NCBI GenBank assembly: GCA_016183425.1
Contig: JACPEP010000001.1
Span: forward strand, 62,001-126,000
DNA: 64,000 nucleotides
Direction: 5' to 3'
DNA from: Chloroflexota bacterium
GTDB lineage: Bacteria > Chloroflexota > Dehalococcoidia > JACPEP01
In this document: positions 1 through 64,000 of the stretch, piece by piece
Layout: each line of letters begins with the position of its first letter
Position numbering within the stretch: the first letter of the stretch is position 1
Program-made: the position numbers and the translations under genes
Notes under the pieces: generated by a model
Told to the model about the DNA's origin: nothing
Databases searched by the model: none
What the model saw: only the letters and a program-made list of their open reading frames with translations

Positions 1-1350
1 GGGCCCACCGTCACTCAGTTCGGGGTGGAGCCGGGGTGGGAGCGCCGTTATCGGGAGACAAGGGAGCGGGACAAAGACGGCCGTCCTATGCTGGATATGG
101 ATGGCCGGCCCAAGGTGAGGCGGGTAGAGGTAGCCAAGACCAGGGTGAAGGTGGAGAAGATAGCCGCCCTGACCAACAACCTATCCCTGGCTCTGGCGGC
201 TCCCAGCGTCCGCATCGAGGCCCCCGTGCCCGGAAAGTCTGTGGTGGGTATTGAAGTCCCCAACGTCACCGCCGGACTGGTTGCCCTGCGGGGCGTCATC
301 GAGAGCAGCGCCTTTCAGCGCCTGAAGGCCCGCTCCCGCCTGGCCCTGGCTCTGGGCAAGGGCACGGCGGGAGAGGCCGTGGTGGCCGACTTGGCTCGGA
401 TGCCTCACCTTCTCATCGCCGGCGCCACGGGCAGCGGTAAAAGCGTTTGTCTCAACTCGATAATCGTGGCTCTCCTGATGCACTCCATACCCGAAGAGGT
501 GCGTCTCCTCTTGGTAGACCCCAAACGGGTAGAAATGGTGGCCTTCAACTCCGTGCCTCACCTGCTGGCTCCGGTAGTGGTAGAATTAGAGAAGGTAGTG
601 ACGGCCCTCCGCTGGCTCAGCCATGAGATGGACCAGCGTTATCGGGAGATGGCCGCTGTATCGGCCCGAAACATAGAGGCTTATAACCGTAACCCCCAGG
701 TGGACAAGCCTTTGCCCTACATTGTGATGGTTATTGACGAGCTGGCGGACCTGATGATGTTCGCCCCCTACGAGGTAGAGAGAACCATCTGCCGTTTGGC
801 GCAACTGGCCAGGGCCACCGGCATCCATCTGGTCATAGCTACCCAACGCCCCTCGGTGGATGTCATCACCGGGCTTATCAAAGCCAACTTCCCCACCCGC
901 ATCAGCTTTGCCGTCACCTCCTTTGTAGACTCCCGAACCATTCTGGATGGCGGCGGCGCCGAGAAGCTGCTGGGGCGGGGAGACATGCTTTACATGCCTA
1001 CTGATGCTGCCAAACCGAAGCGGCTCCAGGGGGTCTATGTTTCCGATGCCGAGATCGAACGGGTGGTCAACTATTGGGCCGGCCGCCGTTCCCAAAGTCC
1101 TCTCGTACCTCAGTTCGAGGAGGCCATAGAGTTGGGGTCTGAAGAAACCGCCCCCAGTGATTCTTTGCTCGCCCAAGCCAAAGAGCTGGCGGCACAGCAC
1201 CCGCGACTTTCGGCGTCCTTTCTTCAGCGACGCCTCCGCATTGGCTATCCTCGGGCAGCTCGACTTATGGAAACTCTGGAGGAAGAGGGTGCTCTGGGAG
1301 GGGAGATGGCCCAAGGCCGGGAAGACGGGAAGAGGGTACGGGAACCCTAG
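1..1350 (+). CDS. ftsK: DNA translocase FtsK/SpoIIIE, C-terminal part (5' truncated by window edge)
   Basis: Frame is open from base 1 (GPTVTQFGVEPGWERRY); Walker A GATGSGKSV, LLVDPKRVEM, IDELADLMM, C-terminal winged-helix gamma domain. Confidence 0.95.
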   Translation, partial: GPTVTQFGVEPGWERRYRETRERDKDGRPMLDMDGRPKVRRVEVAKTRVKVEKIAALTNNLSLALAAPSVRIEAPVPGKSVVGIEVPNVTAGLVALRGVIESSAFQRLKARSRLALALGKGTAGEAVVADLARMPHLLIAGATGSGKSVCLNSIIVALLMHSIPEEVRLLLVDPKRVEMVAFNSVPHLLAPVVVELEKVVTALRWLSHEMDQRYREMAAVSARNIEAYNRNPQVDKPLPYIVMVIDELADLMMFAPYEVERTICRLAQLARATGIHLVIATQRPSVDVITGLIKANFPTRISFAVTSFVDSRTILDGGGAEKLLGRGDMLYMPTDAAKPKRLQGVYVSDAEIERVVNYWAGRRSQSPLVPQFEEAIELGSEETAPSDSLLAQAKELAAQHPRLSASFLQRRLRIGYPRAARLMETLEEEGALGGEMAQGREDGKRVREP

Positions 1351-1361
1351 TTCGGGACGGG

Positions 1362-3149
1362 GTGCCTTTGGTGAAGAATCTGTCAGAGCTATTGACCTAC
1401 CTGGTGAGACCGTCGCCTCGGAGGGAGGAACGCCTGCCCGAGGCGGAGAACTGCGTTGCCTGTAACAGCCCCCTGGCCGACTCGGAGCTATACCAACGCT
1501 ACCGGATTTGCCCCGCCTGCCGCTTCCACTACAGCATCTCGGCCCAGGAGCGAAGAGAGCTCCTGGCCGATGAGGGCAGCTTCCGGGAGGTGAACCGTTT
1601 CCTGGTCTCGGTAGACCCCCTTTCTTTCTCTCAGGGCCCGTCATACCGAAAGCGAATCTTTGAGGCGCAACGGCGTACGGGGCTCACCGATGCCGTAGTT
1701 ACGGGACGATGTACCATCGATGGACGGCCAGTAGTAATGGCCATACTGGATTTCGGCTTCATGGGAGGCAGTATGGGGTGTGTGGTGGGAGAGAAGGTGG
1801 CGCTGGCCTTTGAGTTGGCGGTAAAGAAGAGGCTGCCCTTGATCACTGTGGTGGCCAGCGGCGGCGCCCGGATGCAGGAGGGTATTTTGGCCCTGATGCA
1901 GATGGCCAAGACCGCCGCCGCCGCCCGACGTCTTCAAAAAGCCGGGTTGCCCTATATCTCTGTCCTCGCCAATCCCACCACCGGGAGTGTCTACGCCAGC
2001 TTCGCCAATCTAGCTGATGTCATTCTGGCCGAACCGGGAGCTCTGGTGGGATTCGCCCCCTTACGGGTGGTAGAAGAGGTGGAGGGGAGGCCCCTTCCCC
2101 AGGGAGCCCACACTGCCGAGGCCCACCAAGAGCGAGGGATGATCGACCATGTGGTAGACCGCACCAAGCTAAAGGAGCTAATCTCCCTTCTCTTAGACAC
2201 CCTGGAAGCGGGCTACCGTCTAACCAGAGGAAAGGGAGGGGCCCGGTACCAGATTCGGGAGCGAGCCCGGGAGTCGGTGTGGCAAACGGTGCAACTGGCG
2301 CGCCACCGACAGAGGCCCACCGCTGTGGACTATATAGGAAGAATGGTGTCCAACTTCGTGGAGATCCACGGCGATCGAGTCTACGGCGACGACCCTTCTA
2401 TAGTTTGTGGCCTGGGGGACCTGAGCGGCCAAGCGGTGATGGTGGTGGGGCAGGTGAGGGGCCCGGAGGGGCAGGAAAGCCGCCCCTATCCCGAGGGCTT
2501 CCGTAAAGCGCAGCGGGCCATGGAGCTGGCGGCCAAGTTTGGCCTTGCGGTCATTACCTTCATCGATACCCCAGGCGCCTATCCCGGCCTGGAGGCGGAG
2601 GAGCGGGGCATGGGTCAGGCCATCGCCTCCTCCATCGCCCTCATGTCCCATCTGCCCACCCCTATTATCTCCGTCGTCATCGGCGAAGGCGGAGGCGAAG
2701 GGGCGCTGGCCCTGGGGGTGGCCGACCGCACCCTGATGCTGGAAAACGCCATCTATTCCGTCATCTCTCCAGAAGGTGCGGCCTCCATCCTCTACCGGGA
2801 TGCCACCAAGGCGGGAGAGACCGCCTCCGCCCTCAAGCTCACCGCCCAGGATGGCAAGGAGTTGGGGGTTGTCGATGTGGTAGTGCCGGAGCCCCAGGGT
2901 GGTGCCCACACCGACGCCGATGAGGCGGCCCGCCTTCTCAAAAGCTTTCTGGTGCCGGAGCTATTGTCGGTGCAGTCGGTGTCCATACCCAAGTTGATTA
3001 AAGCCCGCTATCAGAGATATCGCCGCATGGGAGAGTACAGCTCTTACTTTGGGGCCGCCGTGACTCGGGAGATGGCTCACCTTCAGACTACCATCCAAGA
3101 GAGAATGGAAACCCTGATAAGGCACCGCCTGCGCCGTGGCAACCCCTGA
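1362..3149 (+). CDS. accDA: Fused acetyl-CoA carboxylase carboxyltransferase, beta (AccD) plus alpha (AccA) in one polypeptide
   Basis: N-terminal CxxC zinc ribbon (CVACNSPLADSELYQRYRICPAC) and AccD motif VVASGGARMQEG; C-terminal AccA motifs FIDTPGAYPG and GEGGGEGALALGVADR; GTG start. Confidence 0.93.
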   Translation: MPLVKNLSELLTYLVRPSPRREERLPEAENCVACNSPLADSELYQRYRICPACRFHYSISAQERRELLADEGSFREVNRFLVSVDPLSFSQGPSYRKRIFEAQRRTGLTDAVVTGRCTIDGRPVVMAILDFGFMGGSMGCVVGEKVALAFELAVKKRLPLITVVASGGARMQEGILALMQMAKTAAAARRLQKAGLPYISVLANPTTGSVYASFANLADVILAEPGALVGFAPLRVVEEVEGRPLPQGAHTAEAHQERGMIDHVVDRTKLKELISLLLDTLEAGYRLTRGKGGARYQIRERARESVWQTVQLARHRQRPTAVDYIGRMVSNFVEIHGDRVYGDDPSIVCGLGDLSGQAVMVVGQVRGPEGQESRPYPEGFRKAQRAMELAAKFGLAVITFIDTPGAYPGLEAEERGMGQAIASSIALMSHLPTPIISVVIGEGGGEGALALGVADRTLMLENAIYSVISPEGAASILYRDATKAGETASALKLTAQDGKELGVVDVVVPEPQGGAHTDADEAARLLKSFLVPELLSVQSVSIPKLIKARYQRYRRMGEYSSYFGAAVTREMAHLQTTIQERMETLIRHRLRRGNP

Positions 3150-3164
3150 GCAGGAGGTTATGGC

Positions 3165-4085
3165 ATGAAGGACCCTAAGGGGCCCCAGAGTGACAAAAAA
3201 GTGGACGTAGCCATCGCCCGCGGCGGCTCTGTTGGAGAGTCCCTTACCCAAGCCCTGGATCTATGTGGTGGCTTGACCTTCATCCATCCCGGCGACACGG
3301 TTCTGGTGAAGCCCAACATCGGTTTCGCCACCCCCCACCCCAGCACCACCAATGCCCAGCTGGTTTACGAGATGGTCTTGAAGATCTGGCAGCGGGACCC
3401 CCGCCGGGTGATCGTGGGCGATCGGGGCAGCTATCGGGGAGCGACCATGGATTTCATGAGGAAAAGCGGCATCTTTGACGCCGCCGGAGAGGCAAAGGCG
3501 GAGACCATTTCCTTCGACGATGGCCCTTGGGTGAGGGTAAGACCCAAAGAGGCGACTCACTGGCGAGATGGCTTCTCTGTCCACCATATAGTTCAAGAAG
3601 CCGACCACATCATCTCCCTGCCCGTGGTAAAGACCTACAAATCGATAACCTTCACCATGTCCCTCAAGAACGCCGTAGGGATGATTCGGCCTGAGGACCG
3701 ATTGACGGTGCTTCACGCCGGCGGCCATGAGGAGCCCCGGTTCGGCAGCCTCATCGCAGAGATAAATCTGGCGGCCCGGATATCCCTGGTGGTCATGGAC
3801 GGCACTCGGGCCATGATCGGGGGCGGGCCGGAGACGGGGGAGGTGGTGGAGCCGGGGGTGATTATAGCCGGTGGCGACTTGGTGGCGTGCGACATGGTGG
3901 GACTGGCCTTGCTCAAAATTTTGGGGGCCCCGGAGGCCATCACCGCCCGCGGGGTAGCGGAACACTCCCAGATACAGCGCGGGATAGAGTTGAAACTAGG
4001 CGTAGCGGGGGCCGAGGCGATTGCTCTGCATGGGCATGGGTTTGCACAACTGGACGAGCTAAGAGGTATTTTGTTAGGGAGGTGA
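3165..4085 (+). CDS. DUF362 domain-containing protein
   Basis: VLVKPNIGFATPHPSTTNAQLVYEMV, LPVVKTYKSITFTMSLKNAVGM pattern of the DUF362 family. Confidence 0.8.
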   Translation: MKDPKGPQSDKKVDVAIARGGSVGESLTQALDLCGGLTFIHPGDTVLVKPNIGFATPHPSTTNAQLVYEMVLKIWQRDPRRVIVGDRGSYRGATMDFMRKSGIFDAAGEAKAETISFDDGPWVRVRPKEATHWRDGFSVHHIVQEADHIISLPVVKTYKSITFTMSLKNAVGMIRPEDRLTVLHAGGHEEPRFGSLIAEINLAARISLVVMDGTRAMIGGGPETGEVVEPGVIIAGGDLVACDMVGLALLKILGAPEAITARGVAEHSQIQRGIELKLGVAGAEAIALHGHGFAQLDELRGILLGR

Positions 4086-4090
4086 GGGAT

Positions 4091-5233
4091 ATGAAGTCCA
4101 AGATGGCTAAGCTCGCCACCAATTTTCTTGTCTTGATAGCCCTCAGTTTGGTCATCAATTCTGTCGCCCTGGCCGCCATGGGCGGCTGCGCTCAAAAGGC
4201 GGCGGTCACTCCCACGCCTGGGGGTGGCGTCGCCCCCCCTGCTCCTACCACCACCACTACCCCCACCGCTCCCACCACCCCGCGCGCCGCTCTGGACTCC
4301 CTACCGTCCTTCTCCGATGTGGCAGCCAGGGTAACGCCAGCGGTGGTTTCTATCTTCACGGTTCAAGTGCCGCCCAGCTTCTTTCTCCAGCCGACGCCCC
4401 AGGAGGGGGCTGGCTCGGGCGTTATCTTCGACTCCAAGGGCTATATCTTGACCAACAACCATGTGGTAGAGGGCGCTACGCAGCTAACCGTCAACTTGCC
4501 CGATGGACGGGTGTTCAAAGGTGTGAAGGTCATCGGCCGAGACCCCGTCACCGACCTAGCGGTAGTGAAAATAGAGGGGCAGAACCTTCCCTCGCTTCCC
4601 CTGGGTGACTCGGACAAGCTTCGGGTAGGCGACTGGGTGGTGGCCGTGGGCAACGCTCTGGCCTTGGAGGGCGGCCCTACCCTGACCGTGGGCGTAGTGA
4701 GCGCTCTGGGCCGATCCATACAGGTGCCGGGGGAGATTCTTCATGACCTGATACAGACAGACGCCCCCATCAACCCCGGCAATAGCGGCGGGCCCCTGGT
4801 CAACCTGCAAGGGCAGGTGGTGGGTATAAATACCGCCATCGATGTTCGGGGTACGGGCATTGGTTTCGCGGTAAGCATGACCACCGCCCAACCGGTGGTA
4901 CAGCAGCTCATGACCACCGGCCGGGTTGTCTGGCCCTGGATTGGGGTGGGGGTGGGGCCGGTAACCCCAGCCTTAGCCTCTGAGCTAAAGCTGAAAGTGG
5001 ATAAAGGGGTTTATGTGGCCAGTGTTACCCGCGCCAGCCCTGCCGCTCAGGCCGGCCTGCGGCAAGGAGATGTTATCATTCGGTTCGAGAGCCAGGAGGT
5101 AGCCACCGTACGACAGCTTCAAGAGGCCATCCGACGCCAGAAGATAGGAGACCGAACCCGTATCACATTCATTCGGGATGGGCAGGAACAAACGGTTACC
5201 GTAACCCTGGAAGAGATGCCCCGTGGGCTCTAG
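4091..5233 (+). CDS. HtrA/DegP-like trypsin-like serine protease with PDZ domain
   Basis: Triad motifs TNNHVV, DLAVVKI, TDAPINPGNSGGPL; C-terminal PDZ; Pro/Thr-rich linker after the signal/TM. Start placed at 4091, not the longer ORF start at 3887, which overlaps the upstream gene. Confidence 0.92.
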   Translation: MKSKMAKLATNFLVLIALSLVINSVALAAMGGCAQKAAVTPTPGGGVAPPAPTTTTTPTAPTTPRAALDSLPSFSDVAARVTPAVVSIFTVQVPPSFFLQPTPQEGAGSGVIFDSKGYILTNNHVVEGATQLTVNLPDGRVFKGVKVIGRDPVTDLAVVKIEGQNLPSLPLGDSDKLRVGDWVVAVGNALALEGGPTLTVGVVSALGRSIQVPGEILHDLIQTDAPINPGNSGGPLVNLQGQVVGINTAIDVRGTGIGFAVSMTTAQPVVQQLMTTGRVVWPWIGVGVGPVTPALASELKLKVDKGVYVASVTRASPAAQAGLRQGDVIIRFESQEVATVRQLQEAIRRQKIGDRTRITFIRDGQEQTVTVTLEEMPRGL

Positions 5234-5256
5234 GAGAGCCGCCATGGGGAAGAGAC

Positions 5257-5292
5257 CATGTAGTCGGGGTCGTCCCTGACCCCGACTACATG
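5257..5292. repeat. Intergenic palindromic repeat / bidirectional terminator-like hairpin, copy 1
   Basis: CATGTAGTCGGGGTC-GTCCCT-GACCCCGACTACATG: perfect 15-bp stem, 6-nt loop, between convergent genes; core 30-mer recurs at 44461-44490 with 3 substitutions. Confidence 0.8.
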
Positions 5293-5311
5293 AAGGGGCA
5301 AATAGTCCTCT

Positions 5312-8300
5312 TCACGCTTTCTTGACTGCCAGGACTACCTGGTGGCCGTCCACTCGGTGGCTTTGCACAAAGGCACCCTCTGTGGGCACTACCGCCACCA
5401 GATCGCAGGATAGAGTCTCCCGCTTGATATAGTCAGCGAAGTTCCTCATCACCTGGTGGATGGCCTCTTCCCCCTGGTAATAGGTGTGGATGCGATCGGC
5501 GATGTCGAAACCGGCGGTGCGGCGCATGGCCTGGAGGCGACGCACAATCTCGCGCGCCGTGCCTTCGTCGGCCAGCTCAGGGCTAACGGTCTTGGGCACG
5601 GCGACAACGTAGTTCCACTGGGTGACAACGCTGTAGTCATCGGGGAAGGCTTCCTTATCAGCAGTACCCACCTCCAGAGCCTTGACGTTCAGCTCCTCCA
5701 GCAGGTGGGAGGATAGCCTTTGGAGCCAGGCCGCCTCGCCCTCCGAGCCTACCTTTACCGTCACCTTTGCCAGGGGCTGGCGCACCTTGATGCCCGCCTT
5801 TTGGCGGGCATCTCGGCCCAGGCTGCAAATGAGCCGGGTAAGCTCCACCGCCCTTCCCAACTCTTCGTCCACCAAGCTCTTGTCGGCGGTGGGGAAGTCC
5901 GTCAGATGAACGCTCTCCGGAGCCCCGCTGTCCCAGGTGCGCACCAGATTCTGGTATAGCTCCTCAGCCAGGAAGGGGGCAAGGGGAGCCATCAGCTTGG
6001 CTAGCGTCACCAGGCAGTGATAAAGGGTGTGGTAGGCGGCCATCTTGTCGGCGTCATTCTCGCTCTTCCAGAAGCGACGACGGCTGCGCCGCACGTACCA
6101 GTTGGACAGGTTATCCACGAAGGACTGGATGTGGCGTCCCCCGTCCGTGGAGTTGTAGCTCTCGAAACTGGCCGTCACCTCTTCCACTAGCCGGTTCAGC
6201 TCCGATAGGAGCCAGCTATCCAGTTGGGAGTATCGGCCTGGTTTGGGGGTGGTGCCGGGGTGAAAGCCGTCGATATTGGCGTAGGTGACGAAGAAGGAGT
6301 AGGTATTCCACAGGGTGCTGAGGAACTTGCGCACCACCTCCGCCACCGCCTCCGGGTCGAAGCGGCGCACGTTCCCGGCTCCGGTGGCCGTGAACAGATA
6401 CCAGCGCAAGGCATCGGCGCCGTAGCTGTTGAGCACCGTCCAGGGATCAACCACGTTGCCCCGGGACTTGCTCATCTTCTCCCCTTTGCTGTCCAGGATA
6501 TGGCCCAGGCAGATGACGTTTTTGAAGCAGGGCTGGTCTTTGAGAAGGGTAGCCAGGGCGTGAAGGGTGTAGAACCAGCCCCGGGTCTGATCCACCGCCT
6601 CGCAGATAAAGTCGGCGGGGAAATTCCGCTCAAAGGTCTCTTTGTTATCGAAGGGATAGTGCCACTGGGCGTATGGCATGGCCCCGGAGTCGAACCAGGC
6701 GTCCAGCACCTCCGGGACGCGCTCCATACTGGACCCTTGGCATTTAGGACATCGGAAGGTGGCCTCATCGATGAAGGGGCGGTGGAGGTCGAAATCACCT
6801 CGAGGGCCGGAGTATTCCGGCATCCCCTGAAGCTCCTCCCGGCTCCCTATACACATATGATGGCCGCATCCGCGGCAGCGCCAGATAGGCAGGGGGGTGC
6901 CCCAGTAGCGCTCCCGCGAGACGGCCCAGTCCACATTGTTCTCCAGCCAGTCCCCAAAGCGCCCCTCCTTGATGTGCTCCGGGTACCAGCTGATTTCCTT
7001 ATTGTTGGCTATCAGCCGGTCTTTTAAGGCGGTGGTTTTGATGTACCACGAGCTTTTAGCATAGTAGAGAAGGGGCGTGTCGCAGCGCCAGCAGAAAGGG
7101 TAGGTATGAGTAATGGTGCTGCTACGCAGGAGAAGGCCGCGACGGCGCAGGTCTTCAATGATGAAGGGATCGGCGTCCTTGACGAACTTCCCCGCCCAGG
7201 GCGCTACGGCATCGATGAAATTGCCCTTCAGGTCCACGGTGTTGATGAGGGGCAGACCGTTGGACTGCCCCAGGTCGAAGTCCTCCTGGCCGAAGGCGGG
7301 GGCGATGTGCACGATGCCCGTTCCCTCCTCCATGGACACGAAGTCCGCCGGCACCACACAATGAAAGTAACCCTGAGGAAGACCAAAAGAGTAAAGAGGC
7401 TCGTAGTATAGTCCCGCCATCTCCCCGCCGGAGGACTCCGCCACCACTTTTGCCTCGGCGTCCCCCAGGGCTGACTTAAGAAGGGCCTTGGCCATGATCA
7501 GCCGTTCCACCACACCATCAGGAGAAAGGGTCTCCACCGACACATACTCTTCGTCGGGGGCTACCGCCAGGGCAACGTTGCCCGTCAGTGTCCAGGGGGT
7601 GGTGGTCCAGGCCAGGAGGGTCGGCACTGGCCCCGTCCATTCCGCCTTTTGGGGGTCCCACCCCAGCTTCCGAGCCACCTGGTTGTCCTGGCGCTGCACG
7701 TCTTTGCGGAGACGGAAGAGGACGTAGACGGAGGGGTCAACGGCGTCGTCCCGATAGCCCAGGGCTACCTCATGGGAGGAAAGGGAGGTGCCGCAGCGGG
7801 GGCAATGGGGAGTCACCCGGTAGCCCTGGTAGACCAAACCCCTGTCCCACAGGCTCTTTACTACCCACCAGACAGACTCGATGTAACCGTTGGTGAAGGT
7901 GACATAGGGATTGGCCATGTCCAGCCAGAAGGCGATGCGCTCCGTCATGGCCTCCCAGTCTTTGACGTAGCGGAAGACGCTGGCTCGGCACCGCTCGTTG
8001 AATCGGTGGACCCCATAGGCCTCGATCTCCGCCTTGCTGGAGAAGCCCAGCTCCCGCTCCACCTCCAGCTCCACAGGCAGGCCGTGGGTATCCCACCCCG
8101 CCTTGCGGGGGACGTAATAGCCCCCCATGGCGCGGTACCTCAGGATAACGTCCTTGAACACCCGGGCCAGGACATGGTGGATGCCGGGGGTGCCATTGGC
8201 GGTGGGAGGGCCCTCATAGAAAGCGAAGAGAGGGCCATCGCGCCGCCCCTCCAGGCTCTGGGCAAAAATGTCCCTCTCTTTCCAAAAGCGGAGGATGTTT

Positions 8301-8353
8301 GTCTCTAGCTCTGGAAAGCTTACCTTGCTGGTTACGTCTCTAAACATCGCCAC
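5312..8353 (-). CDS. ileS: Isoleucyl-tRNA synthetase, long IleRS2-like form with altered GIHH signature
   Basis: 1013 aa; FYEGPPTANGTPGIHHVLAR, GWDTHGLPVE, GEKMSKSRGN, multiple CxxC motifs. Confidence 0.96.
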   Translation of the reverse strand: MAMFRDVTSKVSFPELETNILRFWKERDIFAQSLEGRRDGPLFAFYEGPPTANGTPGIHHVLARVFKDVILRYRAMGGYYVPRKAGWDTHGLPVELEVERELGFSSKAEIEAYGVHRFNERCRASVFRYVKDWEAMTERIAFWLDMANPYVTFTNGYIESVWWVVKSLWDRGLVYQGYRVTPHCPRCGTSLSSHEVALGYRDDAVDPSVYVLFRLRKDVQRQDNQVARKLGWDPQKAEWTGPVPTLLAWTTTPWTLTGNVALAVAPDEEYVSVETLSPDGVVERLIMAKALLKSALGDAEAKVVAESSGGEMAGLYYEPLYSFGLPQGYFHCVVPADFVSMEEGTGIVHIAPAFGQEDFDLGQSNGLPLINTVDLKGNFIDAVAPWAGKFVKDADPFIIEDLRRRGLLLRSSTITHTYPFCWRCDTPLLYYAKSSWYIKTTALKDRLIANNKEISWYPEHIKEGRFGDWLENNVDWAVSRERYWGTPLPIWRCRGCGHHMCIGSREELQGMPEYSGPRGDFDLHRPFIDEATFRCPKCQGSSMERVPEVLDAWFDSGAMPYAQWHYPFDNKETFERNFPADFICEAVDQTRGWFYTLHALATLLKDQPCFKNVICLGHILDSKGEKMSKSRGNVVDPWTVLNSYGADALRWYLFTATGAGNVRRFDPEAVAEVVRKFLSTLWNTYSFFVTYANIDGFHPGTTPKPGRYSQLDSWLLSELNRLVEEVTASFESYNSTDGGRHIQSFVDNLSNWYVRRSRRRFWKSENDADKMAAYHTLYHCLVTLAKLMAPLAPFLAEELYQNLVRTWDSGAPESVHLTDFPTADKSLVDEELGRAVELTRLICSLGRDARQKAGIKVRQPLAKVTVKVGSEGEAAWLQRLSSHLLEELNVKALEVGTADKEAFPDDYSVVTQWNYVVAVPKTVSPELADEGTAREIVRRLQAMRRTAGFDIADRIHTYYQGEEAIHQVMRNFADYIKRETLSCDLVAVVPTEGAFVQSHRVDGHQVVLAVKKA

Positions 8354-8371
8354 TCAGTGACATACGAAATA

Positions 8372-8396
8372 ATCCCGTCCCCTTGGGGGACGGGAT
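8372..8396. terminator. Hairpin ATCCCGTCCCC-TTG-GGGGACGGGAT between the TA module and ileS
   Basis: Perfect 11-bp stem, 3-nt loop; function as terminator/attenuator inferred. Confidence 0.5.
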
Positions 8397-8490
8397 AGCT
8401 TCCCCTCCAGTTTGAGCCTAGAATAGCTTATCACGGGGTAGAGGAAAAATCAAGGAACTGTACTCACAATACCAACCTCTCAGAACAAGA

Positions 8491-8808
8491 TCAAATCCTA
8501 AGGTCAAGAGCAAAGACAATGCCCTTAGCCACCGCAGTCATCCTCTCTGGAGATAACGTGGTAATTCGTTCCGTCAGCCTGGACTTGGGGATGGTTAGAA
8601 TATCGTCTAGGTTTGCTACACAGTATGTCGGCATTCCATCTTCTTTCCCAAGAGGCACTTCCACCGGAATGTTGCGAATGGTGCGGGTGACTATGCCAAC
8701 AGTCACCGAGGTTCTGACGTTATATGCAGCATCCCTTGACAACAAAAGAACCGGACGTTTACCAATCGGCGGAGACAGTTCAGCCCACCATATTTCGCCG
8801 CGCCGCAT
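8491..8808 (-). CDS. MazF/PemK-like type II toxin (endoribonuclease)
   Basis: MRRGEIWWAELSPPIGKRPVLLLSRD...VTVGIVTRTIRNIPVEVPL matches MazF/PemK fold pattern; directly downstream of RHH antitoxin. Confidence 0.88.
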   Translation of the reverse strand: MRRGEIWWAELSPPIGKRPVLLLSRDAAYNVRTSVTVGIVTRTIRNIPVEVPLGKEDGMPTYCVANLDDILTIPKSRLTERITTLSPERMTAVAKGIVFALDLRI

Positions 8809-9060
8809 TTACCATGACTCCGCGGACAGGAACTCTCCCGACGTTGCTACTTGTATCTCCCCCATCTCTGGCTCTTCTGGGATTTTTGTGTATCCCTGCT
8901 GATAAATCCTGTCTAGCTCTTCATCGTTAACTTTTTGCAAATAACTCAGACAGGCTTGGCGAATTAGTTCGGATCTGGTTTTATGCTGCTTTTTAGACAA
9001 GCTATTCAAGTCTTTAAGGAGCATTTCATCAACTGGTACTTGTATCAACTTCTTGACCAC
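8809..9060 (-). CDS. Ribbon-helix-helix antitoxin partner of the MazF-like toxin
   Basis: KLIQVPVDEMLLKDLNSLSKKQHKTRSELIRQACLSYL RHH pattern; stop codon immediately abuts toxin ATG. Confidence 0.85.
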   Translation of the reverse strand: MVKKLIQVPVDEMLLKDLNSLSKKQHKTRSELIRQACLSYLQKVNDEELDRIYQQGYTKIPEEPEMGEIQVATSGEFLSAESW

Positions 9061-9071
9061 CTAATCCCTCC

Positions 9072-9115
9072 ACAATATTGTTACACAACATTGTACACAT
9101 TGCATTACACAATGT
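9072..9115. promoter_or_regulatory. Candidate autoregulatory operator of the MazEF-like module
   Basis: Overlapping inverted repeats: ACAATATTGT (10-bp palindrome), ACAACATTGT, ACATTG-cattaca-CAATGT, just upstream of the antitoxin start. Confidence 0.5.
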
Positions 9116-9220
9116 CAAAACAGCTTGCGAGATGGCGGGAGCTTCTGAAAGCTAACTAAGAGGTGTACAGAAAAACTGATGGTAAACGTCGGCTAATTTT
9201 CGCTAAAGTTTTGTGAACAA

Positions 9221-9266
9221 TGGGCGATACAGAACTTGAACCTCTGGCCTTCTGTGTGTAAAACAG
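9221..9266 (-). pseudogene. 3' fragment of tRNA-Val (anticodon loop to 3' end), displaced duplicate
   Basis: 44/46 identical to 10876-10921 of the intact tRNA-Val; identity stops abruptly at the 5' side of the anticodon stem. Confidence 0.9.
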
Positions 9267-9333
9267 CGGCGTCAAAACGGTGTGGCCCAAAGCTGCGGTT
9301 GCCAGGGAAAAGCATCTGGCTATCATCTAAAAA

Positions 9334-18205: not shown

Positions 18206-19228
18206 ATGAAAGAAGAGGCAGTGACTTCCTTAAATAACGAAGAGGCGAAACCAGGGGAAGAGGAGATCTCTCTAGGCAGACGTGTTCTCGATGTGCGCAC
18301 CCTGGCTTCCTTCCTGGTAGCCTTCGTTATCATCGTCCTCGCCCTGACCCAGTTGGGGGTAGATTGGCTGTCCATATGGGAACAGGTGCGGGCCAGCAAT
18401 CCCTGGCTGTACGGGATAGCCTTCCTTCTTTTCTACATCAGCCTGGTGGTGCGGGGTGTCCGCTGGCGCATTCTCCTGCGCAACGTGGGTTTTCGCCGAC
18501 GGCTGGGGGTTTCCATACCCTCAGCCATGGGTCTAACGGAGATCGTTTTCCTCAGTTGGTTTGCTAACTGCGTTGTCCCCGCCAAGCTAGGGGATGCCTA
18601 CCGGGCTTATCTCCTAAAAAGGCGGGCCGCCGTCAGTTTCTCCACCACTATGGGCACCATTGTGGCGGAGCGGATTATGGATACTTCGGTGGTCTTTATC
18701 CTTCTAGGAGGGGTGGCCCTGTGGTTCGTTGGCCGAAGTGGTCTGCAAAACGTGCTCATCCTGCTGGGGATAGGGGGGGGCATGATGGCCGTTATCGCTT
18801 TGGTGCTCTTGATCATGGGCCGGTTCGGCGCTCACATACAGGGCTTCCTCCCCAAAAGATTGGCGCCCTTTTACGAACGCTTTCAGGCAGGGACGTTGGG
18901 CAGCTTTCGTCAGCTTCCCTCAATAGCTCTCTTGAGCGTTGTGGTGTGGTTCTTTGAGGCGGGGCGCCTTCTTTTCGTCAGCTACTCTATGGGGCTGTCG
19001 TTAGCACTACCATTCATACTCTTCGTCGCCCTGGCCAACTCTCTCCTCACCGTGGTGCCCTTCACCCCGGGTGGCCTGGGGCTAGTGGAGGTTGGGGTGG
19101 TAGGGCTACTAATGATGGTGATCAGCAAAGAGAGCGCCGTATCGGTGGCCTTCCTGGATCGAACTATCAGCTATTGGAGCCTCGTCATTCTGGGACTGGC
19201 TTTCTTCCCCCTACGGGGCAGAAAATAG
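18206..19228 (+). CDS. UPF0104 / lysylphosphatidylglycerol synthase TM-region family membrane protein
   Basis: YISLVVRGVRWRILLRNVGF, NCVVPAKLGDAYRAYLLKRR, TPGGLGLVEVGVVGLLM. Confidence 0.85.
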   Translation: MKEEAVTSLNNEEAKPGEEEISLGRRVLDVRTLASFLVAFVIIVLALTQLGVDWLSIWEQVRASNPWLYGIAFLLFYISLVVRGVRWRILLRNVGFRRRLGVSIPSAMGLTEIVFLSWFANCVVPAKLGDAYRAYLLKRRAAVSFSTTMGTIVAERIMDTSVVFILLGGVALWFVGRSGLQNVLILLGIGGGMMAVIALVLLIMGRFGAHIQGFLPKRLAPFYERFQAGTLGSFRQLPSIALLSVVVWFFEAGRLLFVSYSMGLSLALPFILFVALANSLLTVVPFTPGGLGLVEVGVVGLLMMVISKESAVSVAFLDRTISYWSLVILGLAFFPLRGRK

Positions 19229-19266
19229 CTCTTTCGGGGCCCCAAGGAAGGCGCCGGGAAACGCCT

Positions 19267-20391
19267 ATGCGCATCGGGGTGGATTATACGGCGGCCGTTA
19301 ACCAGCGGGCGGGCATTGGGCGCTTCGTACGGGAGTTGGTGGCCGCCCTCTTGGAAGCTGACGAGGACAACCACTACATGCTCCTCCTGCCACCAGGCCA
19401 GAAGGTCCCTTGTCCTTCAGGCGCGGAGAGTCGGCATCTCCCCTTCAGCCCACGGCTCATGACCATTTTCTGGCACCGTCTTGGGCTGCCCCTGCCCGCC
19501 GAGCTTTTCACAGGCGCTTTGGATCTATTCCACTCGCCCGACTTCGTGCTGCCCCCTTTGCGCAATACGCGCGCCATCGTGACTGTCCACGACCTGAGCT
19601 TCATGGTTCTTCCCCAATGCGCCGCCCCCGGGTTGGTGCGCTACCTCAATAGAGTGGTGCCGCGCAGCATCGAGCGGGCCACCTTGGTGCTGGCTGATTC
19701 GGTGAGCACCATGAAGGACCTGGCATCCCTTCTCGGCGTGCCCGAGGCCAAGGTGGCGGTGGTGCCGGGAGGAGTGGGGTCCCAGTTTCATCCGGTCACA
19801 GAGGAAGACACCCTGGCCGCGATTCGGCGTCGCTATAACCTGGACGGGCCCTTCATCCTGGGCGTCGGCACCCTGGAGCCCCGAAAGAACTGGGAGGGCC
19901 TGGTGGAGGCCTTCCACCGCCTGCGCCGGGAGATGAATATTCCCCATCGCCTGGTGGTGGCCGGAGGCAAGGGATGGCTTTGGGAAGGAATCTTCCGCCG
20001 CGTAGCGGAGTTGGGACTGGAGGAGGAGATAACCTTTCTGGGCTTTGTCCCTGAGGCAGACCTTCCCCCTCTCCTCTCCCTGGCCGATGTCTTCGCCTAT
20101 CCCTCCCTTTACGAGGGCTTTGGCCTGCCTCCTTTGGAGGCCATGGCCTGCGGCACCCCGGTGGTGGCCAGCAATGTCTCCTCTCTCCCCGAGGTGCTGG
20201 GGGAGGCGGCCCTCTTGGTCGCCCCGGGGGACACCCTTTCTCTGGCGGAGGCCCTCTATCAGGTGTTGTCGGAGGAGAAGCAGCGACACTCTCTCAGCGA
20301 AAAGGGACGGGCCCAAGCGGCCCGTTTCACCTGGGAGGCGGCGGCGCAAAAGATGATCACCCAGTACCGAAGGCTGGCTCAAGAAAGGTAG
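19267..20391 (+). CDS. Glycosyltransferase family 4
   Basis: GVGTLEPRKNWEGLVEAFHRL, FAYPSLYEGFGLPPLEAMACGTPVVASNVSSLPEV. Confidence 0.92.
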   Translation: MRIGVDYTAAVNQRAGIGRFVRELVAALLEADEDNHYMLLLPPGQKVPCPSGAESRHLPFSPRLMTIFWHRLGLPLPAELFTGALDLFHSPDFVLPPLRNTRAIVTVHDLSFMVLPQCAAPGLVRYLNRVVPRSIERATLVLADSVSTMKDLASLLGVPEAKVAVVPGGVGSQFHPVTEEDTLAAIRRRYNLDGPFILGVGTLEPRKNWEGLVEAFHRLRREMNIPHRLVVAGGKGWLWEGIFRRVAELGLEEEITFLGFVPEADLPPLLSLADVFAYPSLYEGFGLPPLEAMACGTPVVASNVSSLPEVLGEAALLVAPGDTLSLAEALYQVLSEEKQRHSLSEKGRAQAARFTWEAAAQKMITQYRRLAQER

Positions 20392-20407
20392 CCCTGTGTG
20401 AAACCCA

Positions 20408-21589
20408 ATGCGCATCGGCATTAGCGGCTTCTTCTGGAATAAGCCAGCCACGGGCAGCGGTCAGTATGTGACCAATCTGGTGCGTCACCTTCGGCCCACT
20501 ACGCAGGATGAAATAATCGTTTTTGTCCCGGGGCAGAATGGGTCGCCCTCTGGAGCCGACCTAGAGGTGGGGAATGGGGGACCGAAGGAGGCTGCCATGG
20601 TGGAGGTGGCTTTGCCCTGGGGGGGAAACCTGGGCAAGGTATGGTTTGAGCAGGTGGCCCTGCCCCGGGCCTGTCGTCGGTACGGGGTGGAACTCCTCCA
20701 TGTCCCCTACTTAGGCCCGCCGCTCCGCAAGGTGTGTCCCATGGTGGTGACCATCCACGACCTCATTATGATGGTGCTCCCTGTACATCGGGGTTCCCTT
20801 CTGGTACGGCTCTACACAGCCTTGGCGGTATCGGCGGCCAAGAGGGCCGAGCTGGTCCTCGCCGATTCTCAGTGGACGAGGGCAGATGTGACCAGGCTTC
20901 TGGGGCTTCCCCAGGAAAGGGTGCCCGTAGTATATCTGGGCGTCGGCCCCGCGCCCAACGTCGACCATATCACGGCCCGCCTGCCTGATGTACGCCAGAA
21001 GTACCGTTTAGAGGAGAACTTCATTCTCTATCTGGGTGGGTTGGACTGGCGCAAGAACGTGGCTAGCCTCATTGGCGCCTTCTCGCATTTGGAGGGAGAG
21101 TGGCAACTGGCGGTGGCCGGGGAGCACTATATGGGCAAAGGGCGGCTTTTCCCCAACCTTTTTCAAGTGGCTCGAGAGGCGGGGGTGGAGGAACGCGTCC
21201 GCTTTCTGGGTTTTGTGCCTGAGGAGGACAAGGTTCCTCTTTACATCATGGCCCGCCTCTTCGTCTATCCGTCCCTTTACGAGGGCTTCGGTCTGCCTCC
21301 CCTGGAGGCGATGGCCTGTGGCACGCCGGTGGTGTGCAGCCAGGCGGCCAGCCTGTCAGAGGTGGTGGGGGACGGTGCTCTTCGCTTTCCACCCCAGAAT
21401 GAGGCGGCTCTGGCCCAGGCCATGGCCCGTGCCCTCACCGATGATGTGCTGCGCCGTGAGTTGAAGGAGCGGGGACTTCGCCAGGTTCAGAAGTTCAACT
21501 GGCAGCGCACCGCTCAAGAGACCTGGAGTGCCTACCAGCAAGTGGTAAAGAAAGACGCCCCATGGAAAAGTCAGGAGGGACCGATATAG
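20408..21589 (+). CDS. Glycosyltransferase family 4 (tandem paralogue)
   Basis: YLGGLDWRKNVASLIGAF, VYPSLYEGFGLPPLEAMACGTPVVCSQAASLSEVVG. Confidence 0.92.
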   Translation: MRIGISGFFWNKPATGSGQYVTNLVRHLRPTTQDEIIVFVPGQNGSPSGADLEVGNGGPKEAAMVEVALPWGGNLGKVWFEQVALPRACRRYGVELLHVPYLGPPLRKVCPMVVTIHDLIMMVLPVHRGSLLVRLYTALAVSAAKRAELVLADSQWTRADVTRLLGLPQERVPVVYLGVGPAPNVDHITARLPDVRQKYRLEENFILYLGGLDWRKNVASLIGAFSHLEGEWQLAVAGEHYMGKGRLFPNLFQVAREAGVEERVRFLGFVPEEDKVPLYIMARLFVYPSLYEGFGLPPLEAMACGTPVVCSQAASLSEVVGDGALRFPPQNEAALAQAMARALTDDVLRRELKERGLRQVQKFNWQRTAQETWSAYQQVVKKDAPWKSQEGPI

Positions 21590-22317
21590 CCCACCCCGAA
21601 CCCCTGGGAGCCTGGAATCATGCCCTACGTCGGGCACTGAAGGCAGTAAAGGGACGTCGGGTCTTGGAGGTGGGATGCGGCGAGGGCCGCTTTATACGAG
21701 CCATCTGTCGCCGTCTGCCCCAAATAGAGGGCTACGGCTGCGACATAGACCCAAGGGTGGTCACCAGAGCCACGGCCTTCCCGGGCGGAGTAGCCTATCT
21801 GACGGCGGAGGCGGCCCATCTGCCCTATGCCACCTCTTCTTTCGATGCCGTTCTTATTTTCGACGTCCTGGAACACCTGTGGGAGCCCGAAGAGGCGCTG
21901 AGGGAGGTATCCCGAGTGCTTAAGCCCGGGGGCATCCTCCACGCCCTGGTTCCCTGCGAAGGGCAGCCTCTGACCCTTCACTGGCTCATGGCCCGTCTTC
22001 GCTGGGCTGCCGACCTGAAAGAACGCCACGGAGGCCATGTACAGCGCTTCCGCCACCGGGATGTCCTCGCCCTCCTGCATCAATCAGGCTTTCACGTGAA
22101 TACCATCAGCTACAGTATGCACCCGTTAGGCCAGGTCAAGGATATACTCACCTACCTGGCCCGAGAAGGATGGGCCCAAGGGGCCCTCCTCAGCCTCTTG
22201 CTGCGGGGCGCTATTCTATCCCTTTGGGGAGCCTCCTATCTAGAGTCCTTTCTTCTGGGCTGCCTATCTCTGAGCGGAGTTGCCATGCATGTCACGGCGG
22301 AAAAAAGGCGACCATGA
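21562..22317 (+). CDS. Class I SAM-dependent methyltransferase
   Basis: VLEVGCGEGRF, LIFDVLEHLWEPEEALREVSRVLKPGGIL. Confidence 0.92.
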   Translation: MEKSGGTDIAHPEPLGAWNHALRRALKAVKGRRVLEVGCGEGRFIRAICRRLPQIEGYGCDIDPRVVTRATAFPGGVAYLTAEAAHLPYATSSFDAVLIFDVLEHLWEPEEALREVSRVLKPGGILHALVPCEGQPLTLHWLMARLRWAADLKERHGGHVQRFRHRDVLALLHQSGFHVNTISYSMHPLGQVKDILTYLAREGWAQGALLSLLLRGAILSLWGASYLESFLLGCLSLSGVAMHVTAEKRRP

Positions 22318-23417
22318 GGGTATTGATGGTCTCCAAGGCCTGTTACGTGGCCGGATATCGCCGGAAGCTGGAGGAGTTAGCTTCCTTCCCCAACGTGGAG
22401 CTGATGCTCATGGTGCCGCCCTACTGGCGCTTTGGTAAAAAGAAGGCCCCCCTGGAGCCGAGCACCGATCGGGGGTATCAAATGGTGGTAGAAAACCCCC
22501 TCTTCAATGGCTGGCACCACCTGCATTTATATCCCCGCCTGTCCCATTGGGTAGCTACCTTTCGTCCCCAAATTCTGCATGTGGATGAGGAGCCTTACGA
22601 TCTGGTGACCTACCATGCCCTGAGGGTGGCCCGACGCTGGAGAGCCAAGGCCCTTTTCTTCACCTGGCAAAATATCCGCCTGGGCTTTCCACCCCCCTTC
22701 AGCTTTTTGGAGAGGAACGTCCTTGCGAGGGCCGATGCCGCCATCGCTGGCAACCAGGAGGCGGCCCGTGTTCTAAGGGAGAAGGGCTTCCTCCGGCCGA
22801 CCTTCGTCATTCCCCAGTTCGGGGTTGACACCGCCTTCTTTCGCCCCAGAGATGGGGAGCCAGGGAATACCTTCCGCATTGGATACGTGGGACGTATGGT
22901 GGAAGAGAAGGGGGTGTTTCTTCTCCTGGAGGCAGTGTCTGAAATGGGGGGGCCCTGGGAGCTTCACCTGGCGGGGGATGGCCCCGCTCTGCCTCGGATG
23001 GTGCGCTGGCTGTCGGCCAAGGGTCTGGGAGACCGCTTTGAATGGCACGGAAGCGTGCCTTCCCACCAGATGCCGGAGTTTCTATCCACCCTGGATGTTC
23101 TGGTATTGCCGTCCCTCACCCGGCCCCGTTGGAAAGAGCAGTTCGGGCGGGTGCTGGTGGAGGCCATGGCCTGCGCCCGGCCCGTAGTGGGCAGCAGCTC
23201 CGGAGAGATCCCCAACGTGATTGGCGATGCTGGCCTCATCTTCCCGGAGGGTAATGTGGAAGAGCTGAGAGCTCACCTGTTTCGCCTTATGGGCGACCCC
23301 TCCTGGCGGCGGAAGCTGGGGCAGCAGGGGCGGCAAAGGGTAGAGGAGCGCTTCACCCAGCGCCGAGTGGCAGAGCTGACCTACGACGTCTATCGCCACT
23401 TGCTTGAGGCGCCGTAA
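22314..23417 (+). CDS. Glycosyltransferase family 4
   Basis: IGYVGRMVEEKGVFLLLEAV, VLPSLTRPRWKEQFGRVLVEAMACARPVVGSSSGEIPNVIGDAG; ATGA overlap with the methyltransferase. Confidence 0.9.
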   Translation: MRVLMVSKACYVAGYRRKLEELASFPNVELMLMVPPYWRFGKKKAPLEPSTDRGYQMVVENPLFNGWHHLHLYPRLSHWVATFRPQILHVDEEPYDLVTYHALRVARRWRAKALFFTWQNIRLGFPPPFSFLERNVLARADAAIAGNQEAARVLREKGFLRPTFVIPQFGVDTAFFRPRDGEPGNTFRIGYVGRMVEEKGVFLLLEAVSEMGGPWELHLAGDGPALPRMVRWLSAKGLGDRFEWHGSVPSHQMPEFLSTLDVLVLPSLTRPRWKEQFGRVLVEAMACARPVVGSSSGEIPNVIGDAGLIFPEGNVEELRAHLFRLMGDPSWRRKLGQQGRQRVEERFTQRRVAELTYDVYRHLLEAP

Positions 23418-23465
23418 CCTGATACACTTGCCTACACGACGGCTAGATAGAAAAAAGAAGTAGGG

Positions 23466-23894
23466 ATGATGCCCATCCTCACTCGAAACATAACTGTTGA
23501 TGTTGACCAGGACGACCCGGATACCCTAGTGGTACGAGCGGTGATGAAGGATCACCGTCATGACATCGCCCTCCACTACTGGGTCTCTCTGCCCTCCTTC
23601 GCCATTGGACGGGCCACCTTGGAGATGTGCGACACTCCCCTTCCCCAGTGTCGGGAGCTCTGCCCGGCAGCGCAACAATTGGTAGGAATCAAGGTGCAGC
23701 GGGGGTTCAACCGCAAGATAAGAGAGCTTTACGCGGGAGAAAGGGGCTGCGTCAACCTGGTCCACCTGCTCACGGTGTCGGCCCCCCTGGCCATAAACGC
23801 CGCTCGCTTTGTTCTCAGGCACCCCAAGGTGGTGACTGGGGAAGGCCCCGACCCTCTCCAGGGCATGTGTTTCGCTTACTCTAAGAAGGGGTAA
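23466..23894 (+). CDS. DUF2889-like protein
   Basis: VRAVMKDHRHDIAL...RGCVNLVHLLTV pattern resembling DUF2889. Confidence 0.65.
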   Translation: MMPILTRNITVDVDQDDPDTLVVRAVMKDHRHDIALHYWVSLPSFAIGRATLEMCDTPLPQCRELCPAAQQLVGIKVQRGFNRKIRELYAGERGCVNLVHLLTVSAPLAINAARFVLRHPKVVTGEGPDPLQGMCFAYSKKG

Positions 23895-23905
23895 AAATAG
23901 ACACT

Positions 23906-23941
23906 TAGGGGCCGCCCCGCCTATAGGCGGGGCGGCCCCTA
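23906..23941. terminator. Bidirectional terminator hairpin between convergent genes
   Basis: TAGGGGCCGCCCCGCC-TATA-GGCGGGGCGGCCCCTA, perfect 16-bp stem. Confidence 0.8.
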
Positions 23942-23948
23942 TTTACGG

Positions 23949-25268
23949 TCACGCTGGCCGCGCCGCCAGAGCGTGACGTCGATCCTCCTCCTTGGCGAAG
24001 AAGAAATAATACATGGGGCCGGGTATGGCCATAATGATGCCTGCGATGGTGAAAGAAAGGGCGAAGTTGTTGGTAGCCATCAACATGCCCGCCATGGCGG
24101 CCGCCGGCGACCCCAGAATATCGAAGACGGCGTGAATGAGACCGTTGGTAGTGGCCCGCTCCCGGGTAACCACCAATTCCATGGCCAACTGATTACGCAT
24201 GGGCATAGAAATACTCCAAAAGCCCCGCTGGAAAATGAAGAAGACGATCACCAAAGGAATATAGGGGGTAAAGCCCAGCAGGAACACAAAAGGCACCGAA
24301 GCCCAGACGGCAGTGAGGATGCCTCGGGCCTTGCCTATCTTCCGGGTAAGCCACGGTCCTAAGAATAGGGAACCACCGGCAGCGGCGAGAAAGCCAGTGG
24401 CCATAATAGTGCCGATGCTCTGGTAGGGCAGCAGATGGGCCTCCCGGAAAAAGACGCTGTAGAAGGGAATGAGGAGCCCAAATCCGATGCCGTACACGAA
24501 GGCACAGGACGCCAGGCGGAAGATGATCCCGTGGCTCTGAATGTTTCTCAAGGCGAACAGCTCGGCAAAGCTATCGATCATATCTTCAGGGAGGCGCCGC
24601 TCAGAAAGGTATAGCAAAGGTATCAGAGATATTAAGGTGAGGGGCAACGAAATGACTAGAGACCAACGGAGGGCCATGTAGTGGGCAGGGATGACGCCGA
24701 CGACGCCGCCCCAGAAGGCAGGCAGAAACCCCGCCGCCGTGGCACCGATGAAGGCAGAGATACTCGAAAAGGTAGCGTCCAGGGCAAAAAGGTGCGGCCT
24801 CTCCTCGGGCTCGCTATTCTCCACAATGAAGGGCCCGGAGGCTACAGCGTGGAAGCCATCGGACAGACCGGAGGTGCCCATAAAGATGAGCACCCAAAAG
24901 GGATCCAGGGTAAAGAGGAGGAGGCCTCGTGACACCACTGCCGTCGCGGAGGCCGTGGCGAAGACCAACCGCCGGCCCATCTTGTCGGCGATGAGGCCGG
25001 CGGGAAAGGCCATGAGGCCATGGAACAACAAGTTTACCGCCAGAACGAGGCCGATATAGTCCAGGTTGAAACCGGCGGCCAGCAGATAGAGGGCGAATAT
25101 CACCCTCCATATGCCCGTTCCCAGCTCTGCCAGGAGGGCGTAGATGAGAAACAGCCGGGCGTTCCTGCTGAAGCGCCGCACCATCTGGATCCAGCTACCA
25201 GAGGCGTTCTTGGGTGTGGCTACCATTGGTTCTGGGTTGGGGTTGGGCCGTCGATCCTTAAAGGCCAT
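23949..25268 (-). CDS. MFS transporter
   Basis: 12-TM pattern, FPAGLIADKMGRRLVF MFS motif A; start likely MAFKDRR at 25268. Confidence 0.88.
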   Translation of the reverse strand: MAFKDRRPNPNPEPMVATPKNASGSWIQMVRRFSRNARLFLIYALLAELGTGIWRVIFALYLLAAGFNLDYIGLVLAVNLLFHGLMAFPAGLIADKMGRRLVFATASATAVVSRGLLLFTLDPFWVLIFMGTSGLSDGFHAVASGPFIVENSEPEERPHLFALDATFSSISAFIGATAAGFLPAFWGGVVGVIPAHYMALRWSLVISLPLTLISLIPLLYLSERRLPEDMIDSFAELFALRNIQSHGIIFRLASCAFVYGIGFGLLIPFYSVFFREAHLLPYQSIGTIMATGFLAAAGGSLFLGPWLTRKIGKARGILTAVWASVPFVFLLGFTPYIPLVIVFFIFQRGFWSISMPMRNQLAMELVVTRERATTNGLIHAVFDILGSPAAAMAGMLMATNNFALSFTIAGIIMAIPGPMYYFFFAKEEDRRHALAARPA

Positions 25269-25284
25269 GCCAGCCTCCTTTTTT

Positions 25285-25677
25285 TCAGTACAAAGACCGA
25301 ACAAAACTCACCAGGTCCCACGTTTCATTGGCAGAAAGCTCGTTGCCAAAAGGCCGCATACCAGCCTTTTCTCGCCCGCGCACAATAGCCCAGTAGAGGT
25401 CGGGGTCGCTGCGGGTGATCATCCACCCTCGGTCGGTAAAATTAGTGGGCGGAAGCTTGGTTGTCGTAGCCTGAGGGCCGTCCCCTTTCCCGACTTTTCC
25501 GTGGCAAGACTCACAGCCTTTGGCGGCGAAAAGGGCCCGCCCTCTATCAATAGACAGCTTGTCATTAGGATTTGGGTTCTCAACCCGTTGGGAGAACTGC
25601 TCCCATTCGGCACACCCCAGTCCCAACACACCGATCATCATCACCAAGATGATCCACTTCCCTCTCTTAGCAAGCAC
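25285..25677 (-). CDS. Small c-type cytochrome lipoprotein (single CxxCH)
   Basis: IGVLGLGCAEW lipobox; AAKGCESCHGKVGKGDGP; distal Met. Confidence 0.88.
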   Translation of the reverse strand: MLAKRGKWIILVMMIGVLGLGCAEWEQFSQRVENPNPNDKLSIDRGRALFAAKGCESCHGKVGKGDGPQATTTKLPPTNFTDRGWMITRSDPDLYWAIVRGREKAGMRPFGNELSANETWDLVSFVRSLY

Positions 25678-25766
25678 GACCCTGCTCCTTCTTTGCTAAC
25701 CTGGCTAACCTGGGCCCACCCTTGAGAGAAACCTCCTCTTAAGATTAAGATGGCACTACTCATGGC

Positions 25767-26036
25767 TCATGAGCCATAATTTCCATCTCGACGTCTCCTT
25801 CTCGTTTCTTCCTGCCTCTTCAGAGACCAACTGGCCAGACCCCACACGCCCAAAGCGATAAGAAGAAGCCCCGCCACCACACCCCCTACGATCATCATCG
25901 CCGTAGGAGTAAGTTGAACGTTCGTATGCGTCTCATCGGCCTCGGCTATCCCCGGAAAGAGGAAATAAGCCAATGCCAAAACCAAGGGAAAAGAAAACCA
26001 TTTTATTCCAAGCAGTTTACGCCATAGGCAACTCAT
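25767..26036 (-). CDS. Small membrane protein (signal peptide + one TM + basic tail), paralogue B
   Basis: MSCLWRKLLGIKWFSF...TAMMIVGGVVAGLLLIALGVWGLASWSLKRQEETRRRR; ATGA overlap with upstream paralogue. Confidence 0.6.
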   Translation of the reverse strand: MSCLWRKLLGIKWFSFPLVLALAYFLFPGIAEADETHTNVQLTPTAMMIVGGVVAGLLLIALGVWGLASWSLKRQEETRRRRRDGNYGS

Positions 26037-26293
26037 GGCCGACGCCTCTCCGCATTCGGTCCACCCCTCTTCCTCGCCTCTTGTTTCTTCAAAGAACGAT
26101 AGGCTAAGGCCCACCCTCCTACGGCCAAGAGGAATAGGCCGCCCACCGTCCCCCCCAAAATATAGGCCGTTAGATACGTTAGCTGAAAGCCAACGATATG
26201 TACATGCTCTCCGTTGGCCAGCGCGATGTCGGGGGAAAAAAGTACGGCCACCGCCAACATCAAGAGCAACACAAACCATCTTCTCGCTGACAC
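26033..26293 (-). CDS. Small membrane protein, paralogue A
   Basis: GTG start with AAGGAG upstream; MSARRWFVLLLM...YILGGTVGGLFLLAVGGWALAYRSLKKQEARKR, same architecture as paralogue B. Confidence 0.6.
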   Translation of the reverse strand: MSARRWFVLLLMLAVAVLFSPDIALANGEHVHIVGFQLTYLTAYILGGTVGGLFLLAVGGWALAYRSLKKQEARKRGGPNAERRRP

Positions 26294-26512
26294 TTTCTCT
26301 CTCCTTGCCGCTATGAGGCAATCATTATAATCCACTATCAATCCGGGTGCAACATATTTTACGGAGACTGTTGAATTAAGTATTCTTTCCTCCCCCATTG
26401 ACGGCTTCAGAAGTAACTATGGGAAGGTTGTCTATCGCAGATCCAGGCCTTGGTGGCTAAGAGGACTTTCCTCGGGCTTTCCATGGTACGCCCCTTTCGC
26501 ATCCGCAAAGAA

Positions 26513-26541
26513 TTGACATTGGCTTTCTTTTGTGGTATTAA
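26513..26541 (+). promoter_or_regulatory. Sigma-70-like promoter upstream of the binding-protein array
   Basis: TTGACA - 17 bp - TATTAA. Confidence 0.55.
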
Positions 26542-26596
26542 CCAAGCGTACTTGCTGCAGATGCAAGTAGAGTACGTAACATAAGGAGGAGTATAC

Positions 26597-28267
26597 GTGC
26601 TTAATGACTACTGGAAGAAGTTGATGGCGCGAAGGCTGTCGCGCCGCCGGGCGCTGCGAGCGGCTGGGCGAGCGGGCATAGGCCTGGCCGGCGTTGCGCT
26701 GCTGGGGTGCGCCGCCGCCCCCGCCGTCACACCTACTCCGGCAAAACCGGGAGCTACCCCGGCGGCGGGAGCCGCCCCTACTCCCACCGCCCTAAAGCCA
26801 ACCGCCGGCGGGAGCCTGAAGTTCGGGCAATTCACCATCTCTGGCTTCGATCCCCACACCAACCTGTCCGGCTCCAATGATGACTGGCTTAAACCCCAGG
26901 TCCATGACAAGCTAATTGAAATCGATGAAAAAGGGAAACTGGTTCCTACCTTGTTCACGTCATGGGAGATCCCCGACCAACTCACCTTCGTCGCCAAGCT
27001 GCGCCAGGGAGTCAAGTTCCACGATGGCACCGATTTCAATGCTGAGGTAGTACGATTCAGCAACGACCGGGTGATGAATGGCGCCCCACCGGTGACCCGG
27101 CAGCCCCGCTTCAAAGCCGCCGTGGCCAGCATCGAAGCGGTGGACAACTATACCGTCAAATACCGCCTTACGGGGCCTAATGCTGGCTTTCCCTACTTCT
27201 TTGGCGACCGCAGTACTGGGCGTCCTGCTTCCCCGACAGCGGTGGAAAAATACAAAAACGACCTGAGGACAGTGGGAGTAGGCACCGGCCCCTGGATGGT
27301 GGCCGACTGGGTCAAGGACGACCGCATCCTTCTCAAGAAATTCCCCGACTACTGGGACAAAGGCCTCCCCTACCTGGATGAGGTCAACGTCAAGGTCGTC
27401 CCCGATAACACCACCGCCCTCGTGATGGTCAAGACAGGCGACCTTCAGTTCTACACCGAGTTGCCCCCCAAAGACGTGGCCGGAGTGCGGGCCGACCCCA
27501 ATCTGGTGGCAGTGGTGGCCACCACCACCGGCTACAGCGGCTTCTACTTCAACCACAAAAAACCCCCCTTCAACAACAAGGCACTGCGCCAGGCCTTCGC
27601 CTACGCCATCGACAAGGACGCCATTGCCAAGGCCATCTTTCTCGGTCTGAATCAGGTAGCCGGTGGAATCTTCGGCCCCGGCCACGCCTTCTACGACTCC
27701 AGTGTCAAGCCCTTGCCCTACGACCCAGCTAAGGCCAAGGAAAAGCTGAAGGAAGGGGGCCAGCCCGACGGCTTCGAGTTCGACGCTGAGGTGGGCTCCC
27801 AGTACGGCATTCGAGTCCAGTACTCCGAGGCGGTTAAGGAGATGCTGGCCAAGGTGGGCATCAAGATGAACATCAAGGTCATGGAGCAGGTCACCGTCAT
27901 GGACCGGGCGGGAAAGGGAGAGATGCAGTGCTGGGTCACCGAGTTCTCCGGCAGCGAGGAGCCCGATAACGCTTTTGCTATCATCTCCCACAGCACCCAG
28001 GGCACCTACGCCAAGGCCTTCATGGAGGGTGCAGAAGGAACCAAGGAGATGGATGCCCTCCTGGACAAGGGAAGAGCCACCTACAACGAGGAGGAGCGTT
28101 TCAAGGTCTACTCCCAGGCACAGCGTAAGGTTGTGGACGACGTCTTTGGCCCCTACTGGCTGGTGTATCGCAACACCCGCATGGTACACCGCAAGGAGGT
28201 CAAAGATTACCTCCCCCGCACCGGCCCCAACGACGTCTACCTGAAGAAGGTCTGGCTGGCCAAGTAG
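26597..28267 (+). CDS. ABC transporter substrate-binding protein, family 5 (peptide/nickel type), Tat-like lipoprotein, SBP1
   Basis: SRRRALRAAGRAGIGLAGVALLGC twin-Arg plus lipobox; VKFHDGTDFNAEVV, KALRQAFAYAIDKDAI. Confidence 0.93.
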   Translation: MLNDYWKKLMARRLSRRRALRAAGRAGIGLAGVALLGCAAAPAVTPTPAKPGATPAAGAAPTPTALKPTAGGSLKFGQFTISGFDPHTNLSGSNDDWLKPQVHDKLIEIDEKGKLVPTLFTSWEIPDQLTFVAKLRQGVKFHDGTDFNAEVVRFSNDRVMNGAPPVTRQPRFKAAVASIEAVDNYTVKYRLTGPNAGFPYFFGDRSTGRPASPTAVEKYKNDLRTVGVGTGPWMVADWVKDDRILLKKFPDYWDKGLPYLDEVNVKVVPDNTTALVMVKTGDLQFYTELPPKDVAGVRADPNLVAVVATTTGYSGFYFNHKKPPFNNKALRQAFAYAIDKDAIAKAIFLGLNQVAGGIFGPGHAFYDSSVKPLPYDPAKAKEKLKEGGQPDGFEFDAEVGSQYGIRVQYSEAVKEMLAKVGIKMNIKVMEQVTVMDRAGKGEMQCWVTEFSGSEEPDNAFAIISHSTQGTYAKAFMEGAEGTKEMDALLDKGRATYNEEERFKVYSQAQRKVVDDVFGPYWLVYRNTRMVHRKEVKDYLPRTGPNDVYLKKVWLAK

Positions 28268-28383
28268 CGGCCCGATAAAAGCTCTCCAATGGTAGAAGAT
28301 TGGCATTAGTTTTTCTTTATGCCAGTGCTGGACCGTTTCCCAAGAAAGGGACGGTGAGTATCTAAAACAAAGGAGGACAACCC

Positions 28384-30057
28384 ATGCAAAGAGGAGAGAG
28401 TTACTGGAAGAAACTAATGGGGCGCCGGCTGTCGCGCCGCCAAACGCTGCGAGCGGCCGGGCGGGCGGGCCTGGGCCTGGCCGGTATGGCGCTGGTGGGA
28501 TGCGCCGCCACCCCCACACCTACCCCGGCCAAACCAGGGGCCACCCCAGCAGCACCCCAGGCCACTGCCACTCCCACCGCTCTTAAGCCATCCGCCGGGG
28601 GAACCCTGAAGTTCGGAATGTCTACCATCACTGGCTTCGACCCCCATACAAATCTGGCGGGCTCCAACGACGACTGGCTGAAGCCCCAGGTCCATGACAA
28701 GCTAATTGAAATCGACGAAAAGGGGAAGCTGGTCCCCACCTTATATACGTCCTGGGAGAATCCAGACCAGCTCACCCTGGTGGCCAAACTGCGTCAGGGA
28801 GTCAAGTTCCACGACGGGAGCGATCTTAATGCTCAGGTAGTGAAGCTGGCTCACGACCGGGTGATGAATGGCGGCGCTCCGGTGACCCAGAACCGGGACT
28901 TTAAAACCTCTGTGGCCGGCATCGACATGGTGGATAACTATACCGTTAAATACCGTCTTACGGAGCCTTATGCTGGCTTTGTCTACTTTCTCGCTGACCG
29001 TAGTGCCGGGCGCATTTCTTCCCCAGCGGCAGTGGAGAAATACAAGAACGACCTGAGGACAGTAGGGGTGGGCACCGGCCCCTGGGTAGTCAGCGAGTGG
29101 ATCAAGGACGACCGCATCCTCCTCAAAAGATTCCCCGACTACTGGGACAAGGGCTTCCCTTACCTGGACGAGATCAATGTCAAGGTGGTCCCCGACAACA
29201 CCACGGCCCTGGTTACGGTCAAGACGGGGGAGATCCAGTTCTACACCGAGCTCCCCCCCAAGGATGTGGCCGGAGTGCGGGCGGACCCCAACCTGGTGGC
29301 CGTGGTGGCTCCCACCACCGGTTACTCCGGTTTCATGTTCAACCACAAGAAACCCCCCTTCAACAACAAGGCACTGCGCCAGGCCTTCGCCTACGCCATC
29401 GATAAGGAGGCCATCGCCAAGGGTGTTTTTCTAGGCCTCAACGAAGTGGCCGGCGGCCCCTTCGGCCCCGGCCATCCCCTCTACGATTCAGCCATCAAGC
29501 CCTTGCCCTACGATCCCGCCAAAGCAAAGGAGAAGCTGAAGGAAGGCGGCTACCCTGATGGCTTCGAGTTCGATGCTGAGGTGTCCAGCGCCTACGCCAT
29601 CCGAGTCCAGTACGCCGAGGCAGCCCAGGCGATGCTGGCCAAGGTGGGCATCAAAATGAACATCAAAACCCTGGATCAGCCCACCGTTATGGACCGGGCG
29701 GCCAAGGGAGAGATGCAGCTCTGGGTCCCCGAGTTCTCGGGCAGCGAGGAGCCGAATCAAGCCCTGGTTCTAGGCAATCACAGCACTAAGGGCACCTATG
29801 GCAAGGCCTTCTTGGAGGGAAGTCAAGGGGCCGCGGAGGTGGATGCTCTCATCGATAAGGCAAAGGCCACCTACAACCCGGAGGAGCGCTTCAAACTCTA
29901 CTCTCAGATTCAGAAAACGATCGTGGATGAGGCCTATTGTACCTACTGGATAGTGTACCGAAACGCCCGCATGGTCCACCGCAAGGAGGTCAAAGATTAC
30001 CTCCCCCGCACCGGCCCCAACGACGTCTATCTCAAGAAGGTCTGGCTGGCCAAGTAA
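28384..30057 (+). CDS. ABC transporter substrate-binding protein, family 5, SBP2 (close paralogue of SBP1)
   Basis: SRRQTLRAAGRAGLGLAGMALVGC; extensive identity with SBP1. Confidence 0.93.
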   Translation: MQRGESYWKKLMGRRLSRRQTLRAAGRAGLGLAGMALVGCAATPTPTPAKPGATPAAPQATATPTALKPSAGGTLKFGMSTITGFDPHTNLAGSNDDWLKPQVHDKLIEIDEKGKLVPTLYTSWENPDQLTLVAKLRQGVKFHDGSDLNAQVVKLAHDRVMNGGAPVTQNRDFKTSVAGIDMVDNYTVKYRLTEPYAGFVYFLADRSAGRISSPAAVEKYKNDLRTVGVGTGPWVVSEWIKDDRILLKRFPDYWDKGFPYLDEINVKVVPDNTTALVTVKTGEIQFYTELPPKDVAGVRADPNLVAVVAPTTGYSGFMFNHKKPPFNNKALRQAFAYAIDKEAIAKGVFLGLNEVAGGPFGPGHPLYDSAIKPLPYDPAKAKEKLKEGGYPDGFEFDAEVSSAYAIRVQYAEAAQAMLAKVGIKMNIKTLDQPTVMDRAAKGEMQLWVPEFSGSEEPNQALVLGNHSTKGTYGKAFLEGSQGAAEVDALIDKAKATYNPEERFKLYSQIQKTIVDEAYCTYWIVYRNARMVHRKEVKDYLPRTGPNDVYLKKVWLAK

Positions 30058-30186
30058 CCGCCCCCAAGGGGCCTCAACAGCATGAAGGGAAGGCCCGACA
30101 AAGGTAGCTTTTTCAAGGCCAACCCCTCTTTGTTAACAAGGTTCAGTCTCCGTTAGAGCCGGTAAATTGAAACCAGGGAGGGATAA

Positions 30187-31835
30187 ATGAAACGCAATTA
30201 CTGGCATAATGCCATAAGTCGACCTTTGACCCGGCGGCAGGTGTTGGGCCGGGGCGCCAAGGCGGGGATAGGGCTGGTCGGGCTTTCCCTGCTGGGGTGC
30301 GCTGCTCCGGCGGCACCAACACCAATAAAACCTACTACTGCCCCCGCCCCGGGCACCCCCCGCCGGCCAAAGTCCTAGATACCTTGGTCGTTGCCATGGT
30401 ACGGGACATTCAGACTGCCGATCCCCATCTCAGGTCTCATATCGATGCCCAATGCTACCAGGACAACGTTTTCGACGGGCTGACGGAGATAGGTCGAAAC
30501 TATCAGCCGATTCCAAGTCTGGCAGAAAGCTGGAAGAATCTGAATGATGTCACCTGGGAGTTCAAGCTGCGCCCAGGGGTCAAATTCCACAATGGGGAAG
30601 ATTTCGACGCCAATACGGTCAAGTTCAATGTGGAGCGGCTTCTGCGGCCCGGCTTTAGCCCCCAACGATTCCAGGAGTTCGCGACCATCAAGGAGGTTCA
30701 AGTGATAGACCCCTCTACTGCCAGGGTCATCACCAAAGACCCGGACCCGTTATTATTAAGCCGCTTCCACCTCGTTCGAATGGTGCCCCAGCAGTACGTG
30801 GAGCAGAACGGGGATGACATCATGAATGAGAAGCCCGTAGGCACGGGACCGTATAAGTTTGTGAAGTGGGTGAAGGATGATTACGTGGAATTGGAGGCGG
30901 TGGACAAGCACTGGCGCGTTGGAAAACCTCCTGCCAAGAGAGTAGTCCAAAAAGTGATCCCTACCGCAGCTCCCCGGGTGGCCGCCCTTCAGACAGGCGC
31001 TGCTGACATCATTTGGGATGTTCCCGCCGATAACATCGCTCCTTTAGAGAAAGACCCCAACTTGGCCACCTACCTGGAGAAGAGCCTTAGCGTGCCCAAT
31101 ATCCAAATAAGCCAGTTTCTTGAAGGGCCCCTGAGAGACAAGCGAGTACGGCAGGCCCTGAACTATGCTGTGGACAAAGAAAGCATTGTCAAGAACCTCT
31201 TCTTGGGCTACTATAAGGTGGTTCCCAGCGCCTTGGTGCCGGTGTGCTTCGGATATGATGAGACTCAAAAGTCCTATCCCTACGACCCCAAGAAGGCCAA
31301 GGAGCTTCTGGCTCAGGCCGGCTATCCCAACGGATTTGAGGTCACCTTCGACAGCACCCAAACGGCCTATCCTAAGCAGACCGAGTACATCCAGGCCGTT
31401 GCTAACTATCTCAGCGAAGTGGGGGTCAAGGCCAAGATTGTTCCCCACGAATCCAGTGAGCAATATGAACTAACTGCCCGCAAAGGCAACAAAGGGCCAA
31501 CGGGTATCTTCCACCAGAGCCCGGGCTGCCTCAAGTTGGATGGGGACGACATCCTCTGGCCCCAGTTCCGCTCATGGGATGAAAAGACGGCGGTGGGCAA
31601 CAAGATGTACTTTTCTAATCCCGAGTTGGACAAGTTGGTAGACGCCGGTCGCTTTACCCTTGACCCAGCCGAGAGAAAGAAGATTTACCAGAAGGCCCTT
31701 CAAACCATTCAAGACGAAGCGTATTGGCTTTTTCTCTGGGAGATGCCTTATTTTTGGGGCTACAGCAAGAAGAAGCTTAAGGCGATCCACCCTCGCACCT
31801 ATCGTATCTTCGCCTGGGACGTGGAGCCGGCCTGA
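30187..31835 (+). pseudogene. ABC transporter substrate-binding protein, family 5, SBP3, interrupted by a -1 frameshift near a C6 tract (30356-30361)
   Basis: Signal/lipobox ORF 30187-30378 (MKRNYWHNAISRPLTRRQVLGRGAKAGIGLVGLSLLGCAAP...) stops; mature domain continues in the -1 frame (AKVLDTLVVAMVRDIQTADPH...) to 31835. Confidence 0.8.
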
Positions 31836-31968
31836 GATGATAGTTGCCACCCCCAAAAGGGGTCGTGGAGCGAAGCCCGACAAAGGAGGGCTCGCTCAAA
31901 ACCGACGCCCTTTGTTAACGGAGTTCAGTGCTTATCAAAGCAGGTAAATTGAAACCAAGGAGGGGTAA

Positions 31969-33648
31969 ATGAAACGCAATTACTGGCATCGTGCCCTGAG
32001 TCGACCGCTAACCCGGCGCCAGGTGTTGGGACGGGTGGTCAAGGCGGGAATCGGGCTGACGGGGTTTTCCCTGCTAGGCTGCGCCGCCGCCCCCGCCGCC
32101 ACCCCTACCCCGACTAAACCTGGGGCCACCCCAGTGGCGCCCCAGGCCACTGCTACCCCAGTAAGACCTATAACGGGGGGCATCTTGAAGGTGGCCCAAC
32201 CGGCCACCAGCCACACCGATCCCGCCCGGAGCACCGGCGGCACCAACGCCTGGCAACTGGAAAACATCTGCAATGGGCTCCTCACCTTGGATAAGACGGG
32301 CAAACCAGCCCCGGAGCTGGCCGAGTCCTGGGAGATACCCGATCCCACTACCATTGTCCTCAAGCTCAGAAAGGGGGTGAAGTTCCACGACGGAGTAGAT
32401 TTCAACGCCCAGGTGATCAAGTTCAACTACGATCGCATCCTGGACCCGGCGACCCAGTCCCCCCGGTTGCCCAACATGAAGAACATCATAAAATCCTACG
32501 ACGTGGTGGATGACTATACCTTCAAAATGACCCTTCTCCGTCCCAGCGCGGGCATCTTCGAATCGGTTCTGACCTCGGGCACCGGGGGCATGCCGGGGCA
32601 GATGATGTCCCCAGAGGCGGTTAAGAAGTACGACAACGACCTTCGGGCAGGCAAAGGGGTGGGCACGGGCCCCTTCCAGATGGTGGATTGGGTGCAGGAC
32701 TCCCAGACTACCGCAAAGAAATTCCCCGGCTATTGGGAGAAGGGATTCCCCTACCTGGATGAGATCCAGTGGCGGGTGATCCCCGACCCCACCGTCACCT
32801 TCACTATGATTAAGACGGGGGAGGTTCACTTCGCCGCCGAGATAGCGCCCAAAGACGTCCCCCTGGCAAAGGCAGACCCCAACCTGGTTCCCATTATCGA
32901 TATGTCGGTAGGGCTAGTAGGTCCCCTAATGAACCAAAAGGAACCCCCCTTCAACAAAACCGCCCTGCGCCAGGCTCTTGTTTATGCCATTGAACGGGAA
33001 CCTATCAACAAAGCGGTGTACATGGGCCTGTTCCCGGTGGCCAATGGCTTTTTCCCACCCACCCACTGGGCCTATGATGCTACTTTGAAGGGCTACCCGT
33101 ATGACCCAGCCAAAGCCAAGGAGAAGCTGAAGGAAGGGGGCGCCCCCGAGGGCTTCGAATTCATCGCTCAACCCGCCAGCGCCTGGCCGGAGCATGTTCA
33201 GTACGCCGAGGCTATGAAGGAGATGCTGGCCAAGGTGGGCATCAAGATGCAGATACAGGTCGCGGAGCGGGCCAAGGTTCTGGATGACTACCGGAAGGGC
33301 AGCGTCCCCATGTGGGTGACCCATCTCTCGGGCAGCCCCGAGCCCCATCGCCTTGTGGACAACTGGTTTTATTCCAAGAGTGGTTACGGCTTAAGCAATC
33401 GGGATCCGGAGGACCCCCTCACCAAGCAGGTGGATGCTCTCATCGAGAAAGGGGATAGCGTATACAACATCGAGGATAGGCGAGCCATCTACTCCCAGTT
33501 GCAGAAGCTTATATTCGACAACGCCTACGGGATGATTGTGCTGTTCCACCGTCCCCTTACCCAACTTCAGCGCAAGGAGGTTCAGGGCTACGAGCCCTTC
33601 GTGGAGCAGTACGTTACGCGATTCAAGAGGGTTTGGCTTCAAAAATAA
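31969..33648 (+). CDS. ABC transporter substrate-binding protein, family 5, SBP4
   Basis: LTRRQVLGRVVKAGIGLTGFSLLGC; VKFHDGVDFNAQVIKFNYDRIL; KTALRQALVYAIEREPI. Confidence 0.93.
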   Translation: MKRNYWHRALSRPLTRRQVLGRVVKAGIGLTGFSLLGCAAAPAATPTPTKPGATPVAPQATATPVRPITGGILKVAQPATSHTDPARSTGGTNAWQLENICNGLLTLDKTGKPAPELAESWEIPDPTTIVLKLRKGVKFHDGVDFNAQVIKFNYDRILDPATQSPRLPNMKNIIKSYDVVDDYTFKMTLLRPSAGIFESVLTSGTGGMPGQMMSPEAVKKYDNDLRAGKGVGTGPFQMVDWVQDSQTTAKKFPGYWEKGFPYLDEIQWRVIPDPTVTFTMIKTGEVHFAAEIAPKDVPLAKADPNLVPIIDMSVGLVGPLMNQKEPPFNKTALRQALVYAIEREPINKAVYMGLFPVANGFFPPTHWAYDATLKGYPYDPAKAKEKLKEGGAPEGFEFIAQPASAWPEHVQYAEAMKEMLAKVGIKMQIQVAERAKVLDDYRKGSVPMWVTHLSGSPEPHRLVDNWFYSKSGYGLSNRDPEDPLTKQVDALIEKGDSVYNIEDRRAIYSQLQKLIFDNAYGMIVLFHRPLTQLQRKEVQGYEPFVEQYVTRFKRVWLQK

Positions 33649-33711
33649 CAGAAGAGGGCTGGCTGAATGAGGGGCCGATAAGGGACTCTTTCCCCGAAGC
33701 GCGGTGCATAG

Positions 33712-34371
33712 TTATGCGCTCCGCTTCTCATTTGGTTGGCGTCGGTCTTCAGCCCAGTAGCGGCCCCCTTTGAGGGCCGACACCAGCGCCGCCTCCGTTT
33801 CTACCCCGTCCTCGAAAATAGTAACGCAGCGGCCGATGCCTTCCGGGGTATGGGCGTCGCTGCCTCCAGTGCCCACCATGCCCAGCCGTCGGCTCACCTG
33901 GAAGCAGAAGTCCACGTCCTCCTGGGTTGCCCAGCCGTTTATCACCTCCATGGTATGCACCAGCTTAAAGATAGGCCACTCACAGGCCTTTTCCACCGTG
34001 AGGCCGTTGTGCCGCGGCCCCAGCCAGGGCTTGGGGGAGAGATCCCAGCGGAAGGGATGGGCCGCGATGACCACCCCCCCGGCTGCCGTAACATAGTTTA
34101 TGATGTCCAAGGCTTTGTAAAGGCTGCGGGGATACCCGTCGATGCCGAATAAGAGCAGGTCGCCCATCTCAGTGCTTGCCTCCAGGCCCGTAAAGATGGG
34201 AAAGTTCAGCTTTTGGGCCAGTTCTTTTACCTCCGGGGGCTTGGCGTTGCCATGTTCGGTAATGCAGATGGCATCCAGATGCCTCTCCCTGGCCCAGGGC
34301 ACCAGGTGCTCGGGCTTAATAATGCTATCCACCGAGCCCAAAACAGTGTGCATGTGAAGGTCTACGATCAA
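33712..34371 (-). CDS. PHP domain metal-dependent phosphoesterase
   Basis: VDLHMHTVLGSVDS, ICITEHGN, VIAAHPFRW, GGSDAHTPEGIGRCVTIF. Confidence 0.88.
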   Translation of the reverse strand: MIVDLHMHTVLGSVDSIIKPEHLVPWARERHLDAICITEHGNAKPPEVKELAQKLNFPIFTGLEASTEMGDLLLFGIDGYPRSLYKALDIINYVTAAGGVVIAAHPFRWDLSPKPWLGPRHNGLTVEKACEWPIFKLVHTMEVINGWATQEDVDFCFQVSRRLGMVGTGGSDAHTPEGIGRCVTIFEDGVETEAALVSALKGGRYWAEDRRQPNEKRSA

Positions 34372-34430
34372 TTCTAACCCACTTTCTACCTTGAGTTGCC
34401 TCTCCGCCAGAGCTGTGGCATAATCGCCTC

Positions 34431-34742
34431 GTGCCTAACGGTGAAGATAGATGTACCATTGCGGTGGCCCTTCACCCCAGAAGCAAAGGCAACCAAATTG
34501 TCGGCTTCCGAGACGGGGTTCTCCACGTAAGGGTAACCGCGCCTCCGGTAGGGGGTAAAGCCAATGAGGCCCTTCTTTCCTTCCTGGCCCTGGTCATGGG
34601 GATAAAGGAGGGAGAAGTGGGCCTCATGGGCGGCGAGAGACAGCGCAACAAAGTGGTTGCTATCTATGGCATGTCTTTGCAAGAGGTTACCACCCGTCTA
34701 GAGAGGGTTGCCATCGTTAGACAGAGGAGGCCGCCCGGCTGA
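34431..34742 (+). CDS. DUF167/YggU family protein
   Basis: LHPRSKGNQIVGFRDGVLHVRVTAPPVGGKANEALLSFLA, GERQRNKVVAI. Confidence 0.88.
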   Translation: MPNGEDRCTIAVALHPRSKGNQIVGFRDGVLHVRVTAPPVGGKANEALLSFLALVMGIKEGEVGLMGGERQRNKVVAIYGMSLQEVTTRLERVAIVRQRRPPG

Positions 34743-34965
34743 TAATTTGCAGGAGTACGATGGCCACCAAGGGGGTGATGTCCATCATTCCCAGACTGGG
34801 CACGACACGGCGCAAGGGTGCCAGAACCGGATCAGTGACCTGGTTGAGCACCACTACGATGGCATTGGTGGGAGGAAGGGAGAACCAGGATAATAAGGCC
34901 CTTACGAAAATGGCCATACTCAAGATGTCGGCCAGGGTGCTGATGAAATAGAGAACAGTTACCAC
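34717..34965 (-). CDS. YggT family membrane protein
   Basis: LLSWFSLPPTNAIVVVLNQVTDPVLAPLRRVVPSLGMMDITPLVAIVLLQ; GTG start at 34965. Confidence 0.85.
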   Translation of the reverse strand: MVTVLYFISTLADILSMAIFVRALLSWFSLPPTNAIVVVLNQVTDPVLAPLRRVVPSLGMMDITPLVAIVLLQIISRAASSV

Positions 34966-35771
34966 TATTTTCCTCCCCCCAAGAGCTTTGTCTTCTCGTA
35001 AGCAGCGATATAAGCCTGGGTCAGAAGGGCCCGCACTCCCCCTTCTTCCAGAATTAGCAGCCCCTCCGCTGTGGTGCCCCCCGGCGAGGTGACCATATTC
35101 TTCAGCTCCGCCGGGTGCTTGCCGAATTGAATGGCGAGACGGGTGGAGCCGAGCATAGTCTGCAAAACCAGCTCCTGAGCCATGTCCCGCGCCATGCCCA
35201 TGTGAACCCCGGCATCTATCATTGCCTCTATAATGAGGAAGATGAAACCGGGGCCACTGGCGCTCAAAGAGGTAGCCATGTCTATGTATTTCTCTTCCGC
35301 AACATAGATGCTCTTCCCCAGACTGGCTAAGATAGCCTGGGTGGCCTCCTTCTGTTGGGGGGTGACTTGGGGGGTGGCCATCCACACACTTATGCCCTCC
35401 CCGATTTGGGCGGGGGTATTGGGCATGACGCGAACCACCGTGGAATGATTCAAGCCAGCAGTAAGGGTAGAGATAGTGGCCCCGGCCACGATGGATATTA
35501 CTAACTGCCGGGTCGCCAGATGGCCCGAAAGGCCAGCCATAACCTCTGCCAGATTCTGAGGTTTTATGGCCAGTATAGCCACCTCCCCTTCCTCAGCCGC
35601 CCGCAGGTTGTCTTCTGTGGCCTGAATGCCGTATCTTTGGGTCAGGTACTCTCTGCGGGCTGGGCTGACATCGGCAGCCCAGATATCTCCCGCCCCGGCC
35701 ACTCCCCGGCTCAGAAGGCCGGAGAGGATGGCCTCCCCCATGACGCCACCACCGATAAACGAGATACGCAT
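34965..35771 (-). CDS. proC: Pyrroline-5-carboxylate reductase
   Basis: MRISFIGGGVMGEAILSGLL; VVRVMPNTPAQIGEG; NMVTSPGGTTAEGL. Confidence 0.95.
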   Translation of the reverse strand: MRISFIGGGVMGEAILSGLLSRGVAGAGDIWAADVSPARREYLTQRYGIQATEDNLRAAEEGEVAILAIKPQNLAEVMAGLSGHLATRQLVISIVAGATISTLTAGLNHSTVVRVMPNTPAQIGEGISVWMATPQVTPQQKEATQAILASLGKSIYVAEEKYIDMATSLSASGPGFIFLIIEAMIDAGVHMGMARDMAQELVLQTMLGSTRLAIQFGKHPAELKNMVTSPGGTTAEGLLILEEGGVRALLTQAYIAAYEKTKLLGGGK

Positions 35772-35772
35772 T

Positions 35773-36453
35773 CTAGACGACTTCCTTTCTCTCCCCAAAG
35801 ATGGCGCGACCGATGCGTACCAGGGTAGCCCCTTCCTCCACCGCCACCTCGAAATCATCGGTCATGCCCATGGACAAATGAGGCAGCCCCAGGCGGTCCC
35901 GAAGCTCCCGCAGGCGACGAAATACGGGGCGTACCTCCTCGGGGTCGGAAACCATAGGGGCTACCGTCATCAAACCCTGGAGCTGGAGGTTAGGTAACCG
36001 GGCGATACTCTCGGCTGCCGAAAGAACTTCTGGGGGATTGAAGCCAAACTTGCTCGTCTCCCCCGCCATATTTACCTCCAGGAATACGGGAACCGGACGG
36101 CCGGCCTGGCGATTGATGACCTCCGCCAGATGCACCGAGTCCACACTATGGATAACTTGGAAAAGTTGCAAAGCCTGCTTTACCTTATTGCTCTGTAGAT
36201 GTCCCACCAGGTGCCAGGTGGGCTGCGGGGAGAGGTCTGCCAGTTGGGGGAATTTGTCGCGCGCCTCTTGGACACGGTTCTCGCCAAAATCCCTGAGTCC
36301 AGCCTCGAACCCGCTACGGATGGTGGCCGCATCCATGGTCTTGCCTACGGCCACGATGATCACCTCCAGAGAGGAACGACCGCCCCGCTCCGCTGCCTGG
36401 GCGATGCGCCGCCGAACTTCCTCCAGGTTCTTCCGGATATCCACTGTGTTCAT
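35773..36453 (-). CDS. YggS family PLP homeostasis protein
   Basis: IIVAVGKTMDAATIRSGFEAGLRDFGENRVQEARDK, WHLVGHLQSNKVK, LSMGMTDDFEVAVEEGATLVRIGRAIFG. Confidence 0.93.
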   Translation of the reverse strand: MNTVDIRKNLEEVRRRIAQAAERGGRSSLEVIIVAVGKTMDAATIRSGFEAGLRDFGENRVQEARDKFPQLADLSPQPTWHLVGHLQSNKVKQALQLFQVIHSVDSVHLAEVINRQAGRPVPVFLEVNMAGETSKFGFNPPEVLSAAESIARLPNLQLQGLMTVAPMVSDPEEVRPVFRRLRELRDRLGLPHLSMGMTDDFEVAVEEGATLVRIGRAIFGERKEVV

Positions 36454-36456
36454 AGC

Positions 36457-38109
36457 TCAGCAAACCCCACAGCGGTGGCACTCTTTAGTCACGGGACAAG
36501 GGGGTGTGGGAACTCCCTGCTGTGCCCGGCTCGCTTCCTGGTCCAGGTATCTTCCCCCCACTCCGCTGTCCATGACAAACCAGGGCAATCCCTCCTTGTG
36601 CGGCCAACTGCCGTAAAGGTACCGGTCTTCTTCTAGCTGCGCCTCCGCCACCGCTCGACGCCACCCCGCCAGGGTGACCTCCTCAATCCTCGCCAAAGCC
36701 TCGCCCACCCAGGCGTCACCTCGGGCCAGCACTCCTTGCACCAGGCTCCACTCCACGCCTTCACCGGCGACGGGAACGCCGCGCGGGGCCAACTCTTTTT
36801 TGAGGTAGCCAAGACGCTTTTTAAGGGTGCTCACTGGGGCCATGGGCTGCCCCTGAAAGGGAGTCCCCGCCTTGGGCACGAAGGGGGAGACGTTCACCTT
36901 AAGCTGGCCGCCGGGCTGATACAGGCGCTCCCGGCAGGCCAACGTTAGCTGCACCATGTCTGCCACATCCTCATCTGTTTCTGAAGGGAGACCGACCATA
37001 AAATAGAGCTTGAGGTGAGAAAGGCCGGCGCCCGCCACTGCCCCCACTCCTCGCAGCACATCGTCGTTAGAGATTTCCTTGTTCACCTGGCGGCGCAGCC
37101 GCTCCGAGCCAGTTTCAGGTGCCAGCGCCACGCCCCGGCCACCGCCCTCGGCCAAGGCCCTCAAAAGGACTGGTGACAAGGGTTTCACCCGCAGAGAGCT
37201 TACCGAGAGGCTGACTCCATGGCCGCGCAGCCACTCCGCCAGCTCATCAATCTGGGGATGATCCGAGACGGCCGCCCCCACCAGCCCCAACCTTCCTGCC
37301 CGTTGCCGTCCCTTCTCCGCCTGCTCGATGAGGGCCTCTACGAGACGATAGCGGGGGGGCCTAAAAAGATACCCCGCCAGGCAAAAGCGACACCCCCAGC
37401 CACAGCCCCGGGCCGCCTCCATGAGATACATATCTCCCAGCTCAGCTTCTGGAGTCAAGACAACGGAGGTAGTGGCGAAGTCCAGGCTTCGTGCCCACTG
37501 GCGCGTAACCTGGGGGCGTTGGCCGTTACCGTTGCTGCTTCGGTGCAAGACCGGTACATAGACGCCGGGCGCCTGGGCCAGTGCCTTCAGCAGGTCACCC
37601 CGCCTCTCCCCCACCCCCTGAGTCAACACCTCCACCAAGGTCGGCAGAACCGGCTCCCCCTCCCCGATGACAAAGGCGTCAAACAAAGAGGCCAAAGGCT
37701 CCGGATTAGCGGTGAGACACGGCCCACCGCCAATGATGAGGGCATCCCCCTCTCCCCGCTCCGCGGCAAAGAGGGGGATGCCCGTGGCCCGCAGGATGAG
37801 CACCGCCCGAAGATAGTCCAACTCGAAGGAGATGGAGAAGGCGAGGACGGGAAAGTCGTCCAGGGGCCGCTGGGATTCTAAACTTATGGGCGGAAGACTC
37901 CCCTCGTCCCAAAACACCCGCTCGCAGACCACCCCGGGGTAGCTGTTGAAAAGTCCGTAGATGGTCTGAAAGCCCAGGCTGGACATGCCCACCCGGTAGC
38001 TATTGGGATAGATGAGAGCCACCGGCAAGCGTCCGCCCCAGTCCTTGCGTATGGTACCTCGCTCCCCAGATAGCTTCCGCCTGGCTTCCTTGACAGTATC
38101 CCACGTCAT
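36457..38109 (-). CDS. B12-binding/radical SAM protein (TIGR03960-like)
   Basis: PNSYRVGMSSLGFQTIYGLFN; EAARGCGWGCRFCLAGYLFRPPRYR (CxxxCxxC). Confidence 0.85.
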   Translation of the reverse strand: MTWDTVKEARRKLSGERGTIRKDWGGRLPVALIYPNSYRVGMSSLGFQTIYGLFNSYPGVVCERVFWDEGSLPPISLESQRPLDDFPVLAFSISFELDYLRAVLILRATGIPLFAAERGEGDALIIGGGPCLTANPEPLASLFDAFVIGEGEPVLPTLVEVLTQGVGERRGDLLKALAQAPGVYVPVLHRSSNGNGQRPQVTRQWARSLDFATTSVVLTPEAELGDMYLMEAARGCGWGCRFCLAGYLFRPPRYRLVEALIEQAEKGRQRAGRLGLVGAAVSDHPQIDELAEWLRGHGVSLSVSSLRVKPLSPVLLRALAEGGGRGVALAPETGSERLRRQVNKEISNDDVLRGVGAVAGAGLSHLKLYFMVGLPSETDEDVADMVQLTLACRERLYQPGGQLKVNVSPFVPKAGTPFQGQPMAPVSTLKKRLGYLKKELAPRGVPVAGEGVEWSLVQGVLARGDAWVGEALARIEEVTLAGWRRAVAEAQLEEDRYLYGSWPHKEGLPWFVMDSGVGGRYLDQEASRAQQGVPTPPCPVTKECHRCGVC

Positions 38110-38200
38110 AGCAGGATGATTATATACTATGTGGGCTAGGGGGGCAAAAATGGTTTAGATGGTGTTAAAGGTGATATTAAACAGACTCCCCAGAAAGGTA

Positions 38201-38227
38201 TTGACACACTTACCATCGTGTTATAAT
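38201..38227 (+). promoter_or_regulatory. Sigma-70-like promoter upstream of amrS
   Basis: TTGACA (38201-38206) and TATAAT (38222-38227), consensus hexamers but short 15-bp spacer. Confidence 0.45.
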
Positions 38228-38258
38228 AGGTAAAATATCTTCTAGTTCACGAATAGCC

Positions 38259-39332
38259 ATGCGCGAAGCTCTTCTCTATGACAACCTGCCCGGCGGCGAC
38301 GTAAAGTGCCACGTTTGCCAGTGGCGTTGCCGGCTCCGGCCCGGCAAGCTGGGGGCGTGCCAGATGCGCCGCAACCGGGAGGGGGTTATGGAGCTCCTAA
38401 ACTACGGTCAGGTCTCCTCCCTGGCCGTAGACCCCATCGAGAAGAAGCCCCTCTATCACTTCTACCCCGGCAGCCAGGTCTTCTCCTTGGGCACCTGGGG
38501 CTGCAACTTCCATTGCCAGCACTGCCAGAACTGGGAGATTTCCTTCGGCGACCCCCAGGAGATGGGCCATCGCTCCCAGCAGCTATCCCCAGAAGCGGCC
38601 GTGTCGCTCACAAAAAAGTACCGCTGCCAGGGCATCGCTTGGACCTATAACGAACCCAGCGTGTGGTTTGAATATACCCTGGACGGTGCCCAACTGGCCA
38701 AGGCCCACAACTTGTACACTGTATACGTTACCAACGGCTACCTAACTCCAGAAGCCTTGGATGTCATCGGGCCCTATCTGGACGCCTATCGGGTGGACGT
38801 CAAAGGCTTCTCCGACTCCTTTTTCCGCTCCGTGGCCAAGGTTCCCCGATGGCGGGAGATCCTCTCCGTCGCCCAGTGCGCCCAGGAGAAATGGCAAATG
38901 CACGTAGAGATAGTGACCAATGTCATCCCCACTTTCAACGATGACGATGAGCAACTGGAGGCCATCGCCCGCTGGATTCGGGACAACCTGGGGGAGCTGA
39001 CGCCCTGGCACGTCACCCGCTTCTACCCCCACCACAAGCTGGATTACCTGCCCCCCACTCCCCTGACCACCCTGGAGCGGGCCTGGAACATCGGGCGGAG
39101 GGCCGGATTGGCCTTCGTTTACATCGGAAACGTGCCCGGCAACGAAGGTGAGAATACTTTTTGCTATCAGTGCCACGCCGTGGCGGTGCGGCGGCGTGGC
39201 TACCAGGTTCAGGCGGCCGCCCTGAAGGGCTCCCGTTGCACCTTCTGCCAGGCAGACCTCAATTTTAAGCAAGCGCCGTGGAGGAGAGAGCCTTTAGCCA
39301 TCGGCAATGGTGGGGAGACCCGTGGGCAATAG
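38259..39332 (+). CDS. amrS: AmmeMemoRadiSam system radical SAM enzyme
   Basis: GACQMRRNREG, SLAVDPIEKKPLYHFYPGSQVFSLGTWGCNFHCQHCQNWEIS. Confidence 0.92.
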   Translation: MREALLYDNLPGGDVKCHVCQWRCRLRPGKLGACQMRRNREGVMELLNYGQVSSLAVDPIEKKPLYHFYPGSQVFSLGTWGCNFHCQHCQNWEISFGDPQEMGHRSQQLSPEAAVSLTKKYRCQGIAWTYNEPSVWFEYTLDGAQLAKAHNLYTVYVTNGYLTPEALDVIGPYLDAYRVDVKGFSDSFFRSVAKVPRWREILSVAQCAQEKWQMHVEIVTNVIPTFNDDDEQLEAIARWIRDNLGELTPWHVTRFYPHHKLDYLPPTPLTTLERAWNIGRRAGLAFVYIGNVPGNEGENTFCYQCHAVAVRRRGYQVQAAALKGSRCTFCQADLNFKQAPWRREPLAIGNGGETRGQ

Positions 39333-39373
39333 GAACAATATAGGGCACCAAATAGGCCCGGGGAGGTGACCCC

Positions 39374-40711
39374 ATGGGAGGAATAGTTTACGCTTGCATC
39401 GTTCCTCACCCGCCGGTACTGGTGCCGCAGATAGGGCGAGGCAGGGAAAAGGAGATAGAAGCCACCACCCGGGCCATGCAGACGGTAGCCCAGGACCTGG
39501 CGACCCAACAGCCCCAAACCCTCATGGTCATCAGCCCTCACGGTCGCAGCCACCCCAAGGCGATGGGAATCCTCACCGCCAAGACCTCCCGAGGCACCCT
39601 GGCCGAATGGGGGGCCTGGGGGCTGGACTACTCTTTCCCCAACGACCTGGAGCTGGTATCCCTCATCCAAGAGGAGTGCCGCGGGGCAGGGGTGCCCTTA
39701 AAGAGCATCGGCGAGCGGGATTACGACCTGGACCACGGGGTGTTGGTGCCCATTTCCTTCTTGGTCAAGGAGGTTAAAGATTGTCATTTAGTCCCGCTCA
39801 CCTTTTCCGGGCTCCCCCTTACGGCCCACTTCGCCTTCGGCCAGGCCATTGCTCAGGCGGCGGCCCGAAGCCAAAAGAGCATCGCCCTGGTGGCCAGCGG
39901 CGACCTTTCCCACCGCCTCCTCCCCCACGCCCCCGCCGGCTACGACCCCATGGGCCAGGTGTTCGACCAGAAGCTGACCGAGCTGGTGGCAGCGGGGGAT
40001 GCCCCTGGCATCCTCAACCTGGATGCCCAGCTCATCCAAAGGGCGGGGGAATGCGGCCTCCGCTCTATAGTCATCCTCATGGGGGCCTTACAGATTCCGG
40101 AAGCTCGACCTCGCGTTCTCTCATACGAGGGCACCTTCGGCGTTGGCTACCTGGTGGCCTGCTTCCACATCCCCGCCTCGGGAGGCGACATCAGGGTTGA
40201 GGGGGAGATACATCCCCTGGTCCGCCTGGCCCGGGACACGGTGGTGAGCTTCGTTCTGAGGCAGCCTCTCCCCGACTATGGCGGGTTGCTCCCCACCCTG
40301 GGGGAGCGGGCGGGAGTCTTCGTCAGCATAAAGAAGTTGGGCGAGCTGCGGGGCTGCATCGGCACCCTGGAGCCCGTGCGGCACAACGTCGTCGAGGAGG
40401 TCGCCCACAACGCCATCAGCGCCGCTATTAGAGACCCCAGGTTCCCCCCCGTGACCCCTGCCGAGCTGCCCTACCTCTCCTTCTCCGTGGACGTACTGTC
40501 ACCACCGGAGCCGGTTACGGATCACACCCAGCTTGACCCTAAACGCTATGGCATTATCGTGGAGAGAGGGAGACGGCGGGGCCTTCTCCTTCCTGACCTG
40601 GAGGGAATAAACACCGGTCAGGAGCAGATTTGTATCGCCTGCCACAAAGCAGGCATCCCCCCCGAGGGGCCCATTACCCTCTACCGCTTCGAGACCAAGA
40701 GATACTATTAG
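39374..40711 (+). CDS. AmmeMemoRadiSam system protein B + protein A fusion (MEMO/LigB-like domain followed by AMMECR1 domain)
   Basis: N-term VPHPPVLVPQIGRGREKEIEAT, SGDLSHRL; C-term LGELRGCIGTLEP, AAIRDPRFPPVTPAELPYLSFSVDVL. Confidence 0.9.
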   Translation: MGGIVYACIVPHPPVLVPQIGRGREKEIEATTRAMQTVAQDLATQQPQTLMVISPHGRSHPKAMGILTAKTSRGTLAEWGAWGLDYSFPNDLELVSLIQEECRGAGVPLKSIGERDYDLDHGVLVPISFLVKEVKDCHLVPLTFSGLPLTAHFAFGQAIAQAAARSQKSIALVASGDLSHRLLPHAPAGYDPMGQVFDQKLTELVAAGDAPGILNLDAQLIQRAGECGLRSIVILMGALQIPEARPRVLSYEGTFGVGYLVACFHIPASGGDIRVEGEIHPLVRLARDTVVSFVLRQPLPDYGGLLPTLGERAGVFVSIKKLGELRGCIGTLEPVRHNVVEEVAHNAISAAIRDPRFPPVTPAELPYLSFSVDVLSPPEPVTDHTQLDPKRYGIIVERGRRRGLLLPDLEGINTGQEQICIACHKAGIPPEGPITLYRFETKRYY

Positions 40712-40810
40712 CAACTGCGGCCGGTAACCCCGCCTCCGCCGGGGGAAACCTCAATTCCCTCCCCGAACCACCGACAGGCTGGGCCAGGTTAAAGGATAAA
40801 GGAGATTCTT

Positions 40811-41293
40811 ATGTGTCAACTGTGCGGATGCGCCCACTACCTGAACCAGGGCGCTCCTACCCTTCTTAAAAGGGCGACGGAGCTGGTAGAGCAACTAGGG
40901 CTTACACCCCAGAACGTAGACCTTTTTGAAGAATGCGAAGCCATATCCGGCCTCATCGCCCCCCGTATGTCGCCAACCACAGAGGAAGAGGTTTGGCAAA
41001 CAGTGTCGTGGGTTCACCAATTACACCTGGGCCGCTACCAGGAGAAGTACCGAGCCTACGCCGCCGCGGCCAGGGACATCTTCGCCCACCTCCCCACCCC
41101 GGGCCACCCCCAGGAAGTCATCACCGCATATCACCAGTTGGAGCAGCTCTGCCACAGCCTGGAGGAAGGGGACATCGCCGCCATATCGGAGCCCGCCACC
41201 AGAGAGACCCTGCTGGCGGTGAAGCACGTCCACGACGACCTTCCCGCCAAATGGGCTGGTATCATAGAGCGCTACCGGCTGGAAGCGCCCTAA
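40811..41293 (+). CDS. Hypothetical protein with N-terminal CxxCxC motif
   Basis: MCQLCGCAHYLNQGAP..., mostly helical, His-rich segments. Confidence 0.55.
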   Translation: MCQLCGCAHYLNQGAPTLLKRATELVEQLGLTPQNVDLFEECEAISGLIAPRMSPTTEEEVWQTVSWVHQLHLGRYQEKYRAYAAAARDIFAHLPTPGHPQEVITAYHQLEQLCHSLEEGDIAAISEPATRETLLAVKHVHDDLPAKWAGIIERYRLEAP

Positions 41294-41413
41294 TGAAAGA
41301 TGTTCAGGTCTTGGAAGCCTTCGCTTGTCTCCTCTTTTGGAGTAAAATGGGGGTGAGAGGTACTCCTTTTTGTCGGGAGGAGGTATATCTGACGTCTGTC
41401 CTTCTGAGTAGCA

Positions 41414-41722
41414 ATGATTGACTTCCTCGACTTCGCCACCTACGTCGGGGGGCTAGCTGGAGGGGTGTACCTTATAGAGCTGTTTCTCAAACTGGCTCGA
41501 TGGCTCAGAAAGGTAGAAACGGACAGCCAGAAGATCATCAGGTTACTGGGAGAATGGCCGAAAATAGAAGGCCGCATTAAAGAGCTGGTGACTAGTCAAG
41601 GACAGGTTCTGGAGCAGTCAATGGTGGGCCTAATCCAGCAAACGTCAGATCTACATCGTTATATGGAAGAAGTGGCCCGAGGCATAAAAGAGTCTGAAGA
41701 CAAGGAGAGCCATGACGGATAG
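41414..41722 (+). CDS. Small membrane-anchored coiled-coil hypothetical protein
   Basis: Single N-terminal hydrophobic segment; overlaps and likely couples with the TPR gene. Confidence 0.5.
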   Translation: MIDFLDFATYVGGLAGGVYLIELFLKLARWLRKVETDSQKIIRLLGEWPKIEGRIKELVTSQGQVLEQSMVGLIQQTSDLHRYMEEVARGIKESEDKESHDG

Positions 41723-43043
41723 GTTGGCCGTGGTATTCCTTTTGGGAGTGGCCTCGGCTATCGTCTATAAGGTAGTGGAGTGGTGGGCCATGAGACGGCA
41801 GGAAGGGTGGTGGGCGCAGCGCTGGCCGACCTCCATTAGGACTACCGGCCAAATCACGACTGCCCTAGCAGAGACGGAAGAAAGACATCGCCATCTTATG
41901 GCGGAAATAGAAGAGCGCCGCCAGCGCATGAGCCAGATACTGGAAGACCTCCCCACCCCCCGCCGCCAACGGGAGCTCACCCAGGCGGGGGAGGCCGCCC
42001 AAAAGGAGGAGCGGTGGCCAGAGGCCCTGGCCGCCTATGAGAAGGCCCTGGCGCTGACTCAAGAGGCGGAGGGCCGCGCCGCGCTGCTGAACTCTATAGC
42101 CCAGTGCCGCCTGGCTCTGGGGGAGAAGCATGCTGCCCTGGCCTCCTTTGCCGCTGCCGTGGCCGCCGCCCCCCGCCTCGCCCAGGCCCACAACAACTAC
42201 GCCAACCTACTTGGGAACATGGGGCGGCGGGAGGAGGCGGAGACGCACTACAAAGAGGCCTTGGAGATAGACCCCCGAGACGCCCTGGCCCACAACAACT
42301 ACGCCAATCTTCTCAAGGACATGGGGCGGTGGGAGGAGGTGGAGGGGCGCTACCAGGCGGCCCTGGACATAGACCCCCGCTTCGCCCTGGCCCACTACAA
42401 CTACGCCATCCTCCTGGCGGAGACGGGGCGGCGGGAGGCGGCGGAGACGCACTACCAGGCGGCCCTGGAGATAGACCCCCGGTACGCCCCGGCCCACAAC
42501 AGCTACGCCAACCTACTTGGGAACATGGGGCGGCGGGAGGAGGCGGAGGGGCACTACCGGGCGGCCCTGGAGATAGACCCCCGGTACGCCCCGGCCCACT
42601 ACAACTACGCCCTCTTCCTTAGAGACATGGGGCGGCGGGAGGAGGCGGAGGGGCACTACCGGGCGGCCCTGGAGATAGACCCCCGCCTCGCCCCGGCCCA
42701 CAACAACTACGCCATCCTCCTTAAGGACGTGGGGCGGCGGGAGGAGGCGGAGACCCACTACCAAGCGGCCCTGGAGATAGACCCCCGGCTGGCCCCGGCC
42801 CACAACAACTACGCCAACCTCCTTTCGGACATGGGGCGGCGGGAGGAGGCGGAGGGGCACTACCAGGCGGCCCTGGAGCTCTTCCAGGCCCAGGGGAGGG
42901 GGAAGGAGGTGGAGACGGTACGCCGTAACCTGAAGATATTGGCCGCCGCTGCTCAAGGAGGGGAACCAGTCCTCCCCTTGAAGCTGGAAATGCTGCCGCC
43001 AGAGCCGGTGTACGAGAGGGCGTTAGCCGTGGCCGGGAGGTAG
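41712..43043 (+). CDS. Membrane-anchored TPR repeat protein
   Basis: N-terminal TM, coiled coil, then seven near-identical 34-aa TPR units (AALEIDPRxAPAHNNYANLLxxMGRREEAExHYQ). Confidence 0.9.
   Translation: MTDRLAVVFLLGVASAIVYKVVEWWAMRRQEGWWAQRWPTSIRTTGQITTALAETEERHRHLMAEIEERRQRMSQILEDLPTPRRQRELTQAGEAAQKEERWPEALAAYEKALALTQEAEGRAALLNSIAQCRLALGEKHAALASFAAAVAAAPRLAQAHNNYANLLGNMGRREEAETHYKEALEIDPRDALAHNNYANLLKDMGRWEEVEGRYQAALDIDPRFALAHYNYAILLAETGRREAAETHYQAALEIDPRYAPAHNSYANLLGNMGRREEAEGHYRAALEIDPRYAPAHYNYALFLRDMGRREEAEGHYRAALEIDPRLAPAHNNYAILLKDVGRREEAETHYQAALEIDPRLAPAHNNYANLLSDMGRREEAEGHYQAALELFQAQGRGKEVETVRRNLKILAAAAQGGEPVLPLKLEMLPPEPVYERALAVAGR
42153..42866 (+). repeat. Seven tandem 102-bp TPR-encoding units
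   Basis: Recurring ggggcggcgggaggaggcggag...cactaccaggcggccctggagatagacccccg at 102-bp period. Confidence 0.9.
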
Positions 43044-43046
43044 CCT

Positions 43047-44438
43047 ATGCCTGTGCCACGGGGCAGGAAGACCCGGGAGGCCGACCTCTTTGAGGCCCAG
43101 CGCCAGAAGCTGCTGGCCCAGGAGGCGCCCCTGGCCGCTCGCATGAGGCCCCGCACCTTCCCGGAGTTCGTGGGCCAGGAGCACCTGGTGGGGGAAGACA
43201 GGGTGCTGCGCCGCGCCATCGAGGGGGACCAGCTTCCCTCTGTTATCCTCTGGGGGCCGCCAGGCACGGGCAAGACCACTCTGGCCCAGATCATCGCCCA
43301 CACCACCCGCTCCCACTTCAGCCCGGTGAGCGCCGTCACCGCAGGCGTAGCCGACCTGCGCCGCATCATCGAGGAAGCTACCCAGCGCCGCGCCCTCTAC
43401 GGACAGCGCACCATCCTCTTCATCGACGAGATTCATCGCTTCAATAAGGCCCAGCAGGATGTCGTCCTGCCCCACGTGGAGGAGGGCACGGTAACCCTCA
43501 TTGGAGCCACCACGGAGAATCCCTCCTTCGAGGTTATCGCTCCCCTCCTCTCCCGCTGTCGCGTCTTCACCCTGAATCTCCTCACCGGCCCCCAGGTAGA
43601 TGCCATAATCCAGCGCGCCTTAGAGGACACGGAGCGGGGGCTGGGTGGCCTGGGGGTGGAGTTGGACGCCCAGGCGCGAAAACACCTCATCGTCATGTGT
43701 AATGGCGATGCCCGGGTGGCTCTTAACGCCCTTGAGTTGGCCGCCTTCGCCACTCCTCCCGACCTCCAGGGAAAGCGCCTGATAACCCTGGCCACCATCG
43801 AGGACGCCCTCCAGCACCGCGCCATCATGTACGACAAAGGGGGCGAGCAGCACTACGACATAATCTCCGCCTACATTAAGTCGGTGCGCGGCTCCGACCC
43901 TCACGCCGCCATCTACTGGCTGGCCAGGATGTTGGAAGGGGGAGAGGACCCCCTTTTCATCGCCCGGCGAATGGTCATCCTGGCGGCGGAGGATGTGGGG
44001 CTGGGCGACCCCCAGGCCTTAGTAGTGGCCGTGGCTGCCCAGCAGGCGGTGCACTTCATTGGCATGCCAGAGGGCTATCTGCCCCTGGCCGAAGCCACCA
44101 TCTATCTGGCCACCGCCCCCAAGAGCAACTCCGCCCTCACCGCCTACGGGCGGGCCCTGGAGGACGTGAAGAATACCCGCAATGACCCCGTGCCCTTTCA
44201 TCTGCGCAATGCCCCTACATCTTTGATGCGTGCCCTGGGTTATCACGAGGGATACAAGTACGCCCATGCCTACCCCGGCCACCACGTGGAGCAGCAGTAT
44301 CTTCCCCATCCTCTCCAGGGGAAGACCTACTACGTTCCGGGCGACCAGGGTTTTGAGCGGCAAGTGGCCGAGCGGTTACAGCGATGGTACGAGGAAGGCA
44401 AGTCCTCCTCCCCCAGAAAAAGCGACCCCGACCAATAG
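43047..44438 (+). CDS. rarA: Replication-associated recombination protein A (MgsA/RarA AAA ATPase)
   Basis: LAARMRPRTFPEFVGQEHLVG, WGPPGTGKTTLAQII, FIDEIHRFNKAQQD, LIGATTENPSFEV. Confidence 0.95.
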   Translation: MPVPRGRKTREADLFEAQRQKLLAQEAPLAARMRPRTFPEFVGQEHLVGEDRVLRRAIEGDQLPSVILWGPPGTGKTTLAQIIAHTTRSHFSPVSAVTAGVADLRRIIEEATQRRALYGQRTILFIDEIHRFNKAQQDVVLPHVEEGTVTLIGATTENPSFEVIAPLLSRCRVFTLNLLTGPQVDAIIQRALEDTERGLGGLGVELDAQARKHLIVMCNGDARVALNALELAAFATPPDLQGKRLITLATIEDALQHRAIMYDKGGEQHYDIISAYIKSVRGSDPHAAIYWLARMLEGGEDPLFIARRMVILAAEDVGLGDPQALVVAVAAQQAVHFIGMPEGYLPLAEATIYLATAPKSNSALTAYGRALEDVKNTRNDPVPFHLRNAPTSLMRALGYHEGYKYAHAYPGHHVEQQYLPHPLQGKTYYVPGDQGFERQVAERLQRWYEEGKSSSPRKSDPDQ

Positions 44439-44460
44439 CCCACAGGCTTTGTTGACCTTT

Positions 44461-44490
44461 GTAGTCGGGGGCGTCCCCGACGCCGACTAC
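44461..44490. repeat. Intergenic palindromic repeat, copy 2
   Basis: GTAGTCGGGGGCGTCCCCGACGCCGACTAC, 27/30 identical to 5260-5289. Confidence 0.75.
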
Positions 44491-44519
44491 AATATCAAAA
44501 TTAATAAGATGTACCTTTA

Positions 44520-44545
44520 GTGGCGAGCCGGGGGCGGCTCGCCAC
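44520..44545. terminator. Hairpin GTGGCGAGCCG-GGGG-CGGCTCGCCAC type stem-loop immediately after repeat copy 2
   Basis: TGGCGAGCCG/CGGCTCGCCA stem. Confidence 0.5.
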
Positions 44546-44764
44546 GTTGACAAGGATGGGAGGCAGTGATATTCTCAGGAGCGATGAACAAAAGGAAACG
44601 GGTGGCCATCTCAAAGCATCGGGGCAAGAGAAAGAAGTTGGAGGAGAAACGGCGGCAAAAGCCTCCCCACTTCCCATCCCCATCATCCTAGGTATCTCGT
44701 ACTATCAACCCGGTCGTCGGAGTCGTTCAGCTACTCAGGGTGGTCTATTTTCTTTTGATTTAGG

Positions 44765-46333
44765 ATGAACCTAGGACGGGGATCCGGGACGCTGGGCGGG
44801 GCGGCGCTGGTGGTGGGGCTGGGGTTTGTGGGCAGCCGGCTCTTGGGCGTGGTGCGCAATATGGTCATTAGCGGGCTCTTCGGCACCGGCCCGGAGTTGG
44901 ACGCCTACTTCGCGGCCTTTCGTCTACCAGACATCGTCTTTCAACTGTTGGCGGGGGCGGCCCTGGCCAGCGCCTTTATCCCTACTCTTTCCAGCTATTT
45001 CTCTACTCGAGGGCCCGAGGAAGGGTGGCGGCTGGCCAGCGCTATCCTCAACCTCACTTTCCTGGCCACGCTGGTCATCTGTGGGTTGGCGTACCTCCTT
45101 GCCCCCTGGTTGGTACCCCTGACTGTGCCTGGCTTCTCACCTGCCCAGAAGGAGTTGACGGTGGCACTGACGCGCGTCATGCTCCTTTCTCCCCTTCTTT
45201 TTAGCGTCAGTGGCATAGTTAGCGGTATTCTCCATGTTAGGTATCACTTCCTGCTGCCGGCGGTGGCCCCCATGGTATACAACCTGTCCATTATCGCCGG
45301 GGGTTGGCTTCTGGCCCGGCCCCTGGGGGTGGGGAGCCTGGCCGTAGGAGTGGTGGTGGGTTCCGCTCTTTACCTCTTGGTTCAGGTGCCCGCTTTGCTC
45401 AAAATGGGCATGGTGTATCGTCCGCTGCTTTCCACCTCGCATCCTGGAGTGAGGGAGGTGGGTCGGCTGATGTTGCCCCGGGTTCTGGGGCTGGCCGCGG
45501 TGCAGGTGAATTTTCTGATAACCACCATTTTTGCCTCCGGCCTGGCTTCCGGCAGCCTGGCGGCTTTGAGCTACGCCTGGGCGCTGATGATGATGCCCCT
45601 GGGTGTCTTCGGGATGTCCATCTCCACCGCCGTTTTCCCCCGGTTGGCGGAGCAGGCGGCCGTGGAGGGGCGGGAGGTGGTGGGGAGCACGGTGGCCGCC
45701 AGCCTTCGCCTTATAATCTTCTTCAGCCTGCCAGCAAGCATCGGCCTCCTTCTGTTGCGGGAGCCGGTGGTAGCCCTTCTCTTCCAGAGGGGGCTCTTTG
45801 GGGCCCAGTCCACCCAGGCCACTGCCTGGGCCCTTCTTTTCTACAGCCTCGGGCTCTTTGGCCACTCGATGTTGGAGATACTCACCCGAGGCTTTTATGC
45901 TCTTAAGGATACCGCTACTCCGCTGGCCTTGGCGGCGGTATCCATGGTCGTCAACTTGGCCCTGGCTTTGACTTTGATGCCCCTTCTAAGTCACGGCGGT
46001 CTGGCCCTGAGCCTGTCATTGGCAACTATCATGGAAGCCTTTCTCTCCCTGTATCTTTTGCAGCGGCGCCTGGTGGGGTTGGTGGATCGCCGTCTAATGA
46101 CCTCAGTTGCCCGAAGCGGTGTCGCTTCCGGTGCCATGGCCCTGGTCTTACTGGCTTTGCTGCAGGGGAGACCTGGGGGGTGGCCAGTGCCCGGCGATGC
46201 TCTCCTGCTGGTGGCGATAGGAGTATCTGTGGGGAGTATTATCTACCTGGTCACCACCTACATCGCCGGCAGCGAGGAGCTGAGAGTTGTGCAGGCCAAA
46301 GTGATGGCCCGGTGGCTCCAGGTTTCCAATTAG
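44765..46333 (+). CDS. murJ: Lipid II flippase MurJ/MviN family
   Basis: LGFVGSRLLGVVRNMVISGLFGTGPELDAYFAAFRLPDIVFQLLAGAALASAFIPTLS. Confidence 0.92.
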   Translation: MNLGRGSGTLGGAALVVGLGFVGSRLLGVVRNMVISGLFGTGPELDAYFAAFRLPDIVFQLLAGAALASAFIPTLSSYFSTRGPEEGWRLASAILNLTFLATLVICGLAYLLAPWLVPLTVPGFSPAQKELTVALTRVMLLSPLLFSVSGIVSGILHVRYHFLLPAVAPMVYNLSIIAGGWLLARPLGVGSLAVGVVVGSALYLLVQVPALLKMGMVYRPLLSTSHPGVREVGRLMLPRVLGLAAVQVNFLITTIFASGLASGSLAALSYAWALMMMPLGVFGMSISTAVFPRLAEQAAVEGREVVGSTVAASLRLIIFFSLPASIGLLLLREPVVALLFQRGLFGAQSTQATAWALLFYSLGLFGHSMLEILTRGFYALKDTATPLALAAVSMVVNLALALTLMPLLSHGGLALSLSLATIMEAFLSLYLLQRRLVGLVDRRLMTSVARSGVASGAMALVLLALLQGRPGGWPVPGDALLLVAIGVSVGSIIYLVTTYIAGSEELRVVQAKVMARWLQVSN

Positions 46334-46456
46334 CCCAACATTAGGGTATAATTACCTGTAGACCTTTAGATACTGTCTCTTTTTGTGAGCCCAATATTAG
46401 TTCTTGTACTACTGTATCTCGAGGGATAATTGGGGTGGGGAAGGAGTGTCAGGAAT

Positions 46457-47680
46457 ATGCCCAAAATTCACTTCATCGATGTCACCAATCGGGACGGGGT
46501 GCAAACGGCTCGCATCTCCCTGGCAAAGTTGCAGAAGAGCCTGGTCAACCTGTATCTGGCGGAGATGGGGGTCTATCAGTCGGAATTCGGCTTCCCCTTT
46601 TTGAAGCACGAGTACAATTATATGAGGGCCAACCTGGAGTTGGCGGCTTTAGGGGCCATGGGCTCCATGAAATTGGGGGGTTGGTGCCGAGCGATAACCA
46701 GAGACGTGGAGGCTGCCCTCCCCTTAGGAGTGAAGCACCTGAACCTCTCCATCTCCACCTCAGACCAGATGATAACCCACAAGTTCCAGGGAAAGCTGGA
46801 TAGGAGTCGGGTGGTTCAGGAGATGATAGAAGCAGTAGCCTGTGCTCGAGAGGGCGGGATCGAAACTATCGGCGTCAACGCCGAGGATGCCTCTCGCACC
46901 GACATGGGCTATCTCATCGAGTTCGCTCAAGCGGCTCGGACGGCGGGGGCGCACCGTATACGCTACTGCGACACCGTGGGCGGCGATACCCCCATGACTG
47001 CTTATTCCCGAGTTAAGACTTTGGCACAGGGTGTTAAGTTGCCAGTAGAGCTACACTGTCACGGCGACCTGGGGATGGCGGTAGCCAATTCCGTGGTGGG
47101 AGCTTTGGGTGCCCTGGATGCCGGTGTGGACGCCTATATCAATACCACAGTGAACGGCATCGGGGAGAGGGCGGGGCAGGCCGACTTATTAAGCTGTATT
47201 CTGGCCATCAAGTTCGGCGCTGGTATGGAGTCCTATCCCATTGGCGACCCCATCAACCTTAAAACGGCCGCCAAGCTGGCTCGCTACGTATCCTCTGCCT
47301 TCGGTATCCCCATCCCCATCAACCAGGCGGGAGTGGGGGCTAATGCCTTCGCCCACGAATCGGGTATCCATGCCGATGGTGCCCTCAAGGATCGTCGCAA
47401 CTACGAGCTCTACGATTATCAGTTGCTGGGCATCGCCGAGGAGGAGATTACGGATACGGGGCGGGTCATCACCACTGGGGAGTACGGCGGCATGGCCGGG
47501 TTAAAATATGTCTACAGTCGCCTGGGGATGACCTTTTCCAACGATGAAACGGCGCAAGATATCTTGGAGTTGGTGCAATACGCCAATGCCCATACCCAGT
47601 TGCCCCTGACCGATGACGAGCTGCGCTTCATTGCCCGCTACCCGGAGCAAGTAAGAAAGATCCTCACCATAACCCCCTAA
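46457..47680 (+). CDS. DRE-TIM metallolyase (homocitrate/isopropylmalate synthase family; candidate Re-citrate synthase)
   Basis: KIHFIDVTNRDGVQTARISLAKLQK, GVNAEDASRTD, YCDTVGGDTPM, VELHCHGDLGMAVAN, NTTVNGIGERAGQA, HESGIHADG. Confidence 0.85.
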   Translation: MPKIHFIDVTNRDGVQTARISLAKLQKSLVNLYLAEMGVYQSEFGFPFLKHEYNYMRANLELAALGAMGSMKLGGWCRAITRDVEAALPLGVKHLNLSISTSDQMITHKFQGKLDRSRVVQEMIEAVACAREGGIETIGVNAEDASRTDMGYLIEFAQAARTAGAHRIRYCDTVGGDTPMTAYSRVKTLAQGVKLPVELHCHGDLGMAVANSVVGALGALDAGVDAYINTTVNGIGERAGQADLLSCILAIKFGAGMESYPIGDPINLKTAAKLARYVSSAFGIPIPINQAGVGANAFAHESGIHADGALKDRRNYELYDYQLLGIAEEEITDTGRVITTGEYGGMAGLKYVYSRLGMTFSNDETAQDILELVQYANAHTQLPLTDDELRFIARYPEQVRKILTITP

Positions 47681-47790
47681 GGGAAAGTTACACCGATTTT
47701 AACCCCAAATCACACCTTACTAGGGGAAAAGTATCTTGATTCGGGGAACAGGAAAATGTAAACTAATATGATGACATAAGGGGGTGAGTC

Positions 47791-49080
47791 ATGTACAAAT
47801 GGCATTATTCGGTAGGCGCATTCATAATAGCGGTGGTTTTGCTTCTTGGTACTACGGCAACCCAGGGTTACGCTGGGCCAAGCTCGGAGGGGAACGGGAG
47901 CCAGAAGCCACCCCGTAAGATCTTAGTCTTTCAGGGATCGTTCCGCGACAGGGCTGCTCAAGATGCTCTTCTGGCTAGTTTGGGCGCAGTAAAGATAAAG
48001 GACCTGAGCATCATTAACGGCAAGGCGGTATACCTTCCCCTTAAGGCAGAGCTTGCCCTTAGATCACGGCCCGAGGTGTTGCGTATCGAGGACGATGCCT
48101 TCATCCAGGCTTTGCCGGAAGCTCAAGGAGCGAAGGGTCAGCCAGGCAAGCCGGCGCCCGCCCCCCAGCCTGTGGAGTCTCTGCCTTGGGGCGTGAACCG
48201 GATCGATGCCGACCTGGTGTGGCCGACAGGGAACACGGGGGCCGGTGTTAAGGTATCCACTCTGGATACGGGCATCGATCTAAACCATCCCGACCTGGTG
48301 GCCAATATTAAGGGAAGTGTGAACGTCATAAACCCCAATAAAAGTGCTATGGATGATAACGGCCACGGCACCCATGTGGCGGGGACTATTGCGGCGGTGG
48401 ACAACGACATAGGGGTCATCGGAGTCGGCCCGGACACCTACCTCTACGCCGTGAAATGGCTGGACCGGAACGGTTTTGGTTTCCTGTCTGACTTCATCGA
48501 GGCTGTCCAATGGTCCCGGGATAACGGGATGCAGGTAGTCAACATGAGTGTGGGCTGGAGCAGCGACTACCAGTCTATACATGACGCTCTTATAGCAGCT
48601 TACAACTCTGGGTTAGTGTTGGTAGCCGCCGCTGGCAACAGTGGCCCTGGTGACAACACGGTGGGCTACCCCGCCAAGTATGCCGAGGTCATCGCCGTGG
48701 CTGCCACCTGCCAGAGCGGCGGCGATGTCAATGGCTGGTGTTCCGGGGTGGATAGCGTGGCCTCTTTCTCCAGCCGTGGCCCTGATGTGGAGTTGGCTGC
48801 CCCCGGTGCTTACGTGCCTTCGACCTGGAAGGGCGGTGGCTACAATACAATTTCGGGCACCAGCATGGCGACGCCCCACGTTGTGGGCGCGGCAGCCCTG
48901 GTCATCAAGTCGGGCCTATTGACTGACCTGAACGGCGACGGCAAAATCGATAATGTAGACGTTCGACTCAGGCTTCAAAGCACGTCCGATGACCTGGGGG
49001 CTGCTGGCAGGGACAACGCTTACGGCTACGGCCTGGTGGATGCTCAAGAGGCGGCCACCGGGGTGCAGACGCTGCCTTAG
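47791..49080 (+). CDS. Secreted subtilisin-like S8 serine peptidase with I9-like propeptide
   Basis: Signal peptide; catalytic STLDTGIDLNHPDL, NGHGTHVAGTIAA, SGTSMATPHVVGAAA. Confidence 0.95.
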   Translation: MYKWHYSVGAFIIAVVLLLGTTATQGYAGPSSEGNGSQKPPRKILVFQGSFRDRAAQDALLASLGAVKIKDLSIINGKAVYLPLKAELALRSRPEVLRIEDDAFIQALPEAQGAKGQPGKPAPAPQPVESLPWGVNRIDADLVWPTGNTGAGVKVSTLDTGIDLNHPDLVANIKGSVNVINPNKSAMDDNGHGTHVAGTIAAVDNDIGVIGVGPDTYLYAVKWLDRNGFGFLSDFIEAVQWSRDNGMQVVNMSVGWSSDYQSIHDALIAAYNSGLVLVAAAGNSGPGDNTVGYPAKYAEVIAVAATCQSGGDVNGWCSGVDSVASFSSRGPDVELAAPGAYVPSTWKGGGYNTISGTSMATPHVVGAAALVIKSGLLTDLNGDGKIDNVDVRLRLQSTSDDLGAAGRDNAYGYGLVDAQEAATGVQTLP

Positions 49081-49097
49081 CATCGATAAGTTCGACG

Positions 49098-49131
49098 AAA
49101 AGTGCCTCAGCCTCAAGGCTGAGGCACTTTT
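49098..49131 (+). terminator. Intrinsic terminator after subtilase
   Basis: AAAAGTGCCTCAGCC-TCAA-GGCTGAGGCACTTTT, perfect 15-bp stem ending in T run. Confidence 0.85.
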
Positions 49132-49211
49132 GTGATATATTATAAACGACCAACCTGGTATATACACAAAGGGAGACGGCCACTAACGAGACCCGGAGGG
49201 AGGAAAATGTA

Positions 49212-50138
49212 GTGAAGGCGAAAGTGCCGCTATCGGTGCTGGCCGTTGTCGCCCTGCTGCTCATCGCCTGCGCCGCCGCGGCGACTCCCACATCGACGCC
49301 GGTTCCTTCTCGCGCTACGCCACGGCCCGCCGCAACTCCGGCTCTGGTACCGCCAACGGCGACCCCGACCAAGACACCGCCGGAAACGGCCGGGCCAAAA
49401 ATCCAGGAAATCAAGAATCGAGGTATGCTCATCATCAGTGTCAAAAAGGAAGAATCACCTACGGGCCAGCACAGGGATGTGGCCCACTTTCAGAAGCGAG
49501 ACTTTGAAATCAGCCTGGCTAAGGCCATCGCCAAGACGCTGCTGGGTGATGAAAATAAAGTCGAGGTGAAGATGTACCCCCTGGCTGACCGTGTCCCAGC
49601 GGTGGAGCGAAATGAGGTTGACCTGGCCATTTCCGCAATCAGCATCTCTGAAGAGCTAAAAAAGATAGTAAACTTCTCTGACCCCTACGCCTGGGAAGGT
49701 TTGACCCTGATGGCAAGGAAGGGTGCCGGCATTACAGGCCTGGAGGGTCTAAAGGGGCAGACAGTGGCAGCCACGACCGAGGGAGGGCGCTATTTTGGAA
49801 ACGATATCGAGAGGATTGCCCAGGAAAGAGGGCTGGCGATTACCGCTAAGTCCTATGGCGATTTTGAGGAGGCAGCCTCCGCAGTGGAGACCGGCCAAGC
49901 CCGGGCAGTGATCCACAGAAGCATCGACATCTTGGTCTATATGGCCCAGAAACCAGGTGTCTTTGAGACAGTTGGGGGTACTCTTAGCCGTGAGGAATAT
50001 GGCATCGCCATCAAAAAAGGTAACGACGACCTCCTTAGATTGGTCAACTCAGTGATTAGCGAGCTAAAGAAATCCGGAGAGATCAAGCAGCTTGCCGAGA
50101 GGGCAAAGTTTCCTGCTCAGCACATAGCCTTGCCTTGA
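49212..50138 (+). CDS. Family 3 extracellular solute-binding lipoprotein (amino-acid type)
   Basis: VALLLIACAAAA lipobox; KIQEIKNRGMLIISV, FEISLAKAIAKTLLGDENKVEVK, VDLAISAISISEELKKIVNFSDPY. Confidence 0.85.
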   Translation: MKAKVPLSVLAVVALLLIACAAAATPTSTPVPSRATPRPAATPALVPPTATPTKTPPETAGPKIQEIKNRGMLIISVKKEESPTGQHRDVAHFQKRDFEISLAKAIAKTLLGDENKVEVKMYPLADRVPAVERNEVDLAISAISISEELKKIVNFSDPYAWEGLTLMARKGAGITGLEGLKGQTVAATTEGGRYFGNDIERIAQERGLAITAKSYGDFEEAASAVETGQARAVIHRSIDILVYMAQKPGVFETVGGTLSREEYGIAIKKGNDDLLRLVNSVISELKKSGEIKQLAERAKFPAQHIALP

Positions 50139-50170
50139 TTCTCAAGGCAAGGGATCTTTGAAATGGGTCA

Positions 50171-51430
50171 TTGGGGATGATATCTAGCGGGTTGCTGGAT
50201 CCTGGCCGCTGCCATCGCTGTGGCTTTTGCCTTCCGGTGTGCCCCACTTACCGCGACACCGGCATCGAAACTCAGTCGCCCCGAGGTCGGGTGGCCCTCA
50301 TAAAAGCTGCCGTGTCCGGCACCCTGGCCCTGAGCCGGAACCTGCAAGAGCAGCTATACCATTGTCTGGACTGCCGGGCCTGCGAGACGGTGTGCCCGGC
50401 CGGGGTGAGGATAGGCGCCGCAGTTACCCTTATCAGGTCCTGTCTGGACGAAAGATTTCCCCGTTCTCTTTTTATGACCCTATTATTAAAGCAGTTGTGG
50501 CCCTATCATGGGTGGTGGGAACTGGCCAGTCGATTGCTCCATGGGTATCAAAGTTGGAGCTCGGTGGGGAATCCCTGGCATCGGTGGTTGCTTTCTCGCC
50601 TCCCCGTTCCAGTGGCGATCCTAGAGCAGCTTTTACCTACCTCCAATGGGCGGCCCCTGCGGACACACATTGATGAGGTGCTGCCCGCCCGAGGAAAAGA
50701 AAAACAGCGGGTAGGGTTCTTTCTGGGATGTGTCATGAACGCCTTTTTCCCTCAGGTGAGCCTGGCTACTATCCAGGTGCTGGCGGAGAACGGATGCCAG
50801 GTGGTCATTCCCAAGGATGTCCGTTGCTGTGGCGCACCTCACCACTCCCTGGGGGACTTCGACACGCTCAAGAAGGTAGCCAGGCACAACATAGCCCTTT
50901 TCCGAAAATCGGGGGTGTCGACGGTGATAACGGACTGCGCCGCCTGCGGGGCAATGCTCAAGGAGTATGGCGAATTACTGCCTGATGAGGGGGAGGAATT
51001 CAGCACTTCCGTGTGTGACATAAGCGAGTTCTTGACCCAGATGGAGCTAAGGCCTTTCACCGTCGCCGTTCCGGGACGCTTCACCTATCACGACCCCTGT
51101 CACTTGGTTCACGCCCAAGGGGTGGCCCGGCAGCCGAGACAGCTTTTGCAGGCCATACCAGGCCTGGAGTTGGTGGAGATGGCGGAGGCGGAGGCCTGCT
51201 GTGGCAGCGCTGGTATATACAACCTAACCCACCCTTCCCGGGCCGCCAATGTCCTGGATCGCAAGATGAGTAATATCGCCGCCAGCGGGGCGGCGGGAGT
51301 GGTGACGGCTAACCCTGGTTGCCTTATGCAGTTGGCCTGGGGCACGAAGCGAACCCGTCAGGCGAAGTCGCTGTGGCATATCTCTCAGCTATTGGCGCAA
51401 GCTTATGGCCTCCCTCCAAAGGCTGAGTGA
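50171..51430 (+). CDS. glcF: Glycolate oxidase iron-sulfur subunit-like (Fe-S)-binding protein
   Basis: CHRCGFCLPVCPTYRDTGIETQSPRGRVALIKA; CLDCRACETVCPAGV; two CCG-type domains (DVRCCGAPHH, EACCGSAGIYN). Confidence 0.88.
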   Translation: MGMISSGLLDPGRCHRCGFCLPVCPTYRDTGIETQSPRGRVALIKAAVSGTLALSRNLQEQLYHCLDCRACETVCPAGVRIGAAVTLIRSCLDERFPRSLFMTLLLKQLWPYHGWWELASRLLHGYQSWSSVGNPWHRWLLSRLPVPVAILEQLLPTSNGRPLRTHIDEVLPARGKEKQRVGFFLGCVMNAFFPQVSLATIQVLAENGCQVVIPKDVRCCGAPHHSLGDFDTLKKVARHNIALFRKSGVSTVITDCAACGAMLKEYGELLPDEGEEFSTSVCDISEFLTQMELRPFTVAVPGRFTYHDPCHLVHAQGVARQPRQLLQAIPGLELVEMAEAEACCGSAGIYNLTHPSRAANVLDRKMSNIAASGAAGVVTANPGCLMQLAWGTKRTRQAKSLWHISQLLAQAYGLPPKAE

Positions 51431-51442
51431 CGGGGCGGGTCG

Positions 51443-52141
51443 GTGAAGCTTCCTGGTGAGAAGAAGGACGCCCTTTTTCTGGCGCGTCCCAATCGTTTCC
51501 TGGCCCTGGTGAGGATGGATGGCTTGGAGGTGACGGCTCATCTGCCCAACTCGGGGCGGATGACGGAGCTCCTCGTCTCTGGCCAGCATGTAGTCGTGGC
51601 GGGGAAGTATGGTGAGCACCGCAAGACGGCCTATGATATGATTTTAGTAGACTTAGGGGATGGTTTGGTATCTGTAGATTCCCGACTGCCCAGCCAGGTG
51701 GTGGAGGAGGCCTTGTTATCGGGCACCCTGGCCCCTTTTGGCCACTGCGGTTTTGTGCGGCGGGAGGTCGTTTACGGCGATAGTCGCCTGGACTTTCGGG
51801 TGGGTGCCAACGGTCGGGAGTATTTGGTGGAAGTGAAGTCGGTGAACCTGGTGGAGGGGAAGCGGGCCCTCTTTCCCGATGCCCCCACCCTTAGAGGCGC
51901 TCGCCACCTGAGAACACTGGTAAAAGCGGTGAGAGAGGGGTATGGCGCTGCCGTCATCTTTGTGGTGCAGCGGGAGGACGCCTCTGCTTTCTCTCCCCAC
52001 GAGAAGGCCGACCCCGACTTTGGACGGGCGTTGCGGGAGGCGGCGGAGGGTGGGGTCGGCCTCTATGCCTATCGCTGCCGCCTCACTCGAGAAGAAATTG
52101 AGCTTAGCCAGGAAATACCCGTTATTTTGGAGAGGGGGTAG
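51443..52141 (+). CDS. sfsA: DNA/RNA nuclease SfsA family
   Basis: RPNRFLALVRMDGLEVTAHLPNSGRMTELL, SRLDFRVGANGREYLVEVKSVNLVEGKRALFPDAPTLRGARHLRTL. Confidence 0.93.
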   Translation: MKLPGEKKDALFLARPNRFLALVRMDGLEVTAHLPNSGRMTELLVSGQHVVVAGKYGEHRKTAYDMILVDLGDGLVSVDSRLPSQVVEEALLSGTLAPFGHCGFVRREVVYGDSRLDFRVGANGREYLVEVKSVNLVEGKRALFPDAPTLRGARHLRTLVKAVREGYGAAVIFVVQREDASAFSPHEKADPDFGRALREAAEGGVGLYAYRCRLTREEIELSQEIPVILERG

Positions 52142-52145
52142 CGCC

Positions 52146-53201
52146 GTGTTGGTTCTGGGATTGTCAGGGAGCCCGCGGCGGGGTGCCAATAGCGAGACCC
52201 TCCTAGATTGGGCCCTGGAGGGGGCACAGGGCGAGGGTGCCCAGACAGAGAAGCTGGTCATCTCGGAGATGGCCATCGCCCCCTGTCGGGATTGTGACGA
52301 GTGTCAGGCGGCAGGAGAGTGCACCATTCATGATGACATGGACCTTATCTACCCCAAGATACCGGAGGCAGCGGCCCTTATTTTCGCCTCCCCGGTGTAT
52401 TTCCGCGGCGTAACGGCCCAGGCCAAAGCCCTCATCGATCGCTGCAACTATCTTTGGATCCGCAAGTATCTTCTCCACCAGCCGGTGGCTTCCCAAAAGC
52501 GCCCTGGGCTTTTCATCGCCACTGCTGGCCAGGACCGCCCGGGAGAGTTTGAGCCCTCCATCGCCACTGTCCGCTCTTTCTTTGCGACGGCGGATGTGGA
52601 CTACGTGGGCGAGCTTCTCTTCCCCGGCATGGACGAAGCGGGTTCCATCCGTAACCACCCCAGCGCTCGGGAGCAGGCCCTGGCCGCCGGGTCGCGCCTG
52701 GTGTCTTTGAGCCGGGGAGGTTCCTGGCCCAGGTTGACGAGAGGGAAAGAGGAGGCCCCCACAGTGACGGACTGGCGACCCATAGGCGTGGTCCGAAATA
52801 ACATCAAGGAGCCAATGGTCTACGGCTGGGAGACGGTGGTATCGGAGCTGGTGGTGAACCCGGAGCTGGCGCCGGCGGTGGAGGGGGTGGAGGACTACTC
52901 TCATCTGGTGGTAGTTACCTGGATGCATCGGGTTCCCTGGGGCGCCAGGGGTCTATTGAGGATTCATCCCAAGGACAGGCAGGAAATCCCTCTTATGGGT
53001 GTCTTCGCTACCCGTACCCAGCACCGCCCCAATCCCATTGGAATGGCTGTCGTGCGTCTCCTGGAACGCAAAGGAAACATTCTCCAGGTAGTGGGGTTGG
53101 ACGCTATAGACGGGACCCCCATTCTGGATATCAAGCCCCATGTGCCTTACTATGACTCTCCTACCGACGTAAAGCTGCCCCGGTGGACGAAACACCCCTG
53201 A
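52146..53201 (+). CDS. Iron-sulfur flavoprotein/NADPH-FMN reductase domain fused to TrmO/TsaA-like tRNA methyltransferase domain
   Basis: N-term VLGLSGSPRRGANSETLLDWAL...CRDCDECQAAGECTIHDDM; C-term WRPIGVVRNNIKEP...YSHLVVVTWMHRV...GVFATRTQHRPNPIGMAVVRLL...LDAIDGTPILDIKPHVPYYD; uninterrupted frame, GTG start. Confidence 0.9.
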   Translation: MLVLGLSGSPRRGANSETLLDWALEGAQGEGAQTEKLVISEMAIAPCRDCDECQAAGECTIHDDMDLIYPKIPEAAALIFASPVYFRGVTAQAKALIDRCNYLWIRKYLLHQPVASQKRPGLFIATAGQDRPGEFEPSIATVRSFFATADVDYVGELLFPGMDEAGSIRNHPSAREQALAAGSRLVSLSRGGSWPRLTRGKEEAPTVTDWRPIGVVRNNIKEPMVYGWETVVSELVVNPELAPAVEGVEDYSHLVVVTWMHRVPWGARGLLRIHPKDRQEIPLMGVFATRTQHRPNPIGMAVVRLLERKGNILQVVGLDAIDGTPILDIKPHVPYYDSPTDVKLPRWTKHP

Positions 53202-53356
53202 AAAACTCGGTGGGCAGGCTACAGCGATACCCGACGCTCAGTGTGGGGTATCACCAAGTAATTACTAAACCTCAATAGCGGCCGGCTTCGCCACCATTGT
53301 GATTCGCCAGAGGCAAAGACGCTCTGGTACTCCGCAAAACGACGTTGCTAGCACCC

Positions 53357-53380
53357 TAAATATATCTTTAAATATATCTT
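53357..53380. repeat. Two perfect tandem copies of TAAATATATCTT upstream of the tri-heme cytochrome
   Basis: Direct reading of 53357-53368 and 53369-53380. Confidence 0.8.
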
Positions 53381-53529
53381 TTTGTATATTGACCCTCCAC
53401 AGTAGGCGTGGTAAAAAACGAAGTACTAGGTTCAGCTAGAGCATGAGTATCAGGCAATGGTTCGAAAGGCAAAAAGGGGAGGTATCGGTAATCTCTTCCA
53501 GTTTGCTGGCGGGTAGAGAAAGGAGCAAA

Positions 53530-54387
53530 ATGAAGAAGAAAAGCGTGCTTATTTCCGCCATAATGAGTCTTGCGGTACTGGTCGCGGGAGTAGCAACATG
53601 GTCCTTGATGTACGCTGGCCGCACCAGCGCCGCCGATGCTCAAGAGCTAGAGGTCCAAATGACAGCCAAGGCCGATAGTTTACGGATCTTCTACAGCATC
53701 ACCCTGGTAAACAACACCAGCTCCAACTACCAATCCCTTTATGTGGCTGGTAACTTGCCTGAGGGTGCCCGCTTCGACAGCGTGACCGCCACCCCGGCGG
53801 GAAGCAGTTCTCTTGGCCTGAAGGATGGCAATGTGGCCTGGGTGGTGCCTGAGGTAAAGGCCATGAGCAAAGTGGGGCCCTTTACCTACAAGATCGCCAC
53901 CAGCCTCAAAGAGGTAGGACAGGCCCATGCCTGGGTGCGCTGGGACAAACCCAGCCCAGGAAGTGTATCTTCAGCCGATGTGCCAATGGCCCAGGTGGTG
54001 GTGGACAAACCGCGGCGGGGCTGTGAATCGTGCCATGTGGTCGGTGGCGTCCCCATATCTAAAGAGGCTAAGGATCGAGCTCGCAACCACCCTCAAATCG
54101 CCGAGGATACCAAGGTTACCACCTGTCTCCAGTGTCACGCTCCGGGCACTGGAGAGCGGGAGGGGAAAGGGGTAGTGGCCCCCCTGGCTCTGAGGGATAT
54201 TGTCCATCCCGTCCACTTGAACAGCCCGGGCTTTCTCGATACCTACAAGGGCAACTGTTTCACCTGCCACAATGTGGATGGCAAGGGGAACTTTGTCCTC
54301 CTGGGCGACAAGCTGGACACCGACTTCCGGGGCATACCCAACGCGCCGGTAAAGGGAATCCCACCCAGCGAAACCACCCGCCGTTAG
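53530..54387 (+). CDS. Tri-heme c-type cytochrome with N-terminal DUF11-like beta domain
   Basis: Signal peptide; three CxxCH motifs (CESCH, CLQCH, CFTCH). Confidence 0.85.
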   Translation: MKKKSVLISAIMSLAVLVAGVATWSLMYAGRTSAADAQELEVQMTAKADSLRIFYSITLVNNTSSNYQSLYVAGNLPEGARFDSVTATPAGSSSLGLKDGNVAWVVPEVKAMSKVGPFTYKIATSLKEVGQAHAWVRWDKPSPGSVSSADVPMAQVVVDKPRRGCESCHVVGGVPISKEAKDRARNHPQIAEDTKVTTCLQCHAPGTGEREGKGVVAPLALRDIVHPVHLNSPGFLDTYKGNCFTCHNVDGKGNFVLLGDKLDTDFRGIPNAPVKGIPPSETTRR

Positions 54388-54398
54388 ATCGATCACTT

Positions 54399-54449
54399 CA
54401 TAGATAAGAGGGCGGCCCCAATGGCAGTGGGGCCGCCCTCTTATCTATG
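54399..54449. terminator. Long perfect hairpin terminator
   Basis: CATAGATAAGAGGGCGGCCCCA-ATGGCAG-TGGGGCCGCCCTCTTATCTATG: 22-bp perfect stem (54399-54420/54428-54449), 7-nt loop. Confidence 0.8.
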
Positions 54450-54515
54450 GCACACCCCCTTCCCCCTTGACCCTCCACCTCGCCTCTGGTAGTATAGCCA
54501 GGAACGGGGGTCTAT

Positions 54516-55703
54516 TTGGGAGCCTGGTTTCAACGCCTAATCGTTGTCTTCACAATCTGTTTGCCTTTGACGGCACTGACAGTGGCGGGGTGCGCCTCTC
54601 CCCTTATCTCCCAGGTCAGCCTCACACAGAGCACCATTTCCCCTAACGGCGATGGCGTAGACGATTTCACCTTTATTGAGTATTCTCTAGAAGCAAAGGC
54701 ACAAGTATCCATCGACTTCGCGGCCGCAAATGGTGAAATCTATTCCTTCCGCCGCCATGAGCCCCGCTCACCAGGACGTTATCGGGCCCGATTCGATGGC
54801 AGCTACATACCGGACCCAGCACGAGCCGAGGCCAGGGTATTACCCAGCGGCAGCTACACCTACATCGTCACCGCCCAGGAGGAGGGCACCAATAGGAGAC
54901 AGGAGGTACGCGGCTCCCTGACACTGGTAAACTCCGACACCAGGCCGCCCGGGCTGGATGACGTAATCGTTTACCCAGAGACTATCTCCCCCAACGGGGA
55001 CGCCGTGGACGATGAGGCCCTTATCAGCTATCGTTTGACTAAAGAAAGCCTGGTGAGCATCTTCATCAGCGATGGTGCAGGGCGGCGCTACTTCCTAGAA
55101 GAAGAGAACCAGAAATCGGCCGCCCCCCACTCCCACCGCTGGAATGGCACTGCGGCGGGCAACCTTCTCCCCAACGGCTCGTACACCCTTTCCCTTCGCG
55201 CCCGGGACAAAGCGGGCAACGTCACGGAATACCTGGTTCCGGTAACCATTAGCGGTGGTGGCACTCCCAAGCTGGAGATAGCAGCGGTGCGATTCACCCC
55301 CCCCACCCTACCCTTAGGCGGGGCATTGAAGGTAGAAATAGAGGTTCAAAACGTGGGCGATATCACACTACGCACCATGGGCCCTCCCCCAGGCACTGCC
55401 TATACCACAAACATGAACTTCAACAGCTTCCACGCGGGCAACGACCCCTTGGCGCCGCCACTGTACTACGAGCAGGCTGGATACTGGCGGGTAGGGGTGA
55501 GTTGGGACACAGCCGATAGACCCTATCCCATACGCTGGGGTATGGGAAGAGACCTGGCCCCCGGAGAGAAAACAACTATCACCGGCACTGTCCAGATACT
55601 TGTGGACCGCACTCGTCAGGTGCGCTTCTGGGCCGCCGTCATCCAAGAGGGGGTGGGTTTCGGAGAGCAGGTCGGGCTCAAAAGCATACTCATCAGCTAC
55701 TAA
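54516..55703 (+). CDS. Lipoprotein with two FlgD-like Ig domains and C-terminal Ig-like domain
   Basis: VAGCASP lipobox; STISPNGDGVDDFTFIEYSL and ETISPNGDAVDDEALISYRL repeats. Confidence 0.8.
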   Translation: MGAWFQRLIVVFTICLPLTALTVAGCASPLISQVSLTQSTISPNGDGVDDFTFIEYSLEAKAQVSIDFAAANGEIYSFRRHEPRSPGRYRARFDGSYIPDPARAEARVLPSGSYTYIVTAQEEGTNRRQEVRGSLTLVNSDTRPPGLDDVIVYPETISPNGDAVDDEALISYRLTKESLVSIFISDGAGRRYFLEEENQKSAAPHSHRWNGTAAGNLLPNGSYTLSLRARDKAGNVTEYLVPVTISGGGTPKLEIAAVRFTPPTLPLGGALKVEIEVQNVGDITLRTMGPPPGTAYTTNMNFNSFHAGNDPLAPPLYYEQAGYWRVGVSWDTADRPYPIRWGMGRDLAPGEKTTITGTVQILVDRTRQVRFWAAVIQEGVGFGEQVGLKSILISY

Positions 55704-55729
55704 ACAAGAACCCCCCCGAAAGGAACCTT

Positions 55730-64000: not shown

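Follow-up and report, generated by a model that had tools for sequence, protein, structure and literature searches.

Identity of the ileS gene and its product

Does the isoleucyl-tRNA synthetase (IleRS) encoded in this stretch of Chloroflexota DNA, 64,000 nucleotides long and hereafter the window, carry GIHH at the place of the class I signature HxGH, and what would such a swap mean for isoleucine activation and for the response to mupirocin? The question concerns the following features.

5312 to 8353, minus strand: ileS, isoleucyl-tRNA synthetase type 2 (TIGR00392, Pfam, PDB 1ILE at 972 bits)
8174 to 8185, minus strand: altered class I signature GIHH replacing HxGH, residues 57-60 (sequence, gap-free alignment, recurrence)
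6464 to 6478, minus strand: canonical KMSKS signature, residues 626-630 (ORF translation and alignment)

The open reading frame (ORF) encodes 1013 amino acids from a GTG start. An ATG at 8347 is an equally or more probable start, because the protein would then begin with MFRDV, which aligns with the N-terminal MFKEV of Thermus IleRS; counted from this ATG, GIHH occupies residues 55-58. Against TIGR00392 the product scored 962 bits, above the curated cut-off of 621.4 and over profile positions 3-856 of 861, which identifies it as a full-length IleRS. Pfam domains tRNA-synt_1, Anticodon_1 and DUF5915 were found, the last at the C-terminus (residues 905-1012) as the tRNA-binding domain characteristic of type 2 enzymes, and phmmer aligned a weak second stretch with the C-terminus of Priestia megaterium IleRS2 (PmIleRS2). 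The best solved homologue in phmmer was Thermus thermophilus IleRS2 (PDB 1ILE, 1JZQ, 1JZS; 972 bits for 1ILE, 54% identity), followed by PmIleRS2 (8C8U and relatives; 911 bits, 48% identity); IleRS1 structures scored at most 332 bits, and identity with E. coli IleRS1 was 29%. By identity, phmmer scores and the tree described below, the protein thus groups with the eukaryote-like IleRS2 and not with IleRS1, in line with the preliminary description of this DNA, which had called it a long IleRS2-like form with a canonical KMSKS; the latter indeed stands at residues 626-630. In the alignment the ORF is full-length, with editing and KMSKS motifs intact.

The GIHH signature is authentic and in register

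On the minus strand, the codons GGC ATC CAC CAT at 8185-8174 specify G57-I58-H59-H60, that is, the first His and the Gly of the signature are exchanged, as had been read before. In phmmer alignments with reference IleRS, these residues pair gap-free with the HVGH of both T. thermophilus 1ILE and P. megaterium IleRS2; in Priestia chain 8c8w, which has the same swap, their counterpart is GVHH. A displaced canonical HxGH beside GIHH, a reading raised in the preliminary description, was rejected, as the alignment holds none in the neighbouring region, PPTANGTPGIHHVLARV. With Gly at position one and His at position three, GIHH fits the sequence definition of the published G/AXHH subgroup.

The assembly is a 52-contig draft, so it has to be asked whether GIHH results from a mistake in sequencing or assembly at an ordinary HxGH. 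Such an error, however, would require at least three codons to be wrong in frame to yield GxHH, and GxHH occupies the same column in independent genomes (104 of 110 relatives; 144 genomes by DNA pattern). This recurrence excludes chance or error; we consider an error vanishingly improbable, and refuted for practical purposes.

GxHH is the usual state in the sampled Chloroflexota

In the sample of 110 IleRS relatives, which was collected by similarity to a GxHH enzyme, the 104 GxHH proteins comprised 68 GIHH, 29 GVHH and 7 GLHH, and the remaining six were five HxGH and one truncated protein. Dehalococcoidia MAGs (L010, L011, L013, L028 and L045) are among the closest named relatives, which makes the organism a member of the Chloroflexota, probably of the Dehalococcoidia. 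At the level of the class, 29 of the 30 readable IleRS loci, the window's included, were GxHH. These two counts argue that GIHH is neither an error nor peculiar to the organism. Of 399 genomes of the phylum, 144 contained a match to a strict DNA pattern encoding P[TS]AN[GA]xPGxHH, and 3 a match to the HxGH counterpart of this pattern. Many genomes fit neither pattern because the flanking residues differ: when 57 IleRS were read from 60 genomes that were unmatched or specially chosen, most of the pattern-unmatched ones proved to be GxHH with other flanks. GxHH was also present in records labelled Bacteroidota, Gemmatimonadota, Bacillota, Pseudomonadota, Deinococcota and Cyanobacteriota. GxHH is therefore the usual state in the sampled Chloroflexota, is found in several other phyla too, and is not special to the window organism. 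A published exception to one of the most conserved enzyme motifs thus covers almost all sampled members of one bacterial class, and its spread suggests intrinsic mupirocin tolerance in many uncultured Chloroflexota.

The swapped enzyme is the only IleRS found in the genome

The genome (2.70 Mb, 52 contigs) has an estimated completeness of 95.3% and a contamination of 0.3%. The protein had earlier been noted as the only visible IleRS, and a family search of the whole genome bears this out, with a single locus above the IleRS cut-off and no second ileS; a second copy keeps a small chance because about 5% of the genome is missing. The weaker matches were other class I synthetases with canonical signatures, named here from motif context and length: ELHLGH in a 908-aa ValRS-like ORF, DLHIGH in a LeuRS-like one (849 aa), PLHLGH in a MetRS-like one (559 aa) and AMHVGH in a CysRS-like one (460 aa). 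As these four keep HxGH, the swap is specific to IleRS within this genome.

Being the only IleRS that the search of this largely complete (95%) genome brought up, the window enzyme is expected to be active in isoleucine activation. The contrary reading is that the protein is a paralogue, either inactive or specialised, and that a canonical housekeeping IleRS is missing from the assembly, for which the roughly 95% completeness leaves some room; but the full-length ORF with intact editing and KMSKS motifs, and the occurrence of the same GxHH protein as the sole IleRS in many relatives that are at least 95% complete, make this highly improbable. Two overlapping partial IleRS matches were seen on separate contigs of one relative, genome G004 (C297:3-2207, profile 3-704, and C98:6289-7905, profile 310-858), which may reflect two ileS genes or contamination.

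An acquired gene of the MupA/MupB type was also considered. The window IleRS is homologous to these mupirocin-resistant enzymes (NF000257 and NF000258), but its scores of 835 and 820 bits are under half of the 1900-bit cut-offs, and this assignment was rejected; MupA and MupB are acquired extra genes in staphylococci, whereas the window ileS is the housekeeping copy.

Expected catalysis and mupirocin resistance

The preliminary description had mentioned a GXHH variant of some IleRS2 linked to extreme mupirocin resistance, and this variant is indeed in print. According to Brkic et al. (2023; PMC10485003), G/AXHH occurs in 86 of 163 IleRS2 (about half) and in no IleRS1, and the Ki for mupirocin changes with it by a factor of 200 to 800. 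There, Deinococcus radiodurans IleRS2 (DrIleRS2; ALHH) is given a Ki of 6.6 mM, 823-fold lower as HVGH, and a change to GVHH raises the Ki of Thermus IleRS2 to 35 uM and that of Priestia IleRS2 to 460 uM, with kcat or KM altered up to about tenfold. The same article reports crystal structures in which the IleRS2 motif is shifted, the position-three His avoids a clash with adenine and its imidazole takes over the site of action of the first HIGH histidine, and modelling in which this His would clash with mupirocin (PMC10485003). The GIHH swap is thus a published phenomenon, and nothing at the locus goes beyond the published kind.

By comparison with these systems, the G/AXHH IleRS2 of D. radiodurans and Streptomyces griseus are likewise housekeeping enzymes with the first and third HIGH residues exchanged; the window enzyme differs from the Deinococcus one in having GIHH for ALHH and in its Chloroflexota lineage. 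Thermus IleRS2, the best-scoring solved structure, differs in its canonical HVGH and a Ki of 0.20 uM. PmIleRS2 (8C8U-8C8W, 8C9D) is of the same type and its GVHH mutant reproduces the window's swap, but its natural form has HVGH, and its host has an IleRS1 as well.

On these grounds we hold, with high confidence, that the window encodes a housekeeping, apparently single-copy IleRS2 whose GIHH, as in the G/AXHH subgroup, should leave it active and strongly mupirocin-resistant. Sequence, alignment, copy number in the assembly, clade and distribution were observed directly; catalysis, His geometry and resistance are all read across from homologues. With the first and third HIGH residues exchanged to give GIHH, the imidazole of the third-position His would come to occupy the working position of the first HIGH histidine, and activation of isoleucine by ATP is still expected because the one would substitute for the other. 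The bulk of the same His would clash with bound mupirocin, from which strong resistance is expected. Residue mapping points the same way: the mupirocin contacts Asn70 and Phe586 of PmIleRS1 correspond to Ala63 and His618 in the window IleRS (the latter also His, His582, in PmIleRS2), so that two IleRS1-specific mupirocin-binding residues are absent, which favours resistance. Predicted from homology, the resistance is well supported, and it is very probable that the organism relies on an IleRS resistant to mupirocin. Its size would depend on the scaffold, because the same motif gives a Ki from 35 uM (GVHH Thermus) to 6.6 mM (Deinococcus). As the nearest characterised scaffold, GVHH Thermus, reaches only 35 uM, hyper-resistance in the millimolar range is not certain.

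A probable reversion and the history of the motif

A tree of 142 IleRS, built by a fast maximum-likelihood method (one distant outgroup; support given as SH-aLRT only), placed the window protein in a clade of 43 rows, 42 of them GxHH. An IleRS with HIGH and KMSKH (L122; G119:C141:32508-35078), 58% identical to the window protein, was nested inside this GxHH clade and is a probable natural reversion of the swap to HIGH. Thermus IleRS lies near GxHH enzymes in the tree, and its HVGH is regarded as a natural reversion by Brkic et al. (PMC10485003). The GxHH label requires several changes on the tree. We claim no ancestral state of the motif, because the rows were found through a GxHH enzyme, with one distant outgroup and SH-aLRT as the only support.

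These patterns bear on whether the swap is an adaptation to mupirocin. The swapped enzyme may simply work, GxHH being a state of Chloroflexota IleRS2 that is old, neutral or selected for other reasons, with resistance as a by-product. The near-fixation of GxHH in the class and in most of the phylum as sampled, the position of a HIGH enzyme within the GxHH clade, and the wide spread in environmental lineages with no sign of recent local selection all speak for this, but a sample collected on the basis of its resemblance to a GxHH enzyme cannot fix polarity, and we rate it a serious contender at somewhat under even chances. The more specific history, in which GxHH is the old Chloroflexota IleRS2 default with repeated reversions to HxGH (such as L122) and with mupirocin resistance as a by-product, is offered a little more tentatively still. 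The reading of the window enzyme as an active, mupirocin-resistant IleRS2 is the one that we retain.

Two further genomes of the same class, both of one family, carry HYGH/KLSKK enzymes that group with Patescibacteria-type IleRS (L110 in G013 and L125 in G234), and a third genome of this family has an IleRS of the GVHH/EMHKS type (L171 in G348). As the types differ within one family, ileS was probably replaced there through transfer.

A separate Chloroflexota clade with an altered KMSKS site

Outside the window, 41 sampled Chloroflexota IleRS (L126, L128-L150, L160-L176) form one clade with support 100. Their HIGH site reads GVHH in 37, AVHH in 2 and GIHH in 2, and their KMSKS site is of the [E/P/Q/A/D]MHKS type (EMHKS in 20, PMHKS in 11, PMHRS in 3, and similar), with no KMSK-like string elsewhere in these proteins; the DQTRGWF (DQxRGWF) site is mostly GQFRNWF or EQIRLWF. 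Most score above the IleRS cut-off, and the family search listed no second IleRS in their genomes. In the papers searched, none names the clade, which may correspond to the minor IleRS2 branch of Brkic et al. (PMC10485003). The probable L122 reversion and this lineage provide enzyme pairs for probing the catalytic roles of HIGH and KMSKS residues; both may interest specialists, and neither lies within the window.

The region upstream of ileS

Three features lie upstream of ileS.

8372 to 8396, minus strand: terminator-like hairpin followed by UUAUUU, just upstream of ileS (sequence, RNA fold)
8491 to 9060, minus strand: PemK/MazF-like toxin and ribbon-helix-helix (RHH) partner
9334 to 9856, minus strand: ParE-like toxin and weak RHH partner

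The hairpin is strong and separates the PemK-like gene from the start of ileS; it is a putative terminator of the upstream genes or a putative attenuator. Control of ileS by a T-box was rejected, as 8300-9400 gave no Rfam match at the gathering threshold and none plausible at E<=1, and the Rfam search returned no credible family, T-box or other, for the hairpin itself. The fold of the ileS leader is overall not unusual (z -1.46). The two toxin-antitoxin modules, both of type II, together span 8491-9856 on the minus strand, directly upstream of ileS.
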